54,247 nucleotides of DNA from an uncultured Lachnospiraceae bacterium (GTDB lineage: Bacteria; Bacillota; Clostridia; Lachnospirales; Lachnospiraceae). A model generated the notes under the pieces. It ran no database searches and had not been told where the DNA came from. It worked only from the letters and a program-made list of their open reading frames with translations. The DNA lies in NCBI GenBank assembly GCA_947623805.1, contig CANQHZ010000011.1, forward strand, positions 1 through 54,247, written 5' to 3'. Made by a program: the position numbers and the translations under genes. Shown piece after piece: positions 1 to 54,247 of this stretch (its first letter is position 1; each line of letters opens with the position of its first letter).

Positions 1-212
1 GCGGCCTGACGCTTGATACTCTGGTCAGACTTGTCAACCGGCTTGGCATCAGCATCGACTATCTGCTGGCAGATTCTGTATCTGACAACGATTCCAATAT
101 AATAGAACAATTCAGACAGATCATAGACGGTCATTCTCTGCCCCAAAAGCAGATGGCTATTCATGTGCTGCGCACTCTCTTTTCACATCTTGAAAAGGAA
201 TCGTGCTCTTAG
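1..212 (+). CDS. XRE-family transcriptional regulator, 3' end (partial)
   Basis: The reading frame enters from the left edge (first full codon at base 3) and stops at TAG 210-212, giving 69 residues. The start LTLDTLVRLVNRLGISIDYLL matches the last part of a Cro/C1-type helix-turn-helix, where a 'LxTLxRLxxxLGxSxDYLL' segment closes the domain. A short helical tail ending SHLEKESCS follows. The DNA-recognition helix lies outside the window, so specificity cannot be judged. It probably belongs to whatever lies to the left, possibly an integrated element. An opposing promoter lies just downstream. Confidence 0.6.
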   Translation, partial: GLTLDTLVRLVNRLGISIDYLLADSVSDNDSNIIEQFRQIIDGHSLPQKQMAIHVLRTLFSHLEKESCS

Positions 213-222
213 AAGTTTTTGT

Positions 223-252
223 TACTATGTTAGCTAATTAGCTAACATAGTA
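223..252. promoter_or_regulatory. 30-bp perfect palindrome, probable operator
   Basis: Bases 223-252 are identical to their reverse complement, with centre TTAGCTAATTAGCTAA. The site covers the expected start point of the minus-strand promoter at 254-282, which is where a dimeric repressor (MarR, TetR or XRE type) would block transcription. It is not GC-rich and has no T-run, so it is a poor terminator candidate. The regulator that binds it is unknown; the adjacent XRE protein is one candidate. Confidence 0.55.
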
Positions 253-253
253 C

Positions 254-282
254 AGTATACTAGGCAAAACAGAAAATGTCAA
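254..282 (-). promoter_or_regulatory. Strong sigma-A promoter, leftward
   Basis: On the minus strand there is TTGACA (277-282), a 17-bp spacer and TATACT (254-259), close to consensus. Transcription would start near 247, inside the palindrome, and run leftward antisense to the XRE gene end. The target gene is outside the window or is an antisense RNA. Confidence 0.55.
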
Positions 283-507
283 GCAATTTTTTTCCATCTG
301 ACACTTTCATATATGATTTTTCCCTTTTTTATTTTTCTGCTTTCTTATGCCGTTGTTTCCGAAGTTCTTCCTGCCCCTGAGCCCTGCGCGGCGCCAGCAG
401 CGTTTTCCCCCCTTAACACGCTGAATGAGCTGCTTCTTCGGGGATATTTCCTTCGGACGGCTATGAAGTTTTCAAAGTACAATGTGAATGACATTTCCAG
501 ACACGCC
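283..507. other. Gene-poor stretch, possible end of an integrated element
   Basis: I see no convincing gene between the XRE stop and rlmD. A 90-codon plus-strand frame at 313-585 has no ribosome site and no recognisable domain, so it is not called. The minus-strand text with ACTTTGAAAACTTCATAG and a run of G's resembles non-coding pieces I associate with clostridial conjugative elements, but this is recollection and not a search result. Together with the clipped rlmD end it suggests an element boundary. Confidence 0.25.
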
Positions 508-564
508 AAAAAGAGGCGTCCTGAACCAAATGGGCATAGTTTACCCCTGATTCAAGTCGCCTCT
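508..564 (-). terminator. Terminator downstream of rlmD-like gene
   Basis: On the minus strand AGAGGCG and CGCCTCT form a long stem enclosing further partly complementary bases, followed by TTTTT. It lies about 40 bases past the rlmD-like stop codon and would end the receiver-rlmD transcript. Confidence 0.5.
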
Positions 565-602
565 GATCTTCTTATATGTTCCTGATACAGAGTTTATTCT
601 AT

Positions 603-1826
603 TTAAGTTGCTGTAGCCGGCATCTTATCTAAGTAATCGTTATTCTGTGGCTCATAATCGACATGAAAATACTCGGTAGACTTTTGGTGGTACAACTGGA
701 CAACAGTCTCCACATTCCCCGTAAACGGAAACATATCCACCCCCCAAGCCTCTTTCGCCTTATACCCTGCCTTCTTAAAATATTCAAGGTCACGCCCAAG
801 CGTCTCAGGATTGCATGACACATACACCACCCTCGACGGCTTTACCATTGCTACAGCTTTGACAAACTCCTCCGTAGTGCCGCTCCTTGGGGGATCGAGG
901 ACGACCACATCTGCGCGCTGGCTGTTTTCTGACATTTGTGTCATATATTCAGTGGCATCGGCATTGACAAAATGTATATTATTTATATTATTGCGTTTCG
1001 CGTTCGCCTTGGCGTCCTTTACAGCCTGAGCGTTAAGCTCCACGCCGATGACCCTGCCCGCCTTTGATGCCATAGCCATGCCAATCGTGCCGATGCCGCA
1101 ATATGCGTCAATGACCGTTTCCTTTCCCGTCAGCTCTGCCGCCTGTATCGCTTTTTTATAAAGCACCTGCGTTTGCGCCGAATTTATCTGATAAAATGAA
1201 TTCGGCGATATCCTAAAGCGCAGCCCGCATAGCACATCTTCTATATAGCCATCGCCATAGAGCGGCTTATTTCTCTCGCCAAGCACCATTGTCGTGTCCT
1301 GACCGTTTATGTTTTGGACTATCGTGGTTATCTCGGGGTGACGTTTCCTAAGCTCATCAACAAAATTGTTTTTGTGCGGAAATTCGGGACATGCCGTCAC
1401 AAGCACTACCATTATCTGCTTTGTGGACATTCCCTTTCGTATCAGTATATGACGCATCACGCCGCGCCCTGTATCCTCATTGTAAACCCATATTTTAAAA
1501 GAATTTATAAGCTGCGTCGCCGTTTCTATAATAGCCGCCGCCTGCTTGTCCTCTATAAGACAGTTCTTTATTGGGACTATATTGTGCGTGCCCTCCTCAT
1601 ACATTCCCGCAACCGCCTCGTCCTTGACGTGTCCAAAAACAGCGTGAACCTTGTTTCTATAATAATAAGGATAATACATACCCGATATGTCGTTCACCTC
1701 GCAGTATTTTCCGATATTTTCCTCAATCCATTTCTGCTTGCCTGCAAGCTCCTCCTCATAGCTTTCTCTGCCGATGTGACAACCGCCACATTTGTTTACA
1801 TATGGGCATTTCTGCATATCTGCCAT
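603..1826 (-). CDS. rlmD: 23S rRNA (uracil-5-)-methyltransferase, RumA/RlmD family
   Basis: The 407-aa protein has the family's N-terminal Fe-S cysteines (CPYVNKCGGC, residues 7-16), a SAM-binding motif (DAYCGIGTIG near 240), the LDPPRSG motif and the catalytic-cysteine motif VSCNPETL. It should methylate C5 of a uracil in 23S rRNA. Start: ATG 7 bases after GAGG. The receiver gene lies 40 bp upstream and may share the transcript. The C-terminus stops abruptly after KMPATAT, where Lachnospiraceae relatives (as I remember them) continue for roughly 60-70 residues; the catalytic core is intact, so activity is likely. Whether it is RlmC-, RlmD- or RlmCD-like in target cannot be told. Confidence 0.85.
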   Translation of the reverse strand: MADMQKCPYVNKCGGCHIGRESYEEELAGKQKWIEENIGKYCEVNDISGMYYPYYYRNKVHAVFGHVKDEAVAGMYEEGTHNIVPIKNCLIEDKQAAAIIETATQLINSFKIWVYNEDTGRGVMRHILIRKGMSTKQIMVVLVTACPEFPHKNNFVDELRKRHPEITTIVQNINGQDTTMVLGERNKPLYGDGYIEDVLCGLRFRISPNSFYQINSAQTQVLYKKAIQAAELTGKETVIDAYCGIGTIGMAMASKAGRVIGVELNAQAVKDAKANAKRNNINNIHFVNADATEYMTQMSENSQRADVVVLDPPRSGTTEEFVKAVAMVKPSRVVYVSCNPETLGRDLEYFKKAGYKAKEAWGVDMFPFTGNVETVVQLYHQKSTEYFHVDYEPQNNDYLDKMPATAT

Positions 1827-1866
1827 TAATTACCTCATTTCCGCGCAGCCGTCCGTGCGCTTTTCC

Positions 1867-2271
1867 TTACTTTAATTTGTCAATCAGTTTCTTAAACGGC
1901 ATATTGATGTCGTAATTAACTCCGTACAAAACCGTACCAAGTACAAGTGGCTCATCTTCCAGCGCGGAATAGTCACCACTTGAGCATATGATAACGGGAA
2001 TATCCGACTTTTCCTCCGCAAGATGCCTGATAAGCTTAATGCCAGCCTCCACGTCTACATCTGCGCCGTCAGACAGCGGATACTGCATATCCGTCACAAT
2101 CACGTCATAAGGCGTGCTGTTTTTTATGCTGTCATTCAGCAGCTCTATACCTTTCTCCTGATTGCGGGCAATGTTTATCTGCCCCCTTTGTACGCCACTG
2201 AATACAAGCGCTCTTTTCACATCGTCTCTCTTAAACACATCATCCTCAAAAACAAGCACGCGTAATCCCAT
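1867..2271 (-). CDS. Stand-alone receiver-domain protein (atypical)
   Basis: This is a 134-aa protein with only a CheY-like receiver fold: acidic pocket FEDD near residue 8, phospho-acceptor Asp in VIVTDMQYP, and the Ser/Thr switch region ICSSGD. The normally invariant Lys before Pro in the last motif is replaced by Met (INMPF), so phosphorylation or its readout may be altered. There is no output domain. Start chosen at ATG 2271 because AAGGAG precedes it; an upstream in-frame ATG has no such site. The long insert (DGADVDVEAG) in the loop after the acceptor Asp is unusual. Partner kinase unknown. Confidence 0.7.
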   Translation of the reverse strand: MGLRVLVFEDDVFKRDDVKRALVFSGVQRGQINIARNQEKGIELLNDSIKNSTPYDVIVTDMQYPLSDGADVDVEAGIKLIRHLAEEKSDIPVIICSSGDYSALEDEPLVLGTVLYGVNYDINMPFKKLIDKLK

Positions 2272-2299
2272 AATTTCTTCTCCTTTTAACGTTTTTACC

Positions 2300-2305
2300 A
2301 TTATA
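2300..2305 (-). promoter_or_regulatory. Extended -10 promoter of receiver gene
   Basis: The minus strand reads TGGTATAAT, an extended -10 element (TGn-TATAAT), about 30 bases upstream of the receiver start codon. No good -35 is seen, as expected for extended -10 promoters. Confidence 0.45.
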
Positions 2306-2365
2306 CCACCAACAGCCGCTCTTTAGGAAAATATTTTCATTTTAAAAAAATTTTTTAAATAACTC

Positions 2366-2393
2366 TTGACATAACATCAAATCCTGGTATAAT
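2366..2393 (+). promoter_or_regulatory. Sigma-A promoter of AAA+ gene
   Basis: TTGACA (2366-2371), 16-bp spacer, TATAAT (2388-2393). The same arrangement, with similar flanks, recurs at 4112-4139, so the promoter was duplicated with its leader. Confidence 0.7.
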
Positions 2394-2567
2394 AAACTCA
2401 CGTAGTGAAAATTTAATAGTTTTATTCATCGACAGACAATAGGTTTATGGATTAATTTTTTATTTAAAATTGATTGCATTCGTTGCAATAGTTTGACAGG
2501 ATTTGAACTTATTGTTTTTTTGTTGTCTTTTAATTTGTATTTTAATGTAAGAAAGGAGAATAGAACT
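2394..2567 (+). promoter_or_regulatory. Long 5' leader with attenuator-like helix
   Basis: About 170 nt separate the promoter from the AAA+ start. CAATAGGTT near 2440 can pair with AACTTATTG near 2507-2515, which is followed at once by TTTTTTT, like a terminator with a large loop. The same pair (CAATAAGTT / AACTTATTG-TTTTTTT) is kept in the duplicate leader at 4140-4377 although the sequence between has diverged. Inference: a conserved cis-acting attenuator. The ligand or factor is unknown. Confidence 0.4.
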
Positions 2568-3989
2568 ATGAAAAAAGCTACATGTACACAACTTTTCGAA
2601 AACTATCTAAACGAGGTCTCTTGCGGACGCGGCGGACGCGAACACGAAAATCCAATTAACAGATTTACCCAAAATGCCAAGAATGGCGACTACAATCAAA
2701 TATCTGACGAGGATTATTATCTGCTGCGCCAGGAAATGAAAGACATATCGGATTTGTTCTGGCTGAATGCTGACCAGCAGCAGGCTGCCGATATCCTGCG
2801 GCTTTCCCTCGAAAACATCAACATTGATGAGCAGTCCTGCCACAAGATTGCAGAAATACTTGCTGAATGTTATTCCGCGTCGGTACACTCAGACACTCCT
2901 GAAGACGCAGCACAAACCCCCGACGATGAGGACGCAACGCTTGTCTTTGATGATTGCCTCTCAAAGCTGCTTTTTCCGCGAAAAAACATCACTGAATTCG
3001 GAGATAACCAAGACTCAAACTATGAGGATTACTTTGGCTGCGAGTTTGATGACAGCATAAGCTCGTCAGACAGCAAATCCCAGACCAATAAGGTGCAAAA
3101 TTCGCCGACAGCTATCAACAATTGGTTATCGGAACGCATCTATGGACAGAAAGATGCCGTTATGGCAGCCTCCATGCTTCTGTACAACAGTGCAAGAGGC
3201 ATAAAGCGCAACATACTGTTCGCAGGTCCGACAGGCTGCGGCAAAACGGAAATCTGGCGTGTCTGTCAAAAGCTGTATCACAATATTCGCATAATCGACA
3301 GCACTCAGCTTACGGGCGATGGCTGGAAAGGCTCTTACAAGGTCAGCAACATCTTTGATGGCATGGATTTGAAAGAAGCCGAAAATTCAATCATCGTTTT
3401 CGATGAGTTTGATAAGCTATGCGAACCAAAAATCGGCAACAACGACACAAATTACAGCCTGATAGTGCAGAATGAGCTGCTCAAGCTGATTGAGGGAACG
3501 ACGCTCAATCTTAAAAATTATCAGCTTGATACGTCAAAAATCAGTTTTGTTTTCTGCGGAAGCTTTGAACAGCTAACCGAGATGAAAACCGACACTGAAA
3601 AACAGACTTCCATCGGATTCGGCGCAAGACTTGAAAAAGCGGAAGCACAAAGCATATATGAAAACGAGCTGCAACCGTCCGACCTCGTCAAGTACGCAGG
3701 AGTACGGCAGGAAATCGCGGGGCGCATCAATCAAATCGTCCGGCTCACACCTATGACAGCTGACGGCTACAGGGCAATCCTTCAGAATGAGCAGATGTCC
3801 CCCCTGCATCAGCTTGAACTGCAGTACGGAGTGAAACTGAAAATGGACGAAGCTACAGAAGAACGCCTGGTGCAGGAGGCTGCTGAAACCCGCATGGGTG
3901 TGCGGTATCTGCGCAGCCGCATACAGCAGATGCTGGACGTGCAGTTGTTCTCAGACTGCAACCGCAAGGAGTATCTGCTCAGCGCCTGA
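2568..3989 (+). CDS. ClpX-like AAA+ ATPase
   Basis: The 473-aa protein has an N-terminal region of about 200 residues without a recognised domain (no zinc-binding ClpX N-domain), then an AAA+ module: Walker A GPTGCGKT (about 233), Walker B IIVFDEFDK, sensor-1 FCGSF, arginine-finger region GFGARLE and sensor-2 GVRYLRSR. The order and the C-terminal small domain match the ClpX/HslU class of unfoldases. No IGF-type ClpP-docking loop was noticed. Start: ATG 2568 after AAAGGAG; the longer frame from 2493 lacks a ribosome site. It stands alone behind a long structured leader, suggesting tight control. Substrate unknown. Confidence 0.75.
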   Translation: MKKATCTQLFENYLNEVSCGRGGREHENPINRFTQNAKNGDYNQISDEDYYLLRQEMKDISDLFWLNADQQQAADILRLSLENINIDEQSCHKIAEILAECYSASVHSDTPEDAAQTPDDEDATLVFDDCLSKLLFPRKNITEFGDNQDSNYEDYFGCEFDDSISSSDSKSQTNKVQNSPTAINNWLSERIYGQKDAVMAASMLLYNSARGIKRNILFAGPTGCGKTEIWRVCQKLYHNIRIIDSTQLTGDGWKGSYKVSNIFDGMDLKEAENSIIVFDEFDKLCEPKIGNNDTNYSLIVQNELLKLIEGTTLNLKNYQLDTSKISFVFCGSFEQLTEMKTDTEKQTSIGFGARLEKAEAQSIYENELQPSDLVKYAGVRQEIAGRINQIVRLTPMTADGYRAILQNEQMSPLHQLELQYGVKLKMDEATEERLVQEAAETRMGVRYLRSRIQQMLDVQLFSDCNRKEYLLSA

Positions 3990-3996
3990 TAAAAAA

Positions 3997-4035
3997 CCGG
4001 GATGGCATGATTTGCATGTCCGTCCCGGCATCTTT
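3997..4035 (+). terminator. Terminator after AAA+ gene
   Basis: CCGGGATGG (3997-4005) pairs with CCGTCCCGG (4020-4028), followed by a modest T-rich stretch (CATCTTTA). It sits directly behind the AAA+ stop codon. Confidence 0.55.
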
Positions 4036-4111
4036 ACCCCATGCAAAACTGCCTCTGACACGAAATACTCATCTTTTACAACAAATTTTTTAATAAATTT
4101 CAAAATATCCC

Positions 4112-4139
4112 TTGACATTAACTCAAATTGTGCTATAAT
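4112..4139 (+). promoter_or_regulatory. Sigma-A promoter, duplicate copy
   Basis: TTGACA (4112-4117), 16-bp spacer, TATAAT (4134-4139). It resembles the promoter at 2366-2393 in elements, spacing and flanks, and drives the relic/128-aa gene unit. Confidence 0.7.
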
Positions 4140-4377
4140 ATTTGTTGTCTTTAAAAATTTCATAAGTTTATTCGCTAACGGGCAATAAGTTTTTAGTGAT
4201 GCATAGCTGAGATTATTACGGTATTTTTATGTCTTTTTTCAGATTTATTAGTAGTAATAATCTTTAGGCATCATCTGCAGACGTTATATATGTTGATAAT
4301 GCAGATAAGCTTTAACTTATTGTTTTTTTATTGTTTTTTGTTGTTTGTTTCTTTATAACAAGAAAGGAGAATAAATT
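4140..4377 (+). promoter_or_regulatory. Duplicate structured leader
   Basis: This leader of about 240 nt shares with the AAA+ leader the CAATAAGTT / AACTTATTG pair before a T-run and the AGAAAGGAG ribosome site. It has extra structure: GAGATTATTAC (near 4210) can pair with GTAATAATCT (near 4255), nested inside ATGC/GCAT arms. Inference: a cis-regulatory RNA related to the one at 2394-2567. Confidence 0.4.
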
Positions 4378-4500
4378 ATGAAAAAAATCTACATTCACAC
4401 AACTATTCAGACACTATCTTAACGAGGTTGCACACGGATGCCGCGTGCAAGACAATCCAGAAACCTACTCAGCAAACCGTAAATTTTTTATATTTTTAAG
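4378..4500 (+). pseudogene. Frameshifted 5' fragment of an AAA+ gene copy
   Basis: The ATG at 4378 has an AAAGGAG site and opens a frame that stops at 4422 (MKKIYIHTTIQTLS). With one A removed from the A-run the text instead reads MKKSTFTQLFRHYLNEV, matching the start of the AAA+ protein upstream (MKKATCTQLFENYLNEV). It is therefore the beginning of a second copy, broken by a one-base insertion and cut off after about 30 codons. The 14-codon frame that remains could act as a leader peptide. An alternative is that it is only debris of the duplication. Confidence 0.6.
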
Positions 4501-4513
4501 GAGGAAACAAAAT

Positions 4514-4900
4514 ATGACAAAAACAAATTTTATCAATGACCAGAGGACATTTGAATACGCACTTTATGTAATAGCTTCAAGCTACTTTAACAAAACTTCA
4601 TGTAAAACAAAACTTACAGAGAGCAGCATGCTTATACAGTACAAAGAGCAAAAGCTCGACAAACAGTACAAAATGGAAGAATTCTGTGAAGCATATATGG
4701 AGGAGCTGGCATACAAGCTTCCACATATAATCTTCGAACAGAATATGACAGTTCATCTAAGGAGAAAATCCTCTAATCTCCCTACAGAAATTTTATTCAG
4801 GAGCGAGCGGTTTATCATAATCTTTTCCTGCTTGTATGCAGGAAAGAAATCTGAAATTTCATATAAAATATGGGAAAAGAAAGGGTTATCCTCAAGATAA
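4514..4900 (+). CDS. Hypothetical 128-aa protein
   Basis: No family is recognised. The protein is basic, without signal peptide or membrane segment, and rich in Lys, Tyr and Phe (starts MTKTNFINDQRTFEYAL). Start ATG 4514 is preceded by AAGGAGG with 7-base spacing, a strong site. The frame is also open upstream into the AAA+ gene relic, so a fused product would be possible if the A-run slipped. It is transcribed from the duplicated promoter and leader, so it probably shares the signal that controls the AAA+ gene. Its stop codon lies inside the terminator hairpin. Confidence 0.55.
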   Translation: MTKTNFINDQRTFEYALYVIASSYFNKTSCKTKLTESSMLIQYKEQKLDKQYKMEEFCEAYMEELAYKLPHIIFEQNMTVHLRRKSSNLPTEILFRSERFIIIFSCLYAGKKSEISYKIWEKKGLSSR

Positions 4901-4912
4901 CCTTTTCTTCCC
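4872..4912. terminator. Bidirectional terminator hairpin
   Basis: GGGAAAAGAAAGGGTTATC and GATAACCTTTTCTTCCC form a long stem around CTCAA. It lies between two converging genes, and overlaps the last codons of the 128-aa gene. Confidence 0.6.
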
Positions 4913-4918
4913 ATGTCT

Positions 4919-6361
4919 CTATTTTTTATTTAAAGGTTTTTCATTAAGATAATTTATGGCTAGTTTGTCTCCTCGGTCGGCTGCTTTTTTATACCATTTA
5001 AATGCTTCCTCGTCATCTCCTTTATTTTCATATGAGATGCCCAGCTTGAATAATGCCCGTCTGTTTCCCTGGTCGGCAGCTTTCTTATACCATTTAATCG
5101 CCTCATCATAATCTTTCGTTACATTTGTTCCTTGAGAATACAATTTCCCCAATTCCATTTGGGCTTTCACTGAGCCTTGGTCAGCCGCTTTTTTATACCA
5201 CTTGACTGCCTCATCGTTATCTTCATCCAGATACCACTCGCCCACTTTAATCTGGGCTTCTATGTAACCATTTTCGGCAGCTCTCGTATACCACTTAATT
5301 GCCTCTCTGGCATTTTCCTCTATTTTTATTCCTTTGCTATATGTCTCTCCCATGTGGTACTGCGCTTTGACATCCCCTTCTCGGGCAGCCGTCAGCCACT
5401 CGCCAAAATCCTTCTGCGCGATCAAAAATTCTCTTTTTGCATATCCGCACAATGAGGCTTTCTCATACCACTTATATGCTTCCTCAACATCTTTCTCTAC
5501 GCCTTTGCCCTCATTGTAAAAGTCTCCCACAATGTTCAAAGCCGCCGCGAATTTATCAGCTGATTTCTTATACCATTTAAGCGCCTCCTGATAATCCTGT
5601 TTTACGCCTTTCCCTTCACTGTACAGTTTTCCCAGACCAAACTGCGCAGTTTCTTCGCCCTGTTCGGCGGCTTTCATGTACCATTTAAAGGCTTCGCAAT
5701 AATCCTGCTCTACCCCCTTGCCCTCACTATATGAATCGCCTACGCAGCTTTGCGATATCGCATATCCCTGCTCTGCCGCTTTCATGCTCCACTTAAATGC
5801 TTCCTTATCATCCTGTTCTACGCCCTTTCCTGTGTAATACATTAGCGCCACTTCACTCTGGGCATACTCATTGCCCAGCTCCGCTGCCTTTTTATACCAC
5901 TTAAACGCCTCCTGATAATCCTGCTTTGCTACTCCAATTCCAAAACGATACCACCTTCCCACGATAATCTGCGCTGCAGTATTGTCCTGTTCGGCGGCTT
6001 TCATGTACCATTTAAACGCCTCATCATCATCCTGCTGTACGCCTAATCCCCTATAATACAGCTCTCCTAAGTCGCATTGCGCCCACGCGTTTCCCTGTTC
6101 GGCGGCTTTCTTATACCACTTAGCCGCTTCCTGGTAATCCTGTTTTACGCCACCTCCCCTATAATATAAGTAACCCAAATTGTGCTGCGCAGGCACATAT
6201 CCCTGTTTGGCAGCCCTCTCAGACCACTTAAACGCTTCCCTGTAATCCTGTTCTACGCCATCTCCGCTATAATATAAGGCTGACAGACGGCATTGCGCCT
6301 CTGCATCTCCCTGTTTGGCATCGCTTTTGAGTTTTTCTATTTCCAGTTCATTAATTTCCAT
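4919..6361 (-). CDS. Sel1-repeat (SLR) protein
   Basis: The 480-aa protein is built almost wholly of about 12 Sel1-like repeats of some 36 residues, each with the pattern EAxKWYxKAAxQGxxxAQxxLGxLY. Such solenoids act as protein-binding scaffolds. There is no signal peptide or membrane segment, so it is probably cytoplasmic. Start at ATG 6361 follows AAAGGAG. It lies 40 bp behind the RlmI-like gene on the same strand and may share its transcript. The near-identical DNA of the repeats makes gain or loss of units likely. Partner unknown. Confidence 0.85.
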   Translation of the reverse strand: MEINELEIEKLKSDAKQGDAEAQCRLSALYYSGDGVEQDYREAFKWSERAAKQGYVPAQHNLGYLYYRGGGVKQDYQEAAKWYKKAAEQGNAWAQCDLGELYYRGLGVQQDDDEAFKWYMKAAEQDNTAAQIIVGRWYRFGIGVAKQDYQEAFKWYKKAAELGNEYAQSEVALMYYTGKGVEQDDKEAFKWSMKAAEQGYAISQSCVGDSYSEGKGVEQDYCEAFKWYMKAAEQGEETAQFGLGKLYSEGKGVKQDYQEALKWYKKSADKFAAALNIVGDFYNEGKGVEKDVEEAYKWYEKASLCGYAKREFLIAQKDFGEWLTAAREGDVKAQYHMGETYSKGIKIEENAREAIKWYTRAAENGYIEAQIKVGEWYLDEDNDEAVKWYKKAADQGSVKAQMELGKLYSQGTNVTKDYDEAIKWYKKAADQGNRRALFKLGISYENKGDDEEAFKWYKKAADRGDKLAINYLNEKPLNKK

Positions 6362-6401
6362 TTTCTCATTCTCCTTTCGCTATGTGAAAAGAATAGCGGC
6401 G

Positions 6402-7604
6402 TCACCTCTCCCATATCACCTGAAAGATATAAAACTTCAAATAATACGACTCGTCCGCACTCCATAGTATCGGGTGGTCGGCAGACTGTGTCCTGTACTC
6501 CACCTGGCGCAAGCGGCAGTGGACGTTCTTTGCCGCCTGCGCTATCGTCTGCGTAAAGAGCTCGTAATCCATGAAATGCGAGCATGAGCAGGTCGCGAGA
6601 AATCCGCCGTCCTTTACAAGCTTCATGCCGCGCAGGTTTATCTCGCGGTAGCCCTTTACCGCATTTTTTACGGAATTGCGTGACTTGGCAAACGCGGGCG
6701 GGTCGAGAATTACCACGTCGAAACGCTCTCCCGCTGCCTCAAGCTTGGGCAGAAGTTCAAACACATCATCGCAGACAAACTCAACTGTCTTTTCAAGTCC
6801 GTTCAGCCTTGCATTTTCACGTGCCTGATTTATCGCAAGCTCAGACGCATCGACTCCAAGCACGCTCTTTGCGCCCGCTATGCCCGCATTAAGCGCAAAC
6901 GAGCCTGTATGTGTGAAACAGTCAAGCACTCTTGCATTCCTGCACAAGCGCTGTATGGCAAGTCTGTTATACTTCTGGTCGAGGAAAAAACCGGTCTTTT
7001 GACCGTCCCTTACGTCCACTATATATCTTACGCCATTTTCCGTGATTTCAACGTTTGTGTCAAACTCATCTCCGATAAAACCCTTAAAGCGCTCCATTCC
7101 CTCCTGCAGCCTGACTTTTGCGTCACTTCTCTCATATACGCCGCGAATATTTGTTCCATCCTCGGCGAGCACGCGCTTTAATATTTCAATTATCTCGTTT
7201 TTCATCCTGTCGATACCAAGGGCGAGCGACTCAACCACCAAAATATCGCTGAACTTGTCTACCACAAGCCCCGGCAGGAAATCCGCCTCTCCAAAAATAA
7301 CACGGCAGCTTGATGTGTCAACCGTCTTTTGGCGGTATTCCCAAGCTGCCCTTATGCGCCTTTCCAGAAAAGCCGCGTCGATATGCTGCTCTTTATCACG
7401 CGTCATCATGCGTATACGGATTTTTGAATTTTCATTGATAAAGCCCCTGCCAAGCATATATCCGTCAAAATCATGAACGGCGACAATATCGCCGTTTTCA
7501 AATGCACCATCTACGTTTTCAATCTCATTGTCATAAATCCAGAGCCCGCCCGCTTTGAGGCTTCTGCCCTCTCCCTTTTTTATTGTCGCTACCGCCTCTG
7601 TCAT
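6402..7604 (-). CDS. Class I rRNA large-subunit methyltransferase, RlmI/YwbD family
   Basis: The 400-aa protein begins with a PUA RNA-binding domain (about 1-75), has a central linker with the family's DGQKTGFFLDQ segment, and a C-terminal Rossmann SAM-methyltransferase: VLDCFTHTGSFAL (motif I), GVDASELAI, and the LDPPAFAKS catalytic loop. Family members methylate C5 of cytosine in 23S rRNA. It lies downstream of the HD-domain gene (65 bp) on the same strand. Assignment to the family is firm; the exact nucleotide is not known. Confidence 0.85.
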   Translation of the reverse strand: MTEAVATIKKGEGRSLKAGGLWIYDNEIENVDGAFENGDIVAVHDFDGYMLGRGFINENSKIRIRMMTRDKEQHIDAAFLERRIRAAWEYRQKTVDTSSCRVIFGEADFLPGLVVDKFSDILVVESLALGIDRMKNEIIEILKRVLAEDGTNIRGVYERSDAKVRLQEGMERFKGFIGDEFDTNVEITENGVRYIVDVRDGQKTGFFLDQKYNRLAIQRLCRNARVLDCFTHTGSFALNAGIAGAKSVLGVDASELAINQARENARLNGLEKTVEFVCDDVFELLPKLEAAGERFDVVILDPPAFAKSRNSVKNAVKGYREINLRGMKLVKDGGFLATCSCSHFMDYELFTQTIAQAAKNVHCRLRQVEYRTQSADHPILWSADESYYLKFYIFQVIWER

Positions 7605-7668
7605 TCAACGCACTCCTTTTATCCGAATTTTACTTAATCAGCTTTTTACCAATTTACCAATCGTCCTT

Positions 7669-8427
7669 TTATCCAAACAGTTCATCTATATAGCTAAGAT
7701 ACGTTTTCATAACCTTTGTGTCGGCAAATTCCTCCAGTGCCTCGGCGCACTTTCTGAAATACCATTCCTGCATCTGCTTGTCTGTCTGATTAAATTTTTC
7801 CCAGAGCCTATCGCCCACAAGCCTGTACTCTCTCACGAGCGACTCGGCATTTGCCGTCTTGTCCGCAAGGGCGATAATCTTTACATCGCGCGGCATATCC
7901 TTTAAGTGCTCTATCGTTTCCTGCTTGCGTATCTCCCAGGTCTCGCTCGCTGGCATATCGCGGCGCTTGTCCTCTGTCTCCGCCTCCACCAGAAACGCCA
8001 CACGTTTTCCGAACTCATGGCGTATATCCTCAATGGTCACGGGCGTGTCCTCCACTGTGTCATGAAGTATCGCCGCTATAAGCACGGTCAGATTGTCGGT
8101 GAGCTCCATGCAGTAATTCATAGTAGTGATTATATGGCTGAAGTACGGGACTTTTGTCCCCTTTCTCACCTGTCCCTCGTGTGCCCTCGCAGCATAGGCA
8201 TAGGCCTCGTATAGACTCTCGTCAAGCCTTGAAACGTGCGGAAAAAGCGGGGGATTTTCCTCCTCCTCGTATTGACATACAACTTTTGCGCCCTCTGCTT
8301 CTACAAAGCATGGGCAGCCTTTTCCGCATACCTGTTGGTCTTCAATGTAACTAAGCCTGCTTTCCACTGCTCTGCAGTAGAAATATCCTTCGCTGTCAAC
8401 AATAACTGTGTGCTCTCTATTCGCCAT
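7669..8427 (-). CDS. HD-domain hydrolase, RelA/SpoT-like (MESH1-type)
   Basis: The 252-aa protein carries an HD metal-binding domain in the order seen in (p)ppGpp hydrolases: residues AHEGQVRKG, FSHI, AAILHDTVEDT (HD...ED) and LADKTAN. No synthetase, TGS or ACT domain follows, so this is a small alarmone-hydrolase type. The first 70 residues hold several cysteines (QVCGKGCPC) that might bind a metal; this part is not known to me. It sits 10 bp behind the SH3-protein gene. Hydrolysis of (p)ppGpp or another nucleotide is inferred from the fold only. Confidence 0.7.
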   Translation of the reverse strand: MANREHTVIVDSEGYFYCRAVESRLSYIEDQQVCGKGCPCFVEAEGAKVVCQYEEEENPPLFPHVSRLDESLYEAYAYAARAHEGQVRKGTKVPYFSHIITTMNYCMELTDNLTVLIAAILHDTVEDTPVTIEDIRHEFGKRVAFLVEAETEDKRRDMPASETWEIRKQETIEHLKDMPRDVKIIALADKTANAESLVREYRLVGDRLWEKFNQTDKQMQEWYFRKCAEALEEFADTKVMKTYLSYIDELFG

Positions 8428-8437
8428 TAAGCCTCCG

Positions 8438-9334
8438 TTAATCTTTCTTGGTAAAATCGATTATCCAACCTTTAGCTTCACCGCCGTCCGATTCTTTGTA
8501 TGTGCCATATTCCATCTTGCACGTAAACGATACTCCCTGCTCAGCTTTCATATCGTCAATGACATCTTCCATAAAATCCCTCATTTTGTCTTCGTCATTC
8601 CCGATAGACGCGTTTCTGTACACGCTGCTAAAGCTTTCTATGTCATAACGTATCGAGCGATTGAGAGCAAGCTTTAAATCTTTTTCACTCCTAAAAGGTC
8701 CCGCCATGCTGTCGCTGAAATATTTGTTTCTGTAGTCAATAAGGTATGCCTGCATAGTCTTGGCAGCCACTGCGGCATCAGTCTTTGATTCTCTCGTATA
8801 CACTGATTTGAGTGTTTCACCCGTGTCCTTGAGTATACAGTTGTCTATTGTGGCATAGCCCATCAAAAATGAATCCATGTATTTTATGTATGTGTTTTCA
8901 TCCATGTCATCGACATCATCTTCATCAAAGTCGCTAAGCTGCGGATTTTTGAAAAAGGAAAATGTGCCCTTTGTAAGTTTCTTCAAATCACTCGTGCTTA
9001 TGACAACTCCGCCTGTGGTAGCTCCCTCCACAAGTCCGTATCCCGGAATATAATATGTCCCCTCAAGATTTATCCTAAACCAGCCGTTTGACGTAATTCC
9101 CGTTACCTCTACAGGAAGTCCGCCATCTATTGTAGTCATCACCTGCGAGTTTATATCAGGCTCCTTATATACCTTTGTTTTGCCGTTGGTGTAGAGCACT
9201 GCCTTTTTTTCATCAACCGTAAACTCTACGGCCTCTACGACATTCGCTTTTGTCTGCACGCTGACAGCTACACTTGATACCGCAAATATCGTTATCGCTG
9301 CCGACGCAAACACTTTCAGCCATAATTTTTTCAT
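8438..9334 (-). CDS. Exported protein with SH3-like domain
   Basis: The 298-aa protein starts with an N-terminal signal segment (MKKLWLKVFASAAITIFAVSS). Residues about 45-105 look like a bacterial SH3 domain (KVYKEPDINSQVMTTI, NGWFRINLEGTYYIPG), often a cell-wall binder. The remaining 190 residues, with an acidic FDEDDVDDMDE stretch, are not recognised. Start follows GGAGG. It lies 61 bp downstream of the M13 peptidase and 10 bp before the HD gene, so the three may form one transcript. Likely extracytoplasmic and wall-associated. Confidence 0.65.
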   Translation of the reverse strand: MKKLWLKVFASAAITIFAVSSVAVSVQTKANVVEAVEFTVDEKKAVLYTNGKTKVYKEPDINSQVMTTIDGGLPVEVTGITSNGWFRINLEGTYYIPGYGLVEGATTGGVVISTSDLKKLTKGTFSFFKNPQLSDFDEDDVDDMDENTYIKYMDSFLMGYATIDNCILKDTGETLKSVYTRESKTDAAVAAKTMQAYLIDYRNKYFSDSMAGPFRSEKDLKLALNRSIRYDIESFSSVYRNASIGNDEDKMRDFMEDVIDDMKAEQGVSFTCKMEYGTYKESDGGEAKGWIIDFTKKD

Positions 9335-9395
9335 ATTTAACCTCCGTTCTGCCTTAATGCGGCCATATCACAAAAAGCACTGCCGATTGAGGCGT

Positions 9396-11522
9396 TTAAC
9401 GCCAGATGCCTACTCTGTCCTCCGGCGCCACATACATTCCGTCGCTCTCATCTATATCATAGACTTCATAAAATGCATCACATGAGCTAAGTACAGCATT
9501 CACCCTAATCTTGTTTGGCGCATGTGTGTCCATATTCATTAGATACATCATATAACTTGCCGTGTCCTCACTTGCCCAGTTGTACGCCATCTGCCCAAAT
9601 GCCGCGTCAAGCGCCTCATCATCATCACCTATGATTGCGGCTATACAGGTAACTGCGCCCAAATCCGCGATATTTTCCATGAGAGTGAGGTCCCCGTTTA
9701 CCGCTATGCCCATCATCTCGTAACCGTTATAATAATCAATTATCGACTGCGAAAGCCTGTCGTACTCCTCCCGTTCCTCATCAGTCCACCATACATTGTA
9801 ATTGCCGTATTCGTCATAGAGTGAACCGCTTGAATCAAATGCGTGACTTATCTCATGGGCGATTATATAGCCGATGCCGCCAAGATTCGAGGCTTCGTCC
9901 CTGCGTCCTGAATAAAACGGATACTGCAGAATAGCCGCGGGAAACACTATCTCGTTGTTCTGCGGAGAATAGTATGCGTTTATGGTCTGCGGAGTCACTT
10001 CCCACTCACTTTTGTCCACCGGTTCTCCAAGCTTGCTCAAGCTGTCATCAATCGCCACCTGCATGCTTGTGAGCATATTTGAAATAAGGCTGCCCCCCTC
10101 CGATACTGGCACGACCTGCATCATATCCTTTGCCGCGGGCCATTCATCGGGATAACCTATTTTTATCTGCATAGTTTCAAGCTTTCTGACTGCCTTTTGC
10201 TTTGTGGCATCGCTAAGCCATTCCTGACGCATAATAATATCTTCGTACTCGTCAAGGATAAGCTCTATCATCTCCTCGACATTTTCCTTGTCACTTTCGG
10301 AAAAATGTCTTTCCACGTAAATCTCGCCAAAATCCCACGGAAGTAAATCCTGTGTCAAGTTCATATATACGCGTTCATCGTCCCAACGCTGTGTTATGCC
10401 GTAGAGCGCATTGTCCATGTCCTCCTTGAGCCTCGCATAACCTTGTGCCGAATACTCCGCTATATCATTAAGCATCACAAAAGTCGAGTAATCCTTTAGC
10501 GCCTGCAGATTTTCCTCGACAAGCAATGAATTTATCTTTTCCGCCTGTCCGACATCCATCACAATGTACTGGCTCTGACCGTCAATTTTCAGCGCCTTTA
10601 GCATATCATTTACATTTATATTTGTATAGAGCTGCTGGAGTTGCTTTTTGGTATACGGATTATATGTAATGGCAGGGTCATATAGCTGCTCTGTAGAAAG
10701 CGTGGCGGAGCATATGTCTCGCAAGAGTGTCTCTATCTCGTCCGTGCCTGCCGCCGCCTCATCACTGCTAAGTCCAAATTCCGTAAGCATATCGTTTATG
10801 TAGTCGAGATACAAGTCGACATATTCTCCGGATTCCGGATTTTCGATATATTCCTTACCTATAAGAGTATCCGCATACATCATATATACAGCATATTTAC
10901 CCGAATCCATTCTGTCCTGCATTATTGAATAACCGCCGACAATACTGCTGAATCCATAATCTCCGCTTAGCTTTGCAAGCGCCGCAACATACTCGTCTAT
11001 TGTCTGCGCGCCCCTGATAGCATCCATATACGGCTGCAACTCGCCAAGACCTGTTTCGTTTCGATTGTCAATATCTGAAACACACTCATACAAATCTTTT
11101 ATCTTCTGTTCGCTGCTGCCCTTGGGATAGTCTTTGCCGTCATCTACCAAATCCCTTGTAATGTCCGACATTTCCTCGCTGACATATGCGCTCAGCTCAC
11201 TGAACCAATCCCAGTGGGCATCTGTGGCGCTCAACTCTATCTCATTCAATATATTCTCGTTTACATATTCGTAATAGTCGTCCTGGTATCTGACCTCGCC
11301 CTCGGTCTCGTCCGTGTCCGAATCTATTTCCTGCTTTCCAACGTCAACTGCGCCGCTTGGTTCTTTCTCATTATCATTAGTAGTTGTCTCAGCTGCACTT
11401 TCCGCTTCGGTCTGAACCTCTGTCTGAATTTCCATTATTTGTCTTGTAACTAATTGGTTACAGCCTGTAAGCTGAAAAACCGTAAGCGCCGCTATCAAGC
11501 CTGCAATTATTTTATTTTTCAT
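9396..11522 (-). CDS. M13-family zinc metallopeptidase lipoprotein (PepO/neprilysin-like)
   Basis: The 708-aa protein has a lipoprotein signal ending LTGC, followed by an acidic Thr/Glu-rich linker. The catalytic zinc site is IAHEISHAF (HExxH) with the third ligand in ENIADLGAV; a substrate-binding NAYY motif precedes them. The size (about 700 residues) and order match M13 endopeptidases, which cleave oligopeptides. Membrane-anchored and outside the cell. Start taken at ATG 11522 because GAGGAG precedes it; the frame extends 15 codons further up without a site. The usual C-terminal CxxW of eukaryotic relatives is absent (ends RVGIWR). Confidence 0.85.
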   Translation of the reverse strand: MKNKIIAGLIAALTVFQLTGCNQLVTRQIMEIQTEVQTEAESAAETTTNDNEKEPSGAVDVGKQEIDSDTDETEGEVRYQDDYYEYVNENILNEIELSATDAHWDWFSELSAYVSEEMSDITRDLVDDGKDYPKGSSEQKIKDLYECVSDIDNRNETGLGELQPYMDAIRGAQTIDEYVAALAKLSGDYGFSSIVGGYSIMQDRMDSGKYAVYMMYADTLIGKEYIENPESGEYVDLYLDYINDMLTEFGLSSDEAAAGTDEIETLLRDICSATLSTEQLYDPAITYNPYTKKQLQQLYTNINVNDMLKALKIDGQSQYIVMDVGQAEKINSLLVEENLQALKDYSTFVMLNDIAEYSAQGYARLKEDMDNALYGITQRWDDERVYMNLTQDLLPWDFGEIYVERHFSESDKENVEEMIELILDEYEDIIMRQEWLSDATKQKAVRKLETMQIKIGYPDEWPAAKDMMQVVPVSEGGSLISNMLTSMQVAIDDSLSKLGEPVDKSEWEVTPQTINAYYSPQNNEIVFPAAILQYPFYSGRRDEASNLGGIGYIIAHEISHAFDSSGSLYDEYGNYNVWWTDEEREEYDRLSQSIIDYYNGYEMMGIAVNGDLTLMENIADLGAVTCIAAIIGDDDEALDAAFGQMAYNWASEDTASYMMYLMNMDTHAPNKIRVNAVLSSCDAFYEVYDIDESDGMYVAPEDRVGIWR

Positions 11523-11749
11523 AAATCTCCTCATTTCCATTGAGTTTACTTGATAATCAAAAATCATGCCATCACTACCTATTATATTATACTAAAATTG
11601 TCCAAAGTACAACAGCACAATTTAAACTTAATCCAATTGAAAAAATTTTTTATGCTTTTTTTATGTCCATATAATAGAATTAGTGATAGAATGTATGTAG
11701 TAATATAATAAAATACTTTTTGTTTTTGTTTTGAAAGGTCCTGATTTAA

Positions 11750-12580
11750 TTGTTTTTTGTATTGTTGTTTTTGGCTTTGTGCGCCGTGATTGTGGCGCTC
11801 TACCTTATTTCTATAATGCCGCGCGTGTACGGCAGACCCGATTACAAACCGTTTCGCGGTTATATGTATGCCCATAGAGGTCTTCACAATATGACGCCTT
11901 ATCCGGAAAATTCCTTTGCCGCGATAAAGCGTGCGGCTGACTTGGGGTACGGTATCGAGTTTGACGTACATTTGACAAAGGACGATATCCCTGTGGTATT
12001 TCACGATGACTCACTGTGGCGTATCTGCGGTGTTAAGGGGTATCTGCGGGACTATACCTTTGACGAGCTGCAGCAGTTTAGGCTGCTTGGCACTGATGAA
12101 AAAATTCCCAAATTTAAAGACGTTCTGGATATGGTTGACGGCAGGGTGCCGCTGATTATTGAGTACAAAGTAGAAAAAAATGCCTCTCGCCTATGCTCTA
12201 TCTGTGATGAAATTTTGTCAGGCTACAAGGGCGTATACTGTATCGAGTCATTTCACCCGCTTGCCGTGCGCTGGTACCGCAAGCATAGACCCAATATCGT
12301 GCGCGGGCAGCTTTCGGAAGATTTCACAAGGGAGAAACATAGTATTCCATATTTTCTGCTGTCGCATTTGATTGGCAACTGTTATGCCGCGCCTGATTTT
12401 GTGGCGTACAATTGCAAGCACAAAAACGAGCTCTCAAGAAATATATGCCGCCGCCTTTACAGGAGCCTCAGCGTGGCGTGGACAGTGCAGTCACAAGAGG
12501 AGCTGCAAAAAGTTTCAAAGAGCTTTGATTTATTTATATTTGAAGATTTTGTACCTGCCCAGCCGCCTATCGCCGGCTAG
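11750..12580 (+). CDS. Glycerophosphodiester phosphodiesterase
   Basis: The 276-aa protein starts with an N-terminal membrane anchor (FVLLFLALCAVIVALYLI), then a GDPD TIM-barrel: AHRGLHNMTPYPENS, EFDVHLTKDDIPVVFHDD with catalytic His residues and metal-binding Glu/Asp, and IIEYK. It hydrolyses glycerophosphodiesters to glycerol-3-phosphate and an alcohol, on lipid head-groups or teichoic acid breakdown products. The start is an unusual TTG at 11750, 11 bases after AAAGG; no ATG fits. It stands alone, converging on PAP2, another lipid-phosphate enzyme. Confidence 0.85.
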   Translation: MFFVLLFLALCAVIVALYLISIMPRVYGRPDYKPFRGYMYAHRGLHNMTPYPENSFAAIKRAADLGYGIEFDVHLTKDDIPVVFHDDSLWRICGVKGYLRDYTFDELQQFRLLGTDEKIPKFKDVLDMVDGRVPLIIEYKVEKNASRLCSICDEILSGYKGVYCIESFHPLAVRWYRKHRPNIVRGQLSEDFTREKHSIPYFLLSHLIGNCYAAPDFVAYNCKHKNELSRNICRRLYRSLSVAWTVQSQEELQKVSKSFDLFIFEDFVPAQPPIAG

Positions 12581-12584
12581 GCAA

Positions 12585-12616
12585 AATAAAAAAGAGCTTG
12601 AATGCTCTTTTTTATT
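12585..12616. terminator. Bidirectional terminator
   Basis: AAAAAAGAGC and GCTCTTTTTT pair around TTGAAT. It serves GDPD on the plus strand and PAP2 on the minus strand. Confidence 0.8.
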
Positions 12617-12627
12617 TTTACATATTA

Positions 12628-13317
12628 TTAATGCACGCTCTGGCGGTCGATGACGTCTCTCTTTTCCCTGACTGTCTCTTTCCTGTACACAATAGAATAC
12701 ATAATCGACGAAAGCAGCAGCGCAAGGAGTACGTCCAACATTGAATGCTGTTTTATCAATACTGTAGAGCAAATGATACTTGCGCCCAAAAATAACATGC
12801 CGCACTTGACTATCCGATGATTTGAAAACAGCCTGCTCCTCCACACGGCAATCATAATCGCCACTGAGTTGTACACATGTATGCTTGGCAGGACGTTTGT
12901 CGGAGTATCGGCAGCATACAGATGTCTTATCATATCTGTAAATATATTTTCTCTTTCAAAAACTCTCGGTCTTAAATGATGACCGTTGGGGAAAACCGCC
13001 GACACTATTATAAATATCGTCATTCCCGCAATCAGAAAACGCACCAGCTTATCGGCCTCGACCTTGTCCTTTATGCAAAACAGCACGACCGTAAACGCTA
13101 CATATCCAAACCACATAATATACGGCACTATAAATACCTCGCAGAACGGTATATACTCGTCGATTTTAAAGTTGATTACGTGATAAGACACTTTTCTCTG
13201 CTCCAGATAAAAGAATGCCGTAAGATAAAGCACTGCGTAAACAACCATCACGGCAAGCGAACGATATTCGCTTAGCAGTTCCCATATTTTACTCTTATTG
13301 ACTGTAAGATTTTTCAT
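12628..13317 (-). CDS. PAP2-superfamily membrane phosphatase
   Basis: The 229-aa protein has about six membrane segments. PAP2 motifs are present in order: the PNGHHLRPR region, LPSIHVYNS (PSxH form of motif 2) and LIKQHSMLDV (motif 3 with the catalytic His and Asp). The layout resembles the Aur1/PAP2 subgroup that acts on lipid phosphates such as phosphatidylglycerophosphate, undecaprenyl diphosphate or inositol lipids. Start follows GGAGGGG. Its promoter at 13411-13439 is a full consensus match with an inverted repeat over the start point. Confidence 0.75.
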   Translation of the reverse strand: MKNLTVNKSKIWELLSEYRSLAVMVVYAVLYLTAFFYLEQRKVSYHVINFKIDEYIPFCEVFIVPYIMWFGYVAFTVVLFCIKDKVEADKLVRFLIAGMTIFIIVSAVFPNGHHLRPRVFERENIFTDMIRHLYAADTPTNVLPSIHVYNSVAIMIAVWRSRLFSNHRIVKCGMLFLGASIICSTVLIKQHSMLDVLLALLLSSIMYSIVYRKETVREKRDVIDRQSVH

Positions 13318-13376
13318 AATAACCCCTCCAACAGATGTGTGAAGTTTAACGTTTCTCAGGCGATGTCTTTTAGCGC

Positions 13377-13404
13377 CTTAGAAATATTTTTCACACTTTC
13401 TAAG
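13377..13404. repeat. Inverted repeat, possible operator of PAP2 gene
   Basis: CTTAGAAA (13377-13384) and TTTCTAAG (13397-13404) are perfect arms 12 bases apart, starting about 7 bases downstream of the -10 box. It could be a repressor site or a leader hairpin. Confidence 0.4.
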
Positions 13405-13410
13405 TACATA

Positions 13411-13439
13411 ATTATAGAATATGCGTTTTTTTGTGTCAA
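13411..13439 (-). promoter_or_regulatory. Consensus sigma-A promoter of PAP2 gene
   Basis: On the minus strand TTGACA (13434-13439), 17 bp, TATAAT (13411-13416): all twelve consensus bases and optimal spacing. The remaining stretch 13440-13696 is AT-rich and shows no gene. Confidence 0.8.
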
Positions 13440-13696
13440 CTTTTATAATGTATAAAAATTTATTAAGATTTAGTTAAGACACGGGCAAAATGCATATATT
13501 CCGGCGATGGCGGCTCATTGTTATACCTTGTATTGTTTCAAAATCCGAACAATTAGATATAACGCATATAAAAAGCCGCGAAAAATGTCTGCAAGTTGTC
13601 GTTTTTTCATAACACCTGTCTGTTAAATAACATTAATTGCTAATGGAAACCCGCTTTTTTTGTTAATTTTTTTTCACTTTTTCCATAAAATGATGT

Positions 13697-13725
13697 TTGA
13701 TTATTGCATTATTTTGCTGTAGAAT
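13697..13725 (+). promoter_or_regulatory. Promoter of PHP gene
   Basis: TTGATT (13697-13702), 17 bp, TAGAAT (13720-13725), about 50 bases before the start codon. Confidence 0.6.
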
Positions 13726-13773
13726 AAAAGCGTCGATTGCATTTGCTTATTTTTTGGAGGTGTCGGAGCGATT

Positions 13774-14544
13774 ATGAAGTTTGATATGCATTGCCATACT
13801 CATGAGGGCTCGCTTGATGGTAAAATTCCTGTGGATGAATATATACAGATTTTGATGGATAAGGGGTATGGCGGCATGCTCGTCACTGACCACGATTCCT
13901 ATAACGGATTTCGCGCATATCGTGATTTTTATAAAGAAAGATTTGATGATTTCGTTGTTTTAAAGGGTATTGAGTATGATACTATCGATGCGGGTCATAT
14001 TTTGGTAATTATGCCCTCAAACGTCAAGCTTTTGATTTTGGAGTGTCGTGGTCTGCCTGTCAAAATACTGCAGGATATAGTACACAAACATGGGGGGATT
14101 TTGGGACCCGCACATCCTTGCGGAGAGCGTCACCTGAGCATTACGCGAACACGCGCATATAAGAAGAACCATGATATAATGAGGGGATTTGACTTTGTAG
14201 AGGCATTCAATGCCTGTGAGGCGCCTGATGCAAACGCGCAGGCAAGAGGTCTTGCGCTGGAATACGGTCTGCCTATGTTTGGCGGCAGCGATTCACATCA
14301 TCCTGAATGTGTCGGCACGGCATATACCGAGCTGCCTGAAACTGTCAGGAACGAGGACAGCCTCATAAGCATTGTAAAGGCAAAGCAAAATATCAACTAT
14401 GGCGGCACTTATTACCATGGCACTGTCAGGAGCAAAATCGGCGTGTTCAATCATGTGCTTGTTGAGTCTTTTTGGTTTTACAACAAATTTGCAAGCCTTT
14501 ACCGCTATCATAAGAGGAAAGTCGCACTGGCTTTGTTGAAGTGA
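13774..14544 (+). CDS. PHP-domain metal-dependent phosphoesterase
   Basis: The 256-aa protein has the PHP motif set: FDMHCHTHEGS (HxH), VTDHDSY, a Glu in GIEYDT, GPAHPCGE and GGSDSHHPE near the end. The metal-binding residues look complete. Stand-alone PHP proteins of this length hydrolyse small phosphate esters or nucleotides (RNase AM or histidinol-phosphatase types are possible). Start ATG 13774 follows GGAGGTGTCGGAG. Substrate cannot be read from sequence. Confidence 0.8.
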   Translation: MKFDMHCHTHEGSLDGKIPVDEYIQILMDKGYGGMLVTDHDSYNGFRAYRDFYKERFDDFVVLKGIEYDTIDAGHILVIMPSNVKLLILECRGLPVKILQDIVHKHGGILGPAHPCGERHLSITRTRAYKKNHDIMRGFDFVEAFNACEAPDANAQARGLALEYGLPMFGGSDSHHPECVGTAYTELPETVRNEDSLISIVKAKQNINYGGTYYHGTVRSKIGVFNHVLVESFWFYNKFASLYRYHKRKVALALLK

Positions 14545-14557
14545 TGTTTGTTGTTTA

Positions 14558-14722
14558 TTAATGCCTGCGTTTGGAGTTCATTATTTCCTCGCGATAATTG
14601 TCTTCCGTTATCACTTTTTCGAGGGTGTCCATATCGCCCTCCTCTAAAAGCGCTTTTAATATTTCGTTATAGCGATTGATTATATTTTTTTCCAAGAGTT
14701 CCATTTCGTTTAATTCAGTCAT
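14558..14722 (-). CDS. Small acidic protein, 54 aa
   Basis: This short frame reads MTELNEMELLEKNII...MNSKRRH and is preceded by AGAGGT with good spacing, directly downstream of cheD on the same strand (40 bp). Composition (Glu/Asn/Leu, helical) resembles a small coiled or helical peptide; no family recognised. It fills the space between two converging genes and has a proper stop, so it is probably real. Its role in chemotaxis is a guess from position only. Confidence 0.5.
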   Translation of the reverse strand: MTELNEMELLEKNIINRYNEILKALLEEGDMDTLEKVITEDNYREEIMNSKRRH

Positions 14723-14737
14723 ATTACCTCTTTTTCT

Positions 14738-14757
14738 GCCGCTTTAGCGGCTTTTTA
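14738..14757 (+). terminator. Short hairpin terminator
   Basis: GCCGC TTTA GCGGC followed by TTTTTA on the plus strand. It would stop rightward transcripts before cheD, which comes from the other side. Confidence 0.5.
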
Positions 14758-14761
14758 TATT

Positions 14762-15256
14762 TTACAGCACTTTGTCCGTCTTTCCTGCCGTCAAAATTCT
14801 GAGTGTCCCGTTGCCCGGCTCGAATGTTACAGTGCGCGGGTGATACCCTCCAAGCTCAGCAGCAAGCACGGGAATATTCATTAGCGCAAGTTTTTTCCTG
14901 ACTGCTTTGGCATTTCTTGAGGATATATCGCTGCTCTCGCTGTCGCTCCTTACCATGTGAGCACCGCCTGCGAGCTTTGCCACAAGCCTTTCGCGTTTCG
15001 CGCCTTTCATCACAAGTTCCTTTATAAGTGTTTCTATGCCTGTATCGGCATATTTAGCGGGATTTTGTTCAGTTCCGGGAGCAATGTTCGTATATTGCGG
15101 GAGCATGATATGCAGCAGCCCGCCTATGCCTGTCTGCGAATCGTACATCGCGATTGCCACGCAAGAACCCAAATCTCTTGTTATCAGCTTTTGTGAGCCT
15201 CTTGCGAGCTTGTAGTCACCCATGTTGACGGTTATCATGCTCTGCAGCTCATCCAA
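14762..15256 (-). CDS. cheD: CheD, chemoreceptor glutamine deamidase
   Basis: CheD features are clear: GDYKLA near the N-terminus, the catalytic Cys in RDLGSCVAIAMYD, His in GGLLHIMLP and Thr/Ser-rich GGAHM...RNAKAVRKKL. It deamidates chemoreceptor glutamines and binds CheC in Gram-positives. I chose the TTG start at 15256 (AGGTGG, 8-base gap); the ATG at 15238 (MITVNMGDYK) is the usual family start and equally possible. The frame runs up to 15355, but a -10-like TAGAAT lies inside that part. Its place beside flagellin fits a motility region. Confidence 0.8.
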   Translation of the reverse strand: MDELQSMITVNMGDYKLARGSQKLITRDLGSCVAIAMYDSQTGIGGLLHIMLPQYTNIAPGTEQNPAKYADTGIETLIKELVMKGAKRERLVAKLAGGAHMVRSDSESSDISSRNAKAVRKKLALMNIPVLAAELGGYHPRTVTFEPGNGTLRILTAGKTDKVL

Positions 15257-15413
15257 TGTAAATGCCACCTGTCCGTCCTCCGAAAACGTGTTTATTTCTG
15301 TAAGCAAATATATTCTATCACATAAACTGCAAGTATTCCAGCTGTATTTACGCAAAAATGCCGCTTGTTTTTTGGTTTTTGGCTTTGTTTTTTTATACTA
15401 AATAATAAAATAT

Positions 15414-15449
15414 AAAAGAAACCGACGCGAATACGCCGGTTTCTTTTAT
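15414..15449 (-). terminator. Flagellin terminator
   Basis: AAAAGAAACCG-CG pairs with CG-CGGTTTCTTTT. A near copy lies behind the flagellin fragment at 20108-20143, so the duplication included the terminator. Confidence 0.75.
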
Positions 15450-15483
15450 TAGGGGTGTGTCTGTTATTTTATTTAGATAATTA

Positions 15484-17637
15484 TTAGCCAAGTAATGAGA
15501 GTACGCCCTGGTTAGACTGGTTAGCCTGTGCGAGCATTGACTGACCTGCCTGTGCGAGGATATTGGCGTTAGAGTACTGTACCATCTCTGTAGCCATATC
15601 TGTGTCGCGGATACGTGACTCGGCCGCTGTGGTGTTCTCTACTACGTTGTCGAGGTTCTTGATTGTGTGGTCAAGTCTGTTCTGTACTGCACCAAGAGCT
15701 GAACGCTGTGAAGATACCTTCGCAACTGCGTCTGCGATTGCGTCGATTGCGTATGTTGCCGCTGCACCTGTCGCATCCTTTACATTAAGGTTCTTGATAC
15801 CAAGACCCGCTGTGCTCATTGACTCGATATTAACCATAATCTTATTTGTCATATCAGCGTCTGCGCCTACGTGGAGGCTAAAGTTCAAAGCATCTGTGTA
15901 GGTTACTGAGCCTTGCTTAATATTGAAGTTACCATCGCCCAAGTGCTCTACCTCTGCCGCCTTGTCTGTGCCGATTGAGCTTGCCTTTTCAAGCTCCTCC
16001 GTCATCATATCATAAGCTTCTGCCTTGGTAATATTCTTCTTATTGCCGTCCAATGCCGTATATACGTTTTCAGCCTGCTTAAGCATATCTGCGGTAAGCA
16101 TCTTGTCAAGTCTTCCATCAGCGATTGTCGAACTTGTAACAACACTGTTTACACCGTTATTCGTCGCTTCGTCTTTCAGACCTGCTTTATTCGTCTTGCT
16201 GTATGTCCTTACGGTATCGCCATCCTTAATTCTGGCAAGAATCTGGTCTACAGTAAGCTTCTGATAACCGTCTACAGTCTTTTCAATCGGAGCTTCGCCC
16301 TGACCTGTCGCTATCTGGTATACATTGGGCTTCCCTGTAAGAGTATCTTCTCCCACTACAACCCATGCGCCCTCGCCAAGCTTTTCAAGAGCGGATTTCA
16401 AATCGTCAAATGTAGAAGGTGAACCTGCCACTATCTGCTGCTCTTTGCCACCCAGTACAATCTTATCGCCTACTTCCGCTTGTGAGTAATACTGCCCTAT
16501 CGCATATTCTTTCAATTTCTCCTGGTTAGCGGTCTTGGTTGCGAATATATTTACCTCGCCTTCTTCGAGCTCCTCAATCTTCATGCCAATTATATTGTTA
16601 AACTCTCCGGCAGCGCCGTTATCAATTGCGGCATTGTGTATATCAACGATTGTCGTGCCAGCTTTCAACAGGCTAGTCAGCTCATTCTCTACGTCAGCCT
16701 GAGCGATTATTCCCTTTTCCAAATCGGTCTTAACACCGGCAGCCGCACTGATTGTATATGTCGATATCGTGCCGTCCGCGCTCTTTATGGTTATAGAATC
16801 ATTGTTAGCCCATGAAGTGAGTGCGTTTGTACCTAAATGTTTAACCACATCCTCCGCGGTAAGCTTCTCTACAAATGTCGTCTTCTCACCGTTGCTGTTT
16901 GTTATGCTGTCGCCGTCTTTAAGCTTAAGAGCCGCTCTTGACCCTTCAGTGCTGGCCATAGTAGTAGTAGTAATCTCACCGTCATATATATTACCGGCAG
17001 ACGCCTGCCCCCAGCCTGTTACTGTAGATATAGAAACATAATCCAGCTTATCTTTTGACTCGCCAATCTCGTACTCCTGTCCGCCAATCTTGACGCTATC
17101 GCCAGTCTTGAGCGCATTCTCAAGTTTGAAAGAATATGTGCCGTCGCCGTTGTCAACAAGCTTTCCGTCAAGACCTGCGTCATGAGCCGCTACAAGATTC
17201 TCAGACTTTGTTCCGTCTGCGTTGCCCTTTAACAGATAAATCTCGTTGAACTTTGTCGTCTCTGCTACACGGTCAATCTCTGTCGTGAGCTGGCTTATCT
17301 CATCCTGGATTGCCTGACGGTCTGACTCTGAGTTTGTGCCGTTTGCCGCCTGTACTGCAAGCTCATTCATTCTCTGCAGCATATCGTGAACTTCCGTCAG
17401 CGCACCTTCTGCTGTCTGCACTGCCGATACGCCATCCTCAGCGTTCGTAGATGCCTGTGTAAGTCCTCTTATCTGCTTTCTCATCTTCTCTGAAATTGTC
17501 AAGCCTGCCGCGTTGTCTGCTGCACGATTGATTTTGTAGCCTGATGAAAGTTTTTCCGTAGAGCCTGAAAGTGTGCCCTGTGTAATGCCTAACAGTCTGT
17601 TAGAGTTGATTGCCTGTAAATTGTGCTGTACTACCAT
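15484..17637 (-). CDS. hag: Flagellin (large, expanded central domain)
   Basis: The 717-aa protein has a typical N-terminal D0/D1 (NLQAINSNRLLG, LSSGYKINRAADNAAGL) and C-terminal D1/D0 (DTDMATEMVQYSNANILAQAG...VLSLLG). The middle, about residues 140-600, is unrelated to short flagellins of 270-500 residues and forms a large, likely surface-exposed domain. It is exported through the flagellar system, so has no signal peptide. Start follows CAAGGAGG. csrA lies 208 bp upstream on the same strand. No sigma-28 promoter is seen between the two genes, so expression may depend on a promoter upstream of csrA (see the invertible segment). Confidence 0.95.
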   Translation of the reverse strand: MVVQHNLQAINSNRLLGITQGTLSGSTEKLSSGYKINRAADNAAGLTISEKMRKQIRGLTQASTNAEDGVSAVQTAEGALTEVHDMLQRMNELAVQAANGTNSESDRQAIQDEISQLTTEIDRVAETTKFNEIYLLKGNADGTKSENLVAAHDAGLDGKLVDNGDGTYSFKLENALKTGDSVKIGGQEYEIGESKDKLDYVSISTVTGWGQASAGNIYDGEITTTTMASTEGSRAALKLKDGDSITNSNGEKTTFVEKLTAEDVVKHLGTNALTSWANNDSITIKSADGTISTYTISAAAGVKTDLEKGIIAQADVENELTSLLKAGTTIVDIHNAAIDNGAAGEFNNIIGMKIEELEEGEVNIFATKTANQEKLKEYAIGQYYSQAEVGDKIVLGGKEQQIVAGSPSTFDDLKSALEKLGEGAWVVVGEDTLTGKPNVYQIATGQGEAPIEKTVDGYQKLTVDQILARIKDGDTVRTYSKTNKAGLKDEATNNGVNSVVTSSTIADGRLDKMLTADMLKQAENVYTALDGNKKNITKAEAYDMMTEELEKASSIGTDKAAEVEHLGDGNFNIKQGSVTYTDALNFSLHVGADADMTNKIMVNIESMSTAGLGIKNLNVKDATGAAATYAIDAIADAVAKVSSQRSALGAVQNRLDHTIKNLDNVVENTTAAESRIRDTDMATEMVQYSNANILAQAGQSMLAQANQSNQGVLSLLG

Positions 17638-17767
17638 AAAATACCTCCTTGTCTGCCTCGGCGCGTCATATCACAATCGCTGCGCCTTAGCCATGCCGCG
17701 GAAATTTCCGTTTCCCGCCGTTTGTTTTGGGTTACATTGTTTTCAATATTCAGTTGTATATAATAAT
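17638..17767 (-). promoter_or_regulatory. Flagellin 5' leader with possible CsrA sites
   Basis: The leader contains CGGAAATTTCCG, a GGCGC...GCGCC hairpin and the GGA of the ribosome site CAAGGAGG. CsrA binds GGA motifs in loops and represses hag in Bacillus; the same is inferred here because csrA is the upstream neighbour. Confidence 0.35.
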
Positions 17768-17817
17768 CCGCATACAGCCTGCTTTTTGGCGCGCCTGCTT
17801 TGACAGGCTGTATCCGG
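17768..17817 (-). terminator. csrA-hag intergenic hairpin
   Basis: Arms 17768-17781 and 17804-17817 pair over 14 bp with one mismatch (core ATACAGCCTG / CAGGCTGTAT). On the minus strand AT-rich ATTATTATA follows rather than a T-run, so it may be a leaky terminator or processing point adjusting the csrA:hag ratio. Confidence 0.4.
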
Positions 17818-17845
17818 CTATTATCAGTTAAACATCAGCTTTTAT

Positions 17846-18091
17846 TTATTTTTCATTCTGTGCGCACGATGCTGCTTTCGCCTGCTCCTGCGCCTCCTCG
17901 CGCTCTTTGTTCAGCGCCGCATTTCTGCGCTTTACCGCGCGTTTCTGTATTGCCCTGCCTCTTGCGATGTTCACCTCTTTAGGCGCGTCTATCATCAGTT
18001 TGAGTTGATTTTTGTTGCCGCCTAAAAAAGTAATCTTGATATCCTTGCCTATCATCAGGTATTCTTCCCTTGGCACTGTAAGCATCAGCAT
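17846..18091 (-). CDS. csrA: CsrA translational regulator
   Basis: This is an 81-aa CsrA: the start MLMLTVPREEYLMIG, the KITFLGGNKNQLKL strands and IDAPKEVNIARGRAI match the family core, including the GxxKLMIxAPxxVxIxR face that binds RNA. A basic, Ala/Glu-rich tail of about 25 residues extends it beyond the usual 60-75. Start ATG 18091 has GGAGG at 7 bases; the frame continues upstream through the recombination site, but without a ribosome site. It lies directly upstream of flagellin and 56 bp from the left inverted site, so its promoter would be swapped by inversion. Confidence 0.9.
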   Translation of the reverse strand: MLMLTVPREEYLMIGKDIKITFLGGNKNQLKLMIDAPKEVNIARGRAIQKRAVKRRNAALNKEREEAQEQAKAASCAQNEK

Positions 18092-18147
18092 ATAAAAACC
18101 TCCTTGTTTTCCTATAAACGCCAATTCCGCCAGCTTTGGCTGCCTGC

Positions 18148-18175
18148 GCAACAATCTGGACAGAATGTTGCATTT
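18148..18175. repeat. Left inverted recombination site (28 bp)
   Basis: The site starts GCAACAATC and ends GTTGCATTT. It matches the reverse complement of 19038-19065 at all 28 positions. Within each site GCAACA...TGTTGC form near-palindromic arms around TCTGGACAGA, the form expected of a tyrosine-recombinase core. Confidence 0.85.
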
Positions 18176-18202
18176 GATATCTGCTGCAGAACGAATTAAT
18201 AT
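18174..18202 (+). promoter_or_regulatory. Promoter of recombinase gene
   Basis: TTGATA (18174-18179), 17 bp, TAATAT (18197-18202). It begins at the inner edge of the left site, so it travels with the segment and the recombinase stays expressed in both orientations. Confidence 0.6.
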
Positions 18203-18252
18203 TAAGGGAAAGGAAATCTAACGAAAGGAAACGTTTAGAGAGGGGTAAAGCT

Positions 18253-18843
18253 ATGAGTACAATGTCGCCTATCAAGGACAAAAGAGAGCTGGAAGCTATG
18301 AAAAAATATTTTCTGTGGAAAAAGGAGATAAGAAATTATGCGCTGTTTTGCGTAGGAATCAATACCGCCCTGCGCATAAGCGATCTTTTGAAGCTGCGCT
18401 GGAAAGATGTGTATGATTTTAAAAGTCATTCATTTAAAAGGCATTTGCAGATAAGGGAGCAAAAAACGAAAAAGAGGAACGAGATACTTTTAAATAAGGA
18501 AGCCGTGAAAGCCTTAAAGAAACTGTTTGCACACTTTAACCGAGACAATGCGCCGATAAGTGAAAACAGCTTTATATTTGTCGGAAGGAAAAATACAGGT
18601 AGGCCGCTGAGCCGCTCTCAGGCGTACCGCATCATAAACGACGCCGCCAGAGTATTGAAAATAGCCGGAAATATCGGCTGCCATTCGCTCAGAAAAACTT
18701 TTGGCTATTTCGCGGCGCGCAGGGGTATTTCCGCCGTGCTGATTATGAATATTTACAACCATTCATCATTTCCAATCACAAGGCGCTATCTGGGCATAGA
18801 GCAGGACGAGCGCGATGAAGTGTTTATGCGGATAGCGCTTTAG
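18253..18843 (+). CDS. Tyrosine recombinase (single catalytic domain)
   Basis: The 196-aa protein is essentially only the catalytic domain of the phage-integrase/XerCD class: Arg in NTALRISDLLKLRW, Lys in the KTKKRNEILL hairpin, His-x-x-Arg in GCHSLRKTFGY, His in YNHSSF and the nucleophile Tyr in ITRRYLGI. All catalytic residues are present. It lacks the N-terminal core-binding domain of Xer proteins, like the short FimB/FimE invertases. Start ATG 18253 follows GAGGGG. It lies between inverted sites and probably inverts them. Confidence 0.85.
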   Translation: MSTMSPIKDKRELEAMKKYFLWKKEIRNYALFCVGINTALRISDLLKLRWKDVYDFKSHSFKRHLQIREQKTKKRNEILLNKEAVKALKKLFAHFNRDNAPISENSFIFVGRKNTGRPLSRSQAYRIINDAARVLKIAGNIGCHSLRKTFGYFAARRGISAVLIMNIYNHSSFPITRRYLGIEQDERDEVFMRIAL

Positions 18844-18905
18844 CAAAAGCAGCTGGAAAAACTGATTGTTTATTTAATATCGTTTTTTAATTTTGAGTGT
18901 CTTAT

Positions 18906-18925
18906 GGCATAACTATGCCCTTTTT
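18906..18925 (+). terminator. Terminator after recombinase
   Basis: GGCAT AACT ATGCC followed by CTTTTT. It separates recombinase transcription from the sigma-28 promoter downstream. Confidence 0.65.
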
Positions 18926-18980
18926 CAGTTATTCTCAAGTCATTTTTACAAAATCATCGAAATTTTTTTCAGTCAAGGGG

Positions 18981-19007
18981 TAAAGTATTTTGAACAATAA
19001 CCGATAT
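18981..19007 (+). promoter_or_regulatory. Sigma-28 (SigD/FliA) flagellar promoter
   Basis: TAAA (18981-18984), 16 bp, CCGATAT (19001-19007), matching the flagellar consensus TAAA-N15-GCCGATAt at all but one -10 position. It points right, out of the segment through the right site, and toward the nuclease gene at 19248. After inversion it would read leftward into csrA-hag. Confidence 0.75.
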
Positions 19008-19037
19008 ATAGAGTGTAAGAACAAAAACAGCGTCAAA

Positions 19038-19065
19038 AAATGCAACATTCTGTCCAGATTGTTGC
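19038..19065. repeat. Right inverted recombination site (28 bp)
   Basis: Reverse complement of 18148-18175 without a mismatch; starts AAATGCAAC and ends GATTGTTGC. It lies about 25 bases downstream of the expected start point of the sigma-28 promoter. Confidence 0.85.
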
Positions 19066-19247
19066 ATTTTTATATTTTACCACTTTTAGGAATATATACA
19101 TATAATTTTATGAATAAGCTTCTTACGATTGTTTTTATGCTATCATATTATACATTAAAAAATGAAAATTCTATGGAGATTTCACGAAAAATCAGTTTTC
19201 AATAGAAGGCGTTCGATGTATAATAAGATGGAAAGCAGGTGATATCT

Positions 19248-20057
19248 TTGAAAACGGCAGAGCAGATACATCAACAGGACTTGGAGCGTCTGCGGTCCCT
19301 ACGATATATGGACGATGATTTTTTTACGGTCTGTCTTGAAGATAATTTTGAAGCTGTGGAGCTGATACTTAGAATTGTGTTGGGAAAAGAGGTAAGAATT
19401 AAATCAATCCGCACGCAGGAAGTATTGAAAAACCTTCATGGGCGTTCAGCAATATTGGATGTACATGTAATTGACGCTGATGATAAAGAGGCGGACATAG
19501 AAATTCAGCGTTCAGATGCGGGCGCGGGCGCAAAAAGGGCAAGGCATAACAGCAGCTTACTTGACGCACATATCTTAAAGCCTGGGGAAAATACAGAAGA
19601 TATTCCTGACAGTTATGTCATTTTTATTACAGAAAATGATGTGATGAAGGGCGGCAAGCCAATTTATTTGGTAGAGAGATATGTTTCAATCGGTGATGAA
19701 AAGGTATTGTTTGGCGATGGTTCACATATAATATATGTTAATGGAAAATATCGCGGCGATGATGAAATCGGCAGGCTGATGCATGATTTTTCATGTACCA
19801 ATCCCGATGATATGAATTATGACGTGCTTGCCAAAAAGGCGAGGTATTTCAAACAGGACGAGGAAGGAGTGAAGTCAATGTGCAAGATGTTGGAGGATAT
19901 GAGGAATGAAGCAGCACAGAAAGCAGAGTTGGACAAGGCGCGACAAATAGCTGTTTGTATGATTAAAGACGGAGAGCTGCCAATTGAAAAAATTGCGCTG
20001 TATTCTGGCTTGTCACTCGATGAAGTCAGGGAGTTAGCAGAGCCGATTATGGCATAG
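19248..20057 (+). CDS. Rpn-family PD-(D/E)XK nuclease
   Basis: The protein (269 aa from TTG 19248) resembles the 'Rpn/transposase-like nuclease' group common in Firmicutes: N-terminal YMDDDFFTVCLEDN, the nuclease core LDVHVIDADDKEADIEIQR (Asp...Glu-x-Gln), and a C-terminal helical tail ending DEVRELAEPIMA. Such proteins stimulate recombination or act as defence-like nucleases. TTG is chosen over GTG 19239 because AGGTGA then has proper spacing. In the current orientation it lies downstream of the sigma-28 promoter, about 235 bp away. Confidence 0.75.
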   Translation: MKTAEQIHQQDLERLRSLRYMDDDFFTVCLEDNFEAVELILRIVLGKEVRIKSIRTQEVLKNLHGRSAILDVHVIDADDKEADIEIQRSDAGAGAKRARHNSSLLDAHILKPGENTEDIPDSYVIFITENDVMKGGKPIYLVERYVSIGDEKVLFGDGSHIIYVNGKYRGDDEIGRLMHDFSCTNPDDMNYDVLAKKARYFKQDEEGVKSMCKMLEDMRNEAAQKAELDKARQIAVCMIKDGELPIEKIALYSGLSLDEVRELAEPIMA

Positions 20058-20107
20058 TGTAAAAATATTGTGCAATTTTTGTTTTTCAGCAGGAATAATG
20101 TAAACAT

Positions 20108-20143
20108 AAAAAGGACCGACGCGAAACCGCGCCGGTCCTTTTT
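20108..20143 (-). terminator. Terminator of flagellin fragment
   Basis: AAAAAGGACCG-CGCG pairs with CGCG-CGGTCCTTTTT. It resembles the hag terminator at 15414-15449 in form and position. Confidence 0.75.
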
Positions 20144-20180
20144 GTTAGGGATTGTGTTATTTATTTCATTCTGAGAATAA

Positions 20181-20372
20181 TTAGCCAAGTAATGAGAGTA
20201 CGCCCTGGTTAGACTGGTTAGCCTGTGCGAGCATTGACTGACCTGCCTGTGAAAGGATATTGTTGTTAGAGTATCTAACCATCTCATCAGCCATATCTGT
20301 ATCACGGATTGCTGACTCTGCGCTCTGCGTATTCTCAACAACATTGTCGAGGTTCTTGATTGTATGCTCCAA
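20181..20372 (-). pseudogene. Flagellin 3' fragment
   Basis: Reads [14 protein letters not shown], then [22 protein letters not shown] and the VLSLLG end: the last 64 residues of a flagellin. The text before it is unrelated (poly-T, then AT-rich), so the copy has lost its N-terminus. The nucleotide sequence is very close to the end of hag but not identical ([11 protein letters not shown] against ATEMVQYSNAN), so it may come from a second flagellin gene rather than hag itself. It cannot make a filament subunit by itself. Confidence 0.85.
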
Positions 20373-20400
20373 TGCATTTTTATATTATACCCATATTATG

Positions 20401-20433
20401 AGAAAAACCACTCTATCATTATAAGGTGGTTCT
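20401..20433 (-). terminator. Terminator of toxin-antitoxin operon
   Basis: On the minus strand ACCAC and GTGGT pair, followed by TTTT. It lies just behind the RelE-like stop codon. Confidence 0.5.
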
Positions 20434-20451
20434 CAAATAAATGATATTCAC

Positions 20452-20706
20452 TTAATAGCGTTTATACACATCTCCTCTATTGTCTATATTTTCTATTGAA
20501 ATAATTTTAACCATTTCATCAATAGTATATAATATTCTATAGTCTCCTACACGCAAGCGAAATAAATTACAGCCTTTCAGCCTTTTTATGTCAGTACCAT
20601 CCGGCAGCTTATAGATTGCCGCATATAATCGCAATCGCTGCGCCTTGTCCTGTTTATCGAGGAACTTCTGTGCCGCTTTTTCAAATTTTATCTTGTAAGT
20701 CTGCAT
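20452..20706 (-). CDS. RelE/ParE-family toxin
   Basis: The 84-aa protein has the RelE pattern: YKIKFEKAAQKFLDKQDK, IKRLKG, and the central LFRLRVGDYRILYTID motif with Arg residues that in RelE act on ribosome-bound mRNA; the C-terminal tail DNRGDVYKRY is also typical. It overlaps the antitoxin gene by 26 bp, the usual translational coupling. It would be a ribosome-dependent mRNA endonuclease held in check by its partner. Confidence 0.85.
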   Translation of the reverse strand: MQTYKIKFEKAAQKFLDKQDKAQRLRLYAAIYKLPDGTDIKRLKGCNLFRLRVGDYRILYTIDEMVKIISIENIDNRGDVYKRY

Positions 20707-20920
20707 ATGTCAAACCATCCCTTTTTAACAACTCGTCAAATGAAATTGTATCACCATTATTTTCTGCCTCTGCCTCTTTCATCATCTCTATGTCCCATTC
20801 ATCCGGCTCGACTTCTTCAATGAGTAAATTTCTGATGCTGTTCAACATATCCACAACAAATAACATTTTATTTTCCGGTATCTGATTTAATAATTGTACC
20901 GCTCTTTCTCTATCACTCAT
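20681..20920 (-). CDS. Antitoxin of RelE-like toxin
   Basis: The 79-aa acidic protein is directly upstream of and overlapping the toxin gene. Its N-terminal helices (SDRERAVQLLNQIPENK) and acidic C-terminal part with SFDELLKRDGLTYADLQ are of the kind that wraps the toxin. I use ATG 20920 because AAGGTGG lies 6 bases before it; a GTG one codon earlier is less likely. No DNA-binding motif is obvious. It belongs to a type II system by context. Confidence 0.75.
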   Translation of the reverse strand: MSDRERAVQLLNQIPENKMLFVVDMLNSIRNLLIEEVEPDEWDIEMMKEAEAENNGDTISFDELLKRDGLTYADLQDKI

Positions 20921-21010
20921 CACTTACCACCTTCCTACTTTCTCATCAGCCACTTTTCTACTTGAAATCAGTATAACATTTTTTAACATAGTATACCATA
21001 TTTATTCTGC

Positions 21011-21033
21011 ACAAATATCGGACAGATATTTGT
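21011..21033 (-). terminator. Hairpin after the fatty acid operon
   Basis: ACAAATATC and GATATTTGT form a perfect 9-bp stem around GGACA, 10 bases beyond the marR stop. No T-run follows on the minus strand, so termination would be weak. Confidence 0.4.
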
Positions 21034-21042
21034 ATTACAGAA

Positions 21043-21495
21043 TTATACGCTTTTCTCCATTTCTTCAAAAAAGTCGCTCAGGTTGAGAAGTCCCTTTATC
21101 ATGGCTTTGAGCTCATCTTCTTCCATGTCGCGCAGTATGGCTTTTACCATATTCTGGTGAAAATTCCTGTGGTGGTAAAAGGCTTTTTTGCCTTTATCCG
21201 TGAGGCGTGCCAAAACGACACGTTTGTCATTTTTGCTGCGTTCTCTGATTATATAGCCTTTGTCTTCAAGGCTGTTCATATTTGTGGTGAGAGTACCTAC
21301 TGTGACGGAAAGCTTTTTGGCGATAGCAGACATACTCTGGGGTTCTTCGATTCCTATTGCATCCATGATATGCATATCATTGTTTGTGATATCCTTAAAT
21401 TCGCTCGTAATTATCGCCTTTTCCTCGATATCCATTACATTGTTGAACAGCTTTACAAGCATATTATTCAAAGCTCTGTTCTCGCTCCTCTGCAT
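21043..21495 (-). CDS. fabT: MarR-family regulator, FabT-like
   Basis: This is a 150-aa winged-helix MarR protein: MSAIAKKLSVTVGTLTTNMNSLEDKGYI (recognition helix), the DKRVVLARLTDKGKKAF wing, and helical dimer arms at both ends. In Streptococcus and relatives FabT binds TTTGA-N3-TCAAA boxes in front of the fab genes when charged with acyl-ACP. Here two such boxes lie at the operon's promoter. Unlike Streptococcus, the gene is last in the operon, after fabH. ATG 21495 has GGAGG upstream; the frame extends back to 21630 without support. Confidence 0.75.
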   Translation of the reverse strand: MQRSENRALNNMLVKLFNNVMDIEEKAIITSEFKDITNNDMHIMDAIGIEEPQSMSAIAKKLSVTVGTLTTNMNSLEDKGYIIRERSKNDKRVVLARLTDKGKKAFYHHRNFHQNMVKAILRDMEEDELKAMIKGLLNLSDFFEEMEKSV

Positions 21496-21557
21496 ATCCG
21501 CCACACCTCCCATCTTAATATTTTTTAAGCGTCTACCAAAAATACATTGACGTGATT

Positions 21558-22556
21558 TTACCAAACAATCACGCTCGCACCATACGTAAGCCCCGCTCCG
21601 AAACCTGAAAGCACAAGCCTGTCGCCGCACTTTAATTGTCCGCTTCTGTTTAGCTCATCGAGCAGCACGGGTATAGTCGCTGACGACATGTTTCCCACTC
21701 TGGACAAATTCATAGGGAACTTGGAAATATCGGCTTTTAGGCGTTTCGCTACAGACTCTATTATTCGCACATTTGCCTGATGCAGCACAAATTTATCCAC
21801 GTCGCTGGCGCCAATCCCCGCCTTGTCAAGCGCCTCGCTTATACACGCTGGCACTTGTCTTGTGGCAAACTTATATACTTCCTGTCCGTCCATATGTATA
21901 TATTTTGACGGCTGCTCACTGTCCACAACAAACGGGTTGAAAACGCCGCGCTCGCCGCACGAAAGCGCCGCTCCCCTTGCACCGTCTGAGCCCTGTACTA
22001 TGCTCTCTATTCCTGAACGTCTGCCGTTTTCGCACTGCGCGTCTTTATCGTCTACCGCCTGAATATACGCCGCTCCCGCCCCGTCGCCAAAAAGCACGCA
22101 GGTAGAACGGTCACTCCAGTCCACAAGCTTTGAAATCACCTCGCTGCCGACAATCAGCGCATTTTTGTATAGTCCTGTATTCATATAGGCATAGGCTGTA
22201 TTAAGCGCAAATAAAAATCCCGAGCATGCAGCATTTATGTCAAACGCGGCTGCATGCGGCGCGCCTATTATGCTCTGCACCTGACACGCGCAGCAGGGAA
22301 GCAGAAGCTCGGGCGAGCAGGTCGCCACGATTATCAGCTCTACCTCATCTGCCGAAACCCCCGCGTTTTTGAGCGCAGCCTGACAAGCCTTTGCCGCAAG
22401 CGTCGATACTGTGTCCTTTGTTGAAATTCTGCGCTCTGCTATCCCTGTCCTTTCACGAATCCATTCATCAGAGGTATCGACAAGCTTCGCCATATCAAAA
22501 TTAGTAACTGTTTTTTCGGGCAGCGCGCTTCCTGTGCCGCTGATTTTAACTGTCAT
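21558..22556 (-). CDS. fabH: FabH, beta-ketoacyl-ACP synthase III
   Basis: The 332-aa protein has the catalytic triad: Cys in NAACSGFLFAL, His in LHQANVRII and Asn in SRVGNMSSATIP; the C-terminus GAGLTYGASVIVW is typical. It condenses acetyl-CoA (or branched acyl-CoA) with malonyl-ACP to start fatty acid synthesis. ATG 22556 follows GGAGGAG. An insert AVDDKDAQCENGRR in the mid-region is not usual in short FabH proteins. It lies between accDA and the marR gene. Confidence 0.95.
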   Translation of the reverse strand: MTVKISGTGSALPEKTVTNFDMAKLVDTSDEWIRERTGIAERRISTKDTVSTLAAKACQAALKNAGVSADEVELIIVATCSPELLLPCCACQVQSIIGAPHAAAFDINAACSGFLFALNTAYAYMNTGLYKNALIVGSEVISKLVDWSDRSTCVLFGDGAGAAYIQAVDDKDAQCENGRRSGIESIVQGSDGARGAALSCGERGVFNPFVVDSEQPSKYIHMDGQEVYKFATRQVPACISEALDKAGIGASDVDKFVLHQANVRIIESVAKRLKADISKFPMNLSRVGNMSSATIPVLLDELNRSGQLKCGDRLVLSGFGAGLTYGASVIVW

Positions 22557-22605
22557 TATGAAAACTCCTCCATTATCACTGTCGCGGTTGTGTAAATACC
22601 GTTCG

Positions 22606-24384
22606 TCAAAACGCCCTGAACCTGTCATAGCGCTCCGCCGCTATATCCTCGCCGCTCTTGCCGTCATATTTGGCAAGAAACTCCTTTATGTGCTCTTTCA
22701 TATAACCTGCAATTGCTTCCGTGGTCTTTTTGTCCGCGCCGCCAAATTCAGGCACTATGCGCTCTATCACGCCAAGACGCTTTAAATCCTGAGCCGTGAT
22801 GTTCATAACCTCGCTTGCCTCCTTTGCCCTGTTGGAATCCTTCCAGAGAATTGACGCAAAGCCTTCGGGTGAAAGAATCGAATATGTGGCGTTTTCCATC
22901 ATCCACACCTCGTTGCCTACCGCTGTCGCAAGCGCACCGCCGCTGCCGCCCTCGCCTATCAGTATGCAGAGCACGGGAACCTTTAGACCTGACATTTCAA
23001 ACAGATTTCGCGCGATTGCCTCGCCCTGTCCGCGTTCCTCCGCCTCTATGCCGCAAAACGCGCCCGACGTGTTTACAAAGCTTATGATGGGACGATTGAA
23101 TTTTTCCGCCTGTTTCATGAGGCGCAGCGCTTTTCTATAGCCCTCAGGCAGCGGCATACCAAAGTTGCGCTCCTGGCACTCCTTGATGTCCTTGCCTTTT
23201 ATATCGGCAATGACTGTTACAGGCTGCCCGTCGAGAAACGCTATGCCGCCGACTACTGCCCTGTCGTCGCTAAAGCCTCTGTCGCCGTGAGCCTCCACGA
23301 ACACGTCAAATATATGCTTCATATAATCGGTAGCGGCTGGACGTTCCACGCGGCGCACTGCCATAACCTTCTCCCACGCGCTGCGCGGGCTTGAATACCA
23401 GCTGTGCTCCTTGACCTCCTCGCTGAGCTCAAAATGGGAGTCCTTATTTTCGCTAAAATTCGCATACGTCCTTTTGCCGTCGCATTTATGCGACTTTATC
23501 AGGAAATATATTGTCTTTTTGAGATTTTCTCTGCGTACTATGCCGTCAATGAAGCCGTGCTCCAGCAGAAACTCCGCCGTCTGAAAGCCCTCCGGCAGCT
23601 CCTGTCCTATCGTCTGCTTTATGACGCGCGGTCCTGCAAAGCCTATAAGCGCCCCCGGTTCAGCCATTATGACATCGCCAAGCATTGCAAAGCTTGCGGT
23701 AACGCCGCCGGTAGTGGGGCCTGTGAGAATCGTACTGTACAAAAGTCCCGCATCACCGTGCTTTTTAATCGCCGCGGAGGTCTTTGCCATCTGCATAAGT
23801 GAGACTATGCCCTCCTGCATTCTCGCACCGCCCGAACAACAGAACATAAATACAGGAAGTCTAAGCTTTGTAGCCTGCTCGATTGCCTTTGTGATTTTCT
23901 CGCCTACCACATGACCCATACTCGCCATAAGAAAGCGCGAATCGCACACGCCTAAAACAATGTCCTCGCCAAATACCTTGCAGCGCCCAACTGTGACTGC
24001 CTCGTTCAGACCTGTTTTTTCCCTCGCCGCCGCAAGCTTATCCTCGTATCCATCGTAATCAAGAGGATTGCTTACCTCCATATCTTCAAACCATGGTTCA
24101 AATGTATTGTAATCGGCTACCATACGGATTCGGTTTTTGGTTTTCACCCTGAAATACGCGCCACATTCATAGCACTCATATCTTTTTCTTACTACCTTGT
24201 CGCGCTCCAACAGCTTGCCGCATTTGGGGCATTTTACTAGCCTTTTGTCATCATCCGTTGCCGCCTGTACATCGCCTTTATTTTCATTCTGAGGCTGTGC
24301 TGCTTTTTGCCTTAGCCTTTCCTCTAATTTATTATATAAATTCGGAAACTGTCTTACTGTTCTTACCGATTGTTTGTTATCCAT
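22606..24384 (-). CDS. accDA: Fused acetyl-CoA carboxylase carboxyltransferase (AccD-AccA)
   Basis: The 592-aa protein joins both carboxyltransferase subunits. The N-terminal half is AccD (beta): zinc finger CPKCGKL...[29 protein letters not shown]. The second half is AccA (alpha): [11 protein letters not shown]-type linker region, [35 protein letters not shown]. Together they carry carboxyl from biotin to acetyl-CoA, making malonyl-CoA. Most bacteria have two genes. accB and accC are not in this operon. ATG 24384 follows GGAGGG; the frame goes on up to 24450 without a better site. Confidence 0.9.
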
Positions 24385-24433
24385 CACAATTCCCTCCGCT
24401 CTGCTTATTATGCCTATACATTGAAAAACGCGG

Positions 24434-24865
24434 TCAATCGCCGACCGCAAAAGTAAGCTCTGCCTTGCACACCAGCTTGCCGTTTACCGTGGCTGTCGCC
24501 TCACCTACGCCGATAGGTCCTTTTACCTTGATTATCTTTGTTTCCAGCATAAGCACATCACCCGGTAAAACCTTCTGCTTGAAACGTGCCTTGTCTATGC
24601 CGACAAAATACGCGGTTTTTCCCTTCCACTCGGGCTGTCCCAATATCGCCACGGCACCTACCTGCGCCAACGCTTCTATGATGAGTACGCCCGGCATTAC
24701 AGGATTTTGAGGAAAATGTCCCGCAAAATAAGGCTCATTAAAGCTTACACACTTTTTACCAAGCGCTCTTTGCCCTTCTTCAAGCTCCTCTATGGTATCT
24801 ATCAGCATAAAGGGATGTCTGTGCGGTATAATTTCCATTATTTCTTTTGCTGTATAAACTGACAT
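24434..24865 (-). CDS. fabZ: FabZ, 3-hydroxyacyl-ACP dehydratase
   Basis: The 143-aa hot-dog-fold protein has [12 protein letters not shown], the catalytic His in [11 protein letters not shown] and Glu in LIIEALAQ. It removes water from 3-hydroxyacyl-ACP. ATG 24865 is 8 bases after AAGGAAGG; a GTG three codons earlier is less likely. Lies 20 bp after fabF and 49 bp before accDA. Confidence 0.95.
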
Positions 24866-24885
24866 TCGTGTCACCTTCCTTGTAT

Positions 24886-26124
24886 TTATGCCTCTATATA
24901 TTTCTTAATCAAAATACTTGCATTGTGTCCGCCAAAGCCAAGCGAATTGCTGAGGGCATAGGTAATATCCTTGCTGCAGCTCTCCTTACAATAGTCAAGG
25001 TCCAGTTCCTCCTCGCTCTCTCTAAGCCCTACTGTCTTATGTATAAAGCCTTCTTCTAGTTCCTTGACACATGTTACAAATTCTACTGCGCCTGCCGCGC
25101 CGAGAAGATGACCTACCATTGACTTTGTAGAGTTAATCTTTATATCCTTTGCATGCTCGCCAAACGCAAGCTTGATTGCCCTTGTCTCAAAAAGGTCATT
25201 GTGATGCGTGCTGGTGCCGTGCGCGTTTATATATGTAATGTCATCAGGTGAAATACCCGCGTCATTCACGGCGTTAAGCATTGCCCGCGCCGCGCCAGCG
25301 CCGTCCTCTGCGGGCGACGTGATGTGATACGCATCTGATGAACAGCCGTATCCTACTACTTCCGCATATATCTTCGCGCCCCTTGCTTTTGCGTGCTCAA
25401 GCTCCTCAAGCACTACTATGGCTGAGCCTTCGCCCATCACAAAGCCGCTCCTGTCCTTGTCAAACGGAATCGAGCAGTGCGTCGGGTCCTCGCATGGCGA
25501 GAGCGCCGTGAGCGACGCAAATCCCGCTATTCCAAGCGGCGTGATCGAAGCCTCTGTGCCACCTGCTACCATTATGTCGGCATCGCCGTACTGGATTGTC
25601 CTGTATGCCTCGCCGATTGAGTTTGTGCCTGTGGCGCAGGCAGAAACTACATTTATGCTCTTGCCTTTAAGATTGTAAGCAATGCTTACGTTTCCCGCCG
25701 CTATATTTGAGATAACCATTGGCACAAAAAGAGGTGCGACCTTTGAGGGACCTTTTTCCACAAGCCTTGTGTATTCTCGCTCCATCGCCTGCAGGCTGCC
25801 GATACCGTTGCCTACCGCACAACCGGCCCTGTATGCATCCTCCTTTTCCATGTCAAGCCCTGCGTCCTCTATTGCTTCTTTTGCCGCCGCTACCGCATAC
25901 TGTGAAAATTGTTCCATTCTGCGCGCAGCTTTTTTGTCCATATAATTAGCGGGCTCAAAATTTTTTACCTCCGCGGCAAGCTTGCACTTGTAATCCGTGA
26001 CATCAAAATAACTGATTTTATCAAAGCCGATTTTGCCCGCCTTAACTCCTGCCCAAAACTCCTCTACACTGTTGCCGATAGGGGTAATTGCGCCCATACC
26101 TGTTACTACTACTCTTTTCTTCAT
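24886..26124 (-). CDS. fabF: FabF, beta-ketoacyl-ACP synthase II
   Basis: The 412-aa condensing enzyme has catalytic Cys in [10 protein letters not shown], His in [11 protein letters not shown] and His in [10 protein letters not shown]. It extends acyl-ACP with malonyl-ACP. Start: ATG 26124 ([11 protein letters not shown]) after GAGG; a longer frame from 26184 lacks support. In operon order between fabG (40 bp) and fabZ. Confidence 0.95.
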
Positions 26125-26164
26125 ATTTTCCTCTTTTCTTTTTGCGATGCTGCCCTTTATGCGT

Positions 26165-26905
26165 CTACATAGCCATTCCGCCATCGACGCATATGACCTG
26201 TCCTGTAATATAATCCGAGCCTTCTCCCGCCAAAAACGCTACGACTTTCGCTACATCGGCGGGGGTTCCGATTTTGCCCATCGGAATCGTATCATTAAGA
26301 AGTTTCTTGGCGTCGTCTGAAAGCGCCTTTGTCATATCCGTGTCAATGAACCCCGGAGCTACGGCGTTTACGCTTATGCCGCGACTTGCAAGCTCTCTTG
26401 CCACACTCTTTGTAAGCCCTATAAGTCCTGCCTTTGACGCTGAATAGTTTGCCTGTCCCGCGTTGCCGAGTATGCCGCTTACAGATGCGATATTTATTAT
26501 CTTGCCGCTCCTCTGTTTCAGGAAACTGCGTGACAAATGCTTTATCATATTGAAAGCGCCCTTCAGGTTTGTGTCGAGGACTGCGTCATAATCCTCCTCC
26601 GACATTCTCATAATGAGATTATCCCTAGTCACACCCGCATTATTGACAAGTATGTCAACTTTTTTATACTTTTCAAGCACTTGCTTTACGAATGCTTCAC
26701 TTGCCGCAAAATCAGCAACGTTGCACTGTATCGCCTCGGCTGTGCCGCCGTCTGATATTATCTGCGATACTGTTTCGTCTGCCGCTGCTTTAGAGCCGTT
26801 GTAATTTACTATGACTGCCGCGCCTTCTTTGGCAAGTGTAAGCGCTATTTCGCGCCCTATCCCCCTGCCTGCTCCCGTGACGAGAGCGACCTTACCTTTA
26901 AGCAT
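26165..26905 (-). CDS. fabG: FabG, 3-oxoacyl-ACP reductase
   Basis: The 246-aa short-chain dehydrogenase has the NADPH-binding TGAGRGIG, NNAGVTRDNL, and Ser-Tyr-Lys triad in IASVSGILGNAGQANYSASKAG; the VDGGMAM end matches FabG. It reduces 3-oxoacyl-ACP. Start follows GGAGG. 53 bp after fabD. Confidence 0.95.
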   Translation of the reverse strand: MLKGKVALVTGAGRGIGREIALTLAKEGAAVIVNYNGSKAAADETVSQIISDGGTAEAIQCNVADFAASEAFVKQVLEKYKKVDILVNNAGVTRDNLIMRMSEEDYDAVLDTNLKGAFNMIKHLSRSFLKQRSGKIINIASVSGILGNAGQANYSASKAGLIGLTKSVARELASRGISVNAVAPGFIDTDMTKALSDDAKKLLNDTIPMGKIGTPADVAKVVAFLAGEGSDYITGQVICVDGGMAM

Positions 26906-26958
26906 TTTTTATTCCTCCATCCGTCGCATTAACCGACATACGTGTCATATTTCTTCGG

Positions 26959-27879
26959 TTATGCCAAAATCTGCAGTACATTGTCTAAGTCGGCAAGCTT
27001 ATCCATATTTACGCATTTCACGTCCTTGTTTATCTTTCTCATAAAGCCGCTAAGCGTCTTGCCGGGACCTATTTCCACAAAGGTATCGACGCCGTCGGCT
27101 ATCATTTTTTCGACGCTCTGCTGCCAGCATACTGAGCTTGAAACCTGCTTTTCAAGCAAATTCCTGATTTGTGACGCATCTGTCACATAGCTTGCGTCAA
27201 CGTTGCAGACATAGGGAATTTTGGGGGTTTTTACCTCGACTTTGTCAAGCTCCTCGCGGAGTTTCCTGCCAGCGTCCTTTAAAAGCGCCGAATGAAAAGG
27301 TCCGCTTACCTTTAACGGCACGCACCGCTTTGCGCCTGCCTCACTAAGCGCCTTAGAAGCGTTTGCAACGGCTTCCTCCTCACCTGTTATTACTATCTGC
27401 CCCGGGCAGTTGTAGTTTGCTATGGTGACTATGCCCTCTGTTTGATTGCAGATTTCGAGGATTTTGTCGCTGTCCATGCCAAGAACCGCAGTCATGGCAC
27501 CGCCTGTTGGATACGCCTCCTGCATGTAAATGCCGCGTTTTCTTATCAAATGAAACAAGTCCTTTAATTCCATTACATCTGCGGCTGCCAGCGCACCATA
27601 TTCGCCAAGGCTTAATCCCGCGGCGACGTCCGCTTTTTTGCCCTTTGACTCGAGCACCTTTAACAGCGCTACCTCTGTGGCAAGCATTGCTATCTGCGTG
27701 TATTCTGTGATGTTGAGCCTGTCATTTTCCGTAAAGCAGAGCTCCTCCATATCAAGCCCCGTGACCTCCCCCGCAAGCTTGTAGACTGCCCTTGCTTCCT
27801 CGTATGTATCATAAAAATCTTTTCCCATGCCGACGTACTGCGCGCCCTGCCCCGGGAAGATAAATGCTGTTTTTCCCAT
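26959..27879 (-). CDS. fabD: FabD, malonyl-CoA:ACP transacylase
   Basis: The 306-aa protein has FIFPGQGAQYVGMG, the nucleophile Ser in GLSLGEYGAL, and the His in VSGPFHSALL. It moves the malonyl group from CoA to ACP. The ribosome site is weaker than its neighbours (AGAGATG). 66 bp after fabK. Confidence 0.95.
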   Translation of the reverse strand: MGKTAFIFPGQGAQYVGMGKDFYDTYEEARAVYKLAGEVTGLDMEELCFTENDRLNITEYTQIAMLATEVALLKVLESKGKKADVAAGLSLGEYGALAAADVMELKDLFHLIRKRGIYMQEAYPTGGAMTAVLGMDSDKILEICNQTEGIVTIANYNCPGQIVITGEEEAVANASKALSEAGAKRCVPLKVSGPFHSALLKDAGRKLREELDKVEVKTPKIPYVCNVDASYVTDASQIRNLLEKQVSSSVCWQQSVEKMIADGVDTFVEIGPGKTLSGFMRKINKDVKCVNMDKLADLDNVLQILA

Positions 27880-27945
27880 ATTTCATCTCTCATTCTGTCA
27901 TTATTATGTTGACGTTATCGGCGGCTTTTGCACTGATTTTGCCGA

Positions 27946-28869
27946 TTATCTGTTGAGCAGTTTTTGCGCCTGTGCCATGATTTCGCCGATTATTTCCGCG
28001 CAGGTCTGCTCGCTTTTGACAAGTCCCGCAATCTGCCCTGCCATGACTGTGCCGTTTACGACATCGCCCTCTACTACTGCTTTTTTGAGTGAGCCGAGCG
28101 TGAGCTTTTCAAGCTCCATGAGGTCTGCGCCCTCTTTTTCGAGGCGTAGGTATTCCTTTGTCATTTTGTTGCGTATGCTTCTTACCGGATGCCCCGTAGA
28201 CATGCCCGTGACTGCGGAATCTATGTCTTTTGCCTTGATGAGCATATCCTTATATTTCTGATGTACTACTGACTCCTTGGCGACTACAAAGCGCGTGCCC
28301 ATCTGAACCGCCTCCGCACCAAGCATAAATGATGCCGCGAATCCTCTGCCGTCCGCTATACCACCTGCCGCGATTACAGGAATGCTTACAGCGTCAACTA
28401 CCTGTGGCACGAGTGCCATTGTCGTGGTAGAGCCGATGTGTCCGCCGCTCTCCATGCCTTCCGCAACTACTGCGTCCGCACCGCCACGCTCCATGAGCTT
28501 AGCCATTGCCACGCTCGCGATTACAGGAATAACCTTCACACCTGCTGCTTTCCACATCTCCATATATTTTGCGGGATTGCCCGCACCGGTAGTAACTACC
28601 TTTACGCCTTCGTCCGCAACTACTTTGGCTATAGCATCAGCCTCGGGATTCATGAGCATTATGTTGACACCAAAGGGCTTATCTGTAGCCTGCTTTACCT
28701 GTCTTATCTGTTCCCTGACAAATTCCGCGGGCGCACCGCCTGCTCCGATAATGCCCAGCCCTCCCGCATTTGATACGGCGGCTGCGAGATTGTGCTCTGC
28801 AACCCACGCCATGCCGCCTTGGATAATCGGATATTCAATTTCTAAAATGTCCGTAACTCTTGTTTTCAT
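27946..28869 (-). CDS. fabK: FabK, FMN-dependent enoyl-ACP reductase
   Basis: The 307-aa nitronate-monooxygenase-like TIM barrel has the start YPIIQGGMAWVAEHNLA, VVAEGMESGGHIG with the catalytic His, IPVIAAGGIADGRG and VQMGTRFVVAKES for FMN. It performs the last reduction of the cycle and replaces FabI, making the host insensitive to triclosan-type inhibitors. Second in the operon, 35 bp after acpP. Confidence 0.9.
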   Translation of the reverse strand: MKTRVTDILEIEYPIIQGGMAWVAEHNLAAAVSNAGGLGIIGAGGAPAEFVREQIRQVKQATDKPFGVNIMLMNPEADAIAKVVADEGVKVVTTGAGNPAKYMEMWKAAGVKVIPVIASVAMAKLMERGGADAVVAEGMESGGHIGSTTTMALVPQVVDAVSIPVIAAGGIADGRGFAASFMLGAEAVQMGTRFVVAKESVVHQKYKDMLIKAKDIDSAVTGMSTGHPVRSIRNKMTKEYLRLEKEGADLMELEKLTLGSLKKAVVEGDVVNGTVMAGQIAGLVKSEQTCAEIIGEIMAQAQKLLNR

Positions 28870-28904
28870 AGTTTTATGTTCCCTTTATAAATCCTGCCCT
28901 GCGA

Positions 28905-29138
28905 TTATGCCTCTACGCCCTTTGACTTCATATACTCGATAATCGAACCTACTGTAGTGATGCCTTCCAAATCCTCAGAGGGAATTTCTACGCCGTACTC
29001 CTCCTCAAATGCCATTACAAGCTCGAAAAGGTCAAGCGAATCCGCCTCCAAATCTTCCTTGAAACGTGTTTCCTCCGTGATTTCCACTCCTTCAAGATTT
29101 AACTGCTCCTCGATGATTTCCTTTACTCTTTCTAACAT
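28905..29138 (-). CDS. acpP: Acyl carrier protein
   Basis: The 77-aa acidic protein has the phosphopantetheine attachment Ser in EADSLDLFELVMAFEEEYG. It carries the growing acyl chain. ATG 29138 lies 8 bases after AAGGAAGG; an upstream in-frame start at 29162 overlaps that site and is rejected. First gene of the operon, right behind the promoter and FabT-type boxes. Confidence 0.95.
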   Translation of the reverse strand: MLERVKEIIEEQLNLEGVEITEETRFKEDLEADSLDLFELVMAFEEEYGVEIPSEDLEGITTVGSIIEYMKSKGVEA

Positions 29139-29198
29139 TGTGATTTCCTTCCTTTCAATCAATTAATTTTTTAGCTTTAAGTTCTCCTATCGCAATAT

Positions 29199-29227
29199 TT
29201 GGACTTTCAAATATTTTGATTTTCAAA
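29199..29227. promoter_or_regulatory. Tandem FabT-type operators
   Basis: Box 1 at 29215-29227 reads TTTGA-TTT-TCAAA, an exact inverted repeat of the known FabT core (TTTGA-N3-TCAAA). Box 2 at 29199-29211 reads TTGGA-CTT-TCAAA, one base off. They are 16 bp apart and lie 9 to 37 bases downstream of the expected transcription start, so a bound repressor would block the operon. Confidence 0.7.
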
Positions 29228-29242
29228 CTAATCATCCGCTAC

Positions 29243-29271
29243 AGAATATACCGATTGGATATTTTTGTCAA
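29243..29271 (-). promoter_or_regulatory. Promoter of the fatty acid operon
   Basis: On the minus strand TTGACA (29266-29271), 17 bp, TATTCT (29243-29248); the start should be near 29236. The rest of this gap to 29526 contains a perfect inverted repeat GGTTATA-N7-TATAACC at 29464-29484, close to a TATTAT -10 candidate for the rightward gene. Confidence 0.75.
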
Positions 29272-29526
29272 TAGGTATCGGTAATTTTTTTAATTTAGTT
29301 TTTCTGGTCGAACATATTTTCGCAAATGGCATTGCATATTTTTTAATCTGATGATATAGTAAATATATCCTATTCTTTTAGCAATCAATACAGCAAGATT
29401 ACCTTTTTGTTAATTCAAATATCGGTTATTTATTACATCGGTACGTTTATAGCGCTATTATATGGTTATAATTATGCTATAACCTAGTTTTTGGATATTT
29501 AGGATGCTGATACAGAGGAGGTAATT

Positions 29527-29811
29527 ATGGATTCAGGCATTTTTGATATGCTGGTTGACCGTGTCGTAAACGAGCGGCTTGACAGCATAGTTTTAAACGA
29601 CGAAGACTATAAACAGACACAAAAAGATATTGGACTTGTCACAAAAGAAGTCGAAGCGCATGGTTTCAGCGCAGACGAATTAAAGCTGATAGACCGTCTT
29701 GTATGCTCATATACGGCGGAGGGAGCGCTTTCGGCAAAGCTTTCCTATGCCCAGGGCTTTAGGGATTGTGTGGTCTTTCTAAAGGAAATCGGCGTGATAA
29801 AGACTGAATAA
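29527..29811 (+). CDS. Hypothetical 94-aa protein
   Basis: The small acidic, helical protein (begins MDSGIFDMLVDRVVNERLD, ends FLKEIGVIKTE) has no signal or membrane segment. It resembles small proteins of unknown function seen in Lachnospiraceae, but I cannot name a family with certainty. Start has AGAGGAGG at ideal spacing, so translation is likely strong. Divergent from the fatty acid operon, followed by a strong hairpin; probably transcribed alone. Confidence 0.6.
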   Translation: MDSGIFDMLVDRVVNERLDSIVLNDEDYKQTQKDIGLVTKEVEAHGFSADELKLIDRLVCSYTAEGALSAKLSYAQGFRDCVVFLKEIGVIKTE

Positions 29812-29830
29812 CATCCGCTGTTTCCTGTTA

Positions 29831-29866
29831 TGTTTCACAAAAGCTATTTGCAGCTTTTGTGAAACA
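29831..29866. terminator. 15-bp perfect hairpin
   Basis: Arms 29831-29845 and 29852-29866 (TGTTTCACAAAAGCT and its complement) around ATTTGC. No T-run follows, so it may terminate weakly or protect the 3' end of the 94-aa gene's mRNA. From here to 30059 nothing else is clear except a tandem repeat of TTAATGTTATA near 29996-30018. Confidence 0.5.
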
Positions 29867-30059
29867 TTAACTTTAATTATATTTTCCTATATATTTTAAT
29901 ATATAGTGCGAGAATATTTCGCGCAGATGACGAGGTTTATTATAACAAATAATACGTCAAAAACAACAAACATTTGATATGTTTTTGCTGTGTTTAATGT
30001 TATATTAATGTTATATTTATTTATGATACGCAACATCATCTTATTAAGGAGGATAACTT

Positions 30060-31682
30060 ATGTACAAACACATCTTTATAAACCAGTGCGGCTATATTCC
30101 CGATATGGAAAAGCTTGTCACATTTAACTGCACAGGCGACGACAAACCTGTAAGCTTTAATGTGCTAAAAAGCGACGGTTCACATGTTTACTCAGGCACG
30201 GCGTCAAAACGTGTTGATAATCCCTCGGCTAAGGAGATTAATTATATCGGCGACTTCTCCGATGTCACGGAATCCGGCAGATATTATATTACCGCAGACG
30301 GTTATGGCGAGTCCGATATATTTGCAATCGACTCGGACGTATATAATAACGTTTTTCAGAAAGCATATGCCTTTTTTTACCTGCAGCGCTGCGGCTGCGA
30401 CATTCCTAAACGCGCGGGCGGAATATATGCTCACAGTGCCTGTCATACTTCGCCTGCAGTCATTTATGGCAGCGACCGCCGAAAGGAAGTAAGTGGCGGC
30501 TGGCACGATGCAGGCGATTATGGGCGCTATATCGCACCTGCTGCCATGGCTGTCGCACAGCTTTTGTATGCATATGAGGAAAACCAATGCCTCACATCGC
30601 TCTATCTTTCACCTGACAGTGAGATTAACGCCAAAAAGCCTTCGCCTTTCCTCGACGAAATCAAATACGAGCTTGACTGGATGCTGAAAATGCAGGATGA
30701 TGACGGAAAGCTTTTTCACAAGGTTACGTGTCGAAATTTCTGCGGTTTTATCATGCCTGACATGGAAAAAGATGAATTGGTAATCAGCCCTGCGTCCGTC
30801 ACGGCCACTGCGGATTTTGCGGCGGCAGCGGCTCTTGCCTCACGTATTTACCGCGAGACTGACAAAGAATATTCAGATATACTTGCAGACGCGTCAAAAC
30901 GGGCTTATGATGCCATGTGCGACATGACGCTTGAGGGCGGCTTTAAAAATCCTCCGGAAATAAGCACAGGCGAGTATGGAGATGTATGCGACACGGACGA
31001 GCGCTATTGGGCTGCCGCGGAATTGTACAAGACCTTTGGAGACGAAAAATACAAAAAAGATTTTGAGCGCCTCGCCTCCGAAAAGATATATCACGGATAC
31101 GGCTGGGAAGATATGGGAAGCTACGGTAATCGCGCATATATCACGTCAGGTTATCCCGTTGACGCCGAACTTGCCAAACGCATCAAAAACTCCATGATTG
31201 AACTTGCCGATAAGCTGCTTGACAATGCGCTTTCCGACGGATACGGCACATCGCTTACCGCAGACGGATACATATGGGGAAGCAATCTTTATGCTGCAAA
31301 CAACGGAATACATCTCTATGATGCATATACGCTCACGGGTGACACGAGATATCGTAACGCGGCGGCACAGCAGCTTCATTATCTGCTTGGACGCAACTCT
31401 ATGGGACTTTGCTATCTCACGGGCTGCGGCACAAATGCGATAAAGCACCCGCACCACAGACCGTCCGGTTTCAATGGACGCGCTATGGAGGGCATGCTTT
31501 CGGGAGGTCCCTGCAGTGCGCGTCTTGACGAGGTCGCAAAACAATTGCTTACCGAAAATACCGCTCCTGCCAAGGCAATTGTCGATATGACAGGAAGCTA
31601 TTCCACAAATGAAGTAACTGTATACTGGAATTCCGCCTTTATACAACTTCTGGCTGAAATTGCCCGCAAGTCAAACAATTAA
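30060..31682 (+). CDS. Glycoside hydrolase family 9 enzyme (intracellular)
   Basis: The 540-aa protein has an N-terminal Ig-like domain (about 1-90, starting IFINQCGYIPDMEK) and a GH9 (alpha/alpha)6 barrel. The nucleophile-site motif is GGWHDAGDYGRY, later RPSGFNGR and the acid Glu in YSTNEVTVYWNSAF. GH9 enzymes cut beta-1,4-glucans or short beta-glucosides. There is no signal peptide, no cellulose-binding module and no dockerin, so it likely acts inside the cell on imported oligosaccharides. Start follows AAGGAGG. The AraC regulator lies 17 bp downstream on the same strand. Confidence 0.85.
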   Translation: MYKHIFINQCGYIPDMEKLVTFNCTGDDKPVSFNVLKSDGSHVYSGTASKRVDNPSAKEINYIGDFSDVTESGRYYITADGYGESDIFAIDSDVYNNVFQKAYAFFYLQRCGCDIPKRAGGIYAHSACHTSPAVIYGSDRRKEVSGGWHDAGDYGRYIAPAAMAVAQLLYAYEENQCLTSLYLSPDSEINAKKPSPFLDEIKYELDWMLKMQDDDGKLFHKVTCRNFCGFIMPDMEKDELVISPASVTATADFAAAAALASRIYRETDKEYSDILADASKRAYDAMCDMTLEGGFKNPPEISTGEYGDVCDTDERYWAAAELYKTFGDEKYKKDFERLASEKIYHGYGWEDMGSYGNRAYITSGYPVDAELAKRIKNSMIELADKLLDNALSDGYGTSLTADGYIWGSNLYAANNGIHLYDAYTLTGDTRYRNAAAQQLHYLLGRNSMGLCYLTGCGTNAIKHPHHRPSGFNGRAMEGMLSGGPCSARLDEVAKQLLTENTAPAKAIVDMTGSYSTNEVTVYWNSAFIQLLAEIARKSNN

Positions 31683-31699
31683 CGTATGGAGTGATTAAT

Positions 31700-32632
31700 G
31701 TGACTAAAAATACAATTGATTTTTATACAGCAAACAATGATTTTTCCGGCAACCGCACCATGGCGACGGCGACTCACGAAATAGTCGAGCACCATGGCAG
31801 CGGCGCTGTCCGCATATGGTGCAACAATCTGGACGTTTGTTATGACACACATTGGCACACGGACATTGAGATTATCGTGCCTGTCGAGAATTGGTATGAC
31901 GTTGCCATTGAGAACGAATATTTTCATATCGAACCTGGTGACATTCTGATTATTCCTACAGGCGCACTTCACTCACTTACGGCTCCATGCAATGGAATGC
32001 GCTTTATTTTTTTATTTGATATATCATCTATCGCGGCGCTTCATGGCTTTTCGGAAGTAGAGGCGCTGCTTTCCTCGCCACTGCATATCACAAAATCTGC
32101 TTTTCCGCATATATACGATGACATATATAAGATGCTTATGCAGATACGTGATGAATATTTTGGTGAAAATCAGTTCTCTGAGCTGACTATTTTTTCACTG
32201 CTCTTAAATATGTTTGTAACTCTGGGCACAGACCATATAAATAATTTAGAATTTTTTTCCAATACGCGTATATACAAGCAGCGTGAATATATAAACAAAT
32301 TCAACGATATTATGGAATATATTGACTCCCATTATGCGGATGATTTTACGCTTGAGGATGTCGCTTCCGGCGCAGGTTTTAGCAAATACCATTTTTCAAG
32401 GCTCTTTAAACAATATACCGGCTTTACTTTCTGCGCTTATATCTGCCACAGGCGCATAAAGGTTGCGGAAATGCTGCTTGAACAGCCAGACCTATCTATC
32501 ACTGAGATTGCCATGAAGTCAGGCTTTCCCAGCATTTCCACATTTAACAGGGTATTCCGTCAACACAAAAACTGTTCTCCGACGGAATACCGCGACAAGA
32601 ACAATAAACGTAAGCGCCTTTACGGCATTTAG
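31700..32632 (+). CDS. AraC-family regulator with cupin sensor
   Basis: The protein (310 aa from GTG 31700) has an N-terminal cupin-like fold (THWHTDIEIIVPVE...EPGDILIIPTGALHSL) that normally binds a sugar, and a C-terminal double helix-turn-helix of the AraC type (SGAGFSKYHFSRLFKQYTG, ITEIAMKSGFPSISTFNRVFR, SPTEYR). GTG 31700 has GGAG 8 bases before; GTG 31691 lies in that site. It is probably the activator of this carbohydrate locus. Confidence 0.85.
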   Translation: MTKNTIDFYTANNDFSGNRTMATATHEIVEHHGSGAVRIWCNNLDVCYDTHWHTDIEIIVPVENWYDVAIENEYFHIEPGDILIIPTGALHSLTAPCNGMRFIFLFDISSIAALHGFSEVEALLSSPLHITKSAFPHIYDDIYKMLMQIRDEYFGENQFSELTIFSLLLNMFVTLGTDHINNLEFFSNTRIYKQREYINKFNDIMEYIDSHYADDFTLEDVASGAGFSKYHFSRLFKQYTGFTFCAYICHRRIKVAEMLLEQPDLSITEIAMKSGFPSISTFNRVFRQHKNCSPTEYRDKNNKRKRLYGI

Positions 32633-32644
32633 CATGTATTTGGG

Positions 32645-33817
32645 CTATTTCCATATTCTGTAATTCCCGCTCAATGCCAACAGCGCAAACATGTATAGGC
32701 AATTGTCATAATACCTTCTGCCGCCCTTACGCATCGGTTTATTCCAAAACCACTCAACCCATTGCACTGCAGTCTGCCAGTCGCCGTTTCTTGTGGTTTC
32801 ATCATTCTTCGCAACGCCAAGCGCCCCCTGAGCTGTCGCAGCAAGAAGTCCGAGCGGATGAAGCACGGTCTGTTCCACGGGCGTACCATCAACCTCATAT
32901 ACGCATCTTGCCGCTTCAAGGTCAGTATCAAGATAGCGCATCAGCCTTAACGGAGCGCCACAATGTTTTGTCTCATCTCCAAACCATTCGCAATCGAGTC
33001 CGATATTGGCAACGGTTCTGTATGCGTCACTGTAAAAGCGATTATGAATTTCATCTGTCCAGGGAACTTTCTGCTTTAGCGGACTACCGTCAAATTCACC
33101 ATACTCTGGACTCATTCCCGTAACGTCATGGCACGCCGCCGCAAGATATTCACGGCTTGCTTTTGCCGCCTCTTTCCAAAACACTCTGTCCTCCTCGTCC
33201 GCCCATAGTGCAAACAACTCATAAAAATGAGGAAGATGATATGATGGGTCGGTAAATCCTATCCCCGGCACAAACAATATCTGTTTGTTTTCCAAATTCC
33301 ACATCGGCGCCCCTTGTCTGCCATTTTGCCCTTTATGCAGACACGCTTTCAGTATCGCACGCGCCTCGTAAGAATAGTTGAAAATGCCTTCTCCATCTCC
33401 CCATCTGTGTGAAGCAAAAAACAATGCCATCGCGAAAAATTCCTCACCGTCCGGAGCAGGACCATCTGCATTTTTCTCACCGTTTATCTGACATGACCAC
33501 GCAAAATATCCCTCACCATAACCTTCCGTCATATACATGTAAGTCTTTACCCATTTCCAGATGCGGTTAAACTCCGCTTTCATGTCAAGCTGCACGCACA
33601 TCATCATACCGTAGGACATGCCCTCTGTACGAACATCATGATTTCCCGTATCTTCAAGATATCCCATATCGTCCCCTGCTTCATGGTATATACGTTCATC
33701 TTCACTGCCATAAAAAAACGTCTCAACCGCTGATTTAAGCTTTTCTTCTATTTCCTCCCCGCTCTTTCCGATTTCGGCAAAAATGTTTCTGTACTCATCT
33801 GTATAAAATGCTCTCAT
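32645..33817 (-). CDS. GH8 reducing-end xylose-releasing exo-oligoxylanase (Rex)
   Basis: The 390-aa GH8 protein has the catalytic Glu in DVRTEGMSYGMM and the Asp in GPAPDGEEFFAMAL, with RFYSDAYRTVANIGLD and the C-terminal KPMRKGGRRYYDNCLYM; these fit the intracellular xylo-oligosaccharide clade rather than GH8 cellulases. It would release xylose from the reducing end of short xylans. No signal peptide. Start ATG follows AAAGGAAG. Converges with the AraC gene (12 bp apart) and lies 49 bp after GH115, so probably in one transcript with it. Confidence 0.8.
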   Translation of the reverse strand: MRAFYTDEYRNIFAEIGKSGEEIEEKLKSAVETFFYGSEDERIYHEAGDDMGYLEDTGNHDVRTEGMSYGMMMCVQLDMKAEFNRIWKWVKTYMYMTEGYGEGYFAWSCQINGEKNADGPAPDGEEFFAMALFFASHRWGDGEGIFNYSYEARAILKACLHKGQNGRQGAPMWNLENKQILFVPGIGFTDPSYHLPHFYELFALWADEEDRVFWKEAAKASREYLAAACHDVTGMSPEYGEFDGSPLKQKVPWTDEIHNRFYSDAYRTVANIGLDCEWFGDETKHCGAPLRLMRYLDTDLEAARCVYEVDGTPVEQTVLHPLGLLAATAQGALGVAKNDETTRNGDWQTAVQWVEWFWNKPMRKGGRRYYDNCLYMFALLALSGNYRIWK

Positions 33818-33866
33818 ATTTTCTTCCTTTCTTTTTCGCGTTATTTAAGTGTCTGCAAAGTACACC

Positions 33867-36758
33867 TTACTTAATGTAAAAGCTCTCCGGCGCTCCTAAA
33901 TATGCTTCTGCGCCGCGTCTGTATCCCTCTTTATACACGATTAATTTTTCTAGGACAAAGCCTGCGCTCAATGCATATATCTCGATTTCATTGATGCCGC
34001 TGTTCAGGCTTACGCGTATATCGCCCTTGTGTATCTCGTCAAGCACTCCCTTGCTCCACTCGGCATCCGATGGGTCGCCTGCCCTATAGCTTTCCGATAT
34101 GGAGGGCACAGACGTCATATCCCGGCCGTTTATGCGCAATCCAAAGTATAGCCTATCGCCGCGCGATAGAGGATTAGACGGTGACGAAAGCACTGACAAA
34201 ATATACTCTCCTTCGTTTTCAAGCTTTATGCGATAGCCCAGCACAGGCGCATCCGATGTGCTAAAGCTGCGCGTTACTGCAAATGCTTTCATTGCACCGT
34301 TTGTCCTTCCATGCCGTGCAAGATACTTCCAGCAGCCGTCTGACGACGTTTTATTGTATGCGAAATGTTTAGCGTCAATTGTGACACCAGTGTCATTTTC
34401 AAAAAACGTCATACTGGGAACTCCCGCAGTATTTACCCTTTTCGCATGAACTTCTACTTCGACCGTCGTATCCCCGTCTGTCAGATATATGCTATGTACA
34501 ATTTCATCATCGGGACACTTTTCCCTGTCCACGGTAATTGTCAGCGTTTCCTGACGCTCTACCTTTTTTTCGCTCCAACTATAAGAAAGCCAAATGCACG
34601 GCTTGCTTTTCACCTTGCATAAAACTCCGCCAATACCGTCAACGGCCGCTTCGATACCAACACTGTCGCATCCCGCATACATAAAGTCACGTACTATTAT
34701 CTTTTCAGGATTTCCATAATTTTTTACAGCAATTCTGTCTTCATCAGGACGTGATACAATAAGGCGTGCCTTGGCAAACGGCTGTACTGTCATTAAAATC
34801 GGATATCTGCTGCCGTCCTCATTCCATTTGGTAAATCCCATGTGCCGTGCGAGTTCCATACCTCGCCATTTGCCGCTTAGAAAATTTCCAAATTCCGCCG
34901 TAAGTTCTCTGTCGCGCTTTATTGTATATTCTGTCATGTCTCTGTAATCATTGGCGACTATCTTACCTTGTCTTGCATAGTGCTCGTTCTTACCTGCGTA
35001 TAAATGCAGCAACAGCAAATTCATTCCCCTGGCAAGTGGATAATACACAGTGCTGTCATAAGCGTTTCCACAATCATTTGAGATGTCAAAGAGCTTTTTT
35101 CGCATACTCTCCAAACGCCCAAGCAATCCCCTTACACGTCGTATCATGGTATCTGCCTCGCCACAAGCGGTAGGACTGTAAATATGGCTGTTCATCGCCT
35201 CCGGACGGCGCATATAGAGAAACTGCACGCCTTCGGTCAATATATCCGCTACCTCATTGACATCCGCATCCGTCACGGCGCTGCCAAGCACTTGCCGCAC
35301 CCATTCTCCGGTATAATCCCGCGCCGCATCGTCAGCCGTTATCCCCCACTTGTCATAGTCATATGCAAGATTCATAAAAAATGACAGCGGAAATTCATTT
35401 CCCTTTAAATCACCGACATTTACTATCCACACCTTGCGCACTCCATATTCATAAGCCATGGTCATCTGTTCCCATACTTTGGAAATAGGGGTTGAATTAA
35501 TCCATTCATATGAAATCGGTCCTCCATGATAGTCAAGATGGTAGTACATTCCAAAGCCCGCCCTATGTGCGCGGAGTTCATCATCAGGCAGTGTGCGCAT
35601 ATTGCCGAAATTATCGTCACACAGCATAAGTATAATGTCATCTAGTTCGTCCCAATACCTCAATCCTTTTACTTCATCCGAGCCGTAAAAAAATTCCTCA
35701 ACCTCCTTGTACACAGCAAGAAGCTTTGGATTTTTCTTTTGCTGCGTATCCGCGTACTTGTCTATAAGGCGACATTGCTGCGTAATGATATCTTTTAACA
35801 CCTCTATGTGCTTTTCCAGCGAATCTGCGCCCTGCATAACGCTGTCACGCTCACCGCGCATACCGACCGTGATAATGCTGTCGTATTTCGCACTGCGCTT
35901 TAGACCGTCACGCCAATAGTTGAGCAGTCCTTCTTTATTAGCAACATAATTCCACTCCGTGCCATAACCGCTGTCGCCCCCCTTTAGCAAATCCCATTCC
36001 TCGCTTGCTCTAAGACACGGCTCATGATGCGAATTGCCTATGATTACACCGTACTCGTCGGCAAGTATGGCGCTCTCCTCTCCAGGACCGTCAAGCGCAA
36101 AGGAAGACGTCCACATAGCCGGCCAGAGATAATTACCTTTCAGCCTCAAAAGGAGCTCGAATACTTTATCGTACATTTTAGCGTTGAACCCGCCGAAATG
36201 CTCCATTGCCCAATTACCAAAGCAGGGCCATTCGTCATTTATAAAAAATCCCCTGTATTTAACCGACGGTTCTTTTGAAATCATCTCGATTTTTTCATCG
36301 AATACAATATCCTCTTTGCGCTCACAGACCGCATCTCCCCAATAAACCATCGGACTTACACCAATCCGTTCCGATATGCTAAAAATTCCGTATATAGTCC
36401 CTCTCTTATCGCTTCCCGCTACGACAACAGCACTGCGCACGCCCTCAAAAGGATTTTCAACAATAAAAATCCCATAGACCTCATTTTTGCCACGAATGCC
36501 GTCAAGCGCGATTTTACCTGACTTTTCTAAGGTATTCAATATCTTGCTTTTGCCGATTGTCGCATATATAAGCAGACTTGTGCATTCCTTACGGCCGTCA
36601 GGCAAGGAAATATCATTTATTATGCACGGCTTTTTGCCCGTGACCCGCTCTATGTCACCCGCCGATTTTTGAGCTGTCATTTTTACTCCCGTCCAGCCTT
36701 CAGGTTCAACAAGAATATGCGCTATCACATTTTTATCCGAAAGAACAAATCTTCTCAA
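33867..36758 (-). CDS. GH115 alpha-glucuronidase
   Basis: This large (963-aa) protein has the GH115 body: PMVYWGDAV near 145, NDEWPCFGNWAMEHFGGFN, LKGNYLWPAMW, IGNSHHEP, and FGMYYHLDYHGGP with the WEQMTMAYEYGVRKVWIVNVGDLKGNE stretch (read in pieces), then C-terminal Ig- and jelly-roll-like regions. It removes (4-O-methyl)glucuronic acid from xylan. No signal peptide, so cytoplasmic. Start TTG 36758 has GGGAGG at 8 bases; ATG 36764 would be only 2 bases from it. Its partner is the GH8 downstream. Confidence 0.85.
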   Translation of the reverse strand: MRRFVLSDKNVIAHILVEPEGWTGVKMTAQKSAGDIERVTGKKPCIINDISLPDGRKECTSLLIYATIGKSKILNTLEKSGKIALDGIRGKNEVYGIFIVENPFEGVRSAVVVAGSDKRGTIYGIFSISERIGVSPMVYWGDAVCERKEDIVFDEKIEMISKEPSVKYRGFFINDEWPCFGNWAMEHFGGFNAKMYDKVFELLLRLKGNYLWPAMWTSSFALDGPGEESAILADEYGVIIGNSHHEPCLRASEEWDLLKGGDSGYGTEWNYVANKEGLLNYWRDGLKRSAKYDSIITVGMRGERDSVMQGADSLEKHIEVLKDIITQQCRLIDKYADTQQKKNPKLLAVYKEVEEFFYGSDEVKGLRYWDELDDIILMLCDDNFGNMRTLPDDELRAHRAGFGMYYHLDYHGGPISYEWINSTPISKVWEQMTMAYEYGVRKVWIVNVGDLKGNEFPLSFFMNLAYDYDKWGITADDAARDYTGEWVRQVLGSAVTDADVNEVADILTEGVQFLYMRRPEAMNSHIYSPTACGEADTMIRRVRGLLGRLESMRKKLFDISNDCGNAYDSTVYYPLARGMNLLLLHLYAGKNEHYARQGKIVANDYRDMTEYTIKRDRELTAEFGNFLSGKWRGMELARHMGFTKWNEDGSRYPILMTVQPFAKARLIVSRPDEDRIAVKNYGNPEKIIVRDFMYAGCDSVGIEAAVDGIGGVLCKVKSKPCIWLSYSWSEKKVERQETLTITVDREKCPDDEIVHSIYLTDGDTTVEVEVHAKRVNTAGVPSMTFFENDTGVTIDAKHFAYNKTSSDGCWKYLARHGRTNGAMKAFAVTRSFSTSDAPVLGYRIKLENEGEYILSVLSSPSNPLSRGDRLYFGLRINGRDMTSVPSISESYRAGDPSDAEWSKGVLDEIHKGDIRVSLNSGINEIEIYALSAGFVLEKLIVYKEGYRRGAEAYLGAPESFYIK

Positions 36759-36905
36759 CAGCATTACCTCCCTATGTATCGAAATATACAAATCTTCGGC
36801 GTTTTTATAATTATCATTTGTTTTCTATATTTTAATATAATTTATTATACCCTGTCATTTCACTCCAAATATTGCTATCTTGTGACGATTTATTGCTTAA
36901 GGCGC

Positions 36906-36951
36906 AAAAAAAACGTTACCTGTGTATTGCCTATACGCAGGTAACGTTTTT
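36906..36951. terminator. Bidirectional terminator
   Basis: AAAACGTTACCTG and CAGGTAACGTTTT pair with a TGCGTATA-type loop; A-run and T-run on both sides. It ends the 64-aa gene on the minus strand; GH115 starts 150 bp to the left of it in the same direction. Confidence 0.75.
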
Positions 36952-36971
36952 ATTGCCATTTTGTCATCAAT

Positions 36972-37166
36972 TTATCTAAGCACGGGACGGCTCTTAAGCT
37001 TCATTCCCATTACCTTATAACATGGCTTTCTTGCAAATGCCGCTTTTGCCTCGGGAGCTACGCTTCCGCCGTGCTCGCTGTCCGTTGTCCTTTTAAATTC
37101 CGACACTTCCCTTTCTATGTAATCATTGATAACACGGGCTGCGCCTTTTCCTTCTATATACTCCAT
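36972..37166 (-). CDS. Hypothetical 64-aa protein
   Basis: The short basic protein (begins MEYIEGKGAARVINDYIE, ends MKLKSRPVLR) is of unknown family. I use ATG 37166, preceded by GGAGGGGGAG; the frame extends to a GTG at 37253 without a site. Its upstream region has a promoter overlapped by a perfect inverted repeat, so it is regulated by a dimeric factor. Possibly autoregulated. Confidence 0.5.
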   Translation of the reverse strand: MEYIEGKGAARVINDYIEREVSEFKRTTDSEHGGSVAPEAKAAFARKPCYKVMGMKLKSRPVLR

Positions 37167-37258
37167 AACACGCTCCCCCTCCAATTTCCAAGATTTTTGC
37201 GCAATATGTACTATTTTTTGACATTTATCCGCAAATTTTCTGTGCTTTTTCACTATAG

Positions 37259-37290
37259 ATAGTTATAACATATAACTATACTATATTCAA
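37259..37290 (-). promoter_or_regulatory. Promoter with overlapping operator-like repeat
   Basis: On the minus strand TTGAAT (37285-37290), 17 bp, TATAAC (37262-37267). ATAGTTATA-ACA-TATAACTAT (37259-37279), a perfect 9-bp inverted repeat with a 3-base centre, covers the -10 box. Confidence 0.6.
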
Positions 37291-37341
37291 GGGTATTTGT
37301 GCATATTTTTAATGTTTTTTGTGCTCGAAAAGCAAAACTTT

Positions 37342-39270
37342 TTAGGGAGCCTCAACCTGTATAAGCACCATCGCCGAAATACCGTCAACTAGTACACTGC
37401 CTTTTGCTGTACCGATTGAGGCAGTGCCGGCTGTCACGGCATTTACACATATGTTCCAAGAACCTGGCAGAAGTTTGACGTTTACGGCAGATTTATTTGC
37501 GTTGAAAATAATTGTGATTTTTTCTGCCGTTTCGTTGTTTGGCTTGTTTGATATGGTATATGCTACTACATTTGCGTCAAGACCGCTCATGAATACAAGA
37601 TTTTTTTGAATATCTTTAGTCGTAGTCATGCGGAGCGCTCCATGAGCCTTGCGAAAGGCTATAAGACCTTTATAATATTCGTATGTGTCGGTCACCTTTG
37701 CCTTGTTATTCCATTTGATGCTGTTCACAGAATCGGGGGATGCGTAGCTGTTTTCATCATATCCTGTATCAGATTTATTCGACGGCTTAGAACGGAGCAT
37801 TTCCTCTCCTGCCTGGAAAAACGGCACGCCTTGGGAAGTAAGCAATATGGCACTTCCCAGCCTGTTCATTTTTACCCGCATTTCTCCGCTGTCATCTGCA
37901 TTTGAAATGGCAAGTTTATCCCAAAACGTGAGGTTGTCATGACATGATATATAATTTATGCTCTGTGACGGCGCCGCAGCCCAGCTCTTTATGCCATTCC
38001 CACTTTTTGCATACATAATCTGCGGATGATGCGTAGCGCCTACTATGCTGAATTTAATTTTCTCCTCCATGCCAGTCTTACCGTTTACAAAGCCCTTGTC
38101 ACGCGCATCAAACACATTACCCTTTATGGCATCTCTGATATCGTCACTAAATGCGCCTATGCCTTTCATTTTTGCCATATTACATTTCAGCGCCTGCCGC
38201 GATGAAGATATGCCTGCTTTGCCCGCGGTCCAGCCTTCGCCGTAAACCATGATTGAGGGGTCCACCTCATTAAGCGCCGCTCTCACGGCATTCATGGTAT
38301 CAATGTCATGAACTGCCATAAGGTCAAATCTAAAGCCGTCAATGTGATATTCCGTGGCCCAGTAAACCACTGAATCAACTATGTACTTTCTCATCATGGC
38401 GTGCTCGGATGCGGTTTCATTTCCACAGCCCGACGCATTTGAATAGCGGTCTTTCGTTTTTCTATAGTAATAATCCGGCACTGTCTTTTGGAACCATGAT
38501 TCCTCTATGTCGTAAGTATGGTTGAATACTACATCCATATTCACACGGATTCCGTTTGCGTGGAGCGCCTGAACCATCTGTTTCATCTCTCTGACGCGCA
38601 CTTTTCCATGATAAGGGTCCGTGCTGTAGGAACCTTCGGGCACATTGTAATTCTTCGGGTCATATCCCCAATTGAACTGCGCTGTATCAGGCTTTGTTTC
38701 ATCCACTGTCGCATATTCAAAGCTCGGCAAAATCTGAATATGCGTAACTCCCAAATCCTTGATATGGTCAAGTCCTGTAGCAAGCCCATCGCTGTTTTTT
38801 GTGCCTATCTCGGTAAAACCCAAAAATTTACCGGCGTTGCCGATACCTGACGAGGCATCAATTGACAAATCCCTGACGTGAATTTCATAAATCACGGCGT
38901 CCGTTGCGCTTTCAAAAGCAGGCCTTACATCATTTTCAAAGCCCTCGGGATTCGTTGCAGCCAAATCAATAACCATGCCCCTGTTACCGTTTACGCCTGT
39001 CGCCCTCGCATAGAGGTCCACAGTTTCATTTGTCCTATTTCCTATAGTGATAGAATATGTGTAGTAAACTCCATTTAAATCTCCCTTTTTTTCACAAAAC
39101 CATATACCTTTTCTGCCTGGCTCCATGGGAATAATTTCTATGGGCGAGCCACCGTCACCGTTTTCGTAAAGATTAATCTTTATCTCTGATGCCGTAGGCG
39201 CCCACACCTTAAATGCTGTCTTCGTCTTGCCGTATACTGCGCCCAAATCGTTTCCGTCATACGCTAACAC
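37342..39270 (-). CDS. pulA: Type I pullulanase (GH13_14)
   Basis: The 642-aa protein has an N-terminal CBM48 (TAFKVWAPTASEIKINLY), then the GH13 barrel: the pullulanase motif NWGYDPKNYNVPEGSYS, region I DVVFNHTY, region II GFRFDLMAVHD (nucleophile Asp), region III YGEGWTAG (acid Glu), region IV SCHDNLTFWD. It cleaves alpha-1,6 links in pullulan or glycogen. No signal peptide; cytoplasmic, trimmed of the extra modules of exported forms. The start is GTG 39270 (GGAGG 9 bases before); the nearer ATG runs into a stop after two codons. Confidence 0.9.
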   Translation of the reverse strand: MLAYDGNDLGAVYGKTKTAFKVWAPTASEIKINLYENGDGGSPIEIIPMEPGRKGIWFCEKKGDLNGVYYTYSITIGNRTNETVDLYARATGVNGNRGMVIDLAATNPEGFENDVRPAFESATDAVIYEIHVRDLSIDASSGIGNAGKFLGFTEIGTKNSDGLATGLDHIKDLGVTHIQILPSFEYATVDETKPDTAQFNWGYDPKNYNVPEGSYSTDPYHGKVRVREMKQMVQALHANGIRVNMDVVFNHTYDIEESWFQKTVPDYYYRKTKDRYSNASGCGNETASEHAMMRKYIVDSVVYWATEYHIDGFRFDLMAVHDIDTMNAVRAALNEVDPSIMVYGEGWTAGKAGISSSRQALKCNMAKMKGIGAFSDDIRDAIKGNVFDARDKGFVNGKTGMEEKIKFSIVGATHHPQIMYAKSGNGIKSWAAAPSQSINYISCHDNLTFWDKLAISNADDSGEMRVKMNRLGSAILLTSQGVPFFQAGEEMLRSKPSNKSDTGYDENSYASPDSVNSIKWNNKAKVTDTYEYYKGLIAFRKAHGALRMTTTKDIQKNLVFMSGLDANVVAYTISNKPNNETAEKITIIFNANKSAVNVKLLPGSWNICVNAVTAGTASIGTAKGSVLVDGISAMVLIQVEAP

Positions 39271-39296
39271 GTCATTAGTCCTCCGTTTTCATTTAA

Positions 39297-39332
39297 TTTT
39301 TAAAGGAGCCGACATGCCAGCTCCCTTAAAAA
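39297..39332 (-). terminator. Terminator after DUF3048 gene
   Basis: TTTTTAA-GGAGC and GCTCC-TTAAAAA pair with CGACATGCCA as loop. It separates the lipoprotein gene from pulA. Confidence 0.65.
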
Positions 39333-39345
39333 TCAATTTTTTTAT

Positions 39346-40491
39346 TTAGTTTATAACCAAGTCATCCCAGCTGTCTGACGGTACAAGCGCTATATATGTC
39401 TTGCCTGTATTCATCTCTATCTGCTCGCCTGTCTGATTGTCCAAAAAGATAGTAGGTTCATTTTCCGCTGACTTAATCCAAGTAACTTCTACAGCTTTGC
39501 CATTAGTGATATAATATCCTGCGCGTCCCGAATCAATCGCATTGTAAATCAGATAGCCGTTCTCATCAAGCTGTGAAAATGTGCAGTCCTGAATAAAGAG
39601 ATTTTTGAAAGTAAGTCTCGCATTATCATGAAGAGGGTCTGTGTGCGCCTTACCATACTCCGAATAATCGTATGTGCCTGTTTCCTCATTGTAATCAAGC
39701 GTGGACTCGTTGTGAGGGAAAGGCAGCTCTATATGGGTACAGTCAATCGCACCTCTGTCATCCGTAAGCTCTATCTCTGAATTTGAGAACGAAAAATGCG
39801 GTCCCGGATAATACTCATTATACTCCGTGCTATATTTTGAATCGGCAAATCTTGAATCTAAATCGCCTGTGCATACATACTCCGTATACTCTCTTTTCTT
39901 GCCATTGTCCACACGTGTAAAACCGCCGCTGAAATTTGCCGAATACTTTTTGGCAATCCAATCATTAATATAGAAAGGACCTCCATCGTGTACAAGCACT
40001 GCATTCCACTCTGCGGCAAGCATAATGTTTGTCGGTCTTGTACTCCTTATGCTGCCAAACTGCTCAATCTTACCCCAATCTTTGACAACTGCCATAAAAC
40101 GAGTAATCCTGCCGTTTGCCGTACTGTTCATAAGCTCATATACAACGTCCGCCTCCGTCATACCGTAATGCGGGAGAGCGATGCTCTCATTGTCAACCAT
40201 AATAGCAACCGGACGCTGGTCTTTCAGGCTCTCATCAATCCATTCATTTGTAAGCTCACTGCGATACATGCCTTCGCGGTTCTCCTCCTCTGTGGAAACC
40301 TCTGCCGATGTCTCTATCTGCACCTCTGTTTCGGGAGTATCCGCATTATTATTTGTAATATCCGCAAAATTAATCTCTGTCGCAGGCTCCTCTGTGTCCT
40401 CCTTTGAGCCGCAGCTGCAAAGCGATGCCGCCGCAAGCGTAATAGCCATAAATAATGCTATTCCCTTATTCTGAATATTTCTTTTTTTCAT
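39346..40491 (-). CDS. DUF3048 (YerB-type) lipoprotein
   Basis: The 381-aa protein has a lipoprotein signal with lipobox SLCSC, an acidic Thr/Glu-rich linker (about 30-75), then a DUF3048 body: RPVAIMVDN, ALPHYGMTEADVVYEL, GRITRFMAV, QFGSIRSTRP, DGGPFYIND and the C-terminal GQEIEMN-type end with TYIALVPSD. The family is anchored outside the membrane in Firmicutes; its biochemical role is not established. Start: ATG with AGGAG. Confidence 0.8.
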   Translation of the reverse strand: MKKRNIQNKGIALFMAITLAAASLCSCGSKEDTEEPATEINFADITNNNADTPETEVQIETSAEVSTEEENREGMYRSELTNEWIDESLKDQRPVAIMVDNESIALPHYGMTEADVVYELMNSTANGRITRFMAVVKDWGKIEQFGSIRSTRPTNIMLAAEWNAVLVHDGGPFYINDWIAKKYSANFSGGFTRVDNGKKREYTEYVCTGDLDSRFADSKYSTEYNEYYPGPHFSFSNSEIELTDDRGAIDCTHIELPFPHNESTLDYNEETGTYDYSEYGKAHTDPLHDNARLTFKNLFIQDCTFSQLDENGYLIYNAIDSGRAGYYITNGKAVEVTWIKSAENEPTIFLDNQTGEQIEMNTGKTYIALVPSDSWDDLVIN

Positions 40492-40567
40492 TGTTCTCCT
40501 CTTTTCTGCACTTCATTATGCATACCCAATCCCTGAGCATGCAAATTTATTTTATCATACTTTTCAT

Positions 40568-40836
40568 AACCATGCGGGAGTGCTTCGAATTTTATACCCA
40601 TACACGTTACCTTTACAGTTTGCTCCGCCCAGGCACCCTCGCGGCACATACATAATCCACCTTAGTGCTGCTACATTCCTGTCCTGACACGGTTCAATGG
40701 CACATATTGCGCAAGACCCAAGCTTCAACGCCACTTATAAAGGGCAGCCATACAAGCGCAAACCCTCTGCTCCCCCACCACTCCTGCTATAGCGGATTGC
40801 AGGTACAGGGCACCGCTAACTCCCCAGCTGCACGGT
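40568..40836 (-). ncRNA. ffs: Signal recognition particle RNA, large bacterial form
   Basis: The minus strand carries hallmarks of Gram-positive SRP RNA: the 5' Alu-domain text GGTGCCCTGTACCTGCAATC, GTTGAAGCTTGGGTC-TTGCGCAA, the tip with GTGTCAGGACAGGAA-GTAGCAGCA, and the closing GTGCCTGGGCGGAGC. The 5' end ACCGTGC pairs with GCATGGT at the 3' end, setting length at about 269 nt, as in Bacillus. With Ffh and FtsY it targets membrane proteins. The tip reads AGGACAGGAATG-type instead of the common AGGTCCGGAAGG, so the GNRA loop stem has compensatory changes. Confidence 0.9.
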
Positions 40837-40842
40837 TATATT

Positions 40843-40872
40843 ATTATAACCTTTTTGACACGGATAAGTCAA
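40843..40872 (-). promoter_or_regulatory. SRP RNA promoter
   Basis: On the minus strand TTGACT (40867-40872), 18 bp, TATAAT (40843-40848). It sits directly behind the surface-protein stop codon. Confidence 0.75.
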
Positions 40873-40913
40873 TGAAAATAATAATATTTTATTATTTGTT
40901 AAAAATCTTAACT

Positions 40914-43900
40914 TTATAAATTTTTGCGCCTTGAAAACACTGCCAATCCAGTGCCGAAAGTAAACGTAAAAATAAGAATCCCAACCGCCGCAGCCGCCCC
41001 TCTCCCTTTCGCATCTTGCGGCTGATTTTGCGTTTCAGCAGGTTCACTGCTTTTTGCCACATCACCTTCGGTTATAAGAGTTTCTTTTGGCAGCGCATGA
41101 TTGTCAGCCAGTGTAATGACCTCATTTCCCGCACAATCCTTTACGCAAAACAAAAGGACCTGCCCCTCGTTATATTCCGGTATATCAAGCGTCGCACCCT
41201 TATCAGGATTTTGCACATTCCGCACAAGCTCCATATAGTCCCATGTTTTCACGCGTTTATTATCATCGGTCTCAAGATACAGCTCTGCCGTATCCAGCTT
41301 AAAATTATCCGTGATATATACATTAGCCAACAGCGTATCAGCTTTGTACGGCGTATCAGTCTTTACACCGTCTATATAGACAACGGGAGGAGTATCATCC
41401 ACTATGAAAGAAATTTGTGCTTCCTTGTCATCAAGAGTATTGTTGACATGGTTCCCTGCCCTGTCAACCGAGCCAAAAGTAAGTTTATAGCTTCCTTCCT
41501 TTTCAAAATTTTCCTTATATATAATATATTCATATGTGTACCCAAGCTCCGGACTGCCATGACAATTCATGGTATAATACAGCTTGTTTTTGCCGAAACG
41601 CTTCGGTTTTTTGTCCGTGCGCACGCTTTTTATCATCTCGCCGTTGCGATTCATATAAATATTAAACTGCTCCACCTCGTCTATATTTGTCTCTACTAAC
41701 TTTATATCATAAAGGTTTTCATATTTATTATACATTTGGCTGATAATCTGTGCGGCATCGGTTATATCATATGTTGAGCCAAGACGATTTAACGAAAAGC
41801 GAATTTCCGTTATACTTTGATTGCCCGACATATCACTTGCCGACACCTTAATGTGATACACGGAATCCGGCTGTGTCGATACATTTGTAAGGCGATACAA
41901 AAAACCTTGTTCAAGTTGCGCAATACTGCTTTGCAGCTCTATCTCTCTGCCCAAACCGTCCGTCATCGCAATCGTTACGGAAGTACCGTCTATATAAGTA
42001 TCTGTTATGCTTATAAGCGGCGTAACCTCTCCTGAATTCGCCGAGTTATCCTGTACCCCGCTTATTATTATTTCTGGCAGCTGTGTATCTATCACAAAAT
42101 GCTCCTGTATTGATGTCATTGCCCGATTACCTGCCAAATCCATATAACTTGCCGTATATGCATATTCTCCGTCTGCCTCAAACATAATTTGGGTAGTATG
42201 GACATCTTTGTCATTCTTCCATGGAGCAGTCATCATAGCGGGCTGCGCCGTAAGTTTAAAATCCTCCGCTTTAAAGTTGCGCTCGACGATTTTTATTTCA
42301 GCAGTCAGATTTGTATTGTACCATCCCTCACTGTGCGCCTCCTTGTCATATGTAACCGATATCTCCGGAGGCGTTGTATCTATGACAAAATAATCCGCAT
42401 TGTCATATACGCTTTCATTGTCAGCCATGTCGATGCACTTTATATTTATTGTGTACGCGCCGTCCTGAGCAAACACTATTTTTGCAATATGTGTATCTGC
42501 GTCCGATGTCCATTGGTCGGCTGTCGGCACAAGGTCTTTTATGCTGCTGCCATCTTTTGTTATCTCAAAGCTTACACCGTCCACGTCAAAATTTTTTTCG
42601 CGTATCGTCACGGTAGCTGTTCTCGCTTTGTTGTAATATATTCCATTTTGAGGCTCGCCGCCGTCAAATTCAAGCTCTATCTGTGGCGCCGTGGTATCGA
42701 TTTTAAGCTGCTTTTTAGCAGTGCTTGTATTACCCGCGTTGTCAATCGCCGTAAGCTCTATCAGTGTATCGTTGCTTTCATAATCCGAGGCTTTTATCTT
42801 CAGCACGTCCTCGCAAACTGCATTTTCATCCAATTGGCTGTCTGTGGCATTTACCGCATCAAAGGAAATAAGCTGCCGTGTCTCTGATTTGCCATTGCCA
42901 CTGCTTAATATATAACTCACATCTTTTAGAGCTGCATTGCTGCCACCATCCGGATTGTCCTTGATATACAATTCCAATTCAAAGTCATCATTAAAAAAGC
43001 CGTTTTCGTTTGCGCCCTTGGGAATTATCGTAAGCTCTGCCCCGTTTTTACCGCCCGGCGCCTGATTGTCCACAACAAAGCCGTTTGAACACGCGGTTGA
43101 CATATTTCCCGCATTGTCATACATTCTTGCCTCTACATAATATCTGTGACCGGTCGGAACGGTTATGGAATTTTTTCCCTCAATAGTTTCATCGAAAGCT
43201 CCGGATTTTTTTATTGTCAAAGTAGTCCTGCTATCGTCTATCAGACTTAGTGCATCATAGCCTGTTATCTCCACACCTGTTTCACTGTCAAAAAATCTCA
43301 CATATCTGACACTTGTGTCGTTTTTATCATTTGTAATATTTTCTCCGCCAACTGTTATCGCGAGGCTCTCCGGTGCGGTATAATCTGCGTTTATTATGTA
43401 TTTTTGCGTTTTGCTGTAATTGCCTGCAACATCATTTCCCCATACATATACCGTATAAATGCCATCATCTGATATTTCATACGGCTCTATCACTTTTTCT
43501 GTTATCTGCGGGGGTTCGAGGGAAGTACCGTTTTTTACTGCAACGGTATTCTGCGCCGTATATATTTCTTGTTTCGCCCCGTCAGTCGCATCTCTGTATA
43601 CAGCCATGTGTAAAGTGAGTTCGTATCCGCAATCATCGTCTGCAAGTTCGGCGCTTTGTGCGGTATCAACCCATATTTTCGGCGCACCTGTGTTAATGTT
43701 GTACCAACCGCTCTTATCGGGTTTTTTATCCGTAGCGGCCCGTTTTATTTTTATATTCCTTTGCTGCTGATTTATCCGCGTTTCTTCTTCGTTCTCAAAA
43801 CCTGCATATGATTTTGCCCTAAAATAATATGTACCTTTTTTAATGCTAAGTTTTAGCTGTGACGGCGTTTGCACTGTAGCTGTAACTTCCGTTTCCGATG

Positions 43901-44906
43901 CCTCACTTGTGTCGTTCTGTGCGGTTATTGCAAGCTCATCTGTAGCGGCATTTTTGTCAAAGCCCGTTATTCGGTCAAGTTGCTCTCCTATTATCAAGGA
44001 GTACATATTATTTTCAAGCGTAACGGCTTCCCATTCCGGGCTGTCTGCCGTGCCTGTGTCATCACCTTCCGGGACAAATGCCACTTCAAAGCTCTCTATG
44101 CCCGATACCGCCTCGGCACTTACACGTATTTCCAACTGCTGATTTGTCGGACCACCCGCGTAACTTCTTTTGTCACTGCCTTCAAGTATCTCTGCCTTTA
44201 TAATCGGCTTGCATGTGTCCACGATATTGCGCTCTGCAGGAAAAAAACGATATTTTGTTTCATTGCCGGTTTTATCCGATACCGAAAGATATAAATCGCC
44301 GCTATATACATTATCTGGCAGCTTTATTGTATATTTAATACTTTCTCCATCATCACATCTGCTTATTGCCTCACTGATATTTACGCTGCTGTCAAGTCCC
44401 TTTATACAAATGTTCAAATCGTTTGTCCCACTGTCGTCCGAAATCTCAAAACAAAATTCTCCGTCACTGTATATATCCTCGCCATCTTTTCCGTGCGAAA
44501 TGACAGTTTTCTCATTTATCAGCGTAACAAGCGGTGAAGATGTGTCGCTGTTTGTTTCCGCGCTTTCGTTGTTTTTTTCCGTCATTTGTATACTTGTATT
44601 CTCAACGGTGTTCTCTGTGCCCTGCGGTTTGACACTATTGTCAGTTTCCTCTGTGTCCTGTGTTTCCGTATTCTTATCAGTTTCTTCTTTTTCACGTGCT
44701 TTTGCGTTCTCGTCGCTATCTTCTGCTTCCTGTATTTCCGTATCCTTGTCGGTTTCTTCTTTTTCACGTGTTTCCGCGCTCTCGACGTTTTCTTTTGTCT
44801 GCTGCCCTTTGATATCTTCTTCGGCCGCCACTATATTATAACTCTGAAATGATGCCTCTAATATCAGCACTGCTAAAACCAGTAAATAACAAATCCTTTT
44901 TTTCAT
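40914..44906 (-). CDS. Large surface protein with Ig-like repeats
   Basis: The 1330-aa protein starts with a signal peptide (about 1-28). Residues about 30-125 are a Glu/Thr/Lys/Asp-rich low-complexity region with a 24-residue tandem unit (AETREKEETDKDTEIQEAED; then AKAREKEETDKNTETQDTEE). The body holds several Ig-like modules with signatures IDTTAPQI, IDTTPPEI, IDTQLPEI and DNAGNTS or DLAGNRA. It ends in one membrane helix (VGILIFTFTFGTGLAVFS) and RRKNL; no LPxTG. So it is a membrane-anchored, extended stalk protein. The kinase gene is 27 bp upstream; probably one operon. Confidence 0.8.
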   Translation of the reverse strand: MKKRICYLLVLAVLILEASFQSYNIVAAEEDIKGQQTKENVESAETREKEETDKDTEIQEAEDSDENAKAREKEETDKNTETQDTEETDNSVKPQGTENTVENTSIQMTEKNNESAETNSDTSSPLVTLINEKTVISHGKDGEDIYSDGEFCFEISDDSGTNDLNICIKGLDSSVNISEAISRCDDGESIKYTIKLPDNVYSGDLYLSVSDKTGNETKYRFFPAERNIVDTCKPIIKAEILEGSDKRSYAGGPTNQQLEIRVSAEAVSGIESFEVAFVPEGDDTGTADSPEWEAVTLENNMYSLIIGEQLDRITGFDKNAATDELAITAQNDTSEASETEVTATVQTPSQLKLSIKKGTYYFRAKSYAGFENEEETRINQQQRNIKIKRAATDKKPDKSGWYNINTGAPKIWVDTAQSAELADDDCGYELTLHMAVYRDATDGAKQEIYTAQNTVAVKNGTSLEPPQITEKVIEPYEISDDGIYTVYVWGNDVAGNYSKTQKYIINADYTAPESLAITVGGENITNDKNDTSVRYVRFFDSETGVEITGYDALSLIDDSRTTLTIKKSGAFDETIEGKNSITVPTGHRYYVEARMYDNAGNMSTACSNGFVVDNQAPGGKNGAELTIIPKGANENGFFNDDFELELYIKDNPDGGSNAALKDVSYILSSGNGKSETRQLISFDAVNATDSQLDENAVCEDVLKIKASDYESNDTLIELTAIDNAGNTSTAKKQLKIDTTAPQIELEFDGGEPQNGIYYNKARTATVTIREKNFDVDGVSFEITKDGSSIKDLVPTADQWTSDADTHIAKIVFAQDGAYTINIKCIDMADNESVYDNADYFVIDTTPPEISVTYDKEAHSEGWYNTNLTAEIKIVERNFKAEDFKLTAQPAMMTAPWKNDKDVHTTQIMFEADGEYAYTASYMDLAGNRAMTSIQEHFVIDTQLPEIIISGVQDNSANSGEVTPLISITDTYIDGTSVTIAMTDGLGREIELQSSIAQLEQGFLYRLTNVSTQPDSVYHIKVSASDMSGNQSITEIRFSLNRLGSTYDITDAAQIISQMYNKYENLYDIKLVETNIDEVEQFNIYMNRNGEMIKSVRTDKKPKRFGKNKLYYTMNCHGSPELGYTYEYIIYKENFEKEGSYKLTFGSVDRAGNHVNNTLDDKEAQISFIVDDTPPVVYIDGVKTDTPYKADTLLANVYITDNFKLDTAELYLETDDNKRVKTWDYMELVRNVQNPDKGATLDIPEYNEGQVLLFCVKDCAGNEVITLADNHALPKETLITEGDVAKSSEPAETQNQPQDAKGRGAAAAVGILIFTFTFGTGLAVFSRRKNL

Positions 44907-44933
44907 AAATACTCCTTCAATTTTCTCAAACCC

Positions 44934-46616
44934 TCAGCGTTCGGGAAGAACTGCCGTCATCTCCATTGCCATTCCAAGCAATCCACGTACCTTTTCAATT
45001 TCCTCCAAAACTACTCCCGCCGCTTTTTCCTCCATATCAGCCATGTCCCCCTTTATGCCGTCAAACAGTTGGTTGATTTCTGACCTTGTGACGCCGCCTT
45101 CAAGCAAAATTCCGGCGTATTCAGCCGCGCTGCGCGCTATCTCCCCATACAGCCGCAGCGTTATCATATCCCTGTCAGGCTCAGCGTCGTTTATCTTTTT
45201 CAACTCTAAAAGACTATTCCAATATTTTAAACATTCCTCCTTGTCCTGTCCGGCTGCCGCCGAAAGCGCAATGCGTTTGCGAAAGCTCCCCATCTGCGCA
45301 TAAAGCCTGCTGCGTTTCAGTTCTACAGCCTTTTCTTCATAATATTTGTAATGTTCTTGCGCCTTTTCGTACCAACCTGCCGCATTCATCCACCGGCTTT
45401 CCTCATGTTCGTAATAAAACCAATACGCATTCCCCACGGAATAACAAAAATCCGCATATTTTACAGGATTTTCTTCTTCAAATCTGTCTAAACTGTCGCC
45501 CGATTTAATAATCAAATTAACAAGAACAGCCTCCTCCGTGTCAGTAAATACCCCATCACTCACAAAGTTGTCAGCCAGCTTGCAATATGCAGTTTCCCTT
45601 TCGGCATCGGTATCTATCGCTTTCATGTAATATTCTGCCTTTGTGTCAAAATCCGTTGCCTTGTCCGCTACGCTTACAAGATATTCATATTCATTTTGCT
45701 GCTCACTATTTGCCGTAATTCCCGTCGCAAGCGAAAGTGCAAGCGATACTGCCGCCATCAAAATATTGGCACAAAATATCTGCATTTTTTTCTTATATCT
45801 TTGCACTGCTTTTTTCTCCAGTTCCTTGTAATGCTCCAGAGCATAAAGCAGTTCATCAACGGATTGATAACGCTTTTGGGGGTTAGGCTGCGTGCACCTG
45901 ATTATAATGCGCTCAAGTCCGTCAGACAGATTGGGATTAAATTTCGTAATAGGATACAGTTCATACGGTGGCATCGATGGATTATGGCCTGTCAGCAGAT
46001 GATACATCGTCGTACCAAAGCTGTATATATCCGTGCGTGCATCAGTCTGCCCAATGCCGCCCATAAGTTCAGGCGCCGCATATCCCTGCGTACCAAGATA
46101 TGTGGTATCGGCAAGGCTTTTTTCCTTGTACTCCCTTGCTGTCCCAAAATCAATCAGCACGAGCCTGTTGTCCGGACATAGCATAATATTTGAGGGTTTC
46201 ATATCACGATAGATAACCGGAGGATTTAGGCCATGCAAATATCGCAATATCTCACAAAGTTGTATCGCCCATTCGACAACAACTGCCTGCGGCCGTGCTC
46301 CCTGCTTGTCAAGCACTTCCTTTAGGGTTATTCCTTCAATGTAGTCCATCACTATGAGAAAGTTTTCCTCATAATCAACTACATCTATTATGCTGGGGAG
46401 CCCTTTATGTGAAAGCCTTGTAAGTATTTTCTTTTCTCTGATAAGACTTTGACGCATTACAGCAAACTCTGTCTGCGCGTCACGGCGCACTTCTTTTATC
46501 GCCCATAGTTTATTTGCCCTCTCGTTGACAGCAAGATATACAGTGCTCATACCGCCGTGACCTATGACATTAAGTATTTTGTACTTATTGTCAATGACGG
46601 TTCCGATTTTTAACAT
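44934..46616 (-). CDS. Transmembrane Ser/Thr protein kinase (PknB-type)
   Basis: The 560-aa protein has a kinase domain (about 1-270): G-loop IGHGGMSTVYLAV, Lys in WAIKEV, catalytic loop IYRDMKPSNIML, DFGTARE, and YAAPELM in the activation segment. A membrane helix (FCANILMAAVSLALSLATGIT, about 287-307) separates a 250-residue outer part, helical and TPR-like (ETAYCKLADNF, YEKAQEHYKYYEEKA), without PASTA domains. It may sense a protein or peptide outside. Paired with the Ig-repeat surface protein. Confidence 0.85.
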   Translation of the reverse strand: MLKIGTVIDNKYKILNVIGHGGMSTVYLAVNERANKLWAIKEVRRDAQTEFAVMRQSLIREKKILTRLSHKGLPSIIDVVDYEENFLIVMDYIEGITLKEVLDKQGARPQAVVVEWAIQLCEILRYLHGLNPPVIYRDMKPSNIMLCPDNRLVLIDFGTAREYKEKSLADTTYLGTQGYAAPELMGGIGQTDARTDIYSFGTTMYHLLTGHNPSMPPYELYPITKFNPNLSDGLERIIIRCTQPNPQKRYQSVDELLYALEHYKELEKKAVQRYKKKMQIFCANILMAAVSLALSLATGITANSEQQNEYEYLVSVADKATDFDTKAEYYMKAIDTDAERETAYCKLADNFVSDGVFTDTEEAVLVNLIIKSGDSLDRFEEENPVKYADFCYSVGNAYWFYYEHEESRWMNAAGWYEKAQEHYKYYEEKAVELKRSRLYAQMGSFRKRIALSAAAGQDKEECLKYWNSLLELKKINDAEPDRDMITLRLYGEIARSAAEYAGILLEGGVTRSEINQLFDGIKGDMADMEEKAAGVVLEEIEKVRGLLGMAMEMTAVLPER

Positions 46617-46730
46617 TACGTTTGTTTAGTTGCCTTTCTTTAAAATAAATGTTATGCGAATAAATTCAAGCCGTCTTTTAAGGTGGAAATTTTTCCGAAT
46701 GGATTACTTGATTTTGTAGACGCATTTTGA

Positions 46731-46759
46731 ATATTATCATAAATGCTTTTAGCTGTCAA
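46731..46759 (-). promoter_or_regulatory. Promoter of kinase-surface protein operon
   Basis: On the minus strand TTGACA (46754-46759), 17 bp, TAATAT (46731-46736), 115 bases before the kinase start. I see no other feature between it and the kinase. Confidence 0.7.
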
Positions 46760-46886
46760 GCAAATATGAAGAAATGTCCTTCAAGTGTCGAAATATGGCA
46801 CAAACTGTCATTTTTAGGCAGCGGACACGCAGACCGCTGCCACATAAAAACACGTCAAGCCCGCGTGCGTATGCGAAGATGATTGA

Positions 46887-47495
46887 CTATTTTGCCGCAA
46901 GCTTTTTACTTACCATATCTAATATGGGCTGTCTGTCCTTGTCGGGTATGCCGATTGCGTTCATAGCTTCTTCCGCGCTTAATTTCAGTGATTTCATCAT
47001 ATTAAGCACGGCCTCTACCCATGTTGATTTTGTTGCCTGTTCATATGCCTGTTCATATGCCTGTTCCCTAATTCCTTCACCTAAATTACACATAATATTC
47101 GCCTCCTCGCTTATTGATGCTGACATCGGAATATTAAAATCCCTTTCAAGTATTTCCTTCTTTTTATTTGGTTTCGTGTCTGACGACAGCAATATGTCCA
47201 ACAGCTTTAGTATCGGCTTATCCTCCGCATTCTTGGCATTTCCTAAGCCCAGCATGATTATAGTAAGTAAATCGTAGCTGCTTTCCTTCTCTTTATATGT
47301 GCCAATAACATTTTGCTCTGAAATGCTATACTTAGTAATAGTATTCGCCCTGTCCTCATCTGTATTCATCAATATCCAGATTGAGTATACCTTGCGTATT
47401 TTTTCGTAGTGACTTTTTGTGAAAATTTTATTTTTCTGAGCTGATATCATGCGGCTTACATAATATATTGCCCATTTGATAAGGCTGTGTCAATT
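46887..47495 (-). pseudogene. Rpn-type nuclease, C-terminal remnant
   Basis: The open frame of 187 codons begins at MISAQKNKIF, but the sequence upstream remains family-like (LIKWAIYYVSRMISAQ) until a stop at about 47497. The N-terminal PD-(D/E)XK core, present in the relative at 19248, is missing, so this is the helical tail of a nuclease-transposase-like protein (SHYEKIRKVYSIWILMN, DLLTIIMLGLG). It has a slippage-prone run EQAYEQAYEQAT (near 47030-47065). Non-functional as a nuclease. Confidence 0.7.
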
Positions 47496-47498
47496 ATG

Positions 47499-47798
47499 CC
47501 TGATATTTTATTATGCACTTGGTGTCCTCCGTTTTTCTGTGTTTTGCTAGTTTTATAATACCTTAAAATGCAATGCCTTGCAACAGCTATTTAGTCCTAT
47601 CTCCTTTCTGCGCTGACGCTGTAAATGTCTATAACACAAAAACGCATAGATTTTATTCTATACGCTTTGATAATATGTTTCTGTTTTAATTGTAACTGCG
47701 CACGACATTATCTTGTTGCGCTTCACGCAAATCAAACTCATCTTCTTGTGCGTTGTCCATATGCAGTGTGGCTTGGCATCATATATTAATTTGCTTCT
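47499..47798. other. Intergenic, no gene recognised
   Basis: AT-rich stretch between the nuclease remnant and the 149-aa gene. A 24-codon frame near 47686-47760 has no ribosome site. Nothing else is supported. Confidence 0.4.
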
Positions 47799-48248
47799 TC
47801 AGCCAAAGTCAAATATTTGCGATTCTGTGATTTGTCCACCATCATTAATGTATGCAAAATGAGTAAAGTCCTCATCCACAAGCAATAAACATGAGCTAAA
47901 AAATTCCCATTCATCATAATCGTTTATGATATCATGATACTTTCCATATATATAAATCTTCAACAATGCATGTGAACCCATCAAAAAACATAAGTAAACA
48001 TTCCCATGAAAATGAGCGCAATTTTCTTTAATATACAGTTGACCTGGGCTTAAAAAATTAAGTTTGGAGATAAAACTTTGAATCTTTATTTCTTCAACTT
48101 CATCAGCAAATCTATATTTTTGAGAAAAATGTACTACATTTTGAATGATGTTTTCCTTTTCATGCTGGATTTCAGCCTTTTCCTGTTTTATCCCGAGCTG
48201 CAGTTTCTTCTGTTCTAAAAGTGTTTTCATATCATTATCCATAGACAT
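47799..48248 (-). CDS. Hypothetical 149-aa protein
   Basis: Starts with a charged coiled-coil-like helix (KKLQLGIKQEKAEIQHEKENI), followed by a mixed globular part rich in Phe and Tyr, ending ITESQIFDFG. No signal peptide. Family not recognised. Starts at ATG 48248 or 48242; neither has a strong ribosome site. Lies 22 bp behind the next gene on the same strand; the two are AT-richer than their neighbours, a sign of transfer. It might be an immunity-type protein, but there is no toxin gene here. Confidence 0.5.
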   Translation of the reverse strand: MSMDNDMKTLLEQKKLQLGIKQEKAEIQHEKENIIQNVVHFSQKYRFADEVEEIKIQSFISKLNFLSPGQLYIKENCAHFHGNVYLCFLMGSHALLKIYIYGKYHDIINDYDEWEFFSSCLLLVDEDFTHFAYINDGGQITESQIFDFG

Positions 48249-48270
48249 AATCTCATAACTTCAGATTTTT

Positions 48271-49104
48271 TCACTCCATTTTTCCTATCACATTTGTGTC
48301 AAAGTCTGTCACTTCATTGCACAATTTGAGTTTTTCAATTTTAATATGATTAGGATCTAATCTATTACCACTTAATAAGAATAAATATACTTCTCCATTT
48401 TCAAGCATAAATTTTCCTTTCAAAAAGTCATAGTATTCTGAAGAATAGCATACTTCTATATTATTATTAAATAAAATTTCTACTTTGTTTTCACCAATTT
48501 TTGCTAAATAGCCATTTATTGCTTCAAAATCGTGATACTGCTCTTTTTCAAAATTCTGAAGAATATTTATATTTTGCTTGTAATCGACTAAACTGTAGTT
48601 CGAATCAGAAAATTGTATGAATGCCTCTTTTTCCAAGCCACATACCTTGTAAATTTTTACCCCGCTTAATTTATCATAATCTTCTCTGATATTCTGACAC
48701 TCCATATCATTCGAATCCACTTTAACAAGAACTCCCTTATTCAAATCCACTTTAATAAAATGACCTTGATAATCTGATAAAATCAAATTTTCTTGATTCC
48801 AATCATATATCGTAGAAAATAAATAGTTGTCAAATTCTGTTAATGGAATTATTTTTTTCACGCGTAACTCTATATTAACATAAATGAAACAACCATTATC
48901 AGGACAAAACAGTAAAATTTTATTGTCATTTTTGAACGAAGCATATATAGTCAATTCTTCAATTAATTCTATTTTTTCAATTAATCTAAGTTCGCTGTCA
49001 AAAATAATTAGTCCTTTGTAATTATCATTTACTACTATCATGTTATTTACAATTTCCATAAAATACGCATCGTTATTTAACAATTCCACATTCTTTACTT
49101 CCAT
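48271..49104 (-). CDS. Hypothetical protein, possible beta-propeller
   Basis: The protein of about 277 residues shows repeating beta-type segments (GLIIFDSELRLIEKI, ILLFCPDNGCFIYVNIELRVKKI, LILSDYQGHFIKVDL), the rhythm of a propeller. No motif or signal peptide known to me. Start: ATG 49104 or GTG 49107; AAAGGATGG is somewhat far. AT-rich like its partner downstream. Function unknown. Confidence 0.5.
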   Translation of the reverse strand: MEVKNVELLNNDAYFMEIVNNMIVVNDNYKGLIIFDSELRLIEKIELIEELTIYASFKNDNKILLFCPDNGCFIYVNIELRVKKIIPLTEFDNYLFSTIYDWNQENLILSDYQGHFIKVDLNKGVLVKVDSNDMECQNIREDYDKLSGVKIYKVCGLEKEAFIQFSDSNYSLVDYKQNINILQNFEKEQYHDFEAINGYLAKIGENKVEILFNNNIEVCYSSEYYDFLKGKFMLENGEVYLFLLSGNRLDPNHIKIEKLKLCNEVTDFDTNVIGKME

Positions 49105-49211
49105 CACAGCAATAATTACCATCCTTTGCTAATTGCCGCCAAAAACAATTTTCATTAACTTTTTTCATTCAGTCAGACATCTCTACAGACTGACAGCGTA
49201 CCGTCATACCC

Positions 49212-49245
49212 AAAAAGGACACCCGCGCAAACAAGTGTCCTTTTT
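49212..49245. terminator. Bidirectional terminator
   Basis: AAAAAGGACAC and GTGTCCTTTTT pair around CCGCGCAAACAA. It closes the transketolase operon. Confidence 0.8.
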
Positions 49246-49282
49246 ATTTTTGTTTTTGTATTTTTGTTTTGCCCAAAACTAC

Positions 49283-49327
49283 TTGCTAAAAGCCCTCTAA
49301 TCTGTCTATAAATGCCTTTGGCATCAA
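49283..49327 (-). pseudogene. Tandem remnant of transketolase 3' end
   Basis: The minus strand reads DAKGIYRQIRGLL, against DAKGVYEQVKEFL at the end of the intact gene. It lies 13-57 bp after that gene's stop. A short duplicated tail, without function. Confidence 0.6.
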
Positions 49328-49339
49328 ATCACTTCAAAA

Positions 49340-50284
49340 TTATTTCCCCAAAAATTCCTTAACCTGCTCATAAACGCCCTTGGCATCAAGCCTGTACTTT
49401 TCCACAAGCGCAGCCGCAGAGCCAGACTCGCCAAACACGTCCTGCATGCCAATCTTGTACACAGGCACGGGATAATGCTTGCAGAGCGCGTCGCATACAG
49501 CGCTTCCAAGCCCGCCGATAACAGAATGCTCCTCCGCCGTCACTACCTTGCCCGTCTTTTTCGCAGAATTAACAATAATCTCCTCATCAAGCGGCTTAAT
49601 CGTACAAATATTGATAACCTCCGCACTCACGCCCTGCTCCTCAAGCAGCTTAGCCGCGCCGAGCGCCGAATCAACACATATGCCCGTCGCCACGATAGTA
49701 ACATCAGTACCCTCTTTTACCACAGTGCCCTTGCCAATCTCAAACTTGTAATCAGGTCTGTCATTAATCACAGGCACAGCCGCGCGCCCGAAACGTATGT
49801 ACACAGGTCCTACATACTCGACAGCCGCCCTGACCGCCGCACGCGCTTCGACATCATCAGCCGGACACATAACCACCATGCCAGGAATAGTCCTCATCAG
49901 CGCGATATCCTCATTACACTGGTGAGAAGCGCCGTCTTCTCCCACAGTAATACCCGCGTGCGTAGCGCCGATCTTTACATTGAGGTGCGGATAGCCGATA
50001 GAGTTTCTCACCTGCTCAAATGCGCGCCCCGCCGCAAACATCGCAAACGAGCTCATAAACGGAATCTTGCCCGAAAGCGAAAGCCCCGCCGCGATTCCCG
50101 TCATATTGCACTCCGCGATACCACAGTCAATATGCCTGTCCGGAAACGCCTTTCTGAACATTCCCGTCTTTGTAGCCGCCGCAAGGTCCGCGTCAAGCAC
50201 TACAAGATTGGGATTTTCCTTACCTATCTCAACAAGAGCATTGCCATAGCTCTCCCTGGTCGCGATCTTCTTTACTTCTGACAT
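49340..50284 (-). CDS. Transketolase, C-terminal subunit
   Basis: The 314-aa protein is the pyrimidine-binding and C-terminal part: DADLAAATKTG, FDRHIDCGIAE-type segment (FPDRHIDCGIAECNM), GEDGASHQCNEDIALMRTIPG and AEEHSVIGGLG. It forms with the N-terminal subunit a ThDP-dependent enzyme that exchanges two-carbon units in the pentose phosphate pathway. Overlaps the upstream subunit by 13 bp, so translation is coupled and 1:1. Confidence 0.9.
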   Translation of the reverse strand: MSEVKKIATRESYGNALVEIGKENPNLVVLDADLAAATKTGMFRKAFPDRHIDCGIAECNMTGIAAGLSLSGKIPFMSSFAMFAAGRAFEQVRNSIGYPHLNVKIGATHAGITVGEDGASHQCNEDIALMRTIPGMVVMCPADDVEARAAVRAAVEYVGPVYIRFGRAAVPVINDRPDYKFEIGKGTVVKEGTDVTIVATGICVDSALGAAKLLEEQGVSAEVINICTIKPLDEEIIVNSAKKTGKVVTAEEHSVIGGLGSAVCDALCKHYPVPVYKIGMQDVFGESGSAAALVEKYRLDAKGVYEQVKEFLGK

Positions 50285-51111
50285 AATTCTTCACCTATCC
50301 TCTCCAAATCAGCCATAGCCACAGCGTACTCCTCATCATTCGGCGCCTTGCCGTGCCAGTCTATGCTGCCCTCCATAAACGAAACGCCCTTGCCCTTTAA
50401 AGAATGGGCGATTATCGCCGTAGGCATTCCCTTAGTCGCCCTTGCCTCCTTAAACGCCGCGCGTATCTGGTCGAAATCATGCGCATTAGCAAGATTTATT
50501 ACATGGAAATTAAATGCCTCAAACTTCTTGTCAATCGGATTAGGCGAGCATACATCATCAATGCTGCCATCAATCTGCAGTCCGTTGTTGTCCACTATCA
50601 CGCACAGATTATCGAGCTTTCTATGTCCCGCAAACATTGAGGCCTCCCAAACCTGACCCTCCTCAAGCTCTCCGTCACCAAGCAGCGTATACACGCGATA
50701 ATCGGCATTAGAAAGCTTCGCGCCAAGCGCCATTCCGCACGCCACAGAAATACCCTGTCCAAGCGAACCCGATGACATATCCACCCCTGGAACGCTCTGC
50801 ATACAAGGATGTCCCTGCAAATACGAGCCAAGCTTTCTAAGAGTCTTTAAATCCTCCACAGGAAAATACCCGCGGTTTGCAAGCGCCGAATAAAGCCCCG
50901 GCGCCGTATGGCCTTTAGACAGCACAAACCTGTCCCTGTCCTCTTTCTTTGGATTTTTCGGGTCAATATTCATCTCCTCGAAGTAGAGAAATGTAAAAAT
51001 ATCCGCCGCCGACAGCGAGCCGCCCGGATGTCCCGCTTTCGCGGCATGCACGCCCGTCACGATACCTTTACGAACTTCATTTGCCATTTTTTGAAGCTCT
51101 AAATTTGTCAT
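50272..51111 (-). CDS. Transketolase, N-terminal subunit
   Basis: The 279-aa protein holds the ThDP-binding half: HAAKAGHPGGSLSAADI, LSKGHTAPGLY, the GDGELEEGQVWEA...VDNNGLQIDG cofactor motif, SLKGKG and WHGKAPN. ATG 51111 has GGAGG at 8 bases; the frame continues upstream to 51162 without support. Part of the kinase-epimerase-transketolase cluster that would feed C5 sugars into glycolysis. Confidence 0.9.
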   Translation of the reverse strand: MTNLELQKMANEVRKGIVTGVHAAKAGHPGGSLSAADIFTFLYFEEMNIDPKNPKKEDRDRFVLSKGHTAPGLYSALANRGYFPVEDLKTLRKLGSYLQGHPCMQSVPGVDMSSGSLGQGISVACGMALGAKLSNADYRVYTLLGDGELEEGQVWEASMFAGHRKLDNLCVIVDNNGLQIDGSIDDVCSPNPIDKKFEAFNFHVINLANAHDFDQIRAAFKEARATKGMPTAIIAHSLKGKGVSFMEGSIDWHGKAPNDEEYAVAMADLERIGEELCQK

Positions 51112-51206
51112 TGCGTTTTCCTCCGTTCTTATATTTTTATAAAATAATTTACCACATAACATTAAATGCGTATACGCAAAACTTGGTTATTTCTGCCCGA
51201 TAATTG

Positions 51207-51905
51207 CTAATTTTCAATTTTATTTCCATAATAAGCATTAGCCCCATGCTTTCTGAAATAATGCTTATCCTGAATACGCTGCGGCGCAGGTTCCACATCG
51301 GGCTTTAGCTGCTCCGTGAAAAGCGCCATCTTTGCGACTTCCTCAAGCACCACGGCATTATGCACAGCCTCTTTAGCATCTTTACCCCACGCAAACGGAC
51401 CATGGTTTTTGCAAAGCACGGCGGGCACAGCCATAGGGTCCTTGTCCTTAAACGTTTCTATAATGATAGTACCCGTATTCTTCTCATACCCCTCGTCCAT
51501 CTCCTCCTTAGTAAGCACCCGCGCGCATGGAATTTCACCATACATATAGTCAGCGTGTGTCGTACCATAACATGGAATACTCCTCCCTGCCTGCGCCCAG
51601 CTCGTCGCATATGTAGAATGCGTATGCACTATGCCACCAATCTCAGGAAAAGCCTTATAAAGTTCCAAGTGCGTAGCCGTATCAGACGACGGATTATACT
51701 TCCCCTCAACCTTATTCCCGTTCAAATCCATAACCACCATATCCTCGGGCTTCAAAAGGTCATAATCAACGCCGCTCGGTTTGATAACAAACAACCCGCT
51801 CTCCCTGTCAATAGCGCTCACATTCCCCCAAGTAAAAGTGACAAGCCCATATCTTGGCAAATCCATATTAGCCTCATAAACCTTTTTCTTTAATTCCTCA
51901 AGCAT
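51207..51905 (-). CDS. araD: L-ribulose-5-phosphate 4-epimerase
   Basis: The 232-aa class II aldolase has [17 protein letters not shown], the metal ligands in [25 protein letters not shown], and [11 protein letters not shown]. It turns L-ribulose-5-P into D-xylulose-5-P. I take ATG 51905 ([17 protein letters not shown]) as the usual family start; earlier GTG codons are possible. 36 bp after the kinase. Confidence 0.9.
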
Positions 51906-51941
51906 TTTTCCCACATTTCCTTTCACTTTATATTACCAGTC

Positions 51942-53540
51942 CTATCTCATCGAATCTACCGCCGCACGCTCAATTGCAAGTCCTTTCCTATACCTCTCGA
52001 TAAACTTCTCAAATCCGGCCACGTCTTTTTCGTCAGGCTCTACCCGTGACGACTCCTCGCCCGCAAACACCTTGCTGTTCAGATAATCCCCAAGTGACTC
52101 GCCGGCTTCTTTTTCTTTCATATAATTTGCAAGCACAGCAATGCCCCACGCACCGCCCTCGCCCGCAGTCTTCATCACGGACACGGGCACATTCACAGCC
52201 GCAGCAACAACTCTCTGCCCTACGCCCTCGGTCTTAAACAATCCGCCATGCCCCAGCAGCTCGTCAAGCGTCACTTTCTCCTCCTTGAAAAGAATATCCA
52301 TTCCAATCTTAATCGCCCCGAGCGCCGTAAACAAATTCGCCCTCATAAAATTCGCCAGATTAAATTTCGCATCCGGCATACGCACAAACAACGGTCTGCC
52401 CTCCTCAAAGCCTGTCACATGCTCGCCCGAAAAATACCCATACGATAAAAGCCCTCCGCAGTCAGCGTCACCCTCAAGCGCTTTCCTGTAAAGCGTGCCA
52501 TAAAGCTCGTTCATATCAGCCTTATGCCCCATCTCCTCATAAAATTCCTTAAAAATATTCACCCAGGCATTCAAATCCGAAGTACAATTGTTGCAATGCA
52601 CCATAGCCACAAGGCTGCCGTCAGGCGTCGTCACAAGGTCAAGCTCGTCATACGCCTTTGACAAGTCTTTCTCCAACACAGCCATAGCAAACACTGACGT
52701 GCCCGCCGAAATATTGCCCGTGCGTTTCGCCACGCTGTTTGTCGCAGTCATGCCCGTACCCGCATCACCCTCCGGCGGGCACATAGGTATTCCTGCCTGC
52801 AGTGTGCCGGACACGTCAAGGAGCTTTGCACCTTCCGCTGTAAGCTCGCCCGCGCTCTCTCCTGCCAAAAGCACTTTTGGCATAATCTCAGCCAATTTCC
52901 AGCCATAGCCTTTATCTTTTATCAGCTCATCAAACTGGGATATCATTCTCGCGTTGAAATCTTTCTTTTCTATATCTATAGGGAACATTCCCGATGCCTC
53001 GCCTATGCCAAGCACCTTTTCCCCGCTAAGCTTCCAATGTATGTAGCCCGCAAGCGTCGTAAAATATGCTATGTCCTTTACGTGCTCCTCGCCATTCAAA
53101 ATCGCCTGATACAAATGCGCAATACTCCACCTCTGCGGAATATGATACTCAAACAGCTTAGTCAACTCCTCGCTCGCCTGCTGCGTGATAGTATTCCTCC
53201 AAGTCCTAAACGGCACCAAAAGCTCGCCATTATTGTCAAACGCCATATATCCATGCATCATCGCGCTAAAGCCAATCGCACTAAGCGTCTTAATCTCCGC
53301 GCCATATTGCTTCTTCACATTTGCCGCCAAATCCTGATAGCACGCCTGCAAGCCGCCCCATATGGCATCAAGGCTGTAAGTCCAGATGTTGTTTACAAGC
53401 TGGTTCTCCCAGTCATGTATGCCGACAGCAATCACCTCATGCTTTTTGTCAATCAGCACAGCCTTTATGCGCGTAGAGCCAAACTCTATGCCAAGCACAG
53501 CCTCGCCTTTTTCAATAACGTTCCTTGCGTCGTTCCCCAT
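51942..53540 (-). CDS. FGGY-family pentulose kinase (ribulokinase-like)
   Basis: The 532-aa protein has the FGGY fold: [13 protein letters not shown] at the N-terminal phosphate loop, [39 protein letters not shown] and [12 protein letters not shown]. It would phosphorylate L-ribulose or a related pentulose; the downstream AraD argues for L-ribulose. A xylulokinase-like enzyme cannot be ruled out. Start ATG has TGGAGG 8 bases before. First of four genes in the cluster. Confidence 0.8.
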
Positions 53541-53599
53541 AAAATACCTCCATTCCCATTAAAAATATCCTTATGTTTCCAAGTTAAAACATTCTACAT

Positions 53600-54071
53600 T
53601 TAATATATCATACCATTTGTCCAATCACAACAAAAAAGTATGCGGATATTTTCAACTTCTTCCAATCTTTCGTATTTGCTTTCTTGAATCAAATCATCAA
53701 TTACTACCAGAATATATTTTCTCCATTTACGGACAGTTGAGAATTTATCCCTTGTGCCAATTTTTAGATATATGCCAATCAATATTAAAAAAAATATTCT
53801 TATCAACGAATTCGTTAAAATATTGCCTGTTTCGGGTATAAAGCCATATATAACATTAAAGGCTGTAATAACGAAAGTTAATATGGCAACCAGAAGACCA
53901 TATATTGAATGCTATCATCTTCTTGTGCCTCTGCTTTAATCATAAGATGCTCATCTATACTGCCTTTGTATTTAGCAATCAGCTGCTTTCTTACATAATC
54001 AATCTTGTTCATATTTAGTTGATTATTTGAAAGTTCGTCACAAAAATCCTCAAATTCATTTTTTTAGCCAT
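53600..54071 (-). pseudogene. Frameshifted small membrane protein gene
   Basis: ATG 54071 has GGAGGG 6 bases before it. The frame continues MAKK, then must shift at an A7 run to read NEFEDFCDELSNNQLN...HLMIKAEAQEDDSIQ; a second shift near 53900 leads into YGLLVAILTFVITAFNVIYG and the rest down to a stop at 53600 (ends WTNGMIY). Whole, it would have about 157 residues and two membrane helices. Two breaks suggest decay; sequencing errors are the alternative. Confidence 0.6.
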
Positions 54072-54247
54072 AATAAGCCCTCCTTAATACAATAATTGTT
54101 ATTAATCAAATTATACAATCATAATTATCAATCTTCAATTCTGCATTAAAAAAGTATATTAACGAAATAAGATTGGCGGAAAATGATGCTGCCGCTTACC
54201 CGAAAAAATGCTCCTCCAGCATCAGACACCAGCAGTGGTAGATTGGC
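54072..54247. other. Right edge, no gene recognised
   Basis: AT-rich up to about 54170, then a GC-richer piece with GATTGGC at 54172-54178 and again at 54241-54247. It may be the border of another feature to the right. No coding frame can be supported in this short stretch. Confidence 0.3.

Follow-up and report, generated by a model that had tools for sequence, protein, structure and literature searches.

Does a recombinase gene that lies between inverted repeats, next to a csrA-flagellin gene pair, form part of a switch for that flagellin, and is such a switch still in use? The question is raised by one locus in the 54,247-nucleotide stretch of contig from an uncultured Lachnospiraceae bacterium that was analysed here (the window), and which the initial annotation had read as an invertible switch with a flagellar promoter. 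The reading was supported and is amended in three points: the unit belongs to a set that is present in several copies, its csrA is a switch-linked paralogue, and its sites look like one-sided terminators.

Layout of the segment and its sites

The 918-bp segment (18148-19065) is bounded by inverted repeats at 18148-18175 (left site, csrA side) and 19038-19065 (right, distal site), which are complementary at 28 of 28 positions; when 17800-19500 was shuffled 300 times with dinucleotides preserved, exact inverted repeats spaced by >200 bp reached a length of at most 14. Near-palindromy within a single site reached 94% (19036-19052 against 19055-19071), and the 6-bp cores are located at 18157-18162 and 19051-19056. 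Two identical inverted 28-bp sites with near-palindromic arms, as first described for this locus, were thus recovered.

A complete gene for a tyrosine recombinase of 196 aa (18253-18843, plus strand; PF00589, E=2e-24) is enclosed by the sites. It is preceded by a promoter-like sequence, TTGATA-17-TAATAT (18174-18202, plus strand; consensus scan only), which overlaps the end of the left site, and by a hairpin with AAGGA in its loop (18220-18235, plus strand), a possible CsrA-type site upstream of the recombinase start. The gene is followed by a terminator-like element (18906-18925, plus strand), i.e. a hairpin at 18906-18919 with a T-rich tail, and a resembling hairpin was also found in some relatives. 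At the outer end, a sigma-28-like promoter, TAAA-N16-CCGATAT (18981-19007, plus strand), points away from csrA-hag, an orientation called OFF. Recombinase gene, both promoters and terminator had all been annotated initially, and each was confirmed in its place.

The two genes of the proposed target pair are on the minus strand to the left of the segment, first the csrA-like gene (17846-18091; PF02599, E=1.4e-17) and second the flagellin gene hag (15484-17637; 717 aa, PF00669 and PF00700). The left site was again found 56 bp from the ATG of the csrA-like gene, and all coordinates hold. Inversion in silico placed the end of the -10 element 114 nt before this ATG; if transcription started about 7 nt past the -10, as is assumed here, the ON leader would be about 107 nt long, in line with the original prediction that the flipped promoter would drive csrA-hag with a leader of about 110 nt.

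The sigma-28-like promoter is the sole match to TAAA-N15/16-CCGATA in the window. Because 0.3 such matches were expected per shuffled window (40 shuffles), the match by itself is suggestive only and was rejected as stand-alone evidence. CCGATA near the outward-facing segment end was, however, present in all of the 37 related units described below, the promoter having been placed by eye in four of them. The sequence TGTAA after the -10 was rejected as a switch-specific signal, for it occurred in 34 of the 37 units but also in the three fixed flagellin promoters that were checked. Between hag and the segment, neither a sigma-70-like site (consensus scan) nor a sigma-28 site facing csrA-hag was found, and the closest sigma-70-like match with that orientation was within the recombinase gene (18362-18335). 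An Rfam search of 15000-21000 returned 0 matches.

Related units, their recombinases and target genes

Membership of the protein in the tyrosine recombinases is indicated by the PF00589 match and by R41, H144, R147, H170 and Y179, which we take to be its catalytic residues and which were invariant among 23 aligned sequences. No serine recombinase domain of the Hin type was detected, PF00589 being the only domain at E≤0.001. Against the two NCBIfam models scored, presumably those of FimB and FimE, the protein reached 53.7 and 49.8 bits with cut-offs of 221 and 222, and therefore falls outside that subfamily; its identity was 34% to FimB over 144 aa and 29% to FimE over 173 aa.

Searched against 38 genus genomes, the recombinase had a match in 37, at E<1e-40 in only 19 and more distant in the others. 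Close copies numbered 4 in the window genome (G000), 7 in G033, 6 in G034 and 3 in G035, and the other three of G000 were 70-81% identical. Most close relatives share the layout of repeats, recombinase, sigma-28-like promoter and adjoining csrA-hag; among the exceptions are the recombinase loci G028:C181 and G001:C23, at which neither repeats nor promoter were found. A combined promoter-plus-site pattern was met at 40 places in 19 of the 38 genus genomes, with 0 in the backwards control. Among the scored units are 28 of these places. Three more (L190, L196, L197) lie outside the 37 units and are OFF, and six were left unscored because of contig ends or broken recombinases (two in G004, and G017:C47, G019:C16, G019:C96 and G037:C25). 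The places G033:C22 and G032:C1 are without a csrA neighbour, and the one in G029 has neither recombinase nor flagellin on its contig stretch.

Only the window genome matched in a sample of 397 genomes of the family (strict pattern) and in a sample of 392 genomes of the order (relaxed pattern, as in the genus), so in these samples this form of the pattern seldom occurs outside the genus, and it was rejected as a wider marker. When the recombinase alignment was scanned against named genomes, at least 79 loci were retained, mostly of Lachnospiraceae or other Bacillota, those listed including Lachnospiraceae bacterium COE1, Butyribacter intestini and Anaerocolumna sedimenticola; looser forms of the module were present beside csrA-hag in some other species among these genomes.

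In total, 104 recombinase entries were collected, of which 58 adjoin csrA or flagellin and 46 neither, some of the latter at contig ends. Such numbers, together with the multiple copies per genome, would suit a small mobile element that was inserted by chance beside flagellin genes and has no role in their expression. We consider this highly improbable, given the sigma-28-like promoter, the csrA-like partner, the position upstream of csrA-hag and the one-sided U-tract of the sites (see below). Flagellin linkage is, moreover, clustered on the recombinase tree: with FimB and FimE included, the flagellin label required 10 changes, versus 34 when shuffled.

Related recombinases were also seen in other settings. 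In L137 (6001-9396), a recombinase segment carries a sigma-28-like promoter at 6619 (plus strand), which faces the gene of a 718-aa choline-binding/polysaccharide deacetylase protein rather than a flagellin. L068 (4811-6715), L069 and L070 have related recombinases and sites with different arms (TTCAACA..TGTTGAA); in L068 one such recombinase adjoins a NusG-like gene, perhaps as a specialised antiterminator switch.

The gene pair had been read as csrA followed by flagellin. The order and the CsrA domain (PF02599) hold, but the window copy is not canonical: it scored below the NCBIfam CsrA equivalog cut-offs (46.8 against 73 and 40.5 against 70.1 bits), and it is not in a fliW neighbourhood. 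The fliW-linked CsrA of the window genome is on contig C3, with another flagellin. G000, G033, G034 and G035 have a single fliW each, adjoined by one flagellin gene and one canonical csrA. At this flagellin a sigma-28-like promoter was located in three of the genomes (G000, G033, G034); none was found in G035. Non-canonical CsrA copies (4, 6, 7 and 3 in G000, G033, G034 and G035) stand beside switches, with the exception of G034:C5, in which such a copy adjoins a site at the contig start. In a comparison of 14 switch and 4 canonical sequences, switch CsrA had VP (LP once) and not RR at positions 6-7, and a basic C-terminal tail. Judged from these features, the switch-linked csrA genes are divergent paralogues that form a distinct group.

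Switch-linked flagellins within one genome were similar at both ends (N-terminal 84-98%, C-terminal 80-98%) and diverse in the centre (11-79%), in a comparison that covered 4 flagellins from G000, 6 from G033 and 5 from G034, with two of G034 left out. One unit of G035 leads into three consecutive flagellins, and more divergent flagellin-like genes without a switch are also present.

Beyond the segment, the window contains an Rpn/PD-(D/E)XK-like gene (19239-20057, plus strand; below curated cut-offs), a flagellin C-terminal remnant (20181-20372, minus strand), and a gene for a ParE-like toxin that overlaps a weak match to DUF6290 (20452-20923, minus strand), together a possible toxin-antitoxin pair. 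In G033, the neighbourhood of the remnant and the Rpn-like gene holds three consecutive switch-flagellin units, which indicates that units were lost or gained here. A decayed unit was seen at L058/L200 (G032:C1), where recombinase and promoter remain and adjoin only the C-terminus of a flagellin.

A CsrA protein may also act on the recombinase. Hairpins with GGA in the loop were found in 20 of the 37 recombinase leaders (shuffle mean 4.3, maximum 10), seven of them overlapping the ribosome-binding site. Covariation was scored in 12 selected rows anchored on AAGGA, which stand for 20 of the 37 units; the other 17 were excluded, most being without a clear hairpin of this kind. Changes on both sides occurred at all six pairs, and the covariation score was reached by 0 of 500 shuffles. 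The number of pair types was unremarkable, being equalled or exceeded in 317 of 500 shuffles, and the outermost pair was mostly unpaired. The leader sequences suggest that CsrA may control the recombinase via this hairpin.

Core identity, orientation and site hairpins

Sites were searched by their arms alone, with at most 4 of 16 arm mismatches and the centre left free. Of 102 recombinase loci, 37 qualified as units, and in the remaining loci the sites had diverged or were not detected; two of the 104 entries were unscorable. The 6-bp core was identical between left and right site in all 37 units (222 of 222 positions; mean 128 and maximum 149 when re-paired). Left and right sites never differed in the core, often did so in the outer halves and seldom in the inner ones; such a distribution would be expected if strands are exchanged within the core. 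The 37 segments are all distinct yet related, and thus do not count as 37 independent events.

Most units of one genome differ in their cores (all 6 scored in G033 and all 3 in G000), which should insulate such units from each other. This bears on the alternative that sites are used in trans, with one recombinase serving several units and exchange between units shuffling flagellin loci. Arms nearly identical in close units, and one core (TAGATA) common to two of the 6 scored units of G034, are compatible with such traffic; the differing cores in most units of a genome and the presence of a recombinase in every scored unit make it rather doubtful, and inversion of each unit by its own recombinase remains the preferred reading.

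Both orientations were encountered in the family. In L042 (G033:C14) the promoter faces csrA-hag (ON), and in its syntenic orthologue L044 (G034:C10), with the same repeat letters, it faces away. When the two were aligned, the segment (8390-9374) matched on the minus strand and the flanks on the plus strand, with breaks at the repeats; the direct alignment comprised the csrA-hag side and 22 bp past the other site. The paralogue G033:C8 and the unit G000:C20 behaved against L042 as L044 did. Inverted repeats flanking a promoter beside a gene, and both orientations with breakpoints at the repeats, are what defines an inverton; the former were found here, the promoter being recognised by sequence only, and the latter for the family, between orthologues of different genomes.

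Overall, two units were ON (L042, L115) and 35 OFF. The pattern gave 31 OFF and both ON calls; L125, L129, L130 and L026, in which the -35 is weaker, were called OFF by reading the segment ends. An automatic ON call for L130 was discarded, as the pattern lay inside its site. None of the four units of the window genome is ON. A check set beforehand, for the flipped form in relatives, found it for the family and not for the window unit itself, whose nearest orthologues (G033:C9:131059 and G034:C19:23288) are both OFF.

Some units touch contig ends or are incomplete. In L048 (G000:C20, 9540-9671) the distal, right site is missing and unrelated sequence is found there, so that this unit may be locked OFF; the last part of its contig is an inverted repeat with GGGCTGTCGCAC, which resembles an insertion-sequence end. 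The contigs of L144 (G034:C5, 1-30), L193 and L195 start at a recombination site or just inside the segment; such starts would be expected if inverted repeats or mixed orientations interrupt an assembly.

The preponderance of OFF units, 35 of 37, also fits a once-active switch that is now locked OFF in this strain, with its csrA paralogue and hag silent or read from elsewhere. Decay is evident at the flagellin remnant of the window, at the G032 recombinase beside a flagellin C-terminus, and at G000:C20 with its lost right site. Still, the window sites match at 28 of 28 positions, the recombinase ORF is intact with its conserved residues present, and the left-right identity of the cores in all 37 units argues that the family has stayed in use; we therefore regard a locked state as unlikely and retain a working switch as the reading.

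The sites have a further property. Once transcribed, the outgoing site folds into a hairpin, and the U-tract is longer on the side away from csrA in all 37 units, with a mean of 7.1 T of 10 compared with 1.8 on the csrA side. The site hairpin on the side away from csrA was stronger in 33 units, equal in 2 and weaker in 2, and T content on that side peaked in the first 10 nt (72 and 69%), then fell to 28-42%. In five units, including the ON unit L042, csrA is at the 3' end of the recombinase gene and the U-tract is still on the side away from csrA, and hence tracks the target and not the recombinase. In the window, the terminator-like hairpin and U-tract on the silent exit span 19036-19078 (plus strand). 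These sequences suggest that an OFF transcript would end at the distal site and that, in the ON state, transcription would read through. For the cwpV switch of Clostridioides difficile, whose promoter is outside the segment, a repeat-associated intrinsic terminator is proposed (as described in PMC2784873).

Proposed switch and its relation to known systems

Taken together, it is very probable that the locus is a self-contained DNA-inversion switch and that each of several units controls its own flagellin gene or genes. The segment-encoded tyrosine recombinase would bind both near-palindromic sites, and strand exchange in the 6-bp core would invert the 918-bp segment, presumably also within a strain. 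As assembled (OFF), the sigma-28 promoter, if active, would read outward and its transcript would stop at the distal hairpin and U-tract. When inverted (ON), it would read through the csrA-side site, without a U-tract, into the csrA paralogue and hag. Every unit would act on its own flagellin gene or genes, with a presumed effect on the filament, and at least one flagellin, the one beside fliW, would stand outside the switch system.

A tentative extension is an expandable counterpart of Hin-fljBA based on another class of recombinase, possible though less than likely. Here the CsrA paralogue of the ON unit, as the FljA analogue, would repress the mRNAs of other or fixed flagellins, and CsrA would also restrain the recombinase via the AAGGA hairpin, so that cells would tend to make one flagellin at a time and to keep the state once chosen, with the site acting as a one-way terminator.

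Lachnospiraceae flagellins are known immune targets, and the set of cassettes looks like a built-in means to change the flagellar coat. If the reading is correct, a group of gut commensals of the Lachnospiraceae has flagellin repertoires in which many members possess their own recombinase-plus-promoter cassette, and a second evolutionary route to a Salmonella-type flagellar switch exists. It could also explain seemingly silent flagellin genes and contigs ending at such sites, and orientation PCR would offer a direct test of antigenic variation in commensal flagella. The recombinases, whose cores differ, are in addition a possible orthogonal set of invertases. New in this work are the hairpin structure of the sites, with the longer U-tract at the silent exit, and the switch csrA as a divergent paralogue. 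Some of the loci are possibly already listed among predicted invertons (Jiang et al. 2019). A full-text literature search, with subscription papers and preprints outside its scope, returned no description of such flagellin units, and the main text of a paper on Roseburia and Eubacterium flagellins that analysed promoters has 0 mentions of recombinase, integrase or phase variation (PMC3720852).

The unit is similar to the RecV switches of C. difficile in its tyrosine recombinase, inverted repeats and clostridial flagellar context, and in the repeat-associated terminator proposed for cwpV. The flg and cwpV segments, of 154 and 195 bp, are reported to contain neither promoter nor recombinase, RecV acting from elsewhere (PMC5386303, PMC7446863, PMC2784873). 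The window unit departs from that type, as both promoter and recombinase lie inside its segment. The flg switch is described as affecting the early flgB operon, with control after transcription initiation and no choice of flagellin (PMC5386303, PMC7446863), unlike the flagellin choice proposed here. Mpi of Bacteroides fragilis is described as one recombinase for at least 13 capsule promoter switches with a shared site consensus (PMC5386303, PMC7241687), and thus resembles the present set in its many promoter switches for alternative surface structures and common site consensus. In contrast to Mpi, each unit here has its own recombinase, and most cores differ within a genome.

The genes of FimB and FimE in Escherichia coli lie outside the inverted element and the target is fimbrial, unlike in the present unit. 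Common to both are a small tyrosine recombinase (FimB and FimE have 200 and 198 aa) and a promoter within the inverted element (PMC7446863).

By analogy, the logic is closest to Hin-fljBA. In Salmonella, the invertase gene and the promoter of the flagellin operon are inside the inverted segment, Hin is a serine recombinase, and the fljBA operon joins an alternative flagellin gene with a gene for a post-transcriptional regulator. The unit described here agrees in having invertase gene and flagellin-operon promoter within the segment, a regulator gene in the operon, and a similar size, the Hin segment being 966 bp (PMC5903667). It differs in that its recombinase is of the tyrosine type, the regulator is a CsrA paralogue whose gene comes first, and the genome contains several units instead of one.
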